From assembly GCF_900102025.1 (NCBI RefSeq), contig NZ_FNAU01000002.1, positions 1-64,000 on the forward strand: a DNA stretch of 64,000 nt. The letters run 5' to 3'. Source of the stretch: Actinobaculum suis. Its GTDB lineage: Bacteria > Actinomycetota > Actinomycetes > Actinomycetales > Actinomycetaceae. Within the stretch, counting starts at the first letter, position 1. Each line of letters begins with the position of its first letter. Position numbers and translations under genes: made by a program. This document shows, piece after piece, positions 1 through 64,000 of this stretch. The notes under the pieces are model-generated. The model saw nothing but the letters and a program-made list of their open reading frames with translations, did no database searches and was not told the DNA's origin.

Positions 1-2
1 TT

Positions 3-860
3 ATGGATACTCGGTTACATTCATGGCGGCAGTTCTTGGGGTTTACTGGCCAGGGTTATTATGCGTGGCGTTCCCGAAGCGCCCTACGCCAGGCCAGGGC
101 ACAGCAGCGGCGGCGTTTTGATGAGGCGGTAGCAAAAGAGTTTGAAAACTCCCGGCAAACTTATGGGGCGCCGCGTCTAGCAATAGCCCTGCGCCGGCGC
201 GGTATTCATGCGGATAAGAAGACCGTGGCCAGGTCAATGAAACGCCAGGGTTTGCAAGCAATTAGTGCCCGCAGTTTTCGCCGTCCGGGCCGCAGAGAAA
301 AAACAGAGTGCGACTATTCGGATCACCGTGAGCGTAAGTGGGATAAAGGTGCCCTGGACCGGGTGTGGATTACCGATTTCACGTACCTGCGTTCCGGGGA
401 AGGTTGGGTGTATCTGGTAGCCATTAGGGATGCCCATTCACGGCGCGTTCTCGGTTATGCAATGAGTGATAAGCAGACCACTCAAACCGTGCTAAAAGCC
501 TTGGATATGGCGATTGGGCTACGAGGGCAAGCGCCACGTAAATTGGTGTTGCACGCGGATCGGGGTGCTCAGTTCACGTCTAAGGAAATGGGCGAGTATA
601 TGGAGAGAATTGATGGGCACATGTCAATGGGACGAACCGGGGTGTGCTGGGATAACGCGATGTCTGAAGCTTTTTGGGCGATCTTGAAAGTAGAACATTT
701 CTACCGGTATGCCTTCGCCACGCGCAAGGAAGTCTACGAGTCAGTATCAGAGTGGATCGAAGTGTTTTATAACCGGACCCGGATCCACACGGCTATCGGC
801 GGTCACACACCCGTCGAATATGAATTAATAACCGCGGTACCATTCGTGGAAGCCGCTTAG
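3..860 (+). CDS. IS3-family transposase OrfB (DDE integrase)
   Basis: Transposase that cuts and joins the ends of an IS3-family element. An N-terminal helical DNA-binding region (about residues 30-95) precedes an rve-type catalytic core. The triad is D125 (WITDFTYL), D186 (HADRG) and E222 (SEAF). Thirty-five residues separate D186 and E222, the classic DD35E spacing. The C-terminal motif YNRTRIHTAIGG is typical of the family. The gene starts at the window edge, so OrfA, any programmed frameshift and the left inverted repeat lie outside, and the ATG at 3 may be internal to a longer OrfAB product. No right terminal inverted repeat could be assigned without the left end. It marks the left side of an accessory region. 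Confidence 0.93.
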   Translation: MDTRLHSWRQFLGFTGQGYYAWRSRSALRQARAQQRRRFDEAVAKEFENSRQTYGAPRLAIALRRRGIHADKKTVARSMKRQGLQAISARSFRRPGRREKTECDYSDHRERKWDKGALDRVWITDFTYLRSGEGWVYLVAIRDAHSRRVLGYAMSDKQTTQTVLKALDMAIGLRGQAPRKLVLHADRGAQFTSKEMGEYMERIDGHMSMGRTGVCWDNAMSEAFWAILKVEHFYRYAFATRKEVYESVSEWIEVFYNRTRIHTAIGGHTPVEYELITAVPFVEAA

Positions 861-1091
861 AAAAACGTCAACAACTTGCGGGCAAGCCCAGGAAGTACCA
901 CCCCGACGATAAGCCAAATTCGGCATAATTACCCCTTAAGGAGTTGATTTACAATACGAACGCCAACCAAACTGGTTGGAAACAAGAAATCATCTTCTAG
1001 GACTGTGCGGTAGCGCCAACTACCGCACAGTCCGCCCTAACTACACAAACGCGTGGACAAAACCTCCTCATCCTGTGCCAATTCCGTATTT
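861..1091. terminator. Intergenic with a strong hairpin (1001-1032)
   Basis: A 13-bp perfect stem, GACTGTGCGGTAG (1001-1013) with CTACCGCACAGTC (1020-1032), has a 6-nt loop. It lies just past the stop of the minus-strand membrane-protein gene, so it is probably the terminator of the rep-like/membrane-protein operon. The run of T after it on the minus strand is weak. A smaller inverted repeat, CCAACC/GGTTGG, lies at about 963-979. No gene is seen here. Confidence 0.65.
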
Positions 1092-2234
1092 CTAGGGACA
1101 CGGCACTTCCCACGAATTTCCACTTGCATCTCCCGCAAAGCAGTAGTTTGCATTCTCGTAAGACTCGACCCATCCGCCGCCTTGTGCCGGAGCTGGAGCG
1201 GGGGCTGGAGCCGGGGCGGGGGCGGGTGGACGTGCCGGAGCTGGAGCTGGTGCTTTCCGCCCGCTGTTGCCACCACTACGAGCACTCGAGCTGCTGCTCT
1301 TGGTAGTTTCTTTGTTGACGGAGGACTGGCTAGTAGCCCTATTGCTACCTGCACTTGCAACGTTCGATGTGCGTGGCTGGTGAGCCGTGGCAGCCGCAGC
1401 GGCTGCTTGCTCACTATCGTGGCGCGCCTGCAGGGCCTGGATTAGGCCTGGTAGTTCTTCTTCCCCAGTCTTGATAGTTTCCAGTGCTTGTTCGCGCCAT
1501 TTGCTATCCATACCAGATACGTCACCACCGATACTGGTTTGCAGGTCGGTAAGGGAATGCCGGATCTGACCAATCCGGCCCGTCTCATCACTATCAGGAT
1601 AGGCAGCTACTAACTGATTACCACTACCGGCTAGTTCGAGTACGGCACCTAACCGCCCACTAAGCGTATCTTCTGCCCACGCCCGCCGCGCAGTCCCAAT
1701 ACTCTCAGTCCACTGGTCAGCTTGGGTATTCCATTCACCAGCAAACACGGCCAGGCTATCCGTTAATTCTTCTAACTGTCTCGTTTCATTCTTGACCGTC
1801 CTCGTCTTCGCATTGGCAAGGTCCACTTGCTCACGCTGGTGTGCAAGTTCTGGTCCTGGCCCGCACTCCAACCCCAGATCGGAGGCGTCTGCTTGGCAGG
1901 TTTCCCACACACCCCGAGCGCTCTCCACAGCCCGCCCGGCTTCCAGGTAAGCCTCCTGGTAGACCGGCCAAACCTTCTCATAGGCCTGTCTAACCCGGAT
2001 AGCGTTATACGCCGAATACCCCCAATAAGCACCACCGGCCAGACCGCCAACAACCAGGGCGGTAATACCCCACACCCACCAACGCCGACGCCTTGCTACC
2101 GGCAAATCTTCCGGTCCTGCTGGCGTAGCACCACTTACCCCACCAGCCGGCCCGGCCCCTGGCGTGGCCGGGTTTTCCTCGCCTGGCACGGCGCTTTCAA
2201 CCTCGTCTAGCACCACTGTTTTCGTGTTGTCCAT
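1092..2234 (-). CDS. Single-pass membrane protein of unknown function
   Basis: No family is recognised. The 380-residue protein has a Pro/Gly/Glu-rich cytoplasmic N-terminus (1-47), an Arg-rich stop (RRRRWW), one membrane segment at about 52-73, and a long extracytoplasmic helical region (about 75-270). An Ala/Pro tract (about 325-350) leads to a short C-terminal tail with two cysteines (YCFAG and VPCP). Two more cysteines sit near residues 113 and 123. Type II topology (N-in) is inferred from the positive residues before the membrane segment. A GGGGAAG ribosome site precedes the ATG. It starts 77 bp after the rep-like gene and is probably co-transcribed with it. It could be a surface or entry-exclusion type protein of a mobile replicon, but nothing in the sequence proves this. 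Confidence 0.75.
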   Translation of the reverse strand: MDNTKTVVLDEVESAVPGEENPATPGAGPAGGVSGATPAGPEDLPVARRRRWWVWGITALVVGGLAGGAYWGYSAYNAIRVRQAYEKVWPVYQEAYLEAGRAVESARGVWETCQADASDLGLECGPGPELAHQREQVDLANAKTRTVKNETRQLEELTDSLAVFAGEWNTQADQWTESIGTARRAWAEDTLSGRLGAVLELAGSGNQLVAAYPDSDETGRIGQIRHSLTDLQTSIGGDVSGMDSKWREQALETIKTGEEELPGLIQALQARHDSEQAAAAAATAHQPRTSNVASAGSNRATSQSSVNKETTKSSSSSARSGGNSGRKAPAPAPARPPAPAPAPAPAPAPAQGGGWVESYENANYCFAGDASGNSWEVPCP

Positions 2235-2311
2235 GGATTTCTCACTTCCCCTCGTCTCGTAAGGAAATCCCCAATAAAAACATTCTTCCAGAATATGGTT
2301 CTAACTAGCTG

Positions 2312-3532
2312 CTACCACCCCCGTTCCCGGTGTGCTAAAGCCGCGTTAGCACGCAGTTTCTCGCCCAGTTCAGCCCACCCAGCAGGCGGAGCACTTGCCC
2401 GCTCACCGGCCGGAACACTCGTGTCCACCAGCGAGTTCGTATGCGACCGGGCCTTACGGGCCGTAGCCGGCACCTCACTGGTGAACTGGCCAACCCGGAA
2501 AATCACCAAACCCGCCGGATTCTTCGCATCTTGCGGGAACGGATCCATGTTCAACCGCGTGTGAATCTGAATCGGTTTCCAACCCAAACGCAACGCTTCA
2601 CGCAGCAGATCGCACACCCGGCCCAACGCCGAAGGCGGTAACACCTCACGCAACCGGGAAGGCACACACGCATCCACCAGGCCCAAATCCACACCAACAT
2701 CAGCCGCGGAATCTGAGACCGGGGCTTGCGAGGTGTCCTGCGCCGGGTCTGCCACCACGCGCGAGCCTGGCCCGCCCTGACCAGGCCCGGACAGGCCAGG
2801 CTCGCCGGGGCCGGCGTCAGCCGCCCCGGCCACCACGTCGTCAGTCCGGCCTTGCAAACTTTCACGCCCGCCAGCCACCAAGCCCGGACGCGAACCTACC
2901 CGCCCGGTCTCGTTAGAACCAGTCAACGTATGGCTGGCTGGAGGATCTACATGGGGGTTAACTGATCTTATGGGTACATGTTTTTGCACCTGTGGCAGAC
3001 GAGAATTTGCACCTGTGGAACCCTCCCCCGTCTCACAGGTGAAACTTTTGCACTTGTGGACTTTCCCGCGTGATTCCGCCATTTCCTCCACAGGTGCAAA
3101 CTTTGCACTTGTGGACTTATCCACAGGCAAGTTTTCCACAGGAGGGTTATCCACAAGAGATTTATCCACAGATTCAGGTTCACTGATCGGCGCTTCCAGC
3201 TTTGAAACATCAAAGTCACCGACCTCCATATTCACCCGATAATCAGTACCCGACCGGTGCTTATGAGCACCACGACTAGCACACGAGGGGGCATCAGAAT
3301 CGCACCACCGATAACGAGGCGTGCGAGTAATAAGCCCCCACTCCTCCAAAGACTTCAAATGAGTCTTCACGGTACGCACCTCACACTCAGAACTATGAGC
3401 TATCTCACCCATCGACCGCCACGTCACCTGCTCATCATTCGCAAACTCACACAAAGCAATAAGAACCAGCTTGCAATTAGCACCAATACCACGCACCTGA
3501 TCCAAAGCCCACGCAGACGCCCGCCAACTCAT
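2312..3532 (-). CDS. Winged-helix replication-initiator-like protein
   Basis: Residues 1-100 form a winged helix-turn-helix (KLVLIALCEFAN, then the recognition region EVRTVKTHLKSLEEWGLI) like those of phage and plasmid replication proteins in actinobacteria. A long unstructured linker (about 115-285) is rich in Val, Asp, Pro and Gly. A small C-terminal helical domain (about 290-370: SRLREVLPPSALGRVCDLLREAL) follows. The linker contains a five-residue repeat (VDKSL, VDNPP, VENLP, VDKST) because the DNA there is a phased array of DnaA boxes next to iteron-like repeats. This arrangement parallels phage lambda O, whose gene contains the origin iterons. The role as initiator is inferred from fold and embedded sites. 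The gene starts 89 bp after the CRISPR array in the direction of array transcription. It could instead be a transcriptional regulator. Confidence 0.7.
   Translation of the reverse strand: MSWRASAWALDQVRGIGANCKLVLIALCEFANDEQVTWRSMGEIAHSSECEVRTVKTHLKSLEEWGLITRTPRYRWCDSDAPSCASRGAHKHRSGTDYRVNMEVGDFDVSKLEAPISEPESVDKSLVDNPPVENLPVDKSTSAKFAPVEEMAESRGKVHKCKSFTCETGEGSTGANSRLPQVQKHVPIRSVNPHVDPPASHTLTGSNETGRVGSRPGLVAGGRESLQGRTDDVVAGAADAGPGEPGLSGPGQGGPGSRVVADPAQDTSQAPVSDSAADVGVDLGLVDACVPSRLREVLPPSALGRVCDLLREALRLGWKPIQIHTRLNMDPFPQDAKNPAGLVIFRVGQFTSEVPATARKARSHTNSLVDTSVPAGERASAPPAGWAELGEKLRANAALAHRERGW
2983..3170. other. Candidate replication origin inside the rep-like gene
   Basis: Iteron-like motif TTTGCACYTGTGG occurs at 2983-2995, 3006-3018, 3047-3059 and 3102-3114. 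Inverted copies lie at 3034-3044 (partial) and 3088-3100, so 3087-3115 is an almost perfect palindromic pair. Immediately beside them are DnaA boxes TTATCCACA at 3117-3125, 3147-3155 and 3162-3170, and TTTTCCACA at 3132-3140. The four start exactly 15 bp apart. Iterons plus DnaA boxes are the usual parts of theta-type plasmid or phage origins. Function as an origin is inferred. Confidence 0.6.
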
Positions 3533-3621
3533 GACGCCACACCCTTCTCACAACGAGCAACGTGAACTTCAAGGAGGATTACAAAACCCCGGGCGATGCG
3601 GCTAATGCGGTTGCAACACTG

Positions 3622-6600
3622 GGAAATATCTCCGCGCGTGCGGAGAAGAGAAAGTAAACTGGCCAACCCTAGGGTTTCTCTGGGAAATACCTCCGCGCGT
3701 GCGGAGAAGAGCGTGCAACGCATAAAGCTTACGAGCTGGGCGGTGAAATACCTCCGCGCGTGCGGAGAAGAGGGGGTTGAACGTTTACAGATTTTGATCC
3801 GCACGGAAATACCTCCGCGCGTGCGGAGAAGAGTAAGCCAAGCCACTTAGGCGCACCTCCTTTCTGGAAATACCTCCGCGCGTGCGGAGAAGAGACGCTG
3901 ATTGCTCGGAAGGTGAGTGCCATGTCGGAAATACCTCCGCGCGTGCGGAGAAGAGGGTCACCGAGCGGGTCACCTTCCGGATCACCGGGAAATACCTCCG
4001 CGCGTGCGGAGAAGAGCTACGCGCCGGGTGCCGTCAATCTTTTCCGTGTGAAATACCTCCGCGCGTGCGGAGAAGAGGCATGATCGCTGGCTTGGTCCGC
4101 CACATTGTAGGAAATACCTCCGCGCGTGCGGAGAAGAGTCATCCGGCCATATTCCCGCGTCGGTTAGGCCGGAAATACCTCCGCGCGTGCGGAGAAGAGC
4201 TGAGCCTTACCAGGCCCGGCGAAAACACGATGGAAATACCTCCGCGCGTGCGGAGAAGAGTCCCGCAGGACTCCAGTCGTTGAATGTTGCTGGGAAATAC
4301 CTCCGCGCGTGCGGAGAAGAGCTACGGTTGCGTAGTCCTTTTTGTTTCCTACGGGAAATACCTCCGCGCGTGCGGAGAAGAGGCAAGCCGGCCCAGAAAA
4401 TACCTGTATTCCTGGGAAATACCTCCGCGCGTGCGGAGAAGAGATGAACATGCGGCGCGGTGCATAACATTCACCGGAAATACCTCCGCGCGTGCGGAGA
4501 AGAGAGCCAAATTGCGATGCGGCATGAGGGGCAGCTGGAAATACCTCCGCGCGTGCGGAGAAGAGATGGAGTTAGCCGGCGGGGCCGAAAATGCACCGGA
4601 AATACCTCCGCGCGTGCGGAGAAGAGATCCAGCTTCTTCGAGGCTTTTAGCGGTTTCCCTGGAAATACCTCCGCGCGTGCGGAGAAGAGATCCAGCTTCT
4701 TCGAGGCTTTTAGCGGTTTCCCTGGAAATACCTCCGCGCGTGCGGAGAAGAGCCGGGTCCACTATCACTAGCGGCACACTACGCGGAAATACCTCCGCGC
4801 GTGCGGAGAAGAGGGAGTGAGTCGCGGAAGAAAATCCATTATCCAGGAAATACCTCCGCGCGTGCGGAGAAGAGGGCGTGGTGAGTGTTCGCCGCGACCC
4901 AACCACGGAAATACCTCCGCGCGTGCGGAGAAGAGTCATCCGACATTTGGCAAGCCGTTTCATACATGGAAATACCTCCGCGCGTGCGGAGAAGAGTCGC
5001 GCGGGCTACCATCAAGCGCCTGCGTATAGGAAATACCTCCGCGCGTGCGGAGAAGAGCTGCACGAAATCAGAGACATTAGCCCCAAGCCGGAAATACCTC
5101 CGCGCGTGCGGAGAAGAGCTGCACGAAATCAGAGACATTAGCCCCAAGCCGGAAATACCTCCGCGCGTGCGGAGAAGAGTTATGTCCTAGCACCGAGGAA
5201 TACGGAATACCGGAAATACCTCCGCGCGTGCGGAGAAGAGAACATGGTGCCCTAGCGGGATCATTTCATCCCGGAAATACCTCCGCGCGTGCGGAGAAGA
5301 GGTAACCTGTTGTAATCCACGCCGGCTTTCACCGGAAATACCTCCGCGCGTGCGGAGAAGAGTGATGGTGATCGGCGGCGGGCTTGCTTGGCAGGGAAAT
5401 ACCTCCGCGCGTGCGGAGAAGAGGATCCCGGCCCGAATGCTGATAAACCATCACCGGAAATACCTCCGCGCGTGCGGAGAAGAGCATCGCGATAGGCCCG
5501 TAAAAGAGTTTTACTGGGAAATACCTCCGCGCGTGCGGAGAAGAGACACAACACCGATCTAGGGCCGTTTTTAAGGAGGAAATACCTCCGCGCGTGCGGA
5601 GAAGAGCGGAATGTACTTGCCTGGCAAGGCCGGTAAACGGAAATACCTCCGCGCGTGCGGAGAAGAGCGGAATGTACTTGCCTGGCAAGGCCGGTAAACG
5701 GAAATACCTCCGCGCGTGCGGAGAAGAGGACCTCGCCACCTGCACAGGTTTTGCTAGAACGGAAATACCTCCGCGCGTGCGGAGAAGAGTCTCCAACACG
5801 CGATTCACTAATTCCATGCCGGGAAATACCTCCGCGCGTGCGGAGAAGAGTTTCTCACTATTGGGGAAGTTGTGGGAAGGGGGGAAATACCTCCGCGCGT
5901 GCGGAGAAGAGCGGATCTACCGGCAAGCCTACGAAATTTACGAGGGAAATACCTCCGCGCGTGCGGAGAAGAGCGGCAGGAGGCGACTGGCGCGATCCTG
6001 CGGGGGGGGGGGGGGAAAACCCCCGGAGAAGAGTTGCGGTAGGCGAGAGTTATCAGGCCCTGAGCTGGAAATACCTCCGCGCGTGCGGAGAAGAGTAGCC
6101 GACGACATCAAAGGCGTAGTTCTCGAAGGAAATACCTCCGCGCGTGCGGAGAAGAGTGTTGAAGTCTCCAGCCATGCCGGTACCGCAGGGAAATACCTCC
6201 GCGCGTGCGGAGAAGAGCGTTAGTGGCTGGGGATTGAAAGACCCCGAAGGGAAATACCTCCGCGCGTGCGGAGAAGAGAAGGAAACCGAGATGGAAGAAA
6301 AGACAGTGCCCGGAAATACCTCCGCGCGTGCGGAGAAGAGGGGGGTGTCCTTGTTGTAGTGGAGCATGGCATGGAAATACCTCCGCGCGTGCGGAGAAGA
6401 GCGCCGCTATTACCGGCGGGCACACTGATTAGGGGGAAATACCTCCGCGCGTGCGGAGAAGAGCCGGCCGTGTTGCGCGCCCGCGTCCTGAGCAGGGAAA
6501 TACCTCCGCGCGTGCGGAGAAGAGGCGCCGTGAAGGCCTGGCAGAGCGTAAAGCCCGGAAATACCTCCGCGCGTGCGGAGAAGAGCGGGCGTTTCGCGGC

Positions 6601-8903
6601 AGGTGGTGGAGCGAGCGGGAAATACCTCCGCGCGTGCGGAGAAGAGGTTGGGCCGCGGTATACGTAACCCTATTACCGGGAAATACCTCCGCGCGTGCGG
6701 AGAAGAGATTCTGTGCACGCGTTTATTCCGGTTAATTCGGGAAATACCTCCGCGTGTGCGGAGAAGAGCTCCCCGCCCATAGGCCCCGCCCACAGCAACG
6801 AGAAATACCTCCGCGCGTGCGGAGAAGAGGGTGTTCCCACAACCCGGCGATGTCGCTTTCTGGAAATACCTCCGCGCGTGCGGAGAAGAGCGATTCACCA
6901 GCTCCATGCCGGTTATCGCAAGGGAAATACCTCCGCGCGTGCGGAGAAGAGTAATCCCGCCCCGATCAGCCACCAGATCATACGGAAATACCTCCGCGCG
7001 TGCGGAGAAGAGCAAGCCGGTTCGGGCGGCCTGTATCCCCGTACGGAAATACCTCCGCGCGTGCGGAGAAGAGGGGGCAATAGTCGAGGGTGTCGATTAG
7101 GTCTAGGAAATACCTCCGCGCGTGCGGAGAAGAGTCGATAGGGAGGTCACCCTCAAAATTAAGGCCGGAAATACCTCCGCGCGTGCGGAGAAGAGTAGTG
7201 GGGGCAATGAATTTCGTCGCCTACCACGGAAATACCTCCGCGCGTGCGGAGAAGAGAGCCACAAACCACCACCCCCACAACCGCCCATGGAAATACCTCC
7301 GCGCGTGCGGAGAAGAGAATTTGCCGCCGCTATACGCGCCCGCGGCTACGGAAATACCTCCGCGCGTGCGGAGAAGAGAGCCACAAACCACCACCCCCAC
7401 AACCGCCCATGGAAATACCTCCGCGCGTGCGGAGAAGAGAATTTGCCGCCGCTATACGCGCCCGCGGCTACGGAAATACCTCCGCGCGTGCGGAGAAGAG
7501 AGCCACAAACCACCACCCCCACAACCGCCCATGGAAATACCTCCGCGCGTGCGGAGAAGAGAATTTGCCGCCGCTATACGCGCCCGCGGCTACGGAAATA
7601 CCTCCGCGCGTGCGGAGAAGAGTCTCCTAATACGGTGCGGTCCTATATTTCCCAGGAAATACCTCCGCGCGTGCGGAGAAGAGTGTTTGAGGGTTTCGAT
7701 GAGCGGGCCTGCCTGGGAAATACCTCCGCGCGTGCGGAGAAGAGGGGTGCAAAAAGCTGTTAGGAGGGGAGAAGAAGGAAATACCTCCGCGCGTGCGGAG
7801 AAGAGCCAAGCTAATCCAGACCGGTATGCCGCGATCGGGAAATACCTCCGCGCGTGCGGAGAAGAGCGACAGACCGCCAACCTTCCGGATTGCGGAGAGG
7901 AAATACCTCCGCGCGTGCGGAGAAGAGCGACTTCCGCATTTTTGAAGGCCGCTAAGGTTTGAAATACCTCCGCGCGTGCGGAGAAGAGCCACCTTCTGAA
8001 GCCGTACGTTCATCACCGCCGGAAATACCTCCGCGCGTGCGGAGAAGAGTGACCGGGCCGTATTGTCAGTACCTCGATCGGGGAAATACCTCCGCGCGTG
8101 CGGAGAAGAGTTGTCGAAGAAGAGAACGAGTGAGGTGCGGGGGGAAATACCTCCGCGCGTGCGGAGAAGAGCTTTTGGGATCCGCTCACTGCGTCATCGG
8201 AGAGGAAATACCTCCGCGCGTGCGGAGAAGAGAACGCGCCCGCCGGTGGAAGCGCTAGCGACCCGGAAATACCTCCGCGCGTGCGGAGAAGAGCAGCCCC
8301 GTCAATGACCGCTTCGGTCAAATATGGAAATACCTCCGCGCGTGCGGAGAAGAGAGGGCGCTTCTCGCGAGACCGTGGCGAGCCTCGGAAATACCTCCGC
8401 GCGTGCGGAGAAGAGATCACCGGTACGCCCTGCATACTCGCTGAGTAGGAAATACCTCCGCGCGTGCGGAGAAGAGTGCGGCGCGGTGCCCTGGAAATCG
8501 GGCATGCCGGAAATACCTCCGCGCGTGCGGAGAAGAGCGGTATTAGCGCGGAAATCGGCCCGGAAATTGGGAAATACCTCCGCGCGTGCGGAGAAGAGTC
8601 GACGCGGATGATGTTGACGCACGGGCTACAGGAAATACCTCCGCGCGTGCGGAGAAGAGGGAGGTTTCTACCCTAAGGGCGGCTTAGTTCGGGAAATACC
8701 TCCGCGCGTGCGGAGAAGAGTTTCCGGATTGAGATACGGGACAAGGATAGCGGGAAATACCTCCGCGCGTGCGGAGAAGAGCACGCGCGGCATCACCTAC
8801 AACGGCTTCACTGGGAAATACCTCCGCGCGTGCGGAGAAGAGCGAGGATTTCGGCTCTCTGCTGACCGAACGCTGGAAATACCTCCGCGCGTGCGGAGAA
8901 GAG
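3622..8903 (-). CRISPR. Type I-E CRISPR array, 87 repeats and 86 spacers
   Basis: A 29-bp repeat recurs every 61 bp (a few 60, 62 or 63) with mostly 32-nt spacers. Read on the minus strand the repeat is 5 nt, a hairpin CTCCGC-ACGC-GCGGAG, then an 8-nt 3' part GTATTTCC. This is the same 5-16-8 layout as the E. coli I-E repeat, so transcription is on minus and GUAUUUCC would be the crRNA 5' handle. The lowest-coordinate repeat (3622-3650) has a base change (TATC for TACC), as expected at the old, leader-distal end. The repeat at 6740-6768 has one change, and 6005-6033 is badly damaged. Spacers at 4627/4690, 5058/5119 and 5607/5668 are adjacent duplicates, and a two-spacer block occurs three times in 7257-7593. 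Confidence 0.98.
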
Positions 8904-8921
8904 ACTAAATGACCTGCGGTT

Positions 8922-9236
8922 TTATCGGCCGCTCGCCCAATTTTCGTTAATCCTACCGGGGCGCGAAGCAAAAAGCGTCAAGCCGTCGAAGTCGAGTGCC
9001 TTGCAGGCTTGCCGCCCGCTCATTTCAATTCCAAATCCTTGCTCACGGGAAGAATCGTTGTAGATCAAGACTGCGGAACCCTCTCCGGTTACTGTGCTGA
9101 GGCGTTCCCAGAGCTGCTCCTTAACATTGCGCGAAATAACGCCCACGTAAAGCCCCGAGCTCACTTCGGAAAGGAATCTACTCACATATCCATGTACGTG
9201 CTCAGGCACTGCGGAAAGCTGAATGACTGCAAACAC
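8922..9236 (-). CDS. cas2: Cas2e, adaptation complex subunit (type I-E)
   Basis: Subunit of the Cas1-Cas2 spacer integrase, where Cas2 is the central scaffold dimer. The 104-residue protein starts MFAVIQLSAVPEHVHGYVSRF and has the I-E specific form (E. coli Cas2 is 94 aa), with a ferredoxin-like fold and a C-terminal strand region after LFASRPGR. The start is GTG and shares one G with the cas1 TAG stop (TAGTG). The TAA stop (8922-8924) is only 18 bp from the first CRISPR repeat, so any leader signals for spacer integration must lie in those 18 bp or inside the 3' end of this gene. Confidence 0.93.
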   Translation of the reverse strand: MFAVIQLSAVPEHVHGYVSRFLSEVSSGLYVGVISRNVKEQLWERLSTVTGEGSAVLIYNDSSREQGFGIEMSGRQACKALDFDGLTLFASRPGRINENWASGR

Positions 9237-10309
9237 TATTCTTCATCCTTGCCATACTGCATATGCCCTGGCACTTCCCCTGAATCATCAAGAAGCCTGT
9301 CATCGTCGCGATGCGGCAGATGCGGCTCCAAGATCTCCATTAGAACATCAAGCATAGTCGGCAACACATTTTGCCGATGTATTTCCTTACGCAGCCGACG
9401 TCGAATTTCCGCCACCGGCTCTACCTCGTGGGCACACGAGAAAACTAGTGGCACCACGAGTCGCGCCTTGAAAAGATCCGCCAAATCAAAAAGCAGTGCC
9501 CGCGCGTTTCCCCGATGAATCACGCCCAGTGCTGGGTTCACCCCGATAGCCGAACACACAGTTGACGCAACGCCATACATAATAGAATTAGCGACGTTTA
9601 ACCCCGCGTTTACAGGATCTTCCGCCTCCGGATTACGCTTAAACCCCTTGATCTTCGCCTTCTTAGCGCCCTCCCGGTAAGCACTTCGCATGAGCCGGCC
9701 TTCCAGTCCCCGCATCACCTGCAGAGTTCCGCCTTTTATTACCCCTTCCCCAAACTGTTTACAGTAAAGCTTGCGGGCAGCTTCTTTCACATGCACTTCG
9801 GAAGAAATCAATTTCGCTTGCGCGATTGCCCACTTAGCGGAAGAAGTCAACGGCGTCGCCACCGCGTAACTCGTAATTCCGCTACCTCCCGAAAATACCA
9901 CCACGCATCCCGCCCTCGCGCACGAAGCCATAGCCGCATGCGAAATACTCGTTCCCGGCCCGAGCACCAGCACTCCGAGGCCGGCTACCGGTAACTGGAT
10001 CCGCAGCTTCAGCTGTTCGGTCTTCTCCCTATCTTTTACGGAAGCTTTCGCTTCCGCATCACTCATTTCCGAAACATCCGCTTCCGCTTCATCTGCTTCC
10101 CCATCACCCGCTTCCACATCATCCGCTTCCGCTTCACCCGCTTCCGGAGCTCCTGCTTTAGCATCATCCGTTTGGATAGCGATAACGCCGGTGCGGTCTT
10201 GCCGTATGAGTGCCCGCTCTAGGTACAGATACGAAATCCGGTCAGATATTCGCACTTGGTGGCTAGCTGGAATGCGCGAGAATGCCAGCGCCTCCTCAGA
10301 ATAATTCAT
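9236..10309 (-). CDS. cas1: Cas1e integrase with an acidic insertion
   Basis: Catalytic subunit that inserts new spacers at the leader-repeat junction. Metal-binding residues are present: E203 (RGLEG), H265 (VIHRGN), D275 and D278 (FDLADLF), so activity is expected. At 357 residues it is about 50 longer than E. coli Cas1. The extra length is an Asp/Glu/Ala-rich stretch at about residues 46-102, encoded by 10004-10174. It lies between TGVIAI and IQLPVAGLGVLVLGPGTSISH, that is, in a loop of the N-terminal beta domain. The insertion's DNA is made of short repeats of the type ATCCGCTTCC. The ATG overlaps the cas3 stop (ATGA). It is the third gene of the minus-strand cas operon. Confidence 0.95.
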   Translation of the reverse strand: MNYSEEALAFSRIPASHQVRISDRISYLYLERALIRQDRTGVIAIQTDDAKAGAPEAGEAEADDVEAGDGEADEAEADVSEMSDAEAKASVKDREKTEQLKLRIQLPVAGLGVLVLGPGTSISHAAMASCARAGCVVVFSGGSGITSYAVATPLTSSAKWAIAQAKLISSEVHVKEAARKLYCKQFGEGVIKGGTLQVMRGLEGRLMRSAYREGAKKAKIKGFKRNPEAEDPVNAGLNVANSIMYGVASTVCSAIGVNPALGVIHRGNARALLFDLADLFKARLVVPLVFSCAHEVEPVAEIRRRLRKEIHRQNVLPTMLDVLMEILEPHLPHRDDDRLLDDSGEVPGHMQYGKDEE

Positions 10310-13035
10310 GCGTGATTCTCCCCCGCACTTGCCGAGCTGTCCTCCCCGGTTCCGCCCTCTAGCCCCACGTAACCAATCTCTGGAGAGTAAAACCTTTCCG
10401 CACCTCGCAGCAAGTAATACCCCGCCAGCACTGATTTCGAGTCGCTAAGCGATTCCAAACTGCCCTCTTCACACAGCTGCGCGAACATATCCTGCTTGAT
10501 ACGCACGGTTATAGAAGCTTTGAGCGCTGCACGAATTATTGTTTGCCTGCTTTCATCTTTAGGTAACCGCTGCAGTTCTTCCGCAGTTCCCTGCCAGGCA
10601 CCGGGCACCGCGTCCGGGTCCCCACCCATAATCAACTGGTATTGGTCGCTATCATCAATGAGACGGGTGGAACTTTCGTCTTTAGGCAATCCCACGGTAA
10701 GAGCTTCAAAACTACCCGCTTGTGGATCTCCCGTAAGCAAATCCGCGATCCGTGCCTTTCGATTGCCCGCTTTCATCGCCTGAATAATCTGTTCTGCTAC
10801 TGCTTCTTCGTCATCCGCAGTCACTGCATCTTCTAAAGAAACCGCTGCTGCGTCCACAAATTCCTGCGCATTTTCCGGCAAAACTAACTTACCCCGGGGC
10901 CGAATCCAATCCACGGTACGTGTGAGTTCGGCTTTCAAGTATGGCCGCACCTTCCATGCTTCTGGATCTTCAATTACGGCCAAGCTCAACTCCATCCCAG
11001 TTTGCCCCGGAGCTCGTTCCGCCCGCAATGGGTCTTCACGCCGCCACAGCCTACCTAACCGTTGAATAAGCGAAGGAGCGGGGCAAAGTTCGGTGCGCAT
11101 AAAATCCAGATCGATGTCTAGCGATGCTTCGATCACCTGCGTGCCGACAACGGTTATTGCGCTTCCCGCACTCCCGGCTCCCACCGTTTCATGAAGCCTT
11201 TCGGTAAGCACGCGGCGATGCTCTGCCGTCATCCGGGAATGCAAGAGAACCACTTCGCTCCCCGCCGCGCGAGCAAGTTGCGCCGTTTCTTGCGCACGCG
11301 CCACTGTATTGCAAATAATGCCAATGCGCGCCTGCGGGAACCGCTGCCGGATCCGCTTTTCCCACGCGACGTGCCCCTCCACCATCTCTGCAAATGGCAC
11401 CTCATCCACCGCAATTTTTATCTCGCGAGCGCGGTCCGGTACCTTCGCGATCCGCAGCTCCGATTCAGCAAGAGATTCTACTGCGGGAAATTCGGTTTCT
11501 GGCAGAGCGAAGTTTTCGCCGCCGTAGGCGCGCATAAGCCTTTCACGTTGCCAGCTGGGCATGGTTGCGGTCAAGAAAGTAACGCGTGTACCCGTAGCGG
11601 CGAGCCACGGTAAAAGCTGACCCAAAAGCTCGGTTTGATACTGATCGAGGGTATGCACCTCATCAATTACCACGTGCGCATTTGCCAACGCTAATAACCG
11701 TAAATGGATCCATTTTCCAGGAAGGGCACCAGCAAGTGCCTGGTCAACGGTGCCCACGCAAATTGGGGCCAGTAACCGCGAAGCTCCTGATTTGACGAAG
11801 GTGGAAGGGTACAGGCCGCTGGGGCGCTGACTTTGCTCGGCCTCTATTTCTAGTTCCGCATCAGCTTTGGCATTTTTGTGCTGTGTGTTGGAATGGCCAG
11901 TGCTTTCGTCGTCGTACACCGTAATCGGGTTGGCATAAAAATCTTCGATCGAGGCGAGCCCGTGGGCTAGAGAGGCAACATTAGCTGTCCCGGCGTAGAT
12001 TTTTTGGATGCGAGCCATCATGGCATTAGTAGTAGCTTGCGTTGGCAATAGGAAAATCAGGCGCTCGTTTTTCGTGGCGTGGCGTAGTAGTGCCGCCTCG
12101 GTTTTGCCCGAACCGGTACTGGCCATAATCGAGTACAGTCCGGCCCCAGACTGCATAGCTTCTGCTTGTGCTGGCCGCGGAGCATGCCCCTGGAGGATTT
12201 TCTTACAGGCTTCTTCGGTGTTTCTCCAGGGCGGCGTGTATATGCCAACGGTTTCCCGCACTCGTTTTTCTGCTTCCGCGGAGCGGCGGGCAATCCAATC
12301 GGCTGGGGTGGCAAGGAGCTCCGGAGATTTGGCCAGAATTTCCTGCCCCGCAAGTACAAATTCTTCCCCCGAAGCAATTCGATCTGCCAGAATCACCAGT
12401 CCGGAAAGTAGCAAAGTGATAGCCGGAGCAACGGTTTCGGGCATTTCCTCTCGCGATATCCCGCATCCGGCAGCAACCGCGGCCAGTAAATCGCTTTGCG
12501 CGGCCGCCCAGCGGGTTTTTTCTACTTCCAGTAGGGCGGGGCGAATTTGCCTGGCTCTACCAACCACGCACTGCCAGCGCCCGTGATGGCCAGCTACTGT
12601 AAGTTCTTTCCAGGTGGCGCGCGCGGGAGCTTCCCGCCGTAATAAGTCCCCTTGCAAAGCGTACGCGGACCACGCTTCATGCCTGCGAATAACGGGATCC
12701 GTACTGGTAATGAGGGTACTTAGTGGAGAAGGTGGGCCGTATAACCCACTCGCTTTGATGCGACGGCGAATCTCTTCCCACACTTCTCCGCTTCGGCGGG
12801 GCTGAAGTTGAAACTGTGGTATGGCTTTTCCGGCGTCGTGCGCTCCACCCAGAAACTGGACCGTTTGCCGAGCTTTAGGGCCAAGTTCCGCGCTAATAAG
12901 ATCACGCAATTCGGGTCGTAACCAGGAATCGTAAAGCACGCCGATCACGGTAGCGGTGTCGAGCAAGTGCGCTAGAAGTGGGTACGTTTTGACGAGCCTG
13001 CTTTGTTTTGCCCATAGCTCAGGGTGGGTATTCAT
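10306..13035 (-). CDS. cas3: Cas3 helicase-nuclease (type I-E)
   Basis: Recruited by Cascade to unwind and degrade targeted DNA. The N-terminal HD nuclease has H66-D67 (GGAHDAGK) and GHHGRW at about 149-154. The SF2 helicase part has Walker A STGSGKT (about 306-312), a DEVH box (VVIDEVHTLDQ, near 458) and the motif TATMP. The C-terminal domain follows motif VI (QRLGRLWRR). The 909-residue length is normal for I-E Cas3. The ATG overlaps the cas6e stop by ATGA and its own stop overlaps cas1 the same way, so translation is coupled. Unlike the usual I-E order, cas3 lies between cas6e and cas1, on the opposite strand from the other Cascade genes. Confidence 0.96.
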   Translation of the reverse strand: MNTHPELWAKQSRLVKTYPLLAHLLDTATVIGVLYDSWLRPELRDLISAELGPKARQTVQFLGGAHDAGKAIPQFQLQPRRSGEVWEEIRRRIKASGLYGPPSPLSTLITSTDPVIRRHEAWSAYALQGDLLRREAPARATWKELTVAGHHGRWQCVVGRARQIRPALLEVEKTRWAAAQSDLLAAVAAGCGISREEMPETVAPAITLLLSGLVILADRIASGEEFVLAGQEILAKSPELLATPADWIARRSAEAEKRVRETVGIYTPPWRNTEEACKKILQGHAPRPAQAEAMQSGAGLYSIMASTGSGKTEAALLRHATKNERLIFLLPTQATTNAMMARIQKIYAGTANVASLAHGLASIEDFYANPITVYDDESTGHSNTQHKNAKADAELEIEAEQSQRPSGLYPSTFVKSGASRLLAPICVGTVDQALAGALPGKWIHLRLLALANAHVVIDEVHTLDQYQTELLGQLLPWLAATGTRVTFLTATMPSWQRERLMRAYGGENFALPETEFPAVESLAESELRIAKVPDRAREIKIAVDEVPFAEMVEGHVAWEKRIRQRFPQARIGIICNTVARAQETAQLARAAGSEVVLLHSRMTAEHRRVLTERLHETVGAGSAGSAITVVGTQVIEASLDIDLDFMRTELCPAPSLIQRLGRLWRREDPLRAERAPGQTGMELSLAVIEDPEAWKVRPYLKAELTRTVDWIRPRGKLVLPENAQEFVDAAAVSLEDAVTADDEEAVAEQIIQAMKAGNRKARIADLLTGDPQAGSFEALTVGLPKDESSTRLIDDSDQYQLIMGGDPDAVPGAWQGTAEELQRLPKDESRQTIIRAALKASITVRIKQDMFAQLCEEGSLESLSDSKSVLAGYYLLRGAERFYSPEIGYVGLEGGTGEDSSASAGENHA

Positions 13036-13769
13036 GCTAACGGCCTAACCGTTAGAAGGCCACATCCGTAGCTTTTTGCTCGGCCAATTCCTTGCAACTG
13101 CAACTGCAAAAGCTGTTCCGGATCGGCAACGCGTGCCACGCCGTCAACGGTATCTACTTGCACAACCCTGCCACTACCGCCCCTGAGGTTCCTTCCTGCG
13201 CGATCTGTTCCGAGCACTTCGCGCTGGTGGTTAATGATTTCGACGCCGGTGAGCGCGCCCACGAATCTGCTTTCTAGCCATGGGGTCATACGCGAAATCC
13301 CTTCCGGCGCTTCGGTATCGCCATCAAAAGGAACCGGCACCGCCTTCGTACCACCTCGTTTTTTACCACTTCGGGTATAAGATTCCGGCCCTTTTTGCCG
13401 CCGAATCGCATTGATTGCTATCCGAAATCCGAGTACTTGCCCCACCGGATACTCGCTGAGCTCTATTTGCTTGACTTCCAGACCCTGGCGTTCCTCTGGC
13501 CGTAACTGTGCTTGCACTAAGAAAAATGGTGGTTGACCTGGAAGTTTATCCACCCGGAAAAGCACTCCTGCCGCCGCCCGTCGCGCGCTTGTGCCGCTCT
13601 GTGCATCCGCCTCTGTTTCACTATCCGTCAAATCGCCGAATAGGGACATCACCGCACGATGTCGAAATTTTGGATCGTTAGGATTCCAGCCATTTTGCGG
13701 CTTGTGTTCTGCCTCTTGGGCGAGAGCCTCATGTAGCGGATATTTGGCAAGATATACGCGCTCGGACAT
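13032..13769 (-). CDS. cas6e: Cas6e crRNA endonuclease (Cse3/CasE)
   Basis: Cuts the pre-crRNA at the 3' base of the repeat hairpin and stays bound to the crRNA 3' end in Cascade. The 245-residue protein starts MSERVYLAKYPLHEALAQ. A family-like segment FRHRAVMSLFGDL (about residues 36-48) carries the candidate catalytic His, and the end GIGRAKSYGCGLLTVRPLA is the Gly-rich loop typical of Cas6e. The ATG at 13769 is chosen over one seven codons upstream because AAAGGAAAG sits just before it. It is the first gene of the minus-strand operon and is separated from the other Cascade genes, which is unusual for I-E loci. Confidence 0.92.
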   Translation of the reverse strand: MSERVYLAKYPLHEALAQEAEHKPQNGWNPNDPKFRHRAVMSLFGDLTDSETEADAQSGTSARRAAAGVLFRVDKLPGQPPFFLVQAQLRPEERQGLEVKQIELSEYPVGQVLGFRIAINAIRRQKGPESYTRSGKKRGGTKAVPVPFDGDTEAPEGISRMTPWLESRFVGALTGVEIINHQREVLGTDRAGRNLRGGSGRVVQVDTVDGVARVADPEQLLQLQLQGIGRAKSYGCGLLTVRPLA

Positions 13770-13929
13770 GAACTTTCCTTTCATCAGCAAGCCCCCGCAC
13801 CCTCGCGTTGAGCATTTAGTTAGTACAATGTTACGGTATGACCACTAGTGTGGTCGGCTAAGCCCACTGCAGTCTATTGGACCATAGCGCCGCACGTTGG
13901 TGTGCGGCTGATAAGGATGTAGGAATCAT
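13770..13929. promoter_or_regulatory. Divergent cas promoter region
   Basis: The only gap from which both cas operons can start. It holds a TACAAT hexamer (13824-13829), an inverted repeat GACCAC-TAGT-GTGGTC (13840-13855) that could be an operator, and a hairpin GCCGCAC/GTGCGGC (13889-13908) just before the cas8e ribosome site, where it could affect translation. No convincing -35 was found, and transcription starts are inferred only from the divergent layout. Confidence 0.45.
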
Positions 13930-15564
13930 ATGAATGGTGACGCACTTAAAACCGTGCAGTGGATCCACACCACTTCTGGCCCCTGCACACCGTATGAATT
14001 CTTGCTGCATTGCCATGAAACCGAATACGCACTTGATTTAGACCGACCCGGGTTCGAGGTGGGCGCGCAATTCCGCTTCTTACTTAGCATGGTAGCCCTG
14101 GCAGTACGCGAAGAGATTCCGGAAAGTGCGCGCCCAGGTGGCCGTATCACTCGGGATCAAGCCGAAAGACTAGTAGAAACAGGCTTTACCGAGAGTGCGG
14201 TTGCGGCCGCCTACGAAAAAGTGGCTCCCTACGCAAATCTTCGCGATGCCGAACGCCCTTTTATGCAGAGGCCAAGATTGGAGCCCACCAGCCCGAAGGA
14301 CAGTTCACGCCGCTTGGGGCGAAATGATCATCCAGTGAAAAAACTATCTCCTGCAATGCCTTCTGATGAAGGAGAAGATTATTGGAATTTATTGGTTAGT
14401 TTCCCAGAAGTTCTTACCGAAGCAGCAGCCACTCTATTGCTGGTGGTTAACCACTATTACTCGCTGGCTGGAAATAACAACTACGACGGCGACAAAGCGC
14501 AGATGGGGGCGCCTGGAATTCGTTTCCTGGGCAAAGGGAACGCTGCAACCGAATTCTGGTGGCAAGAAGATGAGCAAATACCTCTTGCCAGCATGTTAAC
14601 GTCAATTCCTCAAAATTGGATTCCCGGCGAAATACTTCCTGCTTGGGCAGAAAGGGATCCGAAGAAAGCACGCGAAGGCCTCGAGTTCGCCCCGCTCTGG
14701 GCTGCTACTTGGAGCTCAAATACCGCGGTCGGTTTTTGGGAAGGTGAGGAGCTTACTGGCGTACGAGTTGGTGGCATCCCCACTTCCTGGTGGCCCGTTA
14801 ATGCTTCTGATAAAAGCGGAAAGGCCCTGTTGAAACAATGGTGGGATACGCGAAACGAAGCCGATCCGCTATATCTTTACGTCGCAAACGATAAGAATGA
14901 GCTCAAGGCGCAACGTATCGATTTTGGACGCGATGGCACCGACCTTGCGGTCGAGTGGGCGGCAGAAGAGAAAATGCGGGCACTCACGGAAAGCACCGAA
15001 CAGAATCTGCTACCCACATCGGGAGCTGATAGGCGCCCGATTTTCCTCCGCCACCAGCTCGAGGGTACTGCTTCTTCTCCGTCAATTCGTGCCTCTGAAG
15101 TATTCTTCCCAGACGATACGGTATGGGCCTTCGATGTTCCTGAAGAGGCAATTTTCGCAGTGGTAGATGCAGCCCAGATTATCCGGGAAGTCCATAGTAT
15201 TTTTCGGGGCCGATTCCGGCGCCACTCCTCGCAAGACAGTAAGCGTGAACAGTCTTCGGGGCGCCTCACCCCTATTTTGGACGCGCTTGCGGATGCCCAG
15301 CCCGATGCTTCTGCCGAATTCTGGCGCGAGGTAACTGCCACTTACGAGGATTTCCTCGATTCGGCACGGCAGGGTCAACCTGATGTGGAAACGTTACTAC
15401 ACGGTTTACATCGAAGTGCTTTACTTGCTTATGACCGGGTGACCCACCCCTATCTGGACCAACATTCGGCGGAGATTTACTACACCCGATCTGCACTTTC
15501 CCGAATAATTCGGGCGAAGCTACGCGAAAAGTACCCAGTTTTCGATGAGGAATTGAAGGGATAA
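13930..15564 (+). CDS. cas8e: Cas8e (Cse1/CasA), Cascade large subunit
   Basis: Large subunit of type I-E Cascade that recognises the PAM, opens the target and recruits Cas3. The 544-residue protein has the family pattern: an N-terminal domain (EFLLHCHETEYALDL, then FRFLLSMVALAVRE), the segment PFMQRPRLEP, and a C-terminal four-helix bundle (about 390-540). The N-terminus lacks part of the common NLLxxPWIPV start and begins closer to it than usual. A GGATG/GGAAT ribosome site precedes the ATG. First gene of the plus operon, 4 bp before cse2. Confidence 0.93.
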   Translation: MNGDALKTVQWIHTTSGPCTPYEFLLHCHETEYALDLDRPGFEVGAQFRFLLSMVALAVREEIPESARPGGRITRDQAERLVETGFTESAVAAAYEKVAPYANLRDAERPFMQRPRLEPTSPKDSSRRLGRNDHPVKKLSPAMPSDEGEDYWNLLVSFPEVLTEAAATLLLVVNHYYSLAGNNNYDGDKAQMGAPGIRFLGKGNAATEFWWQEDEQIPLASMLTSIPQNWIPGEILPAWAERDPKKAREGLEFAPLWAATWSSNTAVGFWEGEELTGVRVGGIPTSWWPVNASDKSGKALLKQWWDTRNEADPLYLYVANDKNELKAQRIDFGRDGTDLAVEWAAEEKMRALTESTEQNLLPTSGADRRPIFLRHQLEGTASSPSIRASEVFFPDDTVWAFDVPEEAIFAVVDAAQIIREVHSIFRGRFRRHSSQDSKREQSSGRLTPILDALADAQPDASAEFWREVTATYEDFLDSARQGQPDVETLLHGLHRSALLAYDRVTHPYLDQHSAEIYYTRSALSRIIRAKLREKYPVFDEELKG

Positions 15565-15568
15565 TCTC

Positions 15569-16198
15569 ATGGATAATGCTCGCACGGCCACACCTCAGCA
15601 ACTAATCGCGCGCATACTCTCCCGCCGGGCGGATGGAACCGATAAGACCTTCCGCCAGCAACGCGCTAACTTACGCCGCGGCATCGACGAAAATACGGAA
15701 ACATTCGCAATTCCTTACGTATTCCCATTCCTTTCCGGGGATTCGAGCACCCACGGCCAAAAAGTGCTGCTAAGAACCGCAGCGCTGGTTGCTGAATTCG
15801 TGGAGATACCGCAGGATGATCGCACCTCGGATAGGCCACCAAAGCCATTCGGGCGGTGGTGCTACGAGGTGTCTGTAGCCCAGGCCCGAAAAGATGGTCA
15901 GGAGTTTATCCTCAACCCAGATAAACCCGATACGGTTGCACAGCGGCTCGCCTATATCCACACCCAAGACTTCGAGGAGGCAGTTCGCTCCGTGTACCGC
16001 CTGATGCAGTACGCGCGCGGCCTCACTCCACCACCCAGCCTGGATTATTTCGGTCTTTACCGGATGCTCAGTCGCTGGGGAAATGGAATCTCGGAGAGAT
16101 CTAGAAAAGTTCGTTCCGCGCCGCTACGGCACTATTACGCCGGCGCAGCAAGCTATTCACCCAAAGATAATTCCGATTCAACCACTAATACGCACTAA
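15569..16198 (+). CDS. cse2: Cse2 (CasB), Cascade small subunit
   Basis: Small helical subunit present as a dimer in type I-E Cascade, stabilising the R-loop along the backbone. The 209-residue protein has family features: TFRQQRANLRRGID, the central YIHTQDFEEAVRSVYRLMQYARG and the Tyr/Arg-rich end WGNGISERSRKVR. The last 25 residues are a Ser/Asn/Thr-rich tail. The ribosome site is provided by the end of cas8e (GAAGGGATAA). Confidence 0.9.
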   Translation: MDNARTATPQQLIARILSRRADGTDKTFRQQRANLRRGIDENTETFAIPYVFPFLSGDSSTHGQKVLLRTAALVAEFVEIPQDDRTSDRPPKPFGRWCYEVSVAQARKDGQEFILNPDKPDTVAQRLAYIHTQDFEEAVRSVYRLMQYARGLTPPPSLDYFGLYRMLSRWGNGISERSRKVRSAPLRHYYAGAASYSPKDNSDSTTNTH

Positions 16199-16206
16199 GG
16201 AAAAAC

Positions 16207-17298
16207 ATGGCTCGTCACCTTACTATCCATCAGATAACCAACGTTCCGTATTCAAATCTGAATCGTGACGATTCAGGCACTCCGAAGCGGGTCACGTTAG
16301 GAGGCGCTTTACGAGCTCTCCATTCCTCGCAATCTATCAAACGTGGCATTCGCACCAAGTATGAAGAAGCCAGCCTTAACACCTCCGTCAGGTCCGGAAA
16401 TATACTTGACGAGGTCATGGCAACTGTGGCCAAACTAGCCCCGGAAGCGGATATTCCCGCCTTACGGAAGATCGCCAATAAACGAATTGGAGAACTGACT
16501 AAAAGCAGTTCCGCGGAATCGGAATCGGACCGTTCAGTGTGGGTTAGTCAAGAGGAAATCAATACCCTAGCGGAGGCGCTAATACATCCAGATTCTGCAG
16601 AGGATGGAACGGATTTCATTTCCGGGAATGCAACGGGTTCTCTTGCTATTGCCGCTTTTGGCCGGATGTTTGCAAACTCTCCCCAACACAATACGGAAGC
16701 AGCGATTGCGGTATCGCCTGGAATTACCACCCACGCGGCAACTATCGAAACGGACTACTTCACTACCGTTGACGATATTAAAGAACGTGCGGGAGAAACC
16801 GGGGCCACCTATCTCGGCGTCGCACGTTTCGTAAATGGCACGTTCTACCGTAGCGTCACAATTGATCGTGAGCAGCTTAAAGAAAGCTGGACCGGATACG
16901 AAATGCCGGAAAATAGAGAGAATCTAAGCGAACTAATTCGAGCTATTGTTTACGGAGCTCCCCGCGGCAAAGAAAATGCCACAGCTCCCTACACGATGCC
17001 AAGCCTTCTGCTTGCGGAAGAACAGCGGTACCGCACGGCATATAGTTTCGAAAAACCGGTGGAGGCAGGCCGTGATGGCGGGTATGAAGAAACCAGCATT
17101 GCCGAACTTAACCGGCAATACAAGCAAGCCCGGTCCTTCGATCCGGGAAACTTTGGCCCTCTAGAACTCGTTTCCGGCACTGCTGAGCTTGACGAAGGCG
17201 AATTTGCCGGCGCCACATCCTGCAATCTCGATGACTTCATTGCGGGCATTGTGGATTGGATTCTAGAGCCGCTTAAAGACGCCGGGAATGAGGAGTAA
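16207..17298 (+). CDS. cas7e: Cas7e (Cse4/CasC), Cascade backbone
   Basis: Backbone protein, six copies of which line the crRNA in Cascade. The 363-residue protein begins MARHLTIHQITNVPYSNLNRDDSG, the I-E Cas7 start, followed by the RRM-like core (GGALRALHSSQSIKRGIR) and the segment TTHAATIETDYFTTVDD. An AAGGAAAAAC ribosome site precedes the ATG. Its TAA stop overlaps the cas5e ATG (TAATG). Confidence 0.94.
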   Translation: MARHLTIHQITNVPYSNLNRDDSGTPKRVTLGGALRALHSSQSIKRGIRTKYEEASLNTSVRSGNILDEVMATVAKLAPEADIPALRKIANKRIGELTKSSSAESESDRSVWVSQEEINTLAEALIHPDSAEDGTDFISGNATGSLAIAAFGRMFANSPQHNTEAAIAVSPGITTHAATIETDYFTTVDDIKERAGETGATYLGVARFVNGTFYRSVTIDREQLKESWTGYEMPENRENLSELIRAIVYGAPRGKENATAPYTMPSLLLAEEQRYRTAYSFEKPVEAGRDGGYEETSIAELNRQYKQARSFDPGNFGPLELVSGTAELDEGEFAGATSCNLDDFIAGIVDWILEPLKDAGNEE

Positions 17299-18020
17299 TG
17301 GATTGCCTCTACATTCGCCTCGCCGCTCCCCTGCAGTCTTGGGCAGGGCCGGCGGTAGCGGGAAATATCGTTCGCACCGAACGATTTCCCACGCGCTCTG
17401 GCCTCAAAGGCCTTCTCGCTGGGGCACTCGGTGCTCGGCGCGGTGCTTGGCCGAGTTGGCTGGATGAAGCTGAGTTTTGGGTTCGGCAAGATCGAAAACC
17501 TTATCTCACCGACGATTTCCAGACAATTAACCCCCGCGAAGAATCTGAGGAATTTCGACGCCGCATGATCATAATCCAAGGCCAACGGGTTAGTAAAAAG
17601 ACCCTGGTCTTCACACCCGACGCGCGAAGCGGAACCTCGATCGTAAATCGCACCTACCTAGCCGACGGCGAGTTTTTGGTACGAATCGCGGTAGCGGGCA
17701 AGGAAGACGAATTGGAAGACGCCTTGAGCTCCCCTGCTTTCGCCACCTATCTGGGCCGGAAAGCTTTCGCGCCAGAGTTTCCTTTCTACCTGGGTAGAGG
17801 ATCTGCCAATGCTTTTACTCAGATTCCTGCACCATTGCTAGCGCACCAAGAAGCAAATACCGCACAACGGCCGCTTACTTGCGTACTCTACGGACCTCAT
17901 ACGAGCCCGCAGGGAGAACGCACGCAGAATCTAGTGCCCGTCGTTGCCACTCAAAAGGAGCGGCTAGAGAAAATCTCCGAGTTGCTAGACATACGGCGGC
18001 CTCTGAATGCGCGGGCCTAG
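17298..18020 (+). CDS. cas5e: Cas5e (CasD), crRNA 5'-handle binding subunit
   Basis: Caps the 5' handle of the crRNA in Cascade. The 240-residue protein begins MDCLYIRLAAPLQSWAGPAV and has the Cas5 motif FPTRSGLKGLLAGALGARRG (the Arg/Ser/Gly region contacting RNA) and FPFYLGRGSANAF. Last gene of the plus-strand Cascade operon. The usual next gene, cas6e, is absent here and lies on the other strand. Two hairpin terminators follow. Confidence 0.94.
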   Translation: MDCLYIRLAAPLQSWAGPAVAGNIVRTERFPTRSGLKGLLAGALGARRGAWPSWLDEAEFWVRQDRKPYLTDDFQTINPREESEEFRRRMIIIQGQRVSKKTLVFTPDARSGTSIVNRTYLADGEFLVRIAVAGKEDELEDALSSPAFATYLGRKAFAPEFPFYLGRGSANAFTQIPAPLLAHQEANTAQRPLTCVLYGPHTSPQGERTQNLVPVVATQKERLEKISELLDIRRPLNARA

Positions 18021-18068
18021 CCCGAAAGCGGCCAGCTAGATCTTCAAATCCCAAACTCCATAACTCCG

Positions 18069-18100
18069 ATTCTGCCCACGCCACCCGGCGTGGGCAGAAT
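18069..18100 (+). terminator. Terminator after the Cascade operon
   Basis: Perfect 14-bp stem: left arm 18069-18082 (ATTCTGCCCACGCC), loop ACCC, right arm 18087-18100. The T-run after it is weak, but a second terminator follows. Confidence 0.75.
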
Positions 18101-18354
18101 TACTTGTTCAACCTTGCTGACCTTGCTAAACTCCTTGGAGGGTTTGGGAAACTGTTTCTAACCCGCAATTTTTTACATCGAGGTTTGCGTTTCATTCGCG
18201 TGGGCGTAAGCACGCCCACGGCGTGATATTTTTCTTCCACACATCTACGCGGCCTTAGCTCGCGTGCCTCGCCGCCATGTACAAAACCAGAAAATCAACT
18301 CCTTACATGCGCGTGCACTCATCAAAGAACACATAAACATATCAAGGAGGAACC
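18101..18354. terminator. Second terminator and mgtA upstream region
   Basis: A 9-bp stem CGTGGGCGT (18199-18207) with ACGCCCACG (18212-18220) is followed by GATATTTTTC, which makes it a rho-independent terminator backing up the one at 18069. The rest (18231-18354) is the leader of the Mg2+ ATPase gene. No Mg2+ riboswitch or other structured leader could be recognised by eye. Confidence 0.55.
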
Positions 18355-21147
18355 ATGCGGACTTATACCCTTGGGGAATTCTCAACAATGGATGTGGAAA
18401 AGATTTACGACCACTTCGGGGTAGATGAATCTGGCGTCACCACCCCGCAGGTCGAACCACTCAGAAAGGAATTCGGGAGCAACACTTTCAGTTCCCAACG
18501 CGGCCCCTCCCTATGGAAACTCATTCGCGAGTCCTATTGCGGCCCGTTTTCGATCATTCTCTTCGTCCTCGCTATCATCACATTCCTAACCGATTTCGTA
18601 TATGCGCCGGCAGGAGAGAAAGACTTTTCTTCGCCCCTGATCATCCTGATTATCCTGATCATTTCGGGGACGATCTCACTAGTACAATCCGTACGCTCCC
18701 ATAAAGCAACCGCGGAACTAGAAAAACTGGTCCACGTGACCGCAGCCGTCTATCGCGATGGCGAATACCGCGAAATCCCCACCGAAGAAATCGTGTGCGG
18801 AGATCGCGTCAAACTCGCCGCGGGAGACATCATCCCCGCCGATATGCGACTCATCCACACCAAAGACCTCTTCGTCTCCGAATCGGCACTAACCGGCGAA
18901 TCCTACCCGGTAGAAAAAGTAGCCGAACCACGGCGAAGCAAAATACGGCGTAGCCGGAATAAACTGTCAGCGAGCGTGGGCGGCCAAAACCCGGCCGAAA
19001 CCGAGGCACTAGCCAGCCCCGATACCGCTTCCCAGCCAGCGAATAATTCCGGCGCCGATCACCAGGCTCACGCATCCAGTGCCGACCAGCCGGCTAATAA
19101 TTCCGGCGCTGACCAGCCGGAAAACATTGCCTATATGGCATCGAATATTGTTTCGGGCGCGGGTATCGGCGTCGTCGTTCGAACTGGAGAAAACACGGAA
19201 TTTGGGGACATCGCTTCCCGGCTTTCCGGACACTCAGAACCCACCGCCTTCGATATTGGCCTGGACAAAACTTCGCGCCTGCTGGTTAGGTTCATGCTGA
19301 TAATGACCCCCGCGGTATTGCTCGTAAACGGGCTCTCCAAAGGGAATTGGACCGATGCCTTTATTTTCGCGGTTTCAGTGGCCGTCGGACTCACTCCGCA
19401 ACTGTTGCCGATGGTGGTTACCACGAACCTCGTGAAAGGTTCCGCAACCCTCGCCCGGCGAGGAACGATCGTGCGCAACCTGAATGCCATACAAAACTTT
19501 GGCGCCATGGACATACTTTGTACCGACAAAACCGGCACCCTCACGCAAGATGAGATCGTTCTAGAACGGCACCTGAACTGCCACGGGGAAGAGGACCCAC
19601 GCGTACTCCGCTACGCCTACCTCAACTCCTACTACCAGACCGGGCTAAAGAACCTGCTGGACAAAGCGGTAATCCGTGCCGCGGAAGATGAGCTAAACAT
19701 CGACCGCCGCAAATACACCAAAGTTGACGAAGTCCCCTTCGACTTCAACCGGCGGCGCATGTCCGTAGTTATGCGTGATGAGGCCGGCCGGACCGAACTT
19801 ATTACGAAGGGTGCGGCGGAAGAAATGCTGGCCATTTCCTCCTTTGTGGAACTGGACGGGCAAGTCAAACCGCTTACGGAAGGCATCCGGCAAATGGTGC
19901 AGGCAAAAGTACGCCGGCTAAATGAAGACGGAATGCGTGTGCTCGTGCTGGCACGGAAAGACAATCCGCCGCGGGCCGAGGAATTTCAGCTTTCTGATGA
20001 GAGGGATATGGTGCTCATCGGGTATCTGGCTTTCCTCGATCCGCCAAAGAAATCCGCGGAAGCAGCGATCGCGGCCCTGCACGAAGCAAACATTGAAGTA
20101 AAAGTGGTTACCGGAGACAATCTCGAGGTCACCCGTACAGTTTGCCGCCAAGTAGGTATCCATGACCAGCGGATCATTTCCGGGGAAGAACTGGCCGCGT
20201 TGCCGCGTTCCGAATGGGCGGAAGCGGTAGAAAAGCACAATATTTTCGTGAAAATTTCTCCCGGCCAGAAAGCCGATATTGTGGAGCAACTGCGCGAAAA
20301 TGGCCATGTAACCGGCTTCCTAGGGGATGGTATTAACGACTCTCCGGCACTAGCTAAAGCCGATATCGGCATTTCCGTAGACACCGCGGTAGACATTGCA
20401 AAAGAATCCGCAGATATTATTTTGCTGGAAAAGGATCTTACAATCCTGGAACGTGGCGTACTTTCCGGCCGGGAAATCTTCGGCAACATTATGAAGTACA
20501 TCAAGATCTCGGTTTCTTCCAATTTCGGAAACGTATTTTCGATCTTGGTAGCCTCCCTGTTCTTGCCTTTCCTACCGATGTTGCCAACCCAGATTCTGGT
20601 GCTCAACCTGATTTACGATATTTCGTGCATGTCAATCCCTTGGGATCGCATGGACCGCGAATACTTGGCGCACCCAAAACGTTGGGACGCTTCGGATATC
20701 AAGAATTTCATGGTTTATTTCGGGCCGGTCAGCTCGATTTTCGACTGCATTACTTTTGCCGTCCTATACTTCCTGATCTGCCCGGCAATCATGGGAATGC
20801 CCTTCGGCCAAGCCGCCGGCACGCCCGCAGAACTCGGTTTCGAATCCCTATTCCACACGGGCTGGTTTATCGTCTCGCTGTGGACGCAAACCTTCGTGCT
20901 GTGGACCTTGCGCACCGAAAAGCTGCCGTTCATTCATTCCTGGCCATCTTTCACAATGTCCGTTATTACCTGCTTGGGAGTAGCCTTCGGCACCGCCCTG
21001 CCCTACACGGCGCTCGGCAACTACTTCAAGCTTTCCCCGCTGCCCGGTTTCTACTACTGGTTGCTAGCCGCCGTACTCGTCGGCTACTTCGTGTTGGTTT
21101 CCTTAATGAAACCCGCGTACGTGCGTAAACACGGCAAACTCTTGTAG
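18355..21147 (+). CDS. mgtA: MgtA-type Mg2+ P-type ATPase
   Basis: P3B-type ATPase that imports Mg2+. Seen in the 930-residue protein: an N-terminal domain, first membrane pair (about 65-112), actuator TGES (180-183), phosphorylation site DKTGTLT with D391, the hinge GDGINDSPA, and a C-terminal membrane domain of six segments. An extra stretch of about 65 residues (about 189-257, encoded near 18919-19125) interrupts the actuator domain after GESYPVEK. It is Ser/Ala/Asn/Asp-rich and repeats QPANNSGAD twice. E. coli MgtA has only a short loop there. AAGGAGGAACC before the ATG is a strong ribosome site. It stands alone between two terminators. Confidence 0.93.
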   Translation: MRTYTLGEFSTMDVEKIYDHFGVDESGVTTPQVEPLRKEFGSNTFSSQRGPSLWKLIRESYCGPFSIILFVLAIITFLTDFVYAPAGEKDFSSPLIILIILIISGTISLVQSVRSHKATAELEKLVHVTAAVYRDGEYREIPTEEIVCGDRVKLAAGDIIPADMRLIHTKDLFVSESALTGESYPVEKVAEPRRSKIRRSRNKLSASVGGQNPAETEALASPDTASQPANNSGADHQAHASSADQPANNSGADQPENIAYMASNIVSGAGIGVVVRTGENTEFGDIASRLSGHSEPTAFDIGLDKTSRLLVRFMLIMTPAVLLVNGLSKGNWTDAFIFAVSVAVGLTPQLLPMVVTTNLVKGSATLARRGTIVRNLNAIQNFGAMDILCTDKTGTLTQDEIVLERHLNCHGEEDPRVLRYAYLNSYYQTGLKNLLDKAVIRAAEDELNIDRRKYTKVDEVPFDFNRRRMSVVMRDEAGRTELITKGAAEEMLAISSFVELDGQVKPLTEGIRQMVQAKVRRLNEDGMRVLVLARKDNPPRAEEFQLSDERDMVLIGYLAFLDPPKKSAEAAIAALHEANIEVKVVTGDNLEVTRTVCRQVGIHDQRIISGEELAALPRSEWAEAVEKHNIFVKISPGQKADIVEQLRENGHVTGFLGDGINDSPALAKADIGISVDTAVDIAKESADIILLEKDLTILERGVLSGREIFGNIMKYIKISVSSNFGNVFSILVASLFLPFLPMLPTQILVLNLIYDISCMSIPWDRMDREYLAHPKRWDASDIKNFMVYFGPVSSIFDCITFAVLYFLICPAIMGMPFGQAAGTPAELGFESLFHTGWFIVSLWTQTFVLWTLRTEKLPFIHSWPSFTMSVITCLGVAFGTALPYTALGNYFKLSPLPGFYYWLLAAVLVGYFVLVSLMKPAYVRKHGKLL

Positions 21148-21168
21148 ATAGGCATTTCCGGGGTTTTA

Positions 21169-21220
21169 GGTACCGGCTTGGTCTGTGGAAACACAGTCCG
21201 GGCCGGTACCTTTTGTTTTT
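21169..21220 (+). terminator. Rho-independent terminator of mgtA
   Basis: Stem GGTACCGGC (21169-21177) with GCCGGTACC (21202-21210), with an inner CTGTG/CACAG pairing, followed by TTTTGTTTTT. Confidence 0.88.
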
Positions 21221-21386
21221 CTAGCCACTACCCACCGGCGCTTTCGCATAAAAACTGCCGACGCCGTCGCCGCCGCCGATCCTTTCGCTTTACGCCCGCG
21301 TCGCGGCGTCGCGGCGCTGAAACCGCCACCGTCACTTTGTGCAGATGCTGATGCTGATGCCGGTGGCCTCGCGGCGCCTCGTTTTG

Positions 21387-22250
21387 TTAGACGGCCCCGC
21401 GCGAGATGAGTGCGTCTCCGGTCATTTCGGCGCGGCGGAAAACTTTCACCACGAGGGCGACGCCGAACGGCACCAGCGACCGTGATCCGCGCGCGTTCTG
21501 TGCTTCGCGTATTTTGCGGATTTCTGCCAGGGCGATTGGGATCATGCGCATGGCCACGAGCAAGGTTATGCGCACCCGATCCACATCAAACCGGCGCAAC
21601 CTGGCTAGCGGCCGCACGTACCACAGGGCACCTTCCACTAGATCAAGACTTCTGGTAGTCGCATTCACCCAGGTGGCGAGCAGAATAACCGCGGCCAAAC
21701 GAGCCGCCAAAACATGGGTTTCGGCAAGCGTTGCGCCGAATTCCCGCGCTCCTTCCGCGCCCCCATTCGCCCGCCCGGTTATTAGCAGCGGCATCAACCG
21801 CCCCGCGTACGCGCAAGCAATAATAATTGCCAGTAAAACCAGGCCTTTGCGGAGCCGCGCCCACAGTTCCCGCCGGGATTCCCGCCTGCCCGCCACTGCC
21901 TGGGCTTTCCTGTTCGCCGTGGCGGCTGCCGGCGTTGATGTTCTTGCCGGTGCCCGCGCACCGCCCTGCCTCGGCCCGGCCCCAGGCTGTCCCCCGGCGC
22001 TACCCTGACCCGACCCGGCCTCGAGCTGTGCCCGCCCCGCCACCAGCGGAAACACCGGGGCCAAAGTTGTAGCGGCCCACAGCCCACTGACCAGACCAAA
22101 CACAATTACGGCCGGAAGCGGCGGCAATAACATGGCCAGTAATGAAACCACTGCCGTGAGGCCGATTACCCAGCTTGCCCGCCTCACCGCCGCCAGTTCC
22201 CGCGCTGCGGATCGTGCTGAACTGGCCGCTCCCCCGCTAGCATTCGCCAC
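21387..22250 (-). CDS. ECF transporter T component (BioN/EcfT-like)
   Basis: Membrane coupling subunit of an energy-coupling-factor importer. The 287-residue protein has several hydrophobic segments (about 28-72, 138-160, 180-200) and the EcfT-type cytoplasmic coupling helices near the C-terminus (MRMIPIALAEIRKIREAQNARGSRS, which carries the conserved Ala-Arg-Gly pattern). A Gly/Ala/Gln-rich loop at about 85-120 is longer than usual. It overlaps the ATPase gene by its start codon and is the last gene of bioY-ecfA-ecfT. The biotin role comes from the bioY neighbour. The stretch 21221-21386 downstream holds GATGCTGATGCTGATGC repeats but no gene. Confidence 0.85.
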   Translation of the reverse strand: MANASGGAASSARSAARELAAVRRASWVIGLTAVVSLLAMLLPPLPAVIVFGLVSGLWAATTLAPVFPLVAGRAQLEAGSGQGSAGGQPGAGPRQGGARAPARTSTPAAATANRKAQAVAGRRESRRELWARLRKGLVLLAIIIACAYAGRLMPLLITGRANGGAEGAREFGATLAETHVLAARLAAVILLATWVNATTRSLDLVEGALWYVRPLARLRRFDVDRVRITLLVAMRMIPIALAEIRKIREAQNARGSRSLVPFGVALVVKVFRRAEMTGDALISRGAV

Positions 22251-22930
22251 TACGCCACCTCATTCACGTAGTAATCGACGGCCCGTGCAGGTTCGGCGTC
22301 GTACACGATCTGCCCGGAATTGACCACAAAAACACGTTCGCACACATCCAGCAAATCGAGTTGGTGGGTGGCGAGCACGAAATTTTGGGTGAGAGAACCG
22401 AGAAGTTCCCGGAAATGGCGACGATTGCGCAGGTCAAGCAGCGTGGTGGGTTCGTCGAAGACGATCGTGTGCGGGTCGGTGGCGAGCACCGCCGCGAGCG
22501 CGAGTAGTTGTTTTTCGCCGCCGGAAAGTGTGTGGCAGAGGCGGTCGCGCAAATGGGTGATGCCGAGCCGCTCCAAGATTTGCAGGGCGCGCGGGGTGCG
22601 TTCGCTGCGCGGCAGGTCACGCAGGGAAAATTCGACGTCTTCTAGCACGGTGGGGAGCAGGATTTGTGCGTCCGGTTCGGAAAAAAGCATCGCTACTCCG
22701 CCGCGTGTGCCGGTTTCTTGGCTCGCTTGGTTGGCGCTTACCGTTACCGTGCCGACGCCGGGTTTCACGATTCCGGCAAGTAGGCGGCAAAGTGTGGATT
22801 TGCCGGAACCATTCGGGCCGATTATGCCGATTCGGCGCGCTTCGGAACGCAAACTAAGCGGGCCCAGAATGCGGGTTTCCGGGCTAGTTGATGAGCCGGC
22901 GAAAACTTCCACATTGCATAATTCGATCAT
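22250..22930 (-). CDS. ECF transporter ATPase (BioM/EcfA-like)
   Basis: ATP-binding subunit that powers the biotin importer. In the 226-residue protein: Walker A GPNGSGKST (about residues 37-45), Q-loop region, signature LSGGEKQ, Walker B TIVFDEP and a switch His (ATHQLD). The frame is open far upstream, but the ATG at 22930 is chosen because it begins the conserved MIELCNVEV and overlaps the bioY stop as ATGA. Confidence 0.92.
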   Translation of the reverse strand: MIELCNVEVFAGSSTSPETRILGPLSLRSEARRIGIIGPNGSGKSTLCRLLAGIVKPGVGTVTVSANQASQETGTRGGVAMLFSEPDAQILLPTVLEDVEFSLRDLPRSERTPRALQILERLGITHLRDRLCHTLSGGEKQLLALAAVLATDPHTIVFDEPTTLLDLRNRRHFRELLGSLTQNFVLATHQLDLLDVCERVFVVNSGQIVYDAEPARAVDYYVNEVA

Positions 22931-23733
22931 TGTGCCTGCCCGTTCTCGTGTTTTTGACCGCTCCCATGTTTTTGGCCGCTCTCCTGGGCCTGCTTGTTCT
23001 CGTGTGCCAGCTTGCTCTCCTGGGCAAGTTTGCTCTCCTGCGCCAGCCCGCTTCCGTGTGCCAGCCTGCTTCTGGCCGACGTAGCCATAGGCGCGGGCGC
23101 GGCCAGCGCAGGTGCTTTTGCGGAACTTTGCTTCGCATTCTCGAAAAGATCTGGCATAACGCGGTGCACGCCGCGGGCAATCATGGCCGCGAGGACGGCT
23201 TTTACGGCGTCGAACGGAACAAAAATTCCGTTCGCAACAAAAGCCGCAACCCACTCCATGCGCAAGATTAGGACCATTCCCACGGTTCCCGTAACGTACA
23301 TAATTAGTACGCCCACCGCGCCGGCAAGGATGTACCACAGCAGTTCCCTGAAAGCCTCGCCGCGTTTTACTTGTTTCTCGCTTCGTGCGCGGGCTCGCGC
23401 GGCTACCCGGGCGCGTGCAAACTGTACGATAAGGCCCGTCACGTAAGCGGCGATTACGTATCCGACCAGGTAGCCGACGGTAGGGCCAGCGAAAACGCCG
23501 AGGCCACCGCGCCCGCCGGTGAGTACTGGCAGGCCGATCGCGGCGAGCACCAAGAGTAGAAGCACCGAAGCGGTACCGCGGCGCGGGCCCAGCAACATGC
23601 CGGCAAGAATCGGGCCGGCAGCCTGCAAGGTGATCGGAACGGGGATCATGGGTGCGGGAATCGGCGGCATAATGCCGAGGGCTGCGATTATGCCGGTCAT
23701 GGCCGCGGTTAGCGCGAGAGAGCGTGCATTCAT
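22927..23733 (-). CDS. bioY: BioY biotin-binding S component with a repetitive tail
   Basis: Substrate-binding membrane subunit for biotin uptake. Residues 1-200 have the BioY pattern (PMIPVPITLQAAGPILAGMLLGPRRG, then GGRGGLGVFAGPTVGYLVGY) with six membrane segments. From about residue 205 there is an extra hydrophilic tail rich in Gln, Glu, Lys, Ser and His with repeats of the type AQESKL and HGSGQK, not found in standard BioY (about 190-200 aa). The start ATG has no ribosome site but is preceded by TACCCT seven bases upstream, which fits a leaderless transcript. Confidence 0.93.
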   Translation of the reverse strand: MNARSLALTAAMTGIIAALGIMPPIPAPMIPVPITLQAAGPILAGMLLGPRRGTASVLLLLVLAAIGLPVLTGGRGGLGVFAGPTVGYLVGYVIAAYVTGLIVQFARARVAARARARSEKQVKRGEAFRELLWYILAGAVGVLIMYVTGTVGMVLILRMEWVAAFVANGIFVPFDAVKAVLAAMIARGVHRVMPDLFENAKQSSAKAPALAAPAPMATSARSRLAHGSGLAQESKLAQESKLAHENKQAQESGQKHGSGQKHENGQAQ

Positions 23734-23740
23734 GTGAACC

Positions 23741-23775
23741 AGGGTAGCCGGTGGAAAACATTGATTAATGTGTCA
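23741..23775 (-). promoter_or_regulatory. bioY promoter, probably leaderless, with an inverted repeat
   Basis: On the minus strand a -10-like TACCCT (23741-23746) lies 7 nt before the bioY ATG. Just upstream is the inverted repeat ACATT-GATT-AATGT (about 23759-23772), a possible operator. No known biotin-repressor consensus was matched. Confidence 0.4.
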
Positions 23776-23905
23776 CTCGTTATGGTAACGCCGAGCCTTC
23801 TGCGAAGTGTGTTACAGCCGAAGCGCACCACAGTTATATCTAGCCGCGCCTGTACATCGTCTTACGTACCAAATCGATGCGAGCATCTGTACTCCGCATC
23901 GCCAC

Positions 23906-24892
23906 TTAGTTTCCGGTGGAAGCTACGGTTTCGGTTCCCCTCTTTTCCAGGGTTTCCCTCTCTTCCCGGGTTTCTGTGGCATCGGCGGGCTTGCTGGGTG
24001 TGGTACCCGCGGGCTTGCCAGCTGCAGTAATGGCAGGCTTGCCGATGTGGCCGGCAAGGTATCCGCGCAGGCCATGCGGAGAGCAGACCCAAATAATAAG
24101 GAAGACCACGCCCTGCGCCACCACCACGGACGCTCCCGAAGGCAGGTCGAACCAGTAGGAAACATACAGCCCGCCCAGCGCGCACAAACAGGCGAACACC
24201 GGAGCGATCCACAGCATCCGCTGGATCTTCGAGGTCATGAGGAAGGCGGCCGCGCCCGGCACAATCACCAGCGCAATAATCAAAATCGCCCCCACTGCCT
24301 GCATTGCAGTTACCACGGTGAGCGCTAAACAGACCAGCAGTAACGCACCAATTGCCCTTGTGGATATCCCGATTGCCCGCAAATGGGTCCGGTCAAAGGC
24401 ATAAGCCGTAATATCGCGCCGCTTCACTAGCAGTAGCACGAGCGCGAGCGGCGCCAAAATCAGCACCTGCTTCATATCGGAATTCGTGATCCCCAGCAGA
24501 TCCCCGAAAATCACGTGGTTCAGATCCACATTTGAAGGGTTGATCTTGATGAGAATCAGCCCGAGCGCGAACATGGCAGTAAAAACTGCTCCCATCGACG
24601 CATCTTCTTTCACCCGGGAAGTCCCGCGCAACAGGAAAATGAAAAGCACCGCGACGATCGCCGCTGCCAAAGCCCCCACCGAAAACGGCACGCCCGCAAT
24701 ATAGGCAATTACCACACCCGGCAAAATCGCGTGCGAAAGCGCATCCCCCATTAGCGACCAGCCAATCAGAATGAGCCAACATGAAATCACCGCACACACC
24801 GCGGCCGCCACCAGCGTCACCGTGGCTCCGCGCACCATGAACGGATGCGTCCACATCTCCCCGAAAAGCCAATACAGGTTCTCCATGCTCAC
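23906..24892 (-). CDS. Metal ABC importer permease (Mn/Zn/Fe type)
   Basis: Membrane subunit of the ABC-3 family, which moves Mn2+, Zn2+ or Fe2+. The 328-residue protein has seven to nine hydrophobic segments, the family pattern GDALSHAILPGVVIAYIAG near residues 48-66, and the coupling region AYAFDRTHLRAIGIS. A hydrophilic tail after about residue 275 (Lys, Thr, Glu-rich) is an extension. It overlaps the ATPase gene by ATGA and is the last gene of the binding protein-ATPase-permease operon. Confidence 0.92.
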   Translation of the reverse strand: MSMENLYWLFGEMWTHPFMVRGATVTLVAAAVCAVISCWLILIGWSLMGDALSHAILPGVVIAYIAGVPFSVGALAAAIVAVLFIFLLRGTSRVKEDASMGAVFTAMFALGLILIKINPSNVDLNHVIFGDLLGITNSDMKQVLILAPLALVLLLVKRRDITAYAFDRTHLRAIGISTRAIGALLLVCLALTVVTAMQAVGAILIIALVIVPGAAAFLMTSKIQRMLWIAPVFACLCALGGLYVSYWFDLPSGASVVVAQGVVFLIIWVCSPHGLRGYLAGHIGKPAITAAGKPAGTTPSKPADATETREERETLEKRGTETVASTGN

Positions 24893-25650
24893 GCCTCCCT
24901 ACTTCCTTTCCGCCAGGCGGTAGTTTCACTAGGCGTCATGCCAAATGCCGGGCCTAAGTGTTCTGGTAGTAACGCTTCGGCCACATCGCCGTGGAAAATC
25001 ACGCGACGGTATAGCAACAGCGCCTCATGGCATAAGTTCGGAAGCTCATAGAGGTCGTGGGTGGCCACAAATACCGCCCGGCCATCCTGCACGAGCTCAT
25101 GCAAAATCCGGGTGATCATGAGCTCGGAAGGTTTATCCACACCCGCGAAAGGTTCATCGAGCAAAAGTAGGCGTGCTCCTTGTGCAATAGCCCGGGCAAT
25201 AAACACGCGTTTGCGTTGCCCGCCCGATAGGGAGCCGATCTGCCGATCCGCAAACTCGCTCATTTCTACGATTTGCAAAGCCTCGGCCACGGCCGCGGCA
25301 TCTTCGGGCCGGGTGCGGCGCAACGGCCCCATATACCCGTAGCGGCCCATGGTCACTACGTCCTTGACGGAAACGGGAAACATCCAGTCCACGCCTTCGT
25401 TTTGCGGCACATAGCCAACCAGGCTTGCTTTGCGTGCTTCCGGAGCGGGCCGGCCAAAAATCCGCACCTGCCCGGAATGACGCACCGCCCCCATAATTGA
25501 CTTCATGAGCGTAGATTTCCCGGAGCCATTCATGCCTACTAGCCCGCAAATCTTGCCGGCTTCAAGCTCAAAGCTCACGCCCGTCAGCGCTTGCACTCGC
25601 CCGTAGCTCGCCCGCACATCGCGGACCTCTAAGGCCTTCTCCTTCATCAA
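24889..25650 (-). CDS. Metal ABC importer ATPase
   Basis: ATP-binding subunit of the Mn/Zn-type importer. Walker A GMNGSGKST (about residues 38-46), signature LSGGQRKR, Walker B LLLLDEP and switch His (VATHDLYEL) are all present in 253 residues, the normal length. It starts with MMKEKALEVRDVRASYG. Second gene of the operon, 123 bp after the binding-protein gene. Confidence 0.94.
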   Translation of the reverse strand: MMKEKALEVRDVRASYGRVQALTGVSFELEAGKICGLVGMNGSGKSTLMKSIMGAVRHSGQVRIFGRPAPEARKASLVGYVPQNEGVDWMFPVSVKDVVTMGRYGYMGPLRRTRPEDAAAVAEALQIVEMSEFADRQIGSLSGGQRKRVFIARAIAQGARLLLLDEPFAGVDKPSELMITRILHELVQDGRAVFVATHDLYELPNLCHEALLLYRRVIFHGDVAEALLPEHLGPAFGMTPSETTAWRKGSREA

Positions 25651-25773
25651 CTCATCCCTACTCGAATAACGCTTTTCTGTGCCCTAGCCGCGCTGGTCAC
25701 TTCTCGCAGCCCGTTAACTTACTGGTAGTGGAATGCGCTTCCCGCGCTTATTACTTCTCGTGGCCCGTGCCCG
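25651..25773. repeat. Gap with duplicated end of the binding-protein gene
   Basis: Holds a 23-bp copy (25751-25773) of the last codons and stop of the upstream binding-protein gene (25774-25796), differing at one base, and a more decayed copy at 25697-25718. No separate gene. Confidence 0.85.
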
Positions 25774-26865
25774 TTACTTCTCGCGGCCCGTGCCCGGCGT
25801 TTTTTCGCCGCGCAAACCGGCGGTGATTAAATCGGCGTCGTACCGCAGAAGATCAAGGTAGGTAGGTACGGGACCATCGGTCTCAGACAATGAATCCACA
25901 TAAAGCAAACCGGCTACCGGGACGCCCGTATCTTCAGAAACGGAGGCCATTTTGTCATCAACCGTAGTTTCGCAGAACAGCGCCTTGACGCCCGAATCGC
26001 GTACGAAGTTCTCTAGATCGGCCTTCGCACGCGGGCTGGAACCACCCTCAGAATTGACTGCCCACAAGTACTTTTCGGTCAGGCCTTGGTCGCGCGCCAA
26101 ATAGCTAAAGGCACCCTCACAAGTCACCAAGGCACGCTGCTCGGGCGGCACCGTGGAAAGCTTTTCGTCCATTTCGGTGGAAATCTCACCGATTTTCTGC
26201 TTGTACTTTTCGCCGTTCTCCCGATAGGTATTCGCATTGTCCGGATCAAGCTTTACAAATGCCTTGACGATGTTATCCACATAGATTTTTCCGTTTGCGG
26301 GGCTCATCCACGCGTGCGGATTAGGGGCACCTGCGTAATCACCATCCCCAATCGGAATCGCTTCCACACCTTCCGAAAGCTCGGCTACTTCCGCCGGCGA
26401 GTTTTCCACATATTTATCGAACCAACGCTCTAACCCCAGGCCGTTGGTCAAGATTAGCTGCGCACCTTCCCCGCGCTTTATATCTTCCGGAGAGGGCTGG
26501 AAATCATGAATCTCCGCACCCGGTACGGTAATCGATTCCACACGTAACAAATCGCCGTCCACATTCCGGGCCATATCGGCAAGCACCGTAAACGAGGTCA
26601 AAACCAGCGGCCGGGAATCCTCCTTATCTCGGCTCGCGCCCATGTTTTTCGGGGAACACGCGGTGAGCGCGCTGGCGAGTACAGCGGCGAGTAAAGCCGC
26701 AATGATTGCTTTGATTTGCCTACGCAAAGTTATGCGCCAGGTTGTGCTGGTAGTTGTGCGCGTGGTCATGCGCGTGGTTGTGCTGCTAGTTGTGCGCGTG
26801 GTTGTACTGGTAGGTGTGCGCGTGGTGCTGGCTGCCTGAAAAGGAGTGCGTGAGTGTAATGCCAT
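25774..26865 (-). CDS. Metal-binding lipoprotein (MntA/ZnuA-like)
   Basis: Cluster A-I substrate-binding protein that hands Mn2+, Zn2+ or Fe2+ to the permease. The lipobox LTAC gives C70 as the lipidated Cys. Likely metal ligands are H119 (EIHDFQP), H183 (NPHAWMSP), a Glu in CEGAFSYL and an Asp in TTVDDKM. There is no His-rich zinc loop, which with the DtxR-like box favours Mn or Fe. The first 45 residues before the signal core are Thr/Arg-rich repeats (RTTTST type), unusual for a signal peptide. The ATG at 26865 is kept because a full promoter places the transcript start at it. The 3' end and stop are duplicated in tandem downstream. Confidence 0.9.
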   Translation of the reverse strand: MALHSRTPFQAASTTRTPTSTTTRTTSSTTTRMTTRTTTSTTWRITLRRQIKAIIAALLAAVLASALTACSPKNMGASRDKEDSRPLVLTSFTVLADMARNVDGDLLRVESITVPGAEIHDFQPSPEDIKRGEGAQLILTNGLGLERWFDKYVENSPAEVAELSEGVEAIPIGDGDYAGAPNPHAWMSPANGKIYVDNIVKAFVKLDPDNANTYRENGEKYKQKIGEISTEMDEKLSTVPPEQRALVTCEGAFSYLARDQGLTEKYLWAVNSEGGSSPRAKADLENFVRDSGVKALFCETTVDDKMASVSEDTGVPVAGLLYVDSLSETDGPVPTYLDLLRYDADLITAGLRGEKTPGTGREK

Positions 26866-26872
26866 GCGCGGA

Positions 26873-26901
26873 ACTATAGTTCGCCTTACCTAAGTATTCA
26901 A
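26873..26901 (-). promoter_or_regulatory. Leaderless promoter with DtxR/MntR-like box
   Basis: On the minus strand: -35 TTGAAT (26896-26901), a 17-bp spacer and -10 TATAGT (26873-26878), which ends 7 nt before the ATG. Overlapping the spacer and -10 is TTAGGTAAGGCGAACTATA (26875-26893). It matches 14 of 19 positions of the DtxR/IdeR consensus TTAGGTTAGGCTAACCTAA. Repression by a metal-loaded DtxR-family regulator is inferred. Confidence 0.7.
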
Positions 26902-27074
26902 TTACGGGTGCCCGAAATTTTCCACAGGCCACATTCGGAAGGCTAGGTTGAGGTGGGCGCGCCGCCTTTCACCCCATCAGCAGGCGGCAGATGGGAAAGC
27001 CTCAGTTGCAGTGGGCGCGGGCGACGGCGTCGCCGGAAACTGAAGCTAATGCAACTAACAAAACCTGACACCGG

Positions 27075-27080
27075 TACGCT
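27075..27080 (+). promoter_or_regulatory. -10-like hexamer TACGCT, possible leaderless start
   Basis: TACGCT fits the TANNNT form and lies 7 nt before the ATG at 27088. The purine-rich AAGGAG is only 1 nt from the ATG, too close to act as a normal ribosome site. Confidence 0.35.
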
Positions 27081-27087
27081 AAGGAGT

Positions 27088-28269
27088 ATGGCTGAAGAAC
27101 CGGATTTCCGAGAGCTTGCTGCCGAAATTGATTCGATTGCACGCAATGCTCGCCTTGACTCTTTACCCGCTACACCCGCGAGCCCGGCGTACATCGTTAA
27201 CACCTGGCCGCGGCTAGTTAAGGCATGCCAGACGCAACTGGAAACCGACATACTTTTCCGCCGCCTCGTCTTGCCGATTGCAATCGGGCCGCTCGTGGAT
27301 GGTGTGGAAGTGCGGCCCGCCCGCGAACCATTTGGGCGCATTTGCTATGGAATTTGGTTCCGTGTTGCGCCGGCCAGCCAGGTAGATTTGGGGCGCCTAG
27401 CAAAGTGGCTGGGCGAAACTTTCACTTTCGGTTCGGTTCGCGTGCATAACTCCAGCGCTTACCTGTTTGTTGGTTTGCGCGCGGATGATCTTTCTTTCTC
27501 CCGCTTTTCTTCGATGGTGAAGTTTGTGCTCGTGGCCGGGCTTGATGCGCGCGCGATTTTCGTGCAGGGACTCGCCGATGTGCCGCCGGTCAAAGGCGAG
27601 CATTTTAGCGCCGAATGCATCGCTTTCGCCGCCGATAACCTGGAAACTATTCGCAGGGAAACCGGCGAATCATACGAAACTTCCACCGACTACTACGACG
27701 AGTATTACGAAGCTTATGCGGCCGGTTTTTCCTCTACCTCTAACCCCGGGGAAGCTCCCCACAGCTCCAGCAAAGCTCCCCACAGCGCGCCGCACCAGAT
27801 TAGCTTGCAACCTTTCGCTTATTCGGGAATGGGCGATCTGGATAAACGCGTGATTTCTTGGGAAGACATCATTCATGGCCGCGAGGGTGATCCGAAAGAA
27901 CTCCAATTCGGTTTCCAGCTATACGTAGATGCTTTGAGCCAACAAGTGCCGGTAACGGTTTCGCGCAATGTTTTGCCTTCTGGCGAGGATTCGATTTACC
28001 TGGTGACGCCGCTAGAGGAGGCACATCCGCTGGAAGTGCGTTTCGCGGCGGAAGCGGCAGCGGGGACGGCACTGACCGGCGTCGTAGTATTGCAAGGCCA
28101 GATTTTTGCCATGCACGCCCTGGAAATTGCGGGCCTGCCCCTGCGCACAATCGCCGAACAGGTGACCACCTTTGGCGTGGAAAGCGTGCAGATCGCTTCG
28201 CGCCTGCGCGAACGCCTCGCGGACTTTGAAGGACATGAAGGACTCGGAAGGAACCATGACCTGGACTAA
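27088..28269 (+). CDS. Conserved-type hypothetical protein, YbjN-like fold possible
   Basis: Not firmly recognised. The 393-residue protein appears to contain two related alpha/beta halves (about 1-200 and 270-393) separated by a Ser/Pro/Tyr-rich linker (YYDEYYEAYAAG, then repeats of APHSS). Patterns such as YGIWFRVAP and FVLVAGLDARAIFVQGL are hydrophobic core strands of a soluble protein. A YbjN or type III chaperone-like fold is a guess based on the small alpha/beta pattern and the next gene. The frame is open 45 codons further upstream, but residues there look non-coding (Arg/Gly-rich), and the start at 27088 begins MAEEPDFRELAAE. Overlaps the next gene by 14 bp. Confidence 0.7.
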   Translation: MAEEPDFRELAAEIDSIARNARLDSLPATPASPAYIVNTWPRLVKACQTQLETDILFRRLVLPIAIGPLVDGVEVRPAREPFGRICYGIWFRVAPASQVDLGRLAKWLGETFTFGSVRVHNSSAYLFVGLRADDLSFSRFSSMVKFVLVAGLDARAIFVQGLADVPPVKGEHFSAECIAFAADNLETIRRETGESYETSTDYYDEYYEAYAAGFSSTSNPGEAPHSSSKAPHSAPHQISLQPFAYSGMGDLDKRVISWEDIIHGREGDPKELQFGFQLYVDALSQQVPVTVSRNVLPSGEDSIYLVTPLEEAHPLEVRFAAEAAAGTALTGVVVLQGQIFAMHALEIAGLPLRTIAEQVTTFGVESVQIASRLRERLADFEGHEGLGRNHDLD

Positions 28270-29014
28270 TACCAATAACGACGCCGCCCACGCACGCGGT
28301 AGCCACGCGGGTGCCCCGCTAACCGAAACACCACACTTCGACCCCACCGAAACCGGCACCGCGAAACTGGCGGAATGGTCGGAATTGCGCGCGGCTCTGC
28401 ATGATGCCTTCCCGGATGCGGTAGACGACGCCGGGGCTCTACGCCTGCAAGTAGATGGCGTACCCGTGACGGTTTGGCTCGGGGTTTCCGGAATGCGCCA
28501 TGGCGGCAAGGTAGTACACGCGGCCGCGCCGATTATCAAAAGCATTCTTGCAGCTGGCACACCAGAGCCTGGCAGCCTTGACGCAAACGCTGCCGCGCCC
28601 GGCGCCGCCACTACTACCGCTACAGAAACTAGTGCTGCGGCCGAAACCAGCAATGCGCCCAAAACCGGCACGGCGGGTGGAACCTGTGCCACGCGCGAAA
28701 CCGATGCCGCAACCGAAACCGGCACGGCGGGCGCTACCGCTAACGAACCCGACGCACGGTCCGGCAGCCAGGCCGCGCATCCCCATGCGAGCAGATTGCT
28801 AGAGAAACTTGGCATCGATCCGGAGGGTCCGGACTTGGTGCAGATCGTACGCCTGGCCGAGAATTTGCCGCTGGGCGGGGTACGGCTTTTGGGCAATCTA
28901 CCCCATCTGCATTTTTCGGTGCGGTTCCCAGTATCCGCTCACTGGTTGGCGGCCGCGATTCGGCTGCTAGTTACGCAGACCAAGGCCATATCGAAAGAAG
29001 CCTTAGAGTCATAA
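28256..29014 (+). CDS. Hypothetical protein with an Ala/Thr-rich middle
   Basis: Unrecognised. The 252-residue protein has an N-terminal alpha/beta part (about 35-100: LRAALHDAFPDAVDDAGALRL), a low-complexity Ala/Thr/Glu/Gly stretch (about 105-175) with repeats such as ETGTAG, and a C-terminal part (GIDPEGPDLVQIVRLAENLPLGGVR). The start at 28256 has GGAAGGAACC just before it. An ATG 21 bp upstream is also possible. It overlaps the previous gene, so the two are translated together and probably work together. Confidence 0.65.
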   Translation: MTWTNTNNDAAHARGSHAGAPLTETPHFDPTETGTAKLAEWSELRAALHDAFPDAVDDAGALRLQVDGVPVTVWLGVSGMRHGGKVVHAAAPIIKSILAAGTPEPGSLDANAAAPGAATTTATETSAAAETSNAPKTGTAGGTCATRETDAATETGTAGATANEPDARSGSQAAHPHASRLLEKLGIDPEGPDLVQIVRLAENLPLGGVRLLGNLPHLHFSVRFPVSAHWLAAAIRLLVTQTKAISKEALES

Positions 29015-29223
29015 AACAGCCCTTATAATGAGACATCCTTAGCAGAGCAACCGGGTAGCAAAACCGCCCGGGCCGCAAACGGCCCTGAGATAAGAAGCCC
29101 GGCGGCAAGAGGCCCGGCGGTAAGAAACCCGGCGGCAAAACGGTTTTGGGTAGAGAGAAACGGCCGCAGTGGAAACACTCGCAGCTGCCCGAGCAAACAG
29201 AATACGGAAAGCAAAGACCCTAG
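29015..29223 (+). other. Promoter-like TATAAT and a broken KPGGK-repeat reading frame
   Basis: TATAAT at 29021-29026 is a good -10 for the gene at 29224. From 29089 to 29220 the frame of that gene is open and encodes DKKPGGKRPGGKKPGGK and further basic residues, ending in TAG directly before the ATG. Further upstream the same frame reads RPGRKRP before a TGA (29086-29088). No ATG or GTG start is available, so it looks like a decayed coding stretch or repeat. Confidence 0.45.
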
Positions 29224-29715
29224 ATGTTTAAAAAATTCAGAGAAAAGCGGCGCCGCGAGCGCGAGGAAAACCGCTCCAATTTCGCGGAATTACCAATCAA
29301 GAATGATTCCGACCTGCGCGAATTTCTAGTCACCCGGTTCCGGGCGAAACAACAGGAAGACGGCGTGCATTATGCCTTCCGGGTGGTATGGAAATCTGAT
29401 GACAAGTCTCAAGCAGTGCTTGCCTCCTACGCGCCCGTTCCCGAGCTCGGCGATCTCGCTTATTTCACGGCGCCGCTGGTCGATGGTCCGACGGAGGGGG
29501 TACTTCGCAGAATCATGCAGGAAAACGCCCGCCTACTGGAAGGCGATCTGGTGATGTTCGAATCGATGCTTGCCATGCGTATTACCGTCCCTCTCGGCGA
29601 GGTTACGGGCTCGCAGCTGTATAGCCAGTTGCAGCATTTCGCGGCCGGTGCCAACTCGATCCGGGAACAGTTCGCCGATGAAGTCCAGTCACCCTCCCTC
29701 ACTTTCGGGTACTGA
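29224..29715 (+). CDS. Small hypothetical protein
   Basis: Unrecognised. The 163-residue protein starts with a very basic segment (MFKKFREKRRREREENRSN) followed by an alpha/beta domain (about 25-150: DLREFLVTRFRAKQQEDGVHYAFRVVW, then AYFTAPLVDGPTEGVLRRIMQENARLLEGDLVMFES). It resembles the alpha/beta pattern of the two proteins upstream and may belong to the same group. No clear ribosome site precedes it, and a TAG stop in the same frame abuts its ATG. Its end overlaps the convergent helicase gene by 17 bp. Confidence 0.65.
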   Translation: MFKKFREKRRREREENRSNFAELPIKNDSDLREFLVTRFRAKQQEDGVHYAFRVVWKSDDKSQAVLASYAPVPELGDLAYFTAPLVDGPTEGVLRRIMQENARLLEGDLVMFESMLAMRITVPLGEVTGSQLYSQLQHFAAGANSIREQFADEVQSPSLTFGY

Positions 29716-32700
29716 TTCTCGATCTTTTGGCGCGGCTGGTGGGTTCGGCATTCGCGCCATCTTCTGGCCAGGGATGTTTCGGATACCGGCCACGCATATC
29801 CGCCCGTACATCCGCGTAGGGGCCGGCCCAAAAACTAGCCAGGTCATCCGTGATTGCCACCGGTCGTTGCGCGGGAGATAACAATTCCAAAGTGATCGGC
29901 ACTTTTCCGCCGGCAATGCACGGCGTTGCTTTCCACCCGAACGCCTCCTGCACCCGCAAACGGACGGTAGGGCGCGCCCGCGAATAATCAATTCGCCGGT
30001 TCTCCCCGGTAGGAATCTGGATCGCCGCGGGTGCATATTCGGCGAGCCGCGCGGCCTGCTCCCAGGGCACAAGCCGCATCAACTGTGCCGCCGAAATCGA
30101 CGCAAAGCTCCCGCAACGCACGAACTCATCCAATTCCGGCCCAGCTAATTCGTCTAATCTAGCGGCCAATGTTTCACGTGAAACATTCGGCCACGGATCC
30201 CCTAAAGCGTCATGCAAAAATTGCAGACGCTCGCGCAATTCTGCCCCTTCCCGCGAAAACTCAAGCGGCAAAGAACCATCTGCAACTGCTTTTTCCAGCC
30301 ACGCCCGCGCCGCCTCGCGCGGCACTTTATCCACGGTTCGGCGGCGTAAGTGGATCGCTCCCAACCAGTGGTTTTCTTCCGCGCGCAGGCGTTTGCGTTT
30401 ACCTTGAGTTAGTTCGACGTCGGTGGTGGTTCGCGCCATGTTTTTCCCGGCTTGCAAGGCATCAGCTTCCGCAATGGGGATCGCGGCGCGAATCATGGCA
30501 TCAGCCCGGCCTGGTGAAGTGGTCAAAGAAGAAATCGCTAACCATTCCTCGCCGATGAGCGGTGAATCTTCCGGGAGTACCGCGCCCGTCCCGCCCGTGA
30601 GCACGTAGCGCGCGAAGGGCCGCGCGGGGTTGCTGCTCGGCCGGGCCCGGGCAATCCGGTCCGGGTAGGCAGCGGCCACGATCAACGCCGTCGCATCTAC
30701 CTCCGAAAGCGGCGCGGAGCTACCTCCCTCCGCAGCCTTGTAGGCGGCCGTGTTCGCAGGTTGGGAACTAGAGGTTTCCCCTGGTTGGTATCCGGAGCCA
30801 TCCGCAACCCTGAAGCCGGCCCCACCAGCGCGCTGAATTTCTTTTTCTAAACGGGAGGTTTGCTGCCGCCATTCGCGAGCCAGATGCGCCTGGCTTCCTC
30901 CCCGGCTCCCGCCGCTCCCACCATTCCGGCTCCCGCCGCGGCCGCTACCTCCGCCTTGCACTACACGCCGCCAGGAACTTAGATCTGCTCCGGGCAGGCG
31001 CGGTTCGAGAGCCAGCATGGCGCCGATTTGGGCGGCGCGGCGCGGGCCGATACGTGGGTCAGCGGCGCCCGTGAGCACCCCGCGCGCAATCCGCACATCC
31101 ATCGGCATGCGTGCATACACCCGTGCTTCGGGCAAAGCCTTACCTTCTGGCCCCAGCAAACCCAGGTCTTGCAATACTCCTTCGGCGGCTGAAAGTGCGG
31201 GCGCGGGCGGCGCGGTAAGCAACGTTAGTCCTTCCCCGCGCGGGGTTCCCCACACGGCCATTTGGAGCGCGAAATCGGTGAGGTCCGCCGTCGTTATTTC
31301 GGGAGCGGCTTGATCGGCCAGCCGCGCCCAGGTCGATTCGGCCATCACCCGGTACACCGTGCCCGGGCCGAGCCGCGCCGCCCGGCCGGCGCGCTGTTCG
31401 CCTTCTGCCTGTGACTCCAAAACAGTCACCAAGCCAGAAATGCCGCTCGCATAATCCGTGTGCGGGCGGCGAGAAAGCCCGGAATCAACCACCACGGAAA
31501 CTCCTGGTACCGTCAAAGATGATTCCGCTATCGAAGTGGAAACAATAATCCGCCGCGGCGCCGCCTGCCCGCCGCCGGCCGGCACTTCCTGCTGTTGTTT
31601 GCCCGGCACTTGCGATTCTTGCTCGCCCGGATTTTCCGGCGCGGAAAGCACATAGTCTTGCGCGGCCGCATCCAAAGAACCGTGCAATTGCAGAACTTCC
31701 ACGGCCTCGCTGGCGAGCACCTCGCTGGCGAGCACCTCGCTGGCAAGCGCCTTGCCGGCAAGCAATCCGGCCACGGTTTCCACTTCCCGCCGGCCCGGCA
31801 CAAACACCAAAATATTGCCCGTGGTTTCCGTCAGCGCCCGCCGCGCGGTAGCCGCTACGTGGCCCAAAAATTCGCGGCGTACCCCGATCGCCCCGTCGCG
31901 TCCAATCGTGCCCAGTGGTTCTGCACCGCGACCGGGCGCCGCATAACGTACCGTGAGCGGATAAACCTCACCCTGGATTCGCACCGCTCGCACACCTGAA
32001 TCGCCTGTTTCAGTTTCGGCGCTGGCGGTTACGCCAGATTCGTTGCTACTAGCTTGCGGCTTCGCTTCTCCTTCGCGCGTTACAGCGCCCTCGCTAGGTA
32101 CACCGCCCTCGCTGGTTACGCTACCTTCGCTGGGTACACTGCCCTCGCTGTGTGTATTGCCCTCGCCGGGTGCGCTGCCGGCAGCACTCTCGGTTTGGCC
32201 CGCCGCACTTGCGGCTTCACCCGCCGCACTTGCCAAGCATTTTGTAATTTCGGCGGTATTCAAGGTGGCAGACATAGCTATAAGCGCTAGATCCGGGCGC
32301 AAAGCGGCGCGCACGTCGAGTGCAAAGGCCAGCGCAATATCCGCATCGAGGTGGCGTTCGTGGATCTCATCCAAAATTATGGCGCCCACTCCGGGCAGTT
32401 CCGGATCTGCTTGCAAACGCCGTACCAGCACACCTGGAGTAACCATTTCAATCCGTGTCTGCGCGCTAGTACGGTTCTCCCCGCGCACTGCAAACCCCAC
32501 GGTTTTCCCGATCGGTTCCCCCAAAAGGGCGGCAATCCGCCGAGCCGCGGCCCGCGCGGCCACGCGGCGTGGCTGCATAACTAACACCCGGGTTGCTTCC
32601 CGCACCGGTCCCGCTTGCGTCTGGGAAAATGCCGGCGCCGCTTTATCCCCAAAAAGTTCCGCCGCCTCCGGATCGCCTGCCACCCAAGTGGCAACCAGCG

Positions 32701-32851
32701 GCGGAATCAGTGTGGTCTTCCCGGTACCGGGCGGTGCCTCAATAACGGCGAGCCCGCGCGATTCTTCCAGTGCCTGCCACACGTCTGCCAACTGGGTGGC
32801 GACCGGCAAAGCAGGAGGTTCACGAAGCAGATCACATAAAGAACGCGGCAT
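29699..32851 (-). CDS. hrpB: HrpB-like DEAH-box RNA helicase
   Basis: ATP-dependent helicase of the HrpB family. In the 1050-residue protein: motif I APPGTGKTT (about 40-48), motif II DEIH (ILDEIHERHLDADIALA), motif III SATLN, motif VI QRAGRAARLGPG, then HA2 and a C-terminal HrpB domain (FGWKATPCIAGGKVPITLELLSPAQRPVAITDDL). An insertion of about 80 residues between SATLN and the next strand is full of SEGSV-type repeats (near 32003-32243), and another Gly/Arg/Ser-rich one lies around 30880-30960. The ATG lacks a well spaced ribosome site, and TAGCAT six bases upstream suggests a leaderless start. Confidence 0.9.
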   Translation of the reverse strand: MPRSLCDLLREPPALPVATQLADVWQALEESRGLAVIEAPPGTGKTTLIPPLVATWVAGDPEAAELFGDKAAPAFSQTQAGPVREATRVLVMQPRRVAARAAARRIAALLGEPIGKTVGFAVRGENRTSAQTRIEMVTPGVLVRRLQADPELPGVGAIILDEIHERHLDADIALAFALDVRAALRPDLALIAMSATLNTAEITKCLASAAGEAASAAGQTESAAGSAPGEGNTHSEGSVPSEGSVTSEGGVPSEGAVTREGEAKPQASSNESGVTASAETETGDSGVRAVRIQGEVYPLTVRYAAPGRGAEPLGTIGRDGAIGVRREFLGHVAATARRALTETTGNILVFVPGRREVETVAGLLAGKALASEVLASEVLASEAVEVLQLHGSLDAAAQDYVLSAPENPGEQESQVPGKQQQEVPAGGGQAAPRRIIVSTSIAESSLTVPGVSVVVDSGLSRRPHTDYASGISGLVTVLESQAEGEQRAGRAARLGPGTVYRVMAESTWARLADQAAPEITTADLTDFALQMAVWGTPRGEGLTLLTAPPAPALSAAEGVLQDLGLLGPEGKALPEARVYARMPMDVRIARGVLTGAADPRIGPRRAAQIGAMLALEPRLPGADLSSWRRVVQGGGSGRGGSRNGGSGGSRGGSQAHLAREWRQQTSRLEKEIQRAGGAGFRVADGSGYQPGETSSSQPANTAAYKAAEGGSSAPLSEVDATALIVAAAYPDRIARARPSSNPARPFARYVLTGGTGAVLPEDSPLIGEEWLAISSLTTSPGRADAMIRAAIPIAEADALQAGKNMARTTTDVELTQGKRKRLRAEENHWLGAIHLRRRTVDKVPREAARAWLEKAVADGSLPLEFSREGAELRERLQFLHDALGDPWPNVSRETLAARLDELAGPELDEFVRCGSFASISAAQLMRLVPWEQAARLAEYAPAAIQIPTGENRRIDYSRARPTVRLRVQEAFGWKATPCIAGGKVPITLELLSPAQRPVAITDDLASFWAGPYADVRADMRGRYPKHPWPEDGANAEPTSRAKRSRISTRK

Positions 32852-32857
32852 TACTCC

Positions 32858-32863
32858 ATGCTA
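32858..32863 (-). promoter_or_regulatory. -10-like hexamer TAGCAT of hrpB
   Basis: On the minus strand TAGCAT lies 6 nt before the ATG at 32851, the position expected for a leaderless transcript. No clear -35. Confidence 0.35.
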
Positions 32864-32912
32864 TCGGGTAGCGCCCGGCTGTCGAGTGGCCGAGTGGCGC
32901 CGCTGCCGGAGC

Positions 32913-32946
32913 CGTATTACCGGGTGGGTCGTATTATCGGGTAGCG
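32913..32946. repeat. 17-bp tandem repeat over the response-regulator stop
   Basis: Two adjacent 17-bp units (32913-32929 and 32930-32946), 13 of 17 identical. The second contains the stop codon of the response regulator (32934-32936), and the first holds a copy of it. Confidence 0.7.
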
Positions 32947-33647
32947 CCGTGGTCGGTGAGGTAGGCGAGCACGGCCCGCACGCGCCGGTTCTCCTCCCCC
33001 GGTTCCATGCCGAGTTTCTGGAAAATACTGGCCACGTGCTTGGAAATCGTTGCCCCGGAAAGGTACAGCTTTTCGGCCATTTGCGAGTTGGAAAGCCCCT
33101 CGGCCATGAGCGCCAAAATTTCCATTTCCCGTTCCGTCATCTCCGCCAAGCGCGAGCGCGAACCGCGCATTAATTCCCCGGCCACTTCCGGATCGACGAC
33201 GACGCCGCCCGCCGCCACCACATCCAGGGATCGCATGAAGTCCGCAACCCGGGCCACGCGGTCTTTCAGCAGGTAGGCAAGCCCGCCCGTAGGTTCTTCT
33301 CCGCTGGTCGCCACTCCCCCGGTATTTCCGAATCCCCCAGCATTCCTGAAACCGGAGGGGTCAAAAAGTTCGCGTGCATAGGCCGGGGCCACGTATTGGG
33401 AGAGGACCACGATGCCAATACTGGGATGGGCGCGGCGGATTTCCACGGCGGCCCGCAAACCGTCGTCGGTCATATTTGGCGGCATTCGCACGTCCGTAAT
33501 AATCACGTCTACCGGTGTTTCGGCTACGGTGGCGAGCAGTTCGGGCGCGCTTGCCACCTGGGCGCACACCTCGTGTTTGCGCCGTTCCAAAATGCCCACT
33601 AAACCTTCGCGGAACAAAGCCGAATCATCTGCCACTATCACCTTCAT
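32934..33647 (-). CDS. NarL/LuxR-family response regulator
   Basis: DNA-binding partner of the adjacent histidine kinase. The receiver domain has acidic D8-D9 (VADDS), phospho-acceptor in VDVIITDVRMP (about D54) and a Lys in LLKDR. The C-terminal LuxR helix-turn-helix starts with LAEMTEREMEILALMAEGLSNSQMAEKLYLS. An insertion of about 25 Gly-rich residues (GFRNAGGFGNTGG) sits in the receiver before GGLAYLLKD. The start at MKVIVADD (33647) is chosen for the CAGGAGAGGC site before it. It is 67 bp after the kinase gene. Confidence 0.93.
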   Translation of the reverse strand: MKVIVADDSALFREGLVGILERRKHEVCAQVASAPELLATVAETPVDVIITDVRMPPNMTDDGLRAAVEIRRAHPSIGIVVLSQYVAPAYARELFDPSGFRNAGGFGNTGGVATSGEEPTGGLAYLLKDRVARVADFMRSLDVVAAGGVVVDPEVAGELMRGSRSRLAEMTEREMEILALMAEGLSNSQMAEKLYLSGATISKHVASIFQKLGMEPGEENRRVRAVLAYLTDHGATR

Positions 33648-33714
33648 TATTGCCTCTCCTGCCTGCGCTTTGCGGCGCGGGTTCGCACTTGGACGCACTG
33701 GTAACGCGCTTGCC

Positions 33715-34719
33715 TCAACTATCGCTATTCTCCCGGATTTCGTGCCCCTCTTGGCGGGCGCGAGACTCGCCGGCTACGCCAAACTCGCCGCGTTGTAACA
33801 GCAAAGGAATACGGGCGGCAACCACCGTGGGCCCGCCCGGCGGGGAGGAAACCGTGAGAGAACCGCCAAAGGAGGCCAGTCTTTCCGCCAAACCGGCCAG
33901 ACCGCCACCTTCGCGTAAGACGGCGCCGCCCGGGCCGTCGTCGCTCACCGAGACCACCAAGTTATCCCCGGCCGTCAATAACACCACCACGTGGGCATCG
34001 CGCGCGTATTTCGCCGCGTTCGTGAGAGCTTCTGATGCGGCGAAATATCCCGCGGCCGTCACCCCCTCCGTTATTTCCGGCAAGGGTTCGGGAACCACTA
34101 ATTCCACATCCAAAGGTGAAGTTTCTGCAAGGTCGCGCACGGCAGCTTCCAAACCCAGATCGGACAGCACCTTGGGGTGGATTCCGGCCACGGTACGCCG
34201 CAAAGCACGCAAAGCCAGTTCGGTGCGGTCTTGCGCGGAGGCCATTAAACTGCGTGCTTCCGCCAAACTCTCCCTGAAATCCGCCGTCAAATCCGCATCC
34301 GCCTGGGTTGCCGCGTCGTCCAAAATGAGCGCGGCTTCGCCCACGTCGATTGATGCGGCCACGAGGAACTGTTGGGCGCCGTCGTGCAGATCGCGTTCGA
34401 TGCGGCGCCTTTCAATTTCGAAGGCGGCTGCCACCTGGCGCCGCGCGGCGACGTCGTACCCGTATTCGGCAGCGGAAACACTCCACGTGGAAGTTTCGCG
34501 CTGCCGGGAAAACTCGCGCGCACTATTTCGCGCACGCACCACGCACCACACTGCGGCAAGCCAGCTAAGACCGACGAGGATTAGAAACACCGGGTAGCCG
34601 TAACTGCGCAATCCAGCGCAGAGCAGCAGAAACCCGAACAGTGAGCAGAACCCGGCTCCCGCCCCGTATAAGAACATGCACCACGACGATTTACGCAGCG
34701 CGCGCCGAGAATTACGCAT
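33715..34719 (-). CDS. NarL-type sensor histidine kinase
   Basis: Membrane kinase that phosphorylates the response regulator downstream. The 334-residue protein has two N-terminal membrane segments (about 13-37 and 41-62), a HisKA_3 dimerisation helix with the phospho-His in ERDLHDGAQQ, and an ATPase domain (EALTNAAKYA; DDGPGG; GGLAGLAERLASFGG). With almost no extracytoplasmic loop it probably senses within the membrane or through the ABC partner encoded divergently. GGAGGGAGCTGC before the ATG is a strong ribosome site. Confidence 0.92.
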   Translation of the reverse strand: MRNSRRALRKSSWCMFLYGAGAGFCSLFGFLLLCAGLRSYGYPVFLILVGLSWLAAVWCVVRARNSAREFSRQRETSTWSVSAAEYGYDVAARRQVAAAFEIERRRIERDLHDGAQQFLVAASIDVGEAALILDDAATQADADLTADFRESLAEARSLMASAQDRTELALRALRRTVAGIHPKVLSDLGLEAAVRDLAETSPLDVELVVPEPLPEITEGVTAAGYFAASEALTNAAKYARDAHVVVLLTAGDNLVVSVSDDGPGGAVLREGGGLAGLAERLASFGGSLTVSSPPGGPTVVAARIPLLLQRGEFGVAGESRARQEGHEIRENSDS

Positions 34720-34920
34720 GCAGCTCCCTCCTCACCCGCGGCGCAAAAGGCACAGGAAGCGCAGAAAGTGACGGCCAAATGGTCATGCCTTTATCTTCTC
34801 ACTTGCGCGGCACAGATACTGAACGGCGCGGATACTGCGCGGCACAGGTAGACTCAGCTCTACCTTATTGCGATACTCAGGGCCGTTCCGCCGGTCCGGC
34901 CCGCGCGCCAGAATCGAAGC

Positions 34921-35685
34921 ATGACAACACAAACATCAACGCTCCACACCGCGAGCCTTATGAAGAATTTTGGGAAGGTGCGCGCCCTGCGCGGGGTGAC
35001 GCTCGATATCCCCTCCGGCCAAACCGTGGCCATTATGGGGCCTTCCGGTTCCGGTAAGTCCACCTTGTTGCACTGCTTGGCGGGTATCATGGCCCCTTCG
35101 AGCGGCACCGTCTTTTTGGGAAATACTGAGATTTCCGCGCTTTCCGATGCAAAACGCTCCAAGTTGCGGCTCGCCCGCATGGGTTTCGTGTTCCAAGACG
35201 GCCAGCTCATCCCTGAATTACCGGCGCGCGAAAACGTGGCCGTGCCGCTCATGTTAGGCGGGACGCGGCGCGGGAACGCCCTAAAGGTAGCCGATGAGTG
35301 GCTGGCCCGGCTCGGCGTGGATCGCGAGCGCAAGCGCCGGCCCGGGGAAATGTCTGGTGGGCAGATGCAGCGCGTGGCTATCGCCCGTGCCCTGGCCGGC
35401 AGTCCCGCCGTCGTTTTCGCGGACGAACCTACCGGCGCGCTCGACCAGTCCACCGGGCACGAGGTCATGCAGATTCTGACGACGACGGTGCGCATGTCCG
35501 GTGCCACGCTCGTCATGGTGACGCACGATCCGAAGGTCGCCCAATGGTGTGATCGGCTAGTGGAAATTCGCGATGGTGTGGTTCACGCCGATTCCCAACC
35601 GAACGCTGCGAACGCCCCAGAACAACCTGGCCAGCCCGGCCAACCGAACGCGGCGACTCAGCAAGCTGCGGGAGGCCAGCAATGA
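34921..35685 (+). CDS. ABC exporter ATPase (MacB/LolD-like)
   Basis: ATPase that drives the FtsX-type permease encoded next. Walker A GPSGSGKST (about 40-48), Q-loop FQDGQL, signature MSGGQMQR, Walker B VVFADEPTGALD and switch His VTHD are present. The last 25 residues are a Pro/Gln/Ala-rich tail. It overlaps the permease gene (ATGA) and is divergent from the kinase/regulator pair, the usual layout of a sensor-controlled peptide-resistance type exporter. No ribosome site of normal form precedes the ATG. Confidence 0.93.
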   Translation: MTTQTSTLHTASLMKNFGKVRALRGVTLDIPSGQTVAIMGPSGSGKSTLLHCLAGIMAPSSGTVFLGNTEISALSDAKRSKLRLARMGFVFQDGQLIPELPARENVAVPLMLGGTRRGNALKVADEWLARLGVDRERKRRPGEMSGGQMQRVAIARALAGSPAVVFADEPTGALDQSTGHEVMQILTTTVRMSGATLVMVTHDPKVAQWCDRLVEIRDGVVHADSQPNAANAPEQPGQPGQPNAATQQAAGGQQ

Positions 35686-37118
35686 ACACTTTGAAATTAG
35701 CGCCCATGCTCACCGCCGGGCGGATCAAAGCTCGGCAAGGTGACGGCTGGCTAGACGTGTTAGCCGTCATTACCTTCGCCATTTCAGCAGCTTTAGCTCT
35801 CACGGTGGCGGGTGGCGCATGGATGTTTTACGGCTGGTATACCGATCCGAGCCCGGAGATTGCGCAAGGTTTCTTGGAAATCTCCGGCACGGCAGAGCTT
35901 AGTGGAGACATCGCCTCCCAAGCGGACTCCGTAAAACTTTGGGCCCTACAGTACTTTATTCTCGCCGGTTTTGCTTGCGGGCTTTTGGTAGTACCAGTGT
36001 TTTCGCTCGGTTCTTCCGCTGCCCAGCTGGGTGCTGCTGGCCGGGCCCGCCGCCTGGCGTCCTTGCGGCTGGTGGGTATGACGGGCGGGCAAACCACTCT
36101 CATGACCGTGGCCGAAACCGTAGTGCAATGGGTAATCGGCGCGACTATCGGGAGCGCTGCTTACCTCGCAACTTTGCCGCTATGGCAACACGGCTCCTTT
36201 GTGGGGCAAAGAATTATTTGGCAACACATGCTTCTACCCTGGTGGCTATTCGCGCTCATTTTGCTGGCGTTGCTCTTGATCGCTGTGCTTTCCACGGTCT
36301 CCGGTCTGCAGAAAGTGCGCATCTCCCCGCTCGGGGTGGCCCGCCACCAAAGCTCGGCGGCTTTGCGCTGGTGGCGTCTGCTCGTTTTGGCTCTCGCTAT
36401 CATCATATTCATCGCATATATGTTGAAACGCGGAAGCTACCAAGAAATAGGAACCTGGGTAATTATAAGCCTGACGTTAGCGGGCGTAATTGCCGGTATT
36501 ACAGTTGCCGCGCCTTTCATTATTCAGGTACTGGCCTGGCCTCTCACAAAAGTCAATAGCGTTCCGGTGCTCCTTGCGGCCCGCCGCATTCTCGATAACC
36601 CGCGTGCCATATGGCGTACGGTCAGCGGCATTATTCTGCTCTGTTTTATCGCTGGTTACACTTCAATAAGTTCCGTAGCTTTCACCAAAGACGGCGTTAC
36701 CCGGGGCGATCTCTGGTTCCTCCACGATATTCGTTTTGGCGTGCTGATTACCTTGACGGTTGGCTTCGTGGTAGCGGCGATTGGGATTCTTATCAACCAG
36801 GCTTCCGATATTTTCGATCGGGGCCGGCAAACCCAAGCTTTGCGTTACTTGGGTTTCCCCACGCGAATCTTCTCTGCCACACGGCTGGTACAAAGCTTCG
36901 GACCGCTCCTAGTATGCGCGATTCTATTCACCACCCTGGGCCGCTGGCTCGCTAGCTTTATGATTCCGGCCAGTAAGAGCAACTACATTGAAAGCGATAA
37001 CCTGGTGGTACTCCTCGCGGTATTAGGTATCGGTTTGGCCATGTGCCTGGTGGCTCTGCTCGTGGTGGCCCCGCTAGAAAAGCGCGTGGTCTTACGCCAA
37101 GGGCGACAAAACGACTAG
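35682..37118 (+). CDS. FtsX-type ABC permease
   Basis: Membrane partner of the upstream ATPase. The 478-residue protein has about eight hydrophobic segments in two groups (about 25-52, 85-115, 145-170, 180-210; 240-290, 310-335, 360-385, 430-470), with the FtsX pattern RARRLASLRLVGMTGGQ repeated in weaker form as TQALRYLGFPTRIFSATRL. Substrate unknown. Export of, or resistance to, a peptide antibiotic is the common role of such modules next to NarL-type kinases. Confidence 0.88.
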   Translation: MNTLKLAPMLTAGRIKARQGDGWLDVLAVITFAISAALALTVAGGAWMFYGWYTDPSPEIAQGFLEISGTAELSGDIASQADSVKLWALQYFILAGFACGLLVVPVFSLGSSAAQLGAAGRARRLASLRLVGMTGGQTTLMTVAETVVQWVIGATIGSAAYLATLPLWQHGSFVGQRIIWQHMLLPWWLFALILLALLLIAVLSTVSGLQKVRISPLGVARHQSSAALRWWRLLVLALAIIIFIAYMLKRGSYQEIGTWVIISLTLAGVIAGITVAAPFIIQVLAWPLTKVNSVPVLLAARRILDNPRAIWRTVSGIILLCFIAGYTSISSVAFTKDGVTRGDLWFLHDIRFGVLITLTVGFVVAAIGILINQASDIFDRGRQTQALRYLGFPTRIFSATRLVQSFGPLLVCAILFTTLGRWLASFMIPASKSNYIESDNLVVLLAVLGIGLAMCLVALLVVAPLEKRVVLRQGRQND

Positions 37119-37470
37119 CCACCGACCGCGCATGGTATTTACCGCCGGGCCGCCGGGAGCATAGTACTTACCATCGGGCCGCTGGGAGGAGGTTTTCCTG
37201 CCGGCGGCCCGAGTGTACGCCGCTGTTAACGGAGCATTTCTAGAGGCAGATACCACAGGCGCACACCGCCGGTTTACACCCTTAGTCCCACTTTCAAGTG
37301 ATAGTGTGGCTAGAGAATGTTTTGGGTATCGCATCGTCTCGAAGTTGTGACGCGCGTATCCGCCCAAGCAGGACGTGCGGCTAATATGATTGAGGCGTTT
37401 AACGCCGAGTTGTGCACTAGGAGTTTCTCGGTGTGTAAATGCAGTTCGCCTGCGATTGAGGAGTAGAGGA
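37119..37470. repeat. Intergenic with a 29-bp tandem repeat
   Basis: Two adjacent 29-bp units (37133-37161 and 37162-37190) share the core of TTACC, CGGGCCGC and GGGAG. No hairpin with a T-run was found after the permease gene, and no clear promoter for the flavodoxin. Confidence 0.6.
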
Positions 37471-38031
37471 ATGGACCAAATCCGCGCGGCCCTCGTGTAT
37501 TTTTCACGGGGCGGGATGTCGATGTGGTTTACCGGGACGGCGGTTCGTCAACCTGGCAATACGGAACGGTTGATGCAGCTTGTCAAAGACGAACTTGAAC
37601 GCGGCGGGGCTTGTGCAACCCTCGATACTTATCGGATCTTGCCGGCTGATCCTTACCCGGAAGATGTGGACGAAGCAAAAACGCGGAACTTCGCGGAACA
37701 GGATGACCACGCCATGCCGGAAATCGCCGAGCCGGTACCGAGCTTGGCCGATTATGACGTGATTGTCTTGGGCTTCCCCGTGTGGGGCGATAGCGTGCCG
37801 CGGATTATTTCTTCTTACCTCTCCCAAGCTTCAGTAGGAGAGTCCCTAATTTTGCCTTTCGTTACGTGGTCCTTGAGCCCGCTGTGCGTGAACATTACCG
37901 GCACGATCGCGCTCGTGGCGCCCGATGCTACCGTTGGCCTGCCCATGTACATCCGCGGTGAAGACGTAGAACGCGAACGCACGCTCGAACACGTGCATGA
38001 ATGGCTCGAAAGCGCCGACCTAACTTCATAA
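37471..38031 (+). CDS. Flavodoxin-like protein
   Basis: FMN-binding electron carrier or NAD(P)H-dependent oxidoreductase-like flavodoxin. The 186-residue protein starts with the phosphate loop region ALVYFSRGG...GNTERLMQLV and has DYDVIVLGFPVWGDSVPRIISSYL, the FMN-ring contact region. The ATG at 37471 is preferred to one 27 codons upstream because GAGGAGTAGAGGA lies directly before it and the extra residues look non-coding. Single gene with a terminator after it. Confidence 0.88.
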   Translation: MDQIRAALVYFSRGGMSMWFTGTAVRQPGNTERLMQLVKDELERGGACATLDTYRILPADPYPEDVDEAKTRNFAEQDDHAMPEIAEPVPSLADYDVIVLGFPVWGDSVPRIISSYLSQASVGESLILPFVTWSLSPLCVNITGTIALVAPDATVGLPMYIRGEDVERERTLEHVHEWLESADLTS

Positions 38032-38285
38032 GCCGCACTGATTTCTAAGTCGGACCAACTTCCTAACGGAAGCTGGCCCGACTTTCTAGCGGAACCTGCC
38101 CGGTTCGAACCGCTAGGTGCAAAACTGCTTGGCGCAAACTGCCCGATTCGAACTGCTTAGGCGCAAACTTTAGCGCTGCCCACGCTGGTCCCGATTGCGA
38201 GATACCCAGCGCGGGCGGCGCTTTGTTACCTTATTTGCGGCGTGCTACCGATTAAATACGGCGCACTACTGCTATTTACGGCTCG
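38032..38285. terminator. Terminator and repeats between flavodoxin and ddh
   Basis: A hairpin closes AGCGC (38172-38176) with GCGCT (38218-38222) and is followed by TTGTTACC, a likely terminator of the flavodoxin gene. Upstream lie two imperfect copies of a sequence starting CTGCCCGRTTCGAAC (38096 and 38139). Confidence 0.55.
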
Positions 38286-38291
38286 CTACAG
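38236..38291. repeat. 20-21 bp tandem repeat over the ddh stop
   Basis: Three units with cores at 38236-38250, 38257-38271 and 38277-38291 (TACGGC then GCTAC type). The last contains the ddh stop codon (38286-38288), and the others hold copies of it. Confidence 0.7.
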
Positions 38292-39263
38292 CCAGTGCTG
38301 GCGCAGTTCGGCCGGGTCTGCCGCTACTAGCTGGGCCGGCGGCACATCGAAGAGCGTGATTGCACCCGTGGCACCCGCCGCGGCCATGCGGGCCACGGCC
38401 CGCGCGGAAGCAGCGAGTACCGAACCCGTAAATTCTGGGTTCGAATCTAGTTTGAGTTCGCCATGTACCACCTGCGTGGTTCCCGGCGTCGTCTCCCCGA
38501 TGCGAATCACATGCCCGCCGTGCGGCATACCCGTATGATCCCGCGCAAATTCGGCTTCCGAAATGAAGTTCACTTCGGTCTCGTAGGGAGCGAAATAGTC
38601 GGGCATGGTCACGATCGCTTCGCGCACCGCATCCGCATCGGCACCTTCTTCGAGCACTACGAACACTTGACGGCGATGCTTTTCCGCCGTGCTCAGCTCC
38701 AGCTTTTCGCCCGCGAGGATGCGCTGCATATTCTCTTCCACGGGGAGCGTGTACTGTACCGCGTGCTTCACCCCGGAAATCCGCCTTACCGCATCCGAAT
38801 GCCCTTGCGAAAGGCCCGGCCCCCAGAAAGTGTAGGTTTCCCCGGCCGGCAAGAAAGCCAGACCATAGGCGCGTTGCAGGGAGAAGAACCCCGGATCCCA
38901 ACCCGAAGAAATCAGGGCGAGCGTGCCATGCTCCTTGGCGGTAGCGTCCACGGCCGCGAAATGCGCGGGGATATGCGCGTGGTTATCGAAAGAATCGACC
39001 ACGTTGAAATGCTCGGCTACCTGCGGAGTTTGGGTTTCCAGATCGGTTGCGGAACCGCCGCAGTTAATAACGACGTCGATCTTGCCCACCCAGCTGGGTA
39101 GCTCGCGCAAAGCCACCACGGGAGCACCAGCGGTGACCACAGTTTCCGGGGCGCGGCGCGTAAATACTGCCAGCAGCTCCATATCTTCGGCATGGGCGAG
39201 AGCTTTTTCCACTCCGCGGCCCAAATTGCCGTACCCGTTAATTGCTACTCGGATCTTTCCCAT
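38286..39263 (-). CDS. ddh: meso-Diaminopimelate D-dehydrogenase
   Basis: NADPH-dependent enzyme that makes meso-diaminopimelate from tetrahydrodipicolinate and ammonia in one step, for lysine or peptidoglycan. The 325-residue protein has an N-terminal Rossmann motif (IRVAINGYGNLGRGVEKAL), the family segments DVVINCGGSATDLETQTP and SFDNHAHIP, and the catalytic-site region ALISSGWDPGFFSLQR. Length and motifs match Corynebacterium Ddh. The start at 39263 is chosen because MGKIRVAIN begins the domain and GAAAGGGGC precedes it. An ATG 32 codons upstream adds no domain sequence. Confidence 0.95.
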   Translation of the reverse strand: MGKIRVAINGYGNLGRGVEKALAHAEDMELLAVFTRRAPETVVTAGAPVVALRELPSWVGKIDVVINCGGSATDLETQTPQVAEHFNVVDSFDNHAHIPAHFAAVDATAKEHGTLALISSGWDPGFFSLQRAYGLAFLPAGETYTFWGPGLSQGHSDAVRRISGVKHAVQYTLPVEENMQRILAGEKLELSTAEKHRRQVFVVLEEGADADAVREAIVTMPDYFAPYETEVNFISEAEFARDHTGMPHGGHVIRIGETTPGTTQVVHGELKLDSNPEFTGSVLAASARAVARMAAAGATGAITLFDVPPAQLVAADPAELRQHWL

Positions 39264-39410
39264 AATGGCAATGCCCCTTTCTTCTGTTTCCGCAAAGCGC
39301 GGTGCCGGTGACGAGAAGAGCGTAATGCCTCCGTGGGCCAGCGCCCCGGAGGCCAGCATATTTTGAGATATATCCGGAGCATATCTACACTTCGCGCTGC
39401 TATCGGCCCG

Positions 39411-40028
39411 TCACTCTTCTGCTTGCGCCGCCTGTGCCATCTGGAAGACCAATTCCCGGGCCGCGGCACACACTTTCTCGGTTTGCGTGCCCGCACTTAC
39501 CTGTTTGAAACCGTCGTAAATGATGGCACGGGTGAATGAGGTCCAAATATCCGGATCTGCCGCCCCTATATCTTTCCACGCCATCTTCAGTTGCTCACTG
39601 AAGAAATCGTGCACGCGATCGACGTCTTTTTGTGCCTCAGAACGCCGCGCTTCAGAAACCGGTTTGCCGTGCGTGCTACGCATCAAACCCATGAGCCAGC
39701 CGTGTGAGGACCGCGTGCCTGATTGCCTAATGCAAGCCACCACGAGCGTAGCTAAACGTTGCGCGGGTTCGGCATCCATGTCCACGTGTTGCATGACTTC
39801 CGCCCGCCATTTGGGCACGTTCCGATCCAAAACCATGAGGCGTAAATCATCCACGGAATCCACGTAGCGGTAAATTGAGTTGCGGGCAATCCCCGCTTTG
39901 GCAGCTACCGCGCCGGCGGAAAGGGCGCGCGGACCTTGCGTACGCAAAATTTTTTCCGCCGCTTCTACGATGCGGTTTGTCATCATTTCCCGGTGCTCAC
40001 GCACCGTCGGAGCTTCGATTTTCGGCAT
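39411..40028 (-). CDS. TetR-family regulator
   Basis: DNA-binding repressor. The N-terminal TetR helix-turn-helix reads IVEAAEKILRTQGPRALSAGAVAAKAGIARNSIYRYVDSVDDLRLMVL (about 17-64), followed by an all-helical ligand domain. Target and ligand are unknown. A strong site GGAGGAGGG precedes the ATG. It lies 147 bp after the ddh start in the same direction, so it might regulate ddh or its own promoter. Confidence 0.92.
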   Translation of the reverse strand: MPKIEAPTVREHREMMTNRIVEAAEKILRTQGPRALSAGAVAAKAGIARNSIYRYVDSVDDLRLMVLDRNVPKWRAEVMQHVDMDAEPAQRLATLVVACIRQSGTRSSHGWLMGLMRSTHGKPVSEARRSEAQKDVDRVHDFFSEQLKMAWKDIGAADPDIWTSFTRAIIYDGFKQVSAGTQTEKVCAAARELVFQMAQAAQAEE

Positions 40029-40333
40029 CCCTCCTCCTTCCTTCTGGGACCATTGTACGACCTTTTATTTAGCGACGCCGTACGATGAGCTCCGCGAAAG
40101 AGGTGGACTTGTTGCCCATTTTGGGTAACACCCACCGCCGGCCCAAAGAAATTCCGGGCCGGAGGTCCTATGCTTCGGGGTAAAAGTTACCCGGCCCGCC
40201 AGGCCCCCAGTCCCGCCCACCGGGCCAACCGCCCTGCCCACAGAGCGACCTATCCCTCCCGCCGGCAAGGCCAAGCCGGCCCGCGCGCCGGGCCAACTGT
40301 CCCGCCTCCCGGGAAGGCCATCCCGAACGCCGG
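40029..40333. promoter_or_regulatory. Candidate TetR operator and GC-rich spacer
   Basis: Inverted copies CATTGTACGA (40051-40060) and CCGTACGATG (40078-40087) lie just upstream of the TetR gene, 8 of 10 matching, a likely autoregulatory operator. The rest (about 40140-40330) is a very GC-rich stretch with repeated GGGCCAAC and CCGGC; nothing else was recognised. Confidence 0.5.
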
Positions 40334-41694
<1,361 letters not shown>

Positions 41695-44600
41695 ATGGCC
41701 GAAAACATACGGGAGCAGATTGCGGCATTGCGTGATGCGCAAATCATCAGCATCGTCGGCGAAACTATGTTTTCCCGCGGGTATCAATATTTCATCAATG
41801 AGCACGTGTTACATACCGATGAAGAACCCGAATTGGCGGGCGGCATTTCCGCGGTGGTACTAGGCAACGGCCGCTCCTACCGCGTCGTAATTAACTCTCT
41901 GCATCCTTTCCACGCTACCTGCGGATGCCCAGTGCGCGTGCGGTGTAAACATATTGCCGCCACCTTGCTGGCCGTGCGTGCCGAAAGCAGTTCTTGGCGT
42001 GAGCAGCTATACATGTTAGGTAGCGGCCGCCAGGTAACTAAGGCAAATCAGCACGAGCCGGAATATGAGCGGCTTGGCCTTCGTTTGGAGCGCACTAAAA
42101 CCGGGATCAAACTGCGGCCTTTACGCCAGTTGCGAGCCGGTAACTGGACGCCAAACCAGATGAGTTGGAACCAGTTTGCCCAAAGGCAGCGCCCCGGCGC
42201 ACGTACCGGAAGCCGGCTAGCCGTCCCCGCGCACCGCGCGGCCCTGCAGAATTTTATGCGGCAGGTTTCTTCCGGCTACCGCTCCCCGCACGAAGGTCTA
42301 ACTTTGCGCGACCTCGGCAGCATGGCGCTGGCTTTACTGGCACAGGCCGCACAGGCCGGAGTGGAACTATTTTGGCAAGACACTTCGCATCCCCTCGAGA
42401 TTTCTGCCGATCCGTGGGAAGTTTGCGCAGATGTGACCCTGCTGGATAGCGGAGATTTGCAGGTGCGTATTCTGGCGCTCGGGGCCGATGGGCGGCGCGT
42501 AGAAGTATTGGAAAACACCAAGCCTCTGCTCGGCCTGCTGGTTACCGATAATGGGGCGATTCTTGGTGCCCTGCCGCAAGGCACTTCTAAGGCCGTAGCT
42601 GCTCTTTTGTGCACAAACCACCCAATTTCCGTGCCGCAAAAAGACCGGCTCGAGTTCGAAACCGCGTTCCTGCCCTCTTTGGAGAAAATTCTTCCGGTTT
42701 CTTCCCGCGATGATTCCTACCACCCGTGCCGGGTTTCCCCGCCCCGCCTGTGCCTGGAAGTATCCCGGCCCGAATCAGGCTACTTCGAAATCACGGCCAA
42801 ACAGCAAGTCAGTCTGGAAGGCGACGCAGCAGAACTGCGCGGCGCCGCGGAAAACACCGCACCCGAAACCACGCTCGCCGCGGAAGCTAGCACTGCGGCC
42901 AGCGAAGAAAGCACCGAAGCAGACGCCGCAGCCGCTATCGAAAGCAGGGAAGACGGCGTCGAACCGCAACGTGAATCACAACCTGAAGCGCAACCTGAAC
43001 CCCAGATCGCGCCAATTGCGGACTATCTGGCTCTCAGAGATGATATCGAGACCTGTTTGCGGCTGTGGGAAAACAGCGCGGTGGGCGGAGTACCAACTTC
43101 TTTGCGTTCGGCGCTGCTGCTCTCGCAGTTTCACACCAGCGCGGCAGAAATTAACGCTTGGGGTTCTAATACCACTAACCTAAATTTTGAGCAGTTTGCG
43201 CGTTTCCAAGGAGAGCTCGCCCCGCGCCTGGAAGAGGCTGGGATTCGCGTCTTCTACGCCGATGGCGCCCAGTTGCATATTTCGCACGAAAAACCCGTGA
43301 TTGAAACCCGGATCCAGGAGAGCAATGACTGGCTAGACCTAGGGATTGTGGTAACAATCGGGGATTTTGAGGTGCCTTTGCCTGAACTTTATGAGGCCCT
43401 CACCAATAACTATGACTATGTGATACGCGGGGACGTAATGATTCCGCTCGGCCCGGATTTTGATCCGCTCCGCGCATTGCTCTCCAGTGCCGCCGCGCTC
43501 GGCGAAGTGGCGCCGAAAACCGTGCGGGTACCAACCGTGCGCGCGCACGCCCTGTACCTTTCGGAAAGCCAGTTGACGGCGTCGAAAAATATTCGCAAAA
43601 AACTGCGGGAACTGGAACGCCTGGGAGATCCGGAACCTTTGCCGGAACACGTTTCGGCTACTTTACGTGGCTATCAGCAAAACGGGTACGCCTGGCTCAC
43701 GCATTTGGCGCGGGCAAATTTTGGTGGTGTTCTGGCCGACGATATGGGCCTGGGCAAAACCCTACAAATCCTCACGATGATTCAACGCCTGCAGGAAACC
43801 GGGGAACGGGAAGGGCCGGTGCTGATCGTGGCCCCCACTTCGGTGGTTTCGAATTGGCAGGCAGAGGCGCAAAAATTCACGCCGCAACTGCGGGTGCAAG
43901 TGGTGCGCAATTCGGCAAAACGGCGCCGTGAATCAATCCCGGAACTTGCCAGCTCAGCCGATATCGTGGTCACTTCCTATACTTTGGCACGGATCGACGC
44001 CAAGGAATATCGCCGCGTGCAGTGGGGTGGCGTGGTTGCCGATGAGGCACAAGCAATCAAAAACCCGGCTACGAATTCCTATAAGGCGATTGCGGATTTG
44101 CGGCGGCCGTGGACCTTCGCGGTAACCGGCACGCCGATTGAGAACTCGCTCGGTGATTTGGCGGCGCTCCTATATTTGACGGCGCCCGGGTTGCTTCCTA
44201 ACCGCACGGTTTTTTGGGAAAAATTCCGCAAACCTATCGAGCGGCGTGGCGATCAGGAAGCTACCAAGCTATTGCAACGTCTGGTGCATCCCTTCATTAT
44301 GCGACGCCGGAAGAACGACGTAGCTCAAGATTTGCCGGAGAAGGTAGAAAACACCATTTTGGTGGAGCTAACTCCCAAGCATATGCGCCGGTACCGCCAA
44401 CAATTGGAACGGGAACGCCAAGAAGTGTTGGGGCTGATCGAGGACGTGGATCATAACCGCATCTCAATCTTGGCTTCGCTAACGCGGTTGCGGCGGCTGG
44501 CTATTGACCCGGGCTTGTTTGACGAAAAGGCCGGCCTTTCAGAATCTGCGAAGACCGAACGGCTTGTGGAACACTTGCACGAGCTATTGCCAGAAGGGCA

Positions 44601-45063
44601 CCAGGTGCTCGTCTTTTCCCAGTTCACCAGCTATTTGGAACGGATTGCCCGGCGCTTGGGCGAAGCCGGGATTAGCTACTCGTACCTGGATGGTTCAACC
44701 CGAGACCGCGACGGCGCAATCGCCAGCTTCCGCGAGGGCGAAAACCCCGTATTCTTGATCTCCCTAAAGGCGGGCGGCACCGGCCTCAACCTAGTGGAAG
44801 CAGACTACGTTTACATTATGGATCCGTGGTGGAATCCGGCCGCCGAAGAACAAGCAATTGACCGCAGCCACCGCATCGGGCAAGGCAAACAGGTGATGGT
44901 GTACCGGCTGGTCTCCCAAGGCACGATCGAAGAAAAAGTGGTAGCCCTGCAGGACCGCAAACGGAGCCTAGCCGGGATCGTCAACTCCGGCGCGGATCGG
45001 CCCATCACGGCCGCCGACATGCGGGCCTTACTCTCCGACGTCGGCTCCTCAGGTGGTTTCTAG
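41695..45063 (+). CDS. SWIM-domain SNF2/RapA-type helicase
   Basis: DNA-dependent ATPase of the SNF2 family, acting on DNA or on protein-DNA complexes. The SWIM zinc finger uses C76, C78, C84 and H86 (CGCPVRVRCKH). A bacterial SNF2_assoc region and an acidic Ala/Glu-rich linker (about 385-440) follow. The ATPase half has motif I DDMGLGKT, motif II DEAQ (VVADEAQAIKN), motif III TGTPIENSL, and in lobe 2 SLKAGGTGLNL and motif VI DRSHRIGQ. At 1122 residues it has normal length. Divergent from nrdF and convergent with the toxin-antitoxin pair 13 bp downstream. Confidence 0.95.
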   Translation: MAENIREQIAALRDAQIISIVGETMFSRGYQYFINEHVLHTDEEPELAGGISAVVLGNGRSYRVVINSLHPFHATCGCPVRVRCKHIAATLLAVRAESSSWREQLYMLGSGRQVTKANQHEPEYERLGLRLERTKTGIKLRPLRQLRAGNWTPNQMSWNQFAQRQRPGARTGSRLAVPAHRAALQNFMRQVSSGYRSPHEGLTLRDLGSMALALLAQAAQAGVELFWQDTSHPLEISADPWEVCADVTLLDSGDLQVRILALGADGRRVEVLENTKPLLGLLVTDNGAILGALPQGTSKAVAALLCTNHPISVPQKDRLEFETAFLPSLEKILPVSSRDDSYHPCRVSPPRLCLEVSRPESGYFEITAKQQVSLEGDAAELRGAAENTAPETTLAAEASTAASEESTEADAAAAIESREDGVEPQRESQPEAQPEPQIAPIADYLALRDDIETCLRLWENSAVGGVPTSLRSALLLSQFHTSAAEINAWGSNTTNLNFEQFARFQGELAPRLEEAGIRVFYADGAQLHISHEKPVIETRIQESNDWLDLGIVVTIGDFEVPLPELYEALTNNYDYVIRGDVMIPLGPDFDPLRALLSSAAALGEVAPKTVRVPTVRAHALYLSESQLTASKNIRKKLRELERLGDPEPLPEHVSATLRGYQQNGYAWLTHLARANFGGVLADDMGLGKTLQILTMIQRLQETGEREGPVLIVAPTSVVSNWQAEAQKFTPQLRVQVVRNSAKRRRESIPELASSADIVVTSYTLARIDAKEYRRVQWGGVVADEAQAIKNPATNSYKAIADLRRPWTFAVTGTPIENSLGDLAALLYLTAPGLLPNRTVFWEKFRKPIERRGDQEATKLLQRLVHPFIMRRRKNDVAQDLPEKVENTILVELTPKHMRRYRQQLERERQEVLGLIEDVDHNRISILASLTRLRRLAIDPGLFDEKAGLSESAKTERLVEHLHELLPEGHQVLVFSQFTSYLERIARRLGEAGISYSYLDGSTRDRDGAIASFREGENPVFLISLKAGGTGLNLVEADYVYIMDPWWNPAAEEQAIDRSHRIGQGKQVMVYRLVSQGTIEEKVVALQDRKRSLAGIVNSGADRPITAADMRALLSDVGSSGGF

Positions 45064-45076
45064 TTTCAGCTACGAG

Positions 45077-45340
45077 TTACTCATAGATACGCGAGCGGTG
45101 CCCGACGGCTACCGCAAGGATAATGAAGTTCTCGTGATCAAGCCGCGTGACGACTCTCCAGTCACGCCACCTGTATCTACGTAGACCTGCTAACTTTCCA
45201 GAAAGGGGCTTCCCCTGTTTTTCAGGGAATCCAGTACTTGCCAAGTCACGCAAATATGCGGTGATTTCGCGAGCAACCTGTTTGTCTAGTTTCTTGAGAT
45301 CTTTGAGAGCGCCGGGGAGGTATTCAATCTTCCAGCCCAA
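45077..45340 (-). CDS. RelE/ParE-type toxin
   Basis: Small toxin of a type II toxin-antitoxin pair, probably an mRNA interferase. The 87-residue protein has the family pattern IEYLPGALKDLKKLDKQVAREI, then GKPLSGKLAGLRRYRWRDWRVV and the C-terminal VAVGHRSRIYE. A TTG at 45338-45340 is chosen as start: it lies 3 nt after AGGTGG and overlaps the antitoxin gene by 17 bp. The longer frame beginning MALATQRP would run deeper into the antitoxin gene. Confidence 0.85.
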   Translation of the reverse strand: MGWKIEYLPGALKDLKKLDKQVAREITAYLRDLASTGFPEKQGKPLSGKLAGLRRYRWRDWRVVTRLDHENFIILAVAVGHRSRIYE

Positions 45341-45551
45341 GGGCCACCTTGACCTGGGTCTCTGAGTAGCTAATGCCATCGCATTCGTAAGTTTCGAGAC
45401 GTTCCAGGATCTCTTGTTCTACTAACAAATTATCAACTGTGGTCTCGATGGCTTGCCGGATATATTCGGAAGCAGGTTTTCCCGTAGCAGCTGAAAGTTT
45501 TTCGAGTTTTGCTGCCGTTTCTGCGCTTATTTCTACTGTTGTTGGAACCAT
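45324..45551 (-). CDS. Ribbon-helix-helix antitoxin
   Basis: Partner of the RelE-type toxin. The 75-residue protein starts MVPTTVEISAETAAKLEKLSAATGKPASEYIRQAI, a ribbon-helix-helix DNA-binding pattern, and ends in an acidic region (LERLETYECDGISYSETQVK) that would bind and block the toxin. The ATG at 45551 has AAGGGGG five bases upstream. It likely represses its own operon. Confidence 0.85.
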   Translation of the reverse strand: MVPTTVEISAETAAKLEKLSAATGKPASEYIRQAIETTVDNLLVEQEILERLETYECDGISYSETQVKVALGLED

Positions 45552-45622
45552 GCTAACCCCCTTCGCTCCTGTCGTTCGCGGCAACCTCACCACGCGCATA
45601 TAGTGACATTGTAAGAAAAACT

Positions 45623-45664
45623 AAGGGCGCCGCGAAAGCTATCCACAACTTCCGCGGCGCCCTT
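45623..45664 (-). terminator. Terminator of nrdHIE
   Basis: Perfect 12-bp stem AAGGGCGCCGCG (45623-45634) with CGCGGCGCCCTT (45653-45664). Read on the minus strand it is followed by AGTTTTTC, a good T-run. Confidence 0.85.
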
Positions 45665-45747
45665 GTTGCGTGTATCCCCCGCACGCGCAACGCCTTCAAT
45701 TACGCCTCACACGCGAGGTCCCCAGTTCTGACCTCCACCGGCGCCAG

Positions 45748-45798
45748 CCGCTACAACATGCACCCCGCTACACCATGCATCCCGCTACAACATGCAGG
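45748..45798. repeat. 17-bp tandem repeat over the nrdE stop
   Basis: Three adjacent units at 45748, 45765 and 45782, each CCGCTACAMCATGCA plus two bases. The third contains the last nrdE codons and stop (45785-45787), and the other two are downstream copies. Confidence 0.85.
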
Positions 45799-48094
45799 AA
45801 ACGCAGCCTTCCACTTCGGTGCCGTGCAATGCTTGCTGCCGGATCCGCATGTAATAAAGGGTTTTTATGCCTTTGCGCCAGGCGTAAATGTAGTTTCGAT
45901 TCACATCCCGCGTGGTCACCGTATCCGGGTAGAACAAGGTCAGGGATAGGCCTTGATCCACGTGCTGGGTGGCCACCGCATAGGTGTCAATAATCTTTTC
46001 CGGCCCGATTTCGTAGGCGTCCTCGAAATATTCGAGATTGTCGTTCGTCATGTACGGCGCCGGGTAGTAGACGCGGCCCAGCTTGCCTTCCTTACGGATT
46101 TCGATCTTGGAAACAATCGGGTGAATCGAGGAAGTGGAATGGTTGATGTAGGAGATCGACCCGGTGGGCGGCACCGCCTGCAGGTTCTGGTTGTAGAGCC
46201 CGTAGGTGGCTACGTCTGCGGCCAGGGCCCGCCAATCCTCCCGGGTAGGAATATGGTGCCCGGCAAACAGTTCCCGCGTGCGCTCACATTTCGGTTCCCA
46301 CACCTGGTTGAGGTACTTCTCAAAATACTCACCACTCGCGTAGGCAGAATCTTCAAACCCTTCGAAGCGCTCCCCGCGTTCCTTCGCAATCTCCATGGAG
46401 GCACGAATCGCATGGTAAGCCACGGTATAGAAATACATATTCGTAAAGTCCAGGGCTTCTTCCGAACCGTAATGGATCCGTTCCCGGCCCAGGTAGCCGT
46501 GCAGGTTCATCTGCCCCAACCCGATAGCGTGCGACATGTCGTTACCGCGTTTTATGGAAGGAACCGATTCGATCGAAGTCTGGGTAGAAACCGCGGTCAA
46601 TGCCCGCACGGCGGTTTCCACAGTTTTTCCGAGCGAAGGCGAATCCATGGTTTTCGCAATATTTAGCGAACCGAGGTTGCAAGAAATATCCTTGCCCACG
46701 TGCTCATACGAAAGATCCGGGTTATATGTGGAAGCTTCCGAGACCTGCAAAATCTCCGAGCACAGGTTAGACATTGTGATTTTGCCCTTGATGGGGTTCG
46801 CCCGGTTCGCGGTGTCCTCAAACAGTAGGTACGGGTATCCGGATTCAAACTGGATCTCCGCTAAGGTCTGGAAGAACTGGCGCGCGTCCAAGGGATACTT
46901 GTGAATCCGCGTATCTGCGACCATTTCGTAATACTTCTCGGTCACATTTATTTCGGTGAAGGGTACCCCGTACACGCGTTCGACGTCGTATGGGGAAAAC
47001 AGCCACATCGTTTCCTTTTTCTTCGCTAGTTCGAAAGTAATATCGGGAACGACGACGCCGAGCGAGAGCGTTTTGATGCGGATTTTTTCATCGGCATTTT
47101 CCCGCTTCGTATCCAGGAAACGCATAATATCCGGATGGTGTGCATGCAGATACACGGCACCCGCACCTTGCCGCGCTCCCAACTGATTGGCGTAAGAGAA
47201 GGCATCTTCCAGGAGTTTCATCACCGGGTTTACACCCGAAGATTGGTTTTCGATGCGCTTGATGGGCGCGCCCTGTTCCCGCAGGTTCGAAAGATTGAGC
47301 GCCACCCCGCCGCCACGCTTCGAAAGCTGCAGGGAAGAGTTAACGGCCCGCGCAATCGATTCCATATTGTCTTCCACGCGGAGCAGGAAGCAGGAGACCA
47401 GTTCCCCACGGGCTTTCTTGCCGGCATTGAGGAAAGTAGGCGTGGCCGGTTGGAAACGCCCGGAAAGGATCTCCTCTACTAGATCCATGGCGAGTTTCTC
47501 ATCGCCTTCGGCCAGCATGAGAGAAACCATGCACACGCGGTCTTCAAAAGTCTCCAAGTATTTCTTCCCGTCCCAGGTTTTCAAAGTGTAGGAACGGTAG
47601 TACTTGTAGGCACCCAGGAAGGTGGAGAAACGGAAATTGTGGGCATAAGCCGCCTGGTATAGCTGCTTAATGAAATCCCTGCGGTACTGTTCGAGTACTT
47701 CTGCTTCGTAATAGCCTTCCTGCACCAAGTAGGCGAGTTTTTCTTCCAAGGTTTCAAACCGCACGGTATTAGGAATAATGTGCTGGATGAAGTACTGGCG
47801 GACGGCCTCAATATCGGCGTCGAACTGGATCTGCCCGTTCTCATCATAAAGATTGAGCTTGGCATTCAAAGAGCGATAGTCCAGCGCCGGATCCGGTGCC
47901 TGCCGGGGTGCTGGCGTCTGCCGGGGCGCGTGTTGCGGCTGCGGTGCGTGTGCCGGCTGCGGTGCGTGTGCCGGCTGCGGTGCAGGCGCCACCCCGCCCG
48001 CGGTGTTACCAGCCGCGGCAGTTGCGGCAGTTTTTTCAGCAGCCGCGGTAGCTTTCCCTGCCTCCGTACCGGCCGAAGTGTTTACATCTTTCAT
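45785..48094 (-). CDS. nrdE: Ribonucleotide reductase class Ib, alpha subunit
   Basis: Catalytic subunit that reduces ribonucleoside diphosphates. The 769-residue protein has the class I core with active-site Cys in [17 protein letters not shown], the radical and catalytic segment SNLCSEILQ, the Tyr pair region near the end (YPAPYMTND) and the C-terminal redox pair CVSC. It starts with about 65 extra Ala/Pro/Gln-rich residues with repeats of HAPQPA before [13 protein letters not shown], where standard NrdE begins. The ATG at 48094 overlaps the nrdI stop as ATGA, with GGGAG upstream. The 3' end is duplicated in tandem. Confidence 0.96.
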
Positions 48095-48498
48095 TGCTGC
48101 TTCTCCCAAAACTCTTGCAAGCCCTGCTGTACTACCGCCACATCGGTAGGGGTGCCCAGGAGCTCAAACTTATACATGAACGGGACCTTGCATTTCGCGG
48201 CGATAATATCGCCCGCCCAGCAGTAGTACTTCCCAAAGTTCGTGTTTCCACCCGCGATCACGCCGCGAATAAAAGAGCGATTGTGCGGGTCGTTCAAGAA
48301 TTTGATGACGGGGCGCGGCACCGCACCCTTTTCCCGCCCTCCCCCATAAGTGGGTGTAATCAGCACATACGGTTCGTCCACGTGCGGGATGCCTTCCTCT
48401 CGCGTGTGAATAGGTATGCGCACTGCCGGCATGCCCAGCTTCTGCACGAACCGATGCGTATTACCCGTGGCCGAGGAGAAATAGACAATCAATCCCAT
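48091..48498 (-). CDS. nrdI: NrdI flavodoxin
   Basis: Flavodoxin-like protein that supplies oxidant for assembly of the Mn-tyrosyl cofactor of NrdF. The 135-residue protein starts [21 protein letters not shown] (phosphate loop) and has [17 protein letters not shown] and [13 protein letters not shown], family hallmarks. Second gene of nrdHIE. Confidence 0.95.
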
Positions 48499-48529
48499 AA
48501 TCCCTACTTTCCGCAGCTCCTGCCGCCGG

Positions 48530-48595
48530 CGTAACTAGCCTCTACGCGGCAATCAGCGCCCGCGTAACTAGTTCCTACGCGGCAACCTCCGCCCG
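48530..48595. repeat. 33-bp tandem repeat over the nrdH stop
   Basis: Two adjacent 33-bp units (48530-48562 and 48563-48595), 27 of 33 identical. The second contains the last codons and stop of nrdH (48575-48577), and the first is a downstream copy within the nrdH-nrdI gap. Confidence 0.8.
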
Positions 48596-48874
48596 CGCGT
48601 CAGCCTCTGCACGGTCTGTGCGCTGCGCTTCTTCCGCACGTGCATCCCGCGCGGCAACCAGCGCCTTAATCTGGTCGGGCCGATAGCCCGACCAGTGCTT
48701 GCCATTTGCCACCACGACGGGAGCTTGCGCATACCCGAGGGCCTTAACCGCCGCTAGCGCCGCGGCATCTTCCGTGAGGTCAACGGTGGTGTATTCCAGG
48801 CCGGCCTTATCCAGGGCCCGCTTCGTGGCATTGCACTGCACGCATGCCGGCTTCGTATAAACCGTGATACTCAT
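48575..48874 (-). CDS. nrdH: NrdH glutaredoxin-like electron donor
   Basis: Reduces NrdE between cycles. The redox motif CVQC is at about residues 11-14 (KPACVQCNATKRALDKAG), followed by the family segment YAQAPVVVANGKHWSGYRPDQI. From about residue 75 there is an extra Ala/Arg/Glu tail (RDARAEEAQRTDRAEADARA) not present in standard NrdH (about 75-80 aa). GGAGGAGAAACG precedes the ATG. First gene of the operon. Confidence 0.95.
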   Translation of the reverse strand: MSITVYTKPACVQCNATKRALDKAGLEYTTVDLTEDAAALAAVKALGYAQAPVVVANGKHWSGYRPDQIKALVAARDARAEEAQRTDRAEADARAEVAA

Positions 48875-48991
48875 CGTTTCTCCTCCGATTGCTGAATTGC
48901 TGAACTGCTGATTTGCTGAACTGCAAGAAACTCAGACCCGATCGCGGCCATTACCATCGAGATCCACATTGGCCGCGCCGCGTAGGCTTCA

Positions 48992-49039
48992 ACACTACAC
49001 CTTGTGATTGAAATTGGAAGTAACCACAAGGTGTTGTGG
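48992..49039 (-). promoter_or_regulatory. Pair of NrdR-like boxes upstream of nrdH
   Basis: Two 16-bp sites, ACACTACACCTTGTGA (48992-49007) and CCACAAGGTGTTGTGG (49024-49039), contain the inverted 10-mers ACACCTTGTG and CACAAGGTGT. Their centres are 32 bp apart, three helical turns. This fits the tandem boxes bound by NrdR upstream of ribonucleotide reductase operons. Repression by NrdR is inferred; no nrdR gene is in the window. Confidence 0.65.
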
Positions 49040-49515
49040 TTCGCTCGCTAATGACAAAGATGTCATTAACTGTGCATAAGAACCCCATTTCTGTGGATAA
49101 CTTGTTGACCAGAGCGCCGCCAAAAAACTTCTTTCATGATCTTTATACACAGCCTTTCCACATTCTGTTCCACAGTCACAGACCCTTTAAGTGAATCGTT
49201 TATTTCTGCCGCGAAGACCCTTTTCAGGTGGCTGTTTTTCGTTGCAGTACCAATGTTTTTGTGTTTCGTTAGCAGTGCGAAAACCGGGGCGATGGCGTCG
49301 GCGGTATCCACACTATGAAGCACACAAAGAATCCCCTCTTTGGATACGCACACCCTGGGGAACAATTCGACCAAAGTTATCCACAGGCTGTGTATCTTTG
49401 CGGCAATGTATTAGCTCACCGCAGCCGGGCAGATAGCCCGCCGCGCGAGCGGGCAACCGTCCCGGATTCCTTTAGAAATAGAACACCAGGACAATAGAAA
49501 GTAGGTTAAATCGGC

Positions 49516-49562
49516 TATAATTGGCTCTCGAAGGGTGGCAAGCTGGTTAGTTAGTGCTAACT
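49516..49562 (+). promoter_or_regulatory. fur promoter -10 and palindrome
   Basis: TATAAT at 49516-49521 is a clear -10 with no good -35. Downstream, AGTTAG-TG-CTAACT (49549-49562) is a near-perfect palindrome that could be an autoregulatory operator in the leader of the Fur-family gene. Confidence 0.45.
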
Positions 49563-49688
49563 TCGCACCCGATTCCAGGCCCTCTCACCGATTCTGCCGG
49601 GATATGGTAGGTAGAAGGCGCAGAGGCGCTTCGGCAGAATATTTTTCACACAGTAGGGCATATAGCAGAGGATAGAGCAGAGACGTAG

Positions 49689-50123
49689 ATGGGCACCGAT
49701 TTCACCAGGATGTTGAGGGACGCGGGCTTGCGAGCCACGGAGCCTCGGCTTGCGGTGCTCCGTGAAGTTGATAAGGGCGGCCATCTTTCCGCGGAGCAAC
49801 TCCGCGCGGGAGTAATTGAGCAGCTCGGATCTGTTTCTGTGCAAGCGATTTACGATATCGTGCACACGCTCACCGAAAAAGGCATTTTGCGGAAGATGCA
49901 GCCTACTTCGAACGTGACGATGTATGAACTGAATCTGCAGGATAATCACCACCATATGATTTGCCGGTCCTGCGGGAAAATTGTGGACGTACCGTGCCCG
50001 CGAGCCGCAGCCCCATGCCTCTTACCAGCCGATCCGCGCGGCTGGGAGATTGACGAAGCCGAAATTACCTTCTGGGGTTACTGCCCCGAATGCCAAGAAG
50101 CCAGGCACGCGCCGGAAGAATAG
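49689..50123 (+). CDS. Fur-family metal or peroxide regulator
   Basis: Transcription factor of the Fur/PerR/Zur group. The 144-residue protein has a winged helix (RATEPRLAVLREVDKGGHLSAEQLRAGV; SVSVQAIYDIVHTLTEKGILRK) and a dimer/metal domain with NHHHMICRSCGKIVDVPCP and YCPECQ, that is, two CxxC pairs forming the structural zinc site. The His-rich segment is typical of PerR or CatR-like members. Which metal it senses cannot be read from sequence. The ribosome site is weak. Confidence 0.92.
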   Translation: MGTDFTRMLRDAGLRATEPRLAVLREVDKGGHLSAEQLRAGVIEQLGSVSVQAIYDIVHTLTEKGILRKMQPTSNVTMYELNLQDNHHHMICRSCGKIVDVPCPRAAAPCLLPADPRGWEIDEAEITFWGYCPECQEARHAPEE

Positions 50124-50901
50124 GCGGCTACCAGCTCTGACCCAGCACCGATAGGGCGCACTACATGCACCCCACACAGGGCCCGCGCTAGCCTCATATT
50201 TGCTCGCGCCGGCTTCCGGATTGCCGAACCGGCGCGCCATCCGCGCGCCATCCGCACGTCACCGTTATATAGCTCGGTTATATAGCTCGCACAGGCAGAG
50301 CCCGGCTACAGGCATCGCATCGAGTTTGCGACTAAATCGAATTTGGGATTAAAGAGTAGGTGGCCGGGGTCCACGCTCCCCGGCCACCTGATCACCGCGC
50401 TAGAGCAAACATCGAACCAATGGGCACTGTTCGAGCAAACCAAACGCTCATCATGGCTGCAAGTGATCTATATATATTTAGAAGGAGGGAACTCCTCCGT
50501 TGCGGGACGGGTCCACGCTCCCGTTTTCCCCGCTAACAAGTTCTATATAACTAGACAGCCCTGAGTTATCCATACAATCCGGCTGGGATTTTTCTGGGAA
50601 ATTTGTTCTCTAGCTTGCTGTTCAGTACTCGCTCCGCGCATATCCGGCGCCTTTCGGTTGCGCCTTGGGTGCGCCCGGGTAGCGAAACTCGCACCGCGCA
50701 TATCCGTCGCCTTTCGCGCACTTGCGTAGCTTCTGCACGCTTGCACGATTTCCGTATGAGTCGTGCTTTTCGTGCACCTTAACGCGCTTCCGCGCCCGCG
50801 CTCAGGTGAGTCTGAACGTGGACGCGGAAGCGCGAAATAAGCGAGTTTTCTCTATTCTTCTCTAGAACCGCTAGCTCTATTCTTCTTTAGATCCGCTTGC
50901 T
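50124..50901. other. Long intergenic: twin hairpins and direct repeats
   Basis: Contents: a 13-bp tandem repeat GTTATATAGCTCG (50264-50289); a 12-bp perfect hairpin AGGTGGCCGGGG/CCCCGGCCACCT (50358-50389) and a second hairpin (50507-50524) with the same 8-nt loop TCCACGCT and a following TTTT; a 30-bp direct repeat (50627-50656 and 50687-50716, two mismatches, 60 bp apart); and a 12-bp inverted repeat CGCGCTTCCGCG (50783-50794) with 50823-50834 that may end the symporter transcript. No gene is recognised. Confidence 0.6.
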
Positions 50902-50924
50902 CTATTCGTCTTTAGAATCGCGCC
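50850..50924. repeat. 25-bp tandem repeat over the symporter stop
   Basis: Three adjacent 25-bp units (50850, 50875, 50900). The third contains the symporter's last codons and stop (50902-50904). Units 1 and 2 share 22 of 25 bases, units 2 and 3 share 19. Confidence 0.85.
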
Positions 50925-52578
50925 GGTCTTCTTTGTAAATGCGCCGGTCTTCTTCAAACATGCGGCGCTCCTCAGAAGTTTCCCGGCCCAGTGCGGTATC
51001 GCGCATTACCGGACTGACCCATTCCGCCGTCGCGGAAGAGCCCCCGGCAGGTACCTTTACACCGGCAGCGGGGTCAACCACTTGCGCATCCTCACTATCG
51101 CCTACGAACTTGGAATCCAGATCCGCTTTGCGGCCCGTTGCCTTTTCGCGGCGGCCCCGCAAGGTCAGGTAGTTTTCGTGCACCCGTTGCTTGGTGAGCG
51201 GATACCAGAAAGCCATCACTAACCCGGCCAGCAGGTATAGCACTGCCGGCACGATCAGGAAGAGAAGGTACAGACCATCGAGCACGCTTTGCGTTTGCGT
51301 CACGCCCTGTTCTACCGCGTGTTCGTTGTAGCCAATCGCCGTCAGCGACCAACCTCCAATGAATCCCGCCAGGGCCTGGCCGAGCTTACGCGCCCACGAG
51401 TAGATCGCGTAAATCGTGGCGTCGTCGCGCTCCCCTACCCGCACTTCCTGGTAGTCGATAACGTCCGTGATGATCGCCCACACCAGAGAATTGAAGGTGG
51501 AAAGGCCCAGTGCCATGAAGAAGTACAGCACCAGGAAAATCACCACGTTATCCAGGTGCAGGAAGTACATAACAATACCGACGACGCCGGAGAACAGCAG
51601 CGCCACACTAATGGCTTCCTTCTTACCGAAGTGAACGGTGAGCCACGCGCCGGTAATAGCAAGAAGTAGCACCGGAATGTTTTGTACCAGCCCGCCCCAA
51701 GACTGCAACTGCCCGTTACCGAAGTAATCCTGGAAGATAAACGGCATCACCTGGCCAGCGATGAAGGAACCTAGTAGCACCAAAATGGCGGCGCAGATGA
51801 GGGCGAGCAAAGCCCGGTTGGTGGCCACGGTTTTCAGCATGGCACCAAAGCCGGCCTTCTCGTGGTTCGGATCCACCTGCGGTTCCACACGTTCTTCCAC
51901 ATTGAAGAAGGTGATGTAGTAGGAAATTATCCCGCAAATCGCGCAGATTATCGCGGCAATCGCCATATTGTGCGGGTTCAGCACCTTTTGGCCGGTGGCT
52001 TCGTCGTAGGTGTAAACGAAGATCGGGAGGACGGTCTGGATACCCAGCGCGGCGATCATGGCGCCGAGGGAACGGAACACGGAAAGGGAAGCCCGGTCCT
52101 TCGGATTGTCCGTAATTACCGAAGCCATGGAACCGTACGGGATGTTGATCATCGTGTACAGGAAGTTCCACAGCAGGTAGGTGCAAACCATGTAAACCAG
52201 TTTTCCGGTGGTGGAGAAGCTGGAAACGAAGGGTATGTACATGAGGGCGGAAGCCACGCAGATCGGAATCGCGATACGCCCGATCCACGGCCGGAAGCGT
52301 CCATGCTTGGTGGGCTTGAGAACATCTACAATGCGGCCGAAAATAACATCCCAGAATGCGTCAAAGAGGCGAACCACAAGCAGCATGGTGCCGATAAATC
52401 CGGGATTTACGCCCATGCGGGTGTAGAAGACCATGAAGAAGGCCATCTGCAAAATGAAGGTGAAGTCATTACCAACATCACCGAACATGTACCCGATCTT
52501 GTCGCGTAACCCGAAGGGTCGTTTAGAAGTCACGCTACCGCTTCCTTGCGGTTGCGCCTGCTCGTCTTTCTTAGCCAT
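50902..52578 (-). CDS. GPH-family sugar:cation symporter
   Basis: Glycoside-pentoside-hexuronide transporter of the MFS type. The 558-residue protein has twelve hydrophobic segments and family motifs: GYMFGDVGNDFTF near the start, RLFDAFWDVIFGRIVD, and ITDVIDYQEVRVGERDDATIYAIYSW in the second half. A long charged tail after about residue 490 (EERRMFEEDRRIYKEDRRD) is an extension. Start at MAKKDEQAQ (52578), with weak AAAGAAGAAT before it. Downstream of the GH3 gene on the same strand, so it probably imports the sugars or glycosides that enzyme uses. Confidence 0.92.
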   Translation of the reverse strand: MAKKDEQAQPQGSGSVTSKRPFGLRDKIGYMFGDVGNDFTFILQMAFFMVFYTRMGVNPGFIGTMLLVVRLFDAFWDVIFGRIVDVLKPTKHGRFRPWIGRIAIPICVASALMYIPFVSSFSTTGKLVYMVCTYLLWNFLYTMINIPYGSMASVITDNPKDRASLSVFRSLGAMIAALGIQTVLPIFVYTYDEATGQKVLNPHNMAIAAIICAICGIISYYITFFNVEERVEPQVDPNHEKAGFGAMLKTVATNRALLALICAAILVLLGSFIAGQVMPFIFQDYFGNGQLQSWGGLVQNIPVLLLAITGAWLTVHFGKKEAISVALLFSGVVGIVMYFLHLDNVVIFLVLYFFMALGLSTFNSLVWAIITDVIDYQEVRVGERDDATIYAIYSWARKLGQALAGFIGGWSLTAIGYNEHAVEQGVTQTQSVLDGLYLLFLIVPAVLYLLAGLVMAFWYPLTKQRVHENYLTLRGRREKATGRKADLDSKFVGDSEDAQVVDPAAGVKVPAGGSSATAEWVSPVMRDTALGRETSEERRMFEEDRRIYKEDRRDSKDE

Positions 52579-52791
52579 AACTATTCTTCTTTCAGTTGGT
52601 AGATAGCGCGCCACCGCGGTGCGTGCGGGGCAACTATATCGGCATCACTAACTAGCGCGTTTACCTGCCACCGCCCCGAACACGAGCGAGAGCTCGGGCG
52701 GTGGCTTGCGAGTGCGGGCATTCCGCCGGCAGGGGTAATCCGGTCGGCGGAAAGTGAGCCACCCGCGAGATAAACACGAGATGCGGAAGGG
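52579..52791. other. Gap between GH3 and symporter genes
   Basis: Holds an imperfect hairpin CCACCGCCC / GGGCGGTGG (about 52669-52706). A minus reading frame crosses the gap (52581-52835) but has no recognisable protein features. Confidence 0.45.
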
Positions 52792-54807
52792 CTAGAATCT
52801 CTGCCCGTACCCGCAGGTGTAGCGATTCCCGGCACTATCTACATAGGCGTAGGAATCACTGAGATATTTACCGGGCACATCGCGCGGCGAACTATCCACC
52901 GCGGCGCTGGAAGCGGGAACCGAGAAAGGCAAAACTCCCTTCGGTCCGCCGTCTTCCCCGGCAAGGGAACGGAGCAGTTGCTCCGGTTGGATTTCGAAAG
53001 TGCCGACGACGGCCGCGGCGTCCTTCTCCACTTCGCCAATCACCCACGGGTTCGTGAAATTGACGGCCAAAATGGTGGGGACGGTGTTTTCAATCCGTCG
53101 GACCTCTTCCACATCCACCCCGTTGGGGGCGAGTTCGACCGAAAGGGAAACTCCCGGTTTATCGTCCTCAAACAGGGAAATTTCTGGGCGTGCCCAAACC
53201 AGCGCGATATCCGCCGCTTCTGGGCTATCAACCAGTTCGGCGCCCACCCACACTTTCCGCACGGCTGCTTCCAGCTTGGTTTGTACGGCGTCGATCTTGG
53301 TACGCCCGGTGGCGTACACGTAAACCTTCGCGGGAGTGGCCACGCTCAGGGGAAGTATCGGGCCGGTACGCAGGAGCGTTACTGAATCACGCTGTTGCTT
53401 TTCACCCAGCTGCCAGAACTCGCTATTGCCAACCACCGCGGCGGCGCGATCTTCGTCCACATACGGGTTTTCGAACAATCCGAGTTCGAAAATTTCGCGC
53501 AAAGTGCGGGTAACGGCGCGAGTTAGATACTTTTCTTCAAGCAGCCCTTCCCGGCACGCGGTGATTAGTTGCGCGGGGTCAGACATATCGGAGAAGAGGT
53601 CGACGCCGGCGCGCACGGCGCGGGCAAAGCGTTCGGGTTCGCTCAGCTCTTCCACACCCCAGGGCATGGCGTCGATAACGCCCGAATCGGAATTGATATA
53701 GCCGCGCAGGCCCATCTTTTCGCGCAACAGCTTTTGCAGAATCTGCTCGCTGTAGGCAAAGGCAACTTCATCGAACTGCTCGGTTTCACTCATCCACGAT
53801 TCGCGCGGGAGCTGGGCAGCCGATGTGTTTACCGGTTTGGCGTAGTACGGCATGATCGAGGAAACCCCGGCGTCGATGGCCGCTTGGAAGGGTGGCAGAT
53901 GATAGGTAGCCAGCGAGTTTTCCGTGGGGTATTCGTTTACTTGCCCCCATTCGAAGTGTGGGTCATGGCCTTCATCGCGCACGCCCCCACCCGGGAAGTG
54001 TTTGATCGTGGTGGCCACGGATTCTTCCGAAAGCTGTTCGCCTTGCATGCCGCGTACTACCGCCCGCGTGTAAGCGGTGACGATAGCAACGTCTTCCCCG
54101 AAGGTGCCATTGAAGCGTGACCAGCGCGGTTCGGAAGGTGTATCGGCCATATAACCGTAAAGCTTGTGGATACCTGCCGCACGCCATTCGCGGGCCGCTT
54201 CCCGGCCAAACTTTTCCACCAGTTCCGGATCACGCAAGGCGGCCAAGCCTAGCTCGTTGGAGAACTCGGCGAAGATCCCGGCCGATTCATTCACCCCAAA
54301 TTGGGCTACCAAAGCCACGTGATTGCGCGGGTTAGAAGCAAAAACAACCGGAATGCCGAGCCGCGAATTCTCCGCTACTTCTTGGACGGCGTTCGTCCAG
54401 ATAGCTAGATCGCGCGCCGGCGGATTGTCCCGCACAATGAAGAAATGCTGGTGGCGCTCATTGATCGCTTTTTCGGTAGAGGAAGCTACGAGTACCGGTT
54501 CGGGGTAAGGGATCCCCGTGATCGGATGGTTTTCCCGGTAGACGTCGGTATCCGCGAGGATTTTGCCCGGTTCCGGATCAGGCCGGAAAGTGGAGTATCC
54601 CGGATAGTGGGAGCCAATAATCATCAAGCCGACTTTTTCTTCCATGGTGAGCCGGGAAGCAAGATCTGCGGCGCGCTCCGCGGCGGGAAGACGCCAATCT
54701 TCGTACGGAGAAAGCTTGCCATCACCATCCAAATCTCGGAACCTGAGGCCATCTTCCTCAATAAAACGCCCGGTTCGAGAACCCAGGCGCGGTTGGGGGT
54801 GAACCAT
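52792..54807 (-). CDS. Glycoside hydrolase family 3
   Basis: Beta-glycosidase that releases terminal sugars from glucosides or xylosides. The 671-residue protein has a calcium-binding-like loop DLDGDGKLSPYEDW near the N-terminus, the TIM-barrel domain with TIKHFPGGGVRDEGHD and the nucleophile region GYINSDSGVID, and a C-terminal alpha/beta sandwich (about 480-640). No signal peptide, so probably cytoplasmic and fed by the symporter downstream. The second of two close ATGs (54807) is chosen because GAGGAGG is then 8 nt upstream. Confidence 0.92.
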   Translation of the reverse strand: MVHPQPRLGSRTGRFIEEDGLRFRDLDGDGKLSPYEDWRLPAAERAADLASRLTMEEKVGLMIIGSHYPGYSTFRPDPEPGKILADTDVYRENHPITGIPYPEPVLVASSTEKAINERHQHFFIVRDNPPARDLAIWTNAVQEVAENSRLGIPVVFASNPRNHVALVAQFGVNESAGIFAEFSNELGLAALRDPELVEKFGREAAREWRAAGIHKLYGYMADTPSEPRWSRFNGTFGEDVAIVTAYTRAVVRGMQGEQLSEESVATTIKHFPGGGVRDEGHDPHFEWGQVNEYPTENSLATYHLPPFQAAIDAGVSSIMPYYAKPVNTSAAQLPRESWMSETEQFDEVAFAYSEQILQKLLREKMGLRGYINSDSGVIDAMPWGVEELSEPERFARAVRAGVDLFSDMSDPAQLITACREGLLEEKYLTRAVTRTLREIFELGLFENPYVDEDRAAAVVGNSEFWQLGEKQQRDSVTLLRTGPILPLSVATPAKVYVYATGRTKIDAVQTKLEAAVRKVWVGAELVDSPEAADIALVWARPEISLFEDDKPGVSLSVELAPNGVDVEEVRRIENTVPTILAVNFTNPWVIGEVEKDAAAVVGTFEIQPEQLLRSLAGEDGGPKGVLPFSVPASSAAVDSSPRDVPGKYLSDSYAYVDSAGNRYTCGYGQRF

Positions 54808-55242
54808 GTACATCTCCTCCTCGTCTCCATTGACAACTACCGATTAGTTTATAATGCGAGACGTGCCACAAATCGGGATTCCGCGCCGCAGTTTTTTCCG
54901 ATCCATTTTCTTTGTCAGCACTTTTACACATGCTGGTTTTGCACTGAAAAATTGAAGTTGTGCCATGCGGCTATTTCCGCTGAAATCTAGCGGTTCAGGG
55001 CCGCCGCTCTAAAAATTTTTACAGGGCGTTTACCGTGAAATTGCCAGATAATTTGAATCGGTGAATTATTTCACGTGCGGAAACGGTAGTTTCACATTGT
55101 AAAACGGGTGGCGGTAGTCAGAAACGAGTAGCGGTAGTTAACTGCCGGCCGCGATGGCGCCTTTGCGGGGCCTTGCGGCGCCTTTGCGGTGTCCAAACGG
55201 CTGGGGCCGATAGTCACCGGAAGGATCCGGCGCCCAGCCCGC
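54808..55242. other. Intergenic between GH3 and dnaB
   Basis: A TTGACA (54830-54835) and TATAAT (54850-54855) lie on plus with only 14 bp between them, too close for a normal promoter. Short repeats of GGCGGTAGT (about 55107-55137) and GGCGCCTTTGCGG occur. A hairpin GGCTGGG (55199-55205) with CCCAGCC (55233-55239) just after the dnaB stop is its likely terminator. No gene. Confidence 0.5.
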
Positions 55243-56589
55243 CTATTCCGCAAGGTTGGCAAAGCGGGCGAAGTGCCCCTGGAAAGCGACTTCCACAGAA
55301 CCGGTGGGGCCGGAACGCTGCTTGCCAATAATGATCTCTGCCAGGCCGGCCTTTTCCGAATCCTGGTTGTACATATCTTCGCGGTGGATGAGGAGAACGA
55401 CGTCCGCGTCTTGTTCAAGCGAACCGGATTCGCGCAGGTCGGAAACCTGCGGGCGCTTATCGTTACGTTTTTCCGAATCGCGGTTAAGCTGCGCGACGGC
55501 GACTATCGGCAATTCGAGTTCTTTGGCCAAGAGTTTAATCGAGCGGGAGAACTCGGAAACTTCCTGCTGGCGTGATTCCGGGATGCGGCCACCGGACGAA
55601 AGCAGCTGCAAGTAGTCGATCACGATCATTTGAATATCGTATTGCTGCTTGAGCCGGCGCGATTTGGCGCGAATCTCCCCCAAGGTGAGATTCGGTGAAT
55701 CGTCGATCACGAGCGGAGCGGAAGAAATTCGGTCCAGTGTTTCACCCACGCGCTTCCAGTCTTCGTCCGTCATTTCGCCTTTAATCATGCGGTCTTGAAA
55801 TACGGAAGATTCGGCAGAAAGTAGGCGCATGGAAAGTTCGGTGCGGTTCATTTCCAGGGAGAAATAGACTACCGCCTTGCCTTCCCGGATGGCGGCCTGC
55901 CGGCAAAAGTCGAGGGCCAGCGTGGATTTACCGGCACCGGGGCGGGCGGCCACAATAATCATCTGGCCTTCCCGCAAGCCATTGAGCCGGCTATCCAAAT
56001 CGGCAAACCCGGTAGAAATCCCTTCGATTTCGCCGGAACGTTGCGCATTGCGTTCTAGCTCTTCAAACAGGCCGGGCACGATCTCCGAAAGCATCGAATA
56101 TTCCACGGACTGGCGGTTTTGCCCCAGCGAAAACACTTCCGACTGGGCCATATTGAGCAGGCCTTCCACATCCGCGCCGTCGGTGGTGTAACCCAGCTGG
56201 GCGATACGCGTCCCAACTTCCACGAGTCCTCGGAGCTGGGCTTGTTCGCGCACGATGTGTGCATAGTAGGCGGTATTAGCCGCCGTCGGCACGGAAGCGA
56301 CCAGGGTATGCACATACGGTAAGCCCCCGATACGTTCGAGTTCGCCCTGCCGTTTCAGCTCCGCACCCACCGTTACCGCATCGGCCGGTTCTCCGCGCCC
56401 GAACAGTTCCATAATGGTGGAGAAAATGGTGGCATTCGCCGGCTTGTAGAAATCCTCTACCGCCAGAATTTCGACGACGTCCGCAATCGCGTCCTTGGAA
56501 AGCATCATGCCTCCCAGTACGGACTGTTCTGCTTCTAGATTCTGCGGCGGCCGCCGCTCAAAACTCGTATTTGCCGCGTTCACGCTCAC
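55243..56589 (-). CDS. dnaB: Replicative DNA helicase
   Basis: Hexameric 5'-3' helicase of the replisome. The 448-residue protein has the N-terminal DnaB domain (PQNLEAEQSVLGGMMLSKDAI) and the RecA-like domain with Walker A ARPGAGKST, Walker B MIVIDYLQLL and SRSIKLLAKELELPIVAVAQLNRDSEKR. No intein. The start is GTG (MSVNAANTS); a second GTG two codons later is also possible. Located close to rpsF-ssb-rpsR-rplI, as in many actinobacteria, but separated from them by a MATE gene on the other strand. Confidence 0.97.
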   Translation of the reverse strand: MSVNAANTSFERRPPQNLEAEQSVLGGMMLSKDAIADVVEILAVEDFYKPANATIFSTIMELFGRGEPADAVTVGAELKRQGELERIGGLPYVHTLVASVPTAANTAYYAHIVREQAQLRGLVEVGTRIAQLGYTTDGADVEGLLNMAQSEVFSLGQNRQSVEYSMLSEIVPGLFEELERNAQRSGEIEGISTGFADLDSRLNGLREGQMIIVAARPGAGKSTLALDFCRQAAIREGKAVVYFSLEMNRTELSMRLLSAESSVFQDRMIKGEMTDEDWKRVGETLDRISSAPLVIDDSPNLTLGEIRAKSRRLKQQYDIQMIVIDYLQLLSSGGRIPESRQQEVSEFSRSIKLLAKELELPIVAVAQLNRDSEKRNDKRPQVSDLRESGSLEQDADVVLLIHREDMYNQDSEKAGLAEIIIGKQRSGPTGSVEVAFQGHFARFANLAE

Positions 56590-57458
56590 CTATTTACACT
56601 CCCCCACATTGCCGATCCGTGCTTTCCGCGCCAGCACCCGGCGCCCTGCTTTCACGCGGGCGCACGCCTACGTTCCCGCTTTCACGCGAGCACACGCCTA
56701 CGTTTCCACTTCCGCGCGGGCGCACGCCTACTTTTCTTTCCTTTGCGGGCTAGTGCGCCCTTTCCGCGCGGGCACCCGGCGTCGAAATACCAGCCACCGC
56801 ACTACCTTATGTGTGGCACTCGGAAAGAATCGAGGTTATTTGTTCTTTCTGGACGAGCACCACGTTTCTGCGGTCCCTCTTCGACCCTTAGTGAAAAACC
56901 CGGCAAAGCGCAAGTTAACTGCAACTAAGGAATGTGGAAACACGCCGCACCTCCTGTGCACAACCTGTGGATATCGAATAAAAGATCGGCAATACTATCC
57001 ACACTTTTCCACTTCTCTATCCACACCTGTGCAAAACTCCGAGAAAATGGCGTCATGTCGTCCCCAGTTTTATCCACAGCTGTGGATTCTCTCCACAGGT
57101 TTACACCACGTGATACCTCTCACTTCAGCGTTTCCTCAAGTTAGATTTCCGCAGTTTGCTGCGGAAATCTTGCAATCTTCAAACTACTTTCGGATCATTT
57201 TGCACAATAACCAACTGTTTCTGTCTGCTACTGCGCGCTGATTTTGCCCGCCACGCCAACCGGGCCACCGCCCATACCGTTTTGTTCCACCGCCCGAGCA
57301 TCCGCCCGCCCCCAACCCGCCACCAACCCGTCACCAACCCGTCACCAACGTCAACCAGCCCGTCGCCAACCCGCCACCAACCCGCCACCAACCCCAACCA
57401 ACCCGCACGATTCATTGCCGCCATATCCCTTTTTAGGACGGCTTGATAGCCTAAGCCA
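56590..57458. other. Long intergenic with tandem repeats and DnaA boxes
   Basis: Three blocks. First, three 30-bp tandem units at 56648, 56678 and 56708 (CACGCCTAC core). Second, a DnaA-box cluster at 56966-57097: CTATCCACA (56995-57003, 57017-57025), TTATCCACA (57070-57078), and TGTGGATAT (56966) and TGTGGATTC (57081) in reverse. Third, an 11-bp repeat CAACCCGCCAC in several copies (57313-57407). A plus frame of 248 codons crosses this region but starts inside dnaB antisense and matches nothing recognised. Confidence 0.6.
57447..57452 (+). promoter_or_regulatory. -10-like hexamer TAGCCT of the MATE gene
   Basis: TAGCCT lies 6 nt before the GTG at 57459, with no ribosome site, as expected for a leaderless transcript. 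Confidence 0.35.
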
Positions 57459-58817
57459 GTGCACAGCAAAAACCACGACCTAGAGAATAAAAGAACGCAG
57501 AATCGACTCATTGATAGGGAGATTTGGCGTTTGGCGATTCCGGCTTTGGGCTCGCTTCTGGCCGAACCGCTTTTGACGGCCACTGATTCGGTAATGGTCG
57601 GGCATTTGGGAACCCAAGCGCTAGCGGGGCTTTCCCTTTCTTCCACGATCCTGCTCACCTTGGTGGGGCTTTGCATTTTCCTTGCCTATGCGACCACCGC
57701 GGCAACCGCGCGTTACGTGGGTGCCGGGCAGATGGGCCGCGCGCTACGGCACGGGATCGACGGGTTGTGGCTGGGCGGAGGGCTTGGAATCATCCTTGCC
57801 TTGGTGCTTTTTGCTGGCGCGCCCCAGGTGCTCACCCTTTTTGGAGCTAGCCCAGAAATTGTGGAAAGCGGCTCTGGCTATTTACGTTTTGCGGCTCTCG
57901 GTTTACCGGGCATGCTCATCAATCTGGCAGCCACGGGAACAATCCGCGGGCTTGGAGACACCACGACGCCTTTCAAAGTTTCCTTGGTGGGCACCTTTGT
58001 TAATATCCCGCTCAATTACCTCTTTATTTACCCGATCGGATGGGGGCTGGTAGGAGCCGCCGTCGGCACCGCACTCGCGCAGACCCTCATGGGGGCCTGG
58101 CTGGGAGGCGTGGTAGCACGCAAGGCACGCGAGAACGCGGTGAATCTAGGCCCGCGCGGATCCGGGGTGCTTACCGCACTTCGCGATTCCGTACCGCTCA
58201 TCGTGCGCACCATCGTGTTGCGCGTTGCCGTCATTTTGCAAATTGCGGCGGCCACCCGGCTGGGCACGGAAGCACTGGCCTCCAACCAAGTAACAATGAC
58301 GGTGTGGAATTTCGCGATCTACGGGCTAGACGCGCTAGCTATGGCCGCGCAAATCCTAGTTGGCCAAGCCCTCGGGGAAGGAAATGAGCGCCGCGTGCGC
58401 CAAGTATTGGGCCGGTGCTTGTACCGCGGGATTACCGTAGGAGTTGTGGTGGGCGCCGTGCTGGCCGCCTGTTCGCCTTTCCTGCCCCGCCTGATGAGTA
58501 GCGACCCGGAAGTTTTGCACCTGGCCTTACTTTCGCTGATCATTATGGGAGTTGCTTCGCCCCTGGCTTCCATTGCCTACATTATCGACGGCGTTCTAAT
58601 CGGGGCCGGTGATACTCGGGCCTTGGCTTATCTCATGTGCCTCAGCTTGCTCGCCTACGCCCCGGCGGCTCTCGCCGTCCTCTATTGGGGTAGCGGGCCG
58701 TCTGGCTTTGCTTGGTTGTGGATCGGCTACGGTGTTATCTTCCACGGGGCCCGCGCCCTCACCACCTGGCTACGTGCCCGCTCCAGCGCCTGGATCCGGC
58801 TCGGCGCGGATTCCTAA
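57459..58817 (+). CDS. MATE-family efflux transporter (DinF-like)
   Basis: Multidrug or metabolite:cation antiporter. The 452-residue protein has twelve membrane segments in two MatE domains; family motifs include LTATDSVMVGHLGTQALAGLS near residue 40 and the loop GLGDTTTPFKVSLVG. The start is GTG (HSKNHDLENK follows), chosen from the -10-like hexamer just upstream. It is the only plus-strand gene between dnaB and the end of the window. Confidence 0.93.
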   Translation: MHSKNHDLENKRTQNRLIDREIWRLAIPALGSLLAEPLLTATDSVMVGHLGTQALAGLSLSSTILLTLVGLCIFLAYATTAATARYVGAGQMGRALRHGIDGLWLGGGLGIILALVLFAGAPQVLTLFGASPEIVESGSGYLRFAALGLPGMLINLAATGTIRGLGDTTTPFKVSLVGTFVNIPLNYLFIYPIGWGLVGAAVGTALAQTLMGAWLGGVVARKARENAVNLGPRGSGVLTALRDSVPLIVRTIVLRVAVILQIAAATRLGTEALASNQVTMTVWNFAIYGLDALAMAAQILVGQALGEGNERRVRQVLGRCLYRGITVGVVVGAVLAACSPFLPRLMSSDPEVLHLALLSLIIMGVASPLASIAYIIDGVLIGAGDTRALAYLMCLSLLAYAPAALAVLYWGSGPSGFAWLWIGYGVIFHGARALTTWLRARSSAWIRLGADS

Positions 58818-58909
58818 ACGCAGCAGCTTACTTCCGCGGGCCAAGCCTTCGTCATGTAAATAGCAATGGCCCGGTGCAGCTAGTAATGGTGGATCTTTGT
58901 GCAGATAGC

Positions 58910-58957
58910 AATGGTGGGCGCTTCCTAACACACATTGGTTAGGAAGCGCCCACCATT
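58910..58957. terminator. Bidirectional terminator, 20-bp perfect stem
   Basis: Left arm 58910-58929 and right arm 58938-58957 are perfectly complementary with an 8-nt loop, followed by TTC on plus. It sits between convergent MATE and rplI and can end both. Three copies of TAGYAATGGY precede it (58859-58915). Confidence 0.85.
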
Positions 58958-58986
58958 TTCTGGCTATCGCTTTCTAGCTATAGCGC

Positions 58987-59445
58987 TTACTTGCCTTTGC
59001 TGGCAGAAACGACTTCGATCTCCAGATCAGCAACTACATCATCGGCGATCTTGACGCGTGCCTTGTGCTGGCCTACCGACTTGATCGGCTTTGCCAAGTG
59101 GATCCAGCGGCGGTCTACCGGCTTGCCCGTCTTCTCCGTTGCGGCTTCCGCAATATCGCGGGTGGAAACCGCACCGAAGAGGCGGCCAGATTCCCCAGCA
59201 TTCTTTTCGATCCGCAGCGGTTCAGCAACAAGAGCATCGCGCAGGGCATGTGCCTGCTCGAGGTCCGTGATTGCCCGCCGGCGGCGAGCTTCCGCCATCT
59301 GATCGATCTGCCGCTGTGCACCCTTGGTCCACGGCGTGGCATAGCCCTGCGGAATGAGGTAGTTACGGCCGTAGCCGGGCTTTACCTCAACCACATCTCC
59401 CGCCTGGCCGAGGCGGTCAACATCATGAGTCAAAATGATCTTCAT
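58987..59445 (-). CDS. rplI: Ribosomal protein bL9
   Basis: Large-subunit protein. The 152-residue sequence starts MKIILTHDVDRLGQAGDVVEVKPGYGRNYLIPQGYA, the bL9 signature, with the long connecting helix and C-terminal RNA-binding domain. A purine-rich site (GAGGGAAACAA) precedes the ATG. Last gene of rpsF-ssb-rpsR-rplI. Confidence 0.97.
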   Translation of the reverse strand: MKIILTHDVDRLGQAGDVVEVKPGYGRNYLIPQGYATPWTKGAQRQIDQMAEARRRRAITDLEQAHALRDALVAEPLRIEKNAGESGRLFGAVSTRDIAEAATEKTGKPVDRRWIHLAKPIKSVGQHKARVKIADDVVADLEIEVVSASKGK

Positions 59446-59457
59446 TTGTTTCCCTCC

Positions 59458-59697
59458 TTAGCGAGCGCTCGAAGTGTAGGGAAGAAGCGCCATTTCCCGG
59501 GCGTTCTTGATTGCCCGTGCCAACTTGCGCTGTTCCTGAACGGTCACACCGGTCACGCGCCGCGCGCGGATCTTGCCGCGGTCAGAAATGAACTTACGCA
59601 GCGTAGCGGTGTCTTTATAGTCAATGTTCTGTACCTTCGGAGCCTTGTGGAATTCGTTCTTACGACGAATCGGCTTCCGAACCTGGCGCCTTGCCAT
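59458..59697 (-). CDS. rpsR: Ribosomal protein bS18
   Basis: Small-subunit protein that pairs with bS6. The 79 residues include [27 protein letters not shown], the bS18 signature. The N-terminus is basic, as usual. It has no zinc-type Cys cluster. 12 bp before rplI. Confidence 0.97.
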
Positions 59698-59812
59698 AAT
59701 GTCTCCTCATCGTGGCGGGCACTGAAATGCCCTACCTAAGAATATTGATATGTGCCTGCGGTTCTAGCCTCTTACCGGTGTAGCAATAAAAGCTTCACGC
59801 GGGATCTGAAGC

Positions 59813-59834
59813 GGGTTTAGAACGGGTTTAGAAC
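59813..59834. repeat. 11-bp tandem repeat over the ssb stop
   Basis: GGGTTTAGAAC occurs twice in tandem, perfectly (59813-59823 and 59824-59834). The second copy contains the ssb stop codon (59828-59830). Confidence 0.85.
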
Positions 59835-60433
59835 GGCGGCATGTCGTCGAAAGCAGAGCCTCCCTGCGGGGGCTGACCCCACGGATCAGCGGGCGAACCG
59901 CCTTGCGGGGCGTTATAAGTAGCCTGGTTCTGGCCGCCTTGCTGGCCGTAACCCTGCTGCCCAAAACCGCCGCGGGCTTGCCCACCGCCTTGGCCACCCT
60001 GGCCGCCTTGCTGGCTGCCACCAAAGTTTTGGCCGCTATATCCGCCGCCGAAACCGCCCGAACCACCACCGGTGGTCCGTTGCACTTGAGCTTTTGCCCA
60101 GCGCAAAGACGGTCCGATTTCGTCTACCTGCATTTCCAAAGATTCGCGCTGCTCACCCGTATTAGAGGTGTAACGGCTTACGGTCAGACGCCCGGTTACG
60201 AGTACTCGCATGCCCTTGCTTAGCGATTCGGCACAATTTTCTGCCATATCGCGCCAGGCCGAGCAGCGAACAAACATCGGTTCGCCGTCTTCCCACTCAT
60301 TGGTCTGCTGGTTCCGCTTCCGCGGCGTCGAAGCAACGGTGAAGCTCGCTACGGGCACACCGGCACCCGTAAAACGCAGCTCCGGATCCGCCGTCAAATT
60401 GCCGACGAGTGTCAGAATTGGTTCGTTTGCCAT
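59828..60433 (-). CDS. ssb: Single-stranded DNA-binding protein
   Basis: Essential SSB. The OB fold fills residues 1-115 ([57 protein letters not shown]). A Gly/Gln-rich linker follows, and the acidic tip FDDMPPF binds partner proteins. A pocket of GGQ repeats in the linker is normal for actinobacterial SSB. The 130-bp gap to rpsR holds a copy of the gene's end. Confidence 0.96.
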
Positions 60434-60454
60434 TGGTGTACCTTCCGGTTTGCC

Positions 60455-60748
60455 TTACTTTTCGTCCCGGCGCAGCAACTTGGTGCGCAGTACGTCTTCC
60501 CGGAGCGCGAGCTGCCGGTCCAGTTCCTGCACGGTTGCGGGCTTCGCCTTGATTTCGAGGACGATGTAAATACCTTCCTCGTGCTTCTGAATCGGATAGG
60601 CCAACTTACGACGGCCCCACACATCAATCTTCTCGAGCGTGCCACCCTCATCGGGTATTACCTTGAACCACTTCTCGGAGTTGTTCTTGATATTGCGCTC
60701 GTCCACGTTGGTGGGATCGAGGATGATCATCATCTCGTATTCACGCAT
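60455..60748 (-). CDS. rpsF: Ribosomal protein bS6
   Basis: Small-subunit protein that binds bS18 on 16S rRNA. The 97 residues include MREYEMMIILDPTNVDERN, GRRKLAYPIQKHEEGIYIV and the RNA-contact region, all standard. First gene of the ribosomal/ssb cluster. GGAGGTGGGTAATAG precedes the ATG. The 60749-60941 gap shows nothing else. Confidence 0.97.
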   Translation of the reverse strand: MREYEMMIILDPTNVDERNIKNNSEKWFKVIPDEGGTLEKIDVWGRRKLAYPIQKHEEGIYIVLEIKAKPATVQELDRQLALREDVLRTKLLRRDEK

Positions 60749-60941
60749 CTATTACCCACCTCCTCTGGTCTCATGCGGCCACGGTACTTCCGTGGCAGGA
60801 GGGTTATGCGAATTTAGTGCCAGCCTGCCGGCACCTAACCGGAAAACTATCACTAGCGTTCCATCCTAGCCTTATCGAGGAAGGTATCGCTACGTGATTT
60901 TCACGAAAGCTAGCCGCTCCGCGTGGAGTCCTCCCGGCTCG

Positions 60942-63272
60942 CTAGTGGGCACTGTTATTGCCAGGCGGATTACCTGGAACCGGATAGCCCGGTTCCGGGT
61001 TGGCCGGGGCAGGCGGATCTGCTGGTGCGGAGGGTCGGGGCCATTCCGGCTGTTCCGGTTGCTGCGGCCGTTGCGGTTCAGGCCGGGCCGGCTGTTGCGG
61101 TTCGGCCGGAACCGGCGGCTGCCCGGGCCGTTCTGGAGCCTCATGCTTGCCATCATCGGCACCCGGCGCGGCCGGCCGCTCCGGTTCGGGAGCCTGGGGA
61201 ACTTCCGGCTCCGGGCTTTCTTCTGGCTGCGCGCTCGGAGCTTCGATTATCTGCGGTTGCTCTTCCTCAATGCGGTCAGTATCCGGCGTGCGGCCCGCAA
61301 TCGGCCCCGGCTTGGCAAAGTCCATTACTTCCATGCCGTCGGTGGCCTTCGTCATGTAGTCCATCCACATGTCCACCGGGAAGTTATTACCACCAATACC
61401 CCACCAGTATTTACCGAAGGGAGTGAGCACTTCTTCTTCCCCATTGGGGCCGATTTGATACATGTTGATCGTGGTAATCATCTGCGGGGTATAGCCGATG
61501 TACCAGGCAGACCACGGGCCGGAAGAAGTACCGGTTTTCCCGGCTACCGGGCGGCCCAGTTTCGCCACCTTTTCCGCGGTACCACCCGGCCGCGCGGTAG
61601 CTTGCAAGATCCAGTTCATATTGTCGGCAATATTCTCGTCGATCTTCCGCTCCCCCTTGGTGGGGGTGGTGTATACGACCTTGCCGTGCGAATCGCGTAC
61701 TTCCCGCACGATATGCAAGGGCACGTACATGCCGCGGTTAGCCCAGGTGGCATAGGCCTGCGTCATATCAATCGACCGCGGCGAAGCCGAACCGAGCACA
61801 TTCGTCAACGAGTCATCCAAACCCGGAGTGTTTTCGGGCAGGCCTGCTTGCACCGCTGCCCGGGCCGTATTTGCCGGCCCGATTTTCTGGTTGAGCTGCA
61901 CAAAATAGGTATTGATGGAGTGCTGAGTACCCGTGAGCATATTGACCCGGCCGCGAGAGACGCCGTCGTAATTCTGGACCTTGATATTGCCGATCTCCAG
62001 GGGTGTACGGGAATCGAAATACGTATTTTGCGGCGAATAATCCTGTTCCAAAGCTGCGAGCAAAGTGAAGGGCTTGAAAGTAGACCCGGCCTGCGCGCGA
62101 TCCTGCGTTACCGCATTACGTTGCCGTTTCTGATAATCCGCACCCCCGTACATGGCGTAGATTTCGCCATTGCGCGGATCGGCGGAAAGGATCCCCACGT
62201 AGTTATTTTCCGGCCGGTCATCCGGCAGGTTGTTGACGGTATCTATCGCGGCCTGCTGTTTTTTGGCGTCGATCGTGGTGATGATGTGGAAACCACCTTG
62301 GCGTAGCTCTTCATCGGTGAATTTCCCGGTAGCAATCAGCTCTTTCTGGGCCTGATCGAGGAGGTAACCGGAAGGTCCCGAAAAATCACTCGCGGTTTTC
62401 GGCGCAATGGTTTCCGGCATTTTCGCGGCCGCCGCCTGCGCCTCCGTAATGTACTTATCATCAACCATGCGGCGAATTACGCGGTCAAAACGAACTTCTG
62501 CTTGGTCCGGATTGATAGCTGGATCCCAGGCGGAAGGCGCCGGAATGATCGCGGTAAGCAGGGCGGCCTGGTCCAAAGTCAGATCAGCCGCTTTCACCCC
62601 GAAATATCTTTCCGCGGCGGCTTGAATACCGTAGGCGCCCCGCCCGAAGTAAATCGTATTCAGGTAGTTTTCGAGGATTTCTTGTTTGGTGAGGTGATTA
62701 TCCACTTTGACGGCGAGCACGGCCTCCCGCAGCTTGCCCAGATAATCCGTGGTTTGGCCCAGGTAGTAGTTTTCCACATACTGCTGGGTCAAAGTGGAAC
62801 CGCCTTGCCGTGCCCCGCCGCGCAGGTTATTAATCGCGGCACGCGCGATCCCGCCCAGATCAATCCCGTTATTCGTGTAGAAAGTACGGTCTTCGGAAGC
62901 GACTACCGCATTACCCACATAATCCGGGAGGGTATCGAGGGAAACCGCGGTGCGATCGTAATCGTAAATAGCCCCCATTTCTTCTTCACCGTCTTCGTAG
63001 TAGACGGTGGTTCTTTGGGCGGCGGCGATCTGTTCCGGTTTCGGAATGTCTAACAGCATATACAGGGTTACAAAAGCCACGATAATCGCGACGACGCCGA
63101 TCAGCAGGCAACCGAGTAGAAAGCGCCACGAAGGGAGCCACCGGCGGATCGGCCCGAGCCCGCGGCGCGGGTAATTCCACCGAAAGCCTTTGCGGCCAGA
63201 TTGGCGCCCTCTACGGGAACCGCCACCTGCTTGCTTGACTTGTTGTTTCCTGTAATGCTGCTTTTTTGCCAT
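60942..63272 (-). CDS. Class A penicillin-binding protein
   Basis: Bifunctional peptidoglycan synthase. The 776-residue protein has a basic cytoplasmic N-terminus, one membrane anchor (about 48-74), a glycosyltransferase domain with catalytic Glu in VVASEDRTFYTNNGID and GGSTLTQQYVENYYLG, and a transpeptidase domain with active Ser in AGSTFKPF, SIN (HSINTYF) and KTGTSSG. A Pro/Glu/Gln-rich tail (about 640-776) with repeats of QPARPEPQ is longer than the domain needs and is typical of actinobacterial PBP1-like proteins. 12 bp after the AI-2E family gene. Confidence 0.95.
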   Translation of the reverse strand: MAKKQHYRKQQVKQAGGGSRRGRQSGRKGFRWNYPRRGLGPIRRWLPSWRFLLGCLLIGVVAIIVAFVTLYMLLDIPKPEQIAAAQRTTVYYEDGEEEMGAIYDYDRTAVSLDTLPDYVGNAVVASEDRTFYTNNGIDLGGIARAAINNLRGGARQGGSTLTQQYVENYYLGQTTDYLGKLREAVLAVKVDNHLTKQEILENYLNTIYFGRGAYGIQAAAERYFGVKAADLTLDQAALLTAIIPAPSAWDPAINPDQAEVRFDRVIRRMVDDKYITEAQAAAAKMPETIAPKTASDFSGPSGYLLDQAQKELIATGKFTDEELRQGGFHIITTIDAKKQQAAIDTVNNLPDDRPENNYVGILSADPRNGEIYAMYGGADYQKRQRNAVTQDRAQAGSTFKPFTLLAALEQDYSPQNTYFDSRTPLEIGNIKVQNYDGVSRGRVNMLTGTQHSINTYFVQLNQKIGPANTARAAVQAGLPENTPGLDDSLTNVLGSASPRSIDMTQAYATWANRGMYVPLHIVREVRDSHGKVVYTTPTKGERKIDENIADNMNWILQATARPGGTAEKVAKLGRPVAGKTGTSSGPWSAWYIGYTPQMITTINMYQIGPNGEEEVLTPFGKYWWGIGGNNFPVDMWMDYMTKATDGMEVMDFAKPGPIAGRTPDTDRIEEEQPQIIEAPSAQPEESPEPEVPQAPEPERPAAPGADDGKHEAPERPGQPPVPAEPQQPARPEPQRPQQPEQPEWPRPSAPADPPAPANPEPGYPVPGNPPGNNSAH

Positions 63273-63284
63273 GTGTGTAGGTAT

Positions 63285-64000
63285 CTACTTCCTGCTGGCT
63301 CGCCGTTTCGCTCGCGAGAGGCGGCTCGCGGAACGACTCGAGTTCACGGATAGTCTGGAAGAGAGTCTAGACCGGGATTCTTGTAAAGGCTGGAAAGGTA
63401 TAAATACTTCCGCCTCACTTTCCGGTTCATATATGCCGCGTTCTTCCTTCATTTTTGCTTCCTTTTCGGGGATGAGGAAGGAATCAAGCCAGCGACTCTT
63501 GGGGGAAGAATCCACCAAAAGTGCCTTGAAGAAGAGCGTGAGCGGAACAGCCAAAATAGAACCGAGCGGGCCTACCACTACCGTCCAGAAGAGCAAGGAA
63601 ATGAAGGTGACCGTGGGGGAAAGTCCCACCGCTTCCCCGGTGAATTTAGGCTGAATGATTCCTTGAATCACCACGTTGATCAAAGTGAAGATCACGATCA
63701 CCCAAATAGCGGTAGCCAAGCCGCTATCTACCAGGCCCATCAGCGCTGGCGGTATCACACCGATGATGAAACCGATATTCGGGATGTAGTTGGTGATAAA
63801 GGTCCACAGTGCCCAGGCCAGCGGCATCGGCACGTCTAGCACCAGGAGCACGAAGTAGTTAATTACCGAAACTCCCAGACCGAAGGCGGTGGCTACCAAC
63901 CAGTACTGGCGCACGCGGCCTTCGAAGGAAGCGATCGCGCGGTAGAAATCAGAATCGTGACTCTCAAGAATTCGGCTGCGCGATTGCAGCTGGATCGTGT
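63285..64000 (-). CDS. AI-2E family transporter, partial
   Basis: C-terminal part of a membrane protein of the AI-2E (PerM-like) family; substrates vary and quorum-signal export is not implied. The frame stays open to the right edge, so the N-terminus lies outside. Visible are four to five hydrophobic segments, the family pattern WTFITNYIPNIGFIIGVIPPALMGL and VIQPKF-like IIQPKFTGEAVGLSPTVTFISLLFW, and a charged Ser/Arg-rich tail after about position 150 of the visible C-terminal part. Confidence 0.88.
   Translation of the reverse strand, partial: TIQLQSRSRILESHDSDFYRAIASFEGRVRQYWLVATAFGLGVSVINYFVLLVLDVPMPLAWALWTFITNYIPNIGFIIGVIPPALMGLVDSGLATAIWVIVIFTLINVVIQGIIQPKFTGEAVGLSPTVTFISLLFWTVVVGPLGSILAVPLTLFFKALLVDSSPKSRWLDSFLIPEKEAKMKEERGIYEPESEAEVFIPFQPLQESRSRLSSRLSVNSSRSASRLSRAKRRASRK

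Follow-up and report, generated by a model that had tools for sequence, protein, structure and literature searches.

An acidic, repeat-encoded hairpin loop in a type I-E Cas1 protein of Actinobaculum suis

A beta hairpin in the N-terminal domain of a type I-E Cas1 protein of Actinobaculum suis bears a long, negatively charged loop at its tip, and this loop is encoded by diverged copies of a 15-base tandem repeat. The corresponding gene lies in the stretch of DNA analysed here (hereafter ‘the window’), which comprises 64,000 nucleotides from one end of contig NZ_FNAU01000002.1 (positions 1 to 64,000, assembly GCF_900102025.1). The length of the hairpin tip is fixed in the ordinary Cas1e proteins that were measured, variable in the branch of type I-E Cas1 proteins to which the window’s protein belongs, and extended further in the window itself. 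We consider it likely that the loop is an in-frame expansion of the tandem repeat at a permissive surface hairpin tip, and that the protein tolerates this expansion for the most part, with DNA binding affected only mildly if at all. Judged from its sequence, Cas1 itself appears intact, and the loop is most likely tolerated and possibly modulating.

The type I-E locus and its Cas1 protein

The assignment to type I-E is based both on Cas1 and on its gene neighbours (Table 1). Cas1 scores 232.8 bits in the family scan with the Cas1e model TIGR03638, for which the curated cut-off is 215.6. The same scan recognized cas2e, cas3, cas6e, cse2, cas7 and cas5 in the vicinity, and cse1 was identified by Pfam, with a match that covers only part of the model; no NCBIfam model matched cse1 at E 0.001. 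A small acidic stretch is also present in Cas3, at residues about 383–403.

Table 1. Positions of the features of the type I-E CRISPR–Cas locus within the window, with the basis for each assignment
Feature	Positions	Strand	Basis or description
CRISPR array	3622..8903	-	86 repeats (<=7 mismatches), 85 intervals, 78 distinct; script
cas2e, 104 aa, GTG start	8922..9236	-	TIGR01873, PF09707
cas1 of type I-E, 357 aa	9236..10309	-	TIGR03638, PF01867, fold match to solved Cas1
Acidic repeat-encoded loop, residues 46–102 of Cas1	10004..10174	-	composition, codon shuffles, block pLDDT 27–41 over residues 51–100
15-base tandem repeat, 8.1 diverged copies	10049..10170	-	Tandem Repeats Finder
cas3	10306..13035	-	TIGR01587 and TIGR01596 over cut-off; PF18019, PF22590
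cas6e	13032..13790	-	TIGR01907
cse1 (cas8e)	13930..15564	+	PF09481, 53.7 bits
cse2	15569..16198	+	TIGR02548
cas7	16207..17298	+	TIGR01869
cas5	17298..18020	+	TIGR01868

The preliminary description of this DNA, made from the sequence alone, had held that Cas1 is intact apart from its insertion and retains E203, H265, D275 and D278. This assessment is upheld by the score above the family cut-off and by a 19-row alignment of Cas1 proteins (alignment A2, from which L017 was excluded as its Cas1 is the same as that of L016), where these four catalytic residues are identical in all rows. Two of the 88 columns that are invariant in the other 18 rows are changed in the window’s protein, both outside the loop, and the other rows, when each is left out and treated in the same way, show between zero and five such changes. 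The best fold match for the modelled protein is 6ke1 (Z 25.6, rmsd 2.9 over 253 residues). Thus, the window’s protein shares its fold, catalytic residues, Cas2e partner and surrounding gene set with the ordinary type I-E Cas1 proteins, including those solved from E. coli, Thermus thermophilus and a Cas2-DEDDh system, but differs from them in the span of its hairpin.

The array presumably lies on the strand given in Table 1, as judged from the form of its repeat in comparison with known type I-E repeats. One of its intervals is 93 bases long and may conceal another repeat. The array also holds repeated spacers, which occur as three pairs of identical neighbours and as a two-spacer unit present three times (4598–4752, 5029–5179, 5578–5728 and 7226–7622).

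These observations bear on the possibility that the loop is a sign of functional decay in Cas1, which we regard as quite unlikely. The terminal branch leading to the window’s protein in a quick tree is rather long (0.43, versus 0.22 for L009 and 0.33 for L010) and the genome encodes a second type I-E Cas1. However, the reading frame is open, the catalytic residues are kept, almost all otherwise invariant columns are unchanged, and 80 of the 86 array repeats match the consensus exactly. Gene decay was therefore set aside as unsupported. The second cas1 is of ordinary length, resides on another contig (G000:C31, locus L001), and has beside it an apparent array and frames that resemble cas2 and cas6.

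Structure, composition and repeat of the loop

In the predicted structure of Cas1, the loop forms the tip of an N-terminal-domain beta hairpin, between strands formed by residues 41–46 and 103–106. The low block pLDDT values across this region (Table 1) predict a disordered loop, within which residues 84–96 form a helix of low confidence. The model of a relative, made with a similar alignment, places the corresponding strands at residues 42–45 and 71–76, and its tip is likewise of low confidence. Mean pLDDT is modest in both models (69.2 for the window’s Cas1 and 70.1 for the relative).

Residues 45–102 include 13 alanines, 11 glutamates and 9 aspartates (33 residues in all) and have a net charge of -14. 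The loop is more acidic than any other stretch in the long frames of the window: when all frames running at least 300 codons from stop to stop were divided into 13413 overlapping stretches of 59 residues, at least 20 aspartates and glutamates were found in 11 stretches, every one of them at the Cas1 loop. This exceptional composition is a counterpoint to a reading in which the repeat has simply expanded.

Tandem Repeats Finder detects the underlying DNA repeat with a period of 15, 8.1 copies and 69% matches, and reports a period of 45 as well. The self-identity of the DNA at lags of 15, 30 and 45 bases was matched in 0, 1 and 0 of 5000 gene-wide shuffles of synonymous codons, and in 4, 12 and 16 of 5000 shuffles when codons were re-dealt inside the loop only. 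Because self-identity exceeds that of the shuffled sequences, amino acid composition alone does not account for the DNA repeat. The frequency with which pairs of the same residue use the same codon is a weak measure, and was matched in 190, 47 and 187 of 5000 gene-wide shuffles and in 1331, 246 and 2083 of 5000 shuffles inside the loop. Taken together, the repeat, the composition and the flanking strands in the model bear out the earlier proposal that the N-terminal beta domain of Cas1 is interrupted by an acidic stretch encoded by repeats.

Hairpin length among relatives and the origin of the loop

Matches to Cas1 at E <=0.001 were found in 121 of the 213 genomes of the family, the weaker of which are probably other Cas1 types. 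Among the matches listed, 19 loci (L005–L023) constitute a separate type I-E branch with 50–69% identity to the window’s protein in the C-terminal part; ordinary Cas1e proteins are about 32–39% identical to it. A scan of named genomes contributed 23 loci, including additional members of the branch from Corynebacterium, Rothia and a MAG of Arthrobacter, and twelve groups of loci are identical between the two sets. A quick tree, built after removal of the hairpin, parts the 30 rows of the window’s branch from 69 ordinary rows by a single branch with an SH-aLRT value of 100.

The same kind of picture has been described for Corynebacterium striatum. According to PMC9944170 and PMC12231136, type I-E′ is a form of type I-E with a divergent cas gene order and a cas1 branch about 30% identical to ordinary type I-E Cas1, and outside C. 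striatum its Cas1 is reported there from C. simulans only; PMC12231136 credits type I-Eb to Sangal et al. 2013. The window’s branch is likewise distinct from ordinary type I-E cas1, and could be the published branch or another of its kind.

The span of the hairpin was measured between two anchors with a pattern that caught 111 of the 120 loci. In all 68 ordinary Cas1e loci of the family caught by this pattern, the span is exactly 41 residues, which suggests that a constraint on hairpin length has been relaxed in the window’s branch. This branch comprises 43 loci and 29 distinct sequences, the window included, and its site length differs between species: the span is 45–55 residues in each of the 28 distinct relatives and 94 in the window. 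Nine loci lack a match to the pattern. Three of these (L058–L060) had been included to represent other families, L056 and L119 appear disrupted, and L057, L101, L117 and L118 carry an uncaught Cas1, which for L101, L117 and L118 is an ordinary Cas1 by eye. Ordinary matches from G006, G030, G032 and G085 were left out of the locus set.

An insertion of about 57 residues had been proposed for the window’s protein. Although the stretch is real, relatives in the branch already carry a tip of variable length, and therefore only about 39–49 residues are unique to the window. The long form was found in none of the 28 distinct relatives measured. Likewise, a search of 394 genomes drawn from the class, at E <=1e-60, returned only the window’s protein and one distant relative, whose tip is short by eye. 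The short tips of the branch carry net charges from -6 to +2. Those of the closest relatives, L005–L007, are acidic (net -5 to -6), and the tip is neutral or positive in 8 of the 19 loci L005–L023.

A plausible series of events can be proposed from these comparisons. The hairpin tip would first have been freed to vary in length within the window’s type I-E Cas1 branch. A 15-base unit may then have multiplied in the lineage of the window, by replication slippage or by unequal recombination, and drift among the copies would have yielded a disordered, negatively charged loop while leaving the fold and the catalytic residues intact. We favour tolerated repeat expansion because the repeat outperforms codon shuffles, because hairpin spans differ between the window, its branch and ordinary Cas1e proteins, and because the short tips of the branch cover a range of charges. 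The low confidence of the model between two strands, seen also at the tip of the relative, and the near-complete preservation of otherwise invariant columns point in the same direction, as do other in-frame repeats found nearby.

These other repeats were examined by taking 26 non-CRISPR tandem arrays in the window, with one row used for each. Twelve fall within stop-to-stop frames 300 or more codons long and all twelve have a period divisible by three, a tally that is weak since such periods favour long frames and since an overlapping repeat row at 41564–41629 gives a period of 25. Stronger evidence comes from a P-type ATPase gene (18355–21147, plus strand), in which one repeat (19032–19120) lies within an insertion of 51–53 residues that is absent in 7 of 7 homologues compared; this comparison used seven pairs of flanking pieces from a subset of homologues, one from the same genome and one from the other genome of the genus. 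Both the ATPase and the Cas1 insertion would be accounted for if repeats in exposed loops tend to grow in frame. However, the ATPase insertion is far less acidic than the Cas1 loop, and slippage alone therefore fails to explain the composition of the latter. The acidic tips of L005–L007 are a second counterpoint to simple expansion, as they hint at a preference for negative charge at this site.

Possible effects on DNA binding and spacer acquisition

The loop could alternatively serve as an electrostatic brake. A tethered polyanion would compete with DNA for the basic surfaces of the Cas1–Cas2 complex, thereby reducing non-specific binding and tuning the rate or choice of integration. Cas1 has a net charge of -7 with residues 45–103 and +6 without them, and the net charges of 24 other Cas1 proteins range from -4 to +6. 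Acidic disordered regions of Hfq (PMC5606850) and of HMGB1 and engineered homeodomains (PMC10250230) reportedly work in this way, competing with nucleic acid and autoregulating its binding. Similar to the Hfq C-terminus and the HMGB1 tail, the Cas1 loop is acidic, disordered (by prediction) and tethered to a nucleic-acid binder, but it is internal whereas the others are tails. The acidic tips of the nearest relatives also favour a brake. Conversely, the long form is present in no relative measured, neutral or positive tips are frequent among L005–L023, and Cas2 is of ordinary length (104 aa, with a net charge of -1). We regard such a brake as unlikely. A more elaborate proposal, that the repeat constitutes a length-adjustable electrostatic gate in which slippage by 15 bases alters the tethered charge, tunes DNA capture or integration and creates heritable variation in the rate of adaptation, appears distinctly unlikely.

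Alternatively, the loop might recruit a partner protein to the N-terminal domain of Cas1, the domain to which Csn2 binds in type II-A systems (PMC6620040 and PMC12216489). However, neither the list of open reading frames nor the family scan reveals an additional gene among the cas genes, the loop is missing in the relatives measured, and its sequence is of low complexity. This arrangement is decidedly improbable.

The preliminary description had raised DNA mimicry and guidance of prespacers as possible roles, and had also suggested that the loop takes the place of a missing host factor that bends DNA, such as IHF. Two-subunit IHF is known from E. coli, and no IHF of this kind was seen in the genome, which is 95.5% complete and encodes a single protein matching the HU/IHF family PF00216 (98.9 bits). 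On the other hand, an actinobacterial IHF is encoded (124.2 bits, against a cut-off of 60), and one would expect DNA to be repelled, not bent, by an acidic loop. The leader offers a further comparison. In the window, the first repeat lies only 18 bases from cas2, and the leader must therefore extend into cas2 (8904–8960, minus strand). By eye, it resembles the leaders of relatives that lack the loop. A GATAAAA-like motif is likewise visible by eye about 20 bases ahead of the repeat, and recurs in several relatives. Replacement of a host factor is thus extremely improbable, and was dropped as a main reading.

Arrays near cas2 are common in relatives without the long loop. A script found the repeat in 15 of 26 such loci, at a distance of about 16–24 bases after cas2 in 11 loci (of which L009 and L034 are the same sequence) and of 83–326 bases in 4. 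At the remaining loci the script missed cas1, cas2 or the repeat, and L007, which was read in the wrong orientation, yielded nothing. The presence of arrays beside cas2 in these relatives speaks against an essential role for the loop as well as against host-factor replacement. Absence of the insertion from close relatives with active adaptation had been named at the outset as evidence against the proposed roles. The insertion is indeed absent from the relatives measured, and the arrays at cas2 suggest, rather than establish, that adaptation in them is active. We conclude that the loop is probably tolerated and not essential, and that it could damp the grip of Cas1 on DNA.

Among the titles listed in our literature search, which reached few subscription papers, none concerns a Cas1 insertion that is acidic or encoded by repeats. 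The window thus presents a Cas1 site that has naturally absorbed some 40–50 extra residues, in a branch whose tip is variable, at a position where the ordinary Cas1e proteins measured keep a single length. Such a site is useful for integrase engineering. If its charge matters, the loop would offer a straightforward way to ask how electrostatics governs the rate of spacer capture; if the loop is only tolerated, it is a tidy example of repeat expansion, though one of minor importance.
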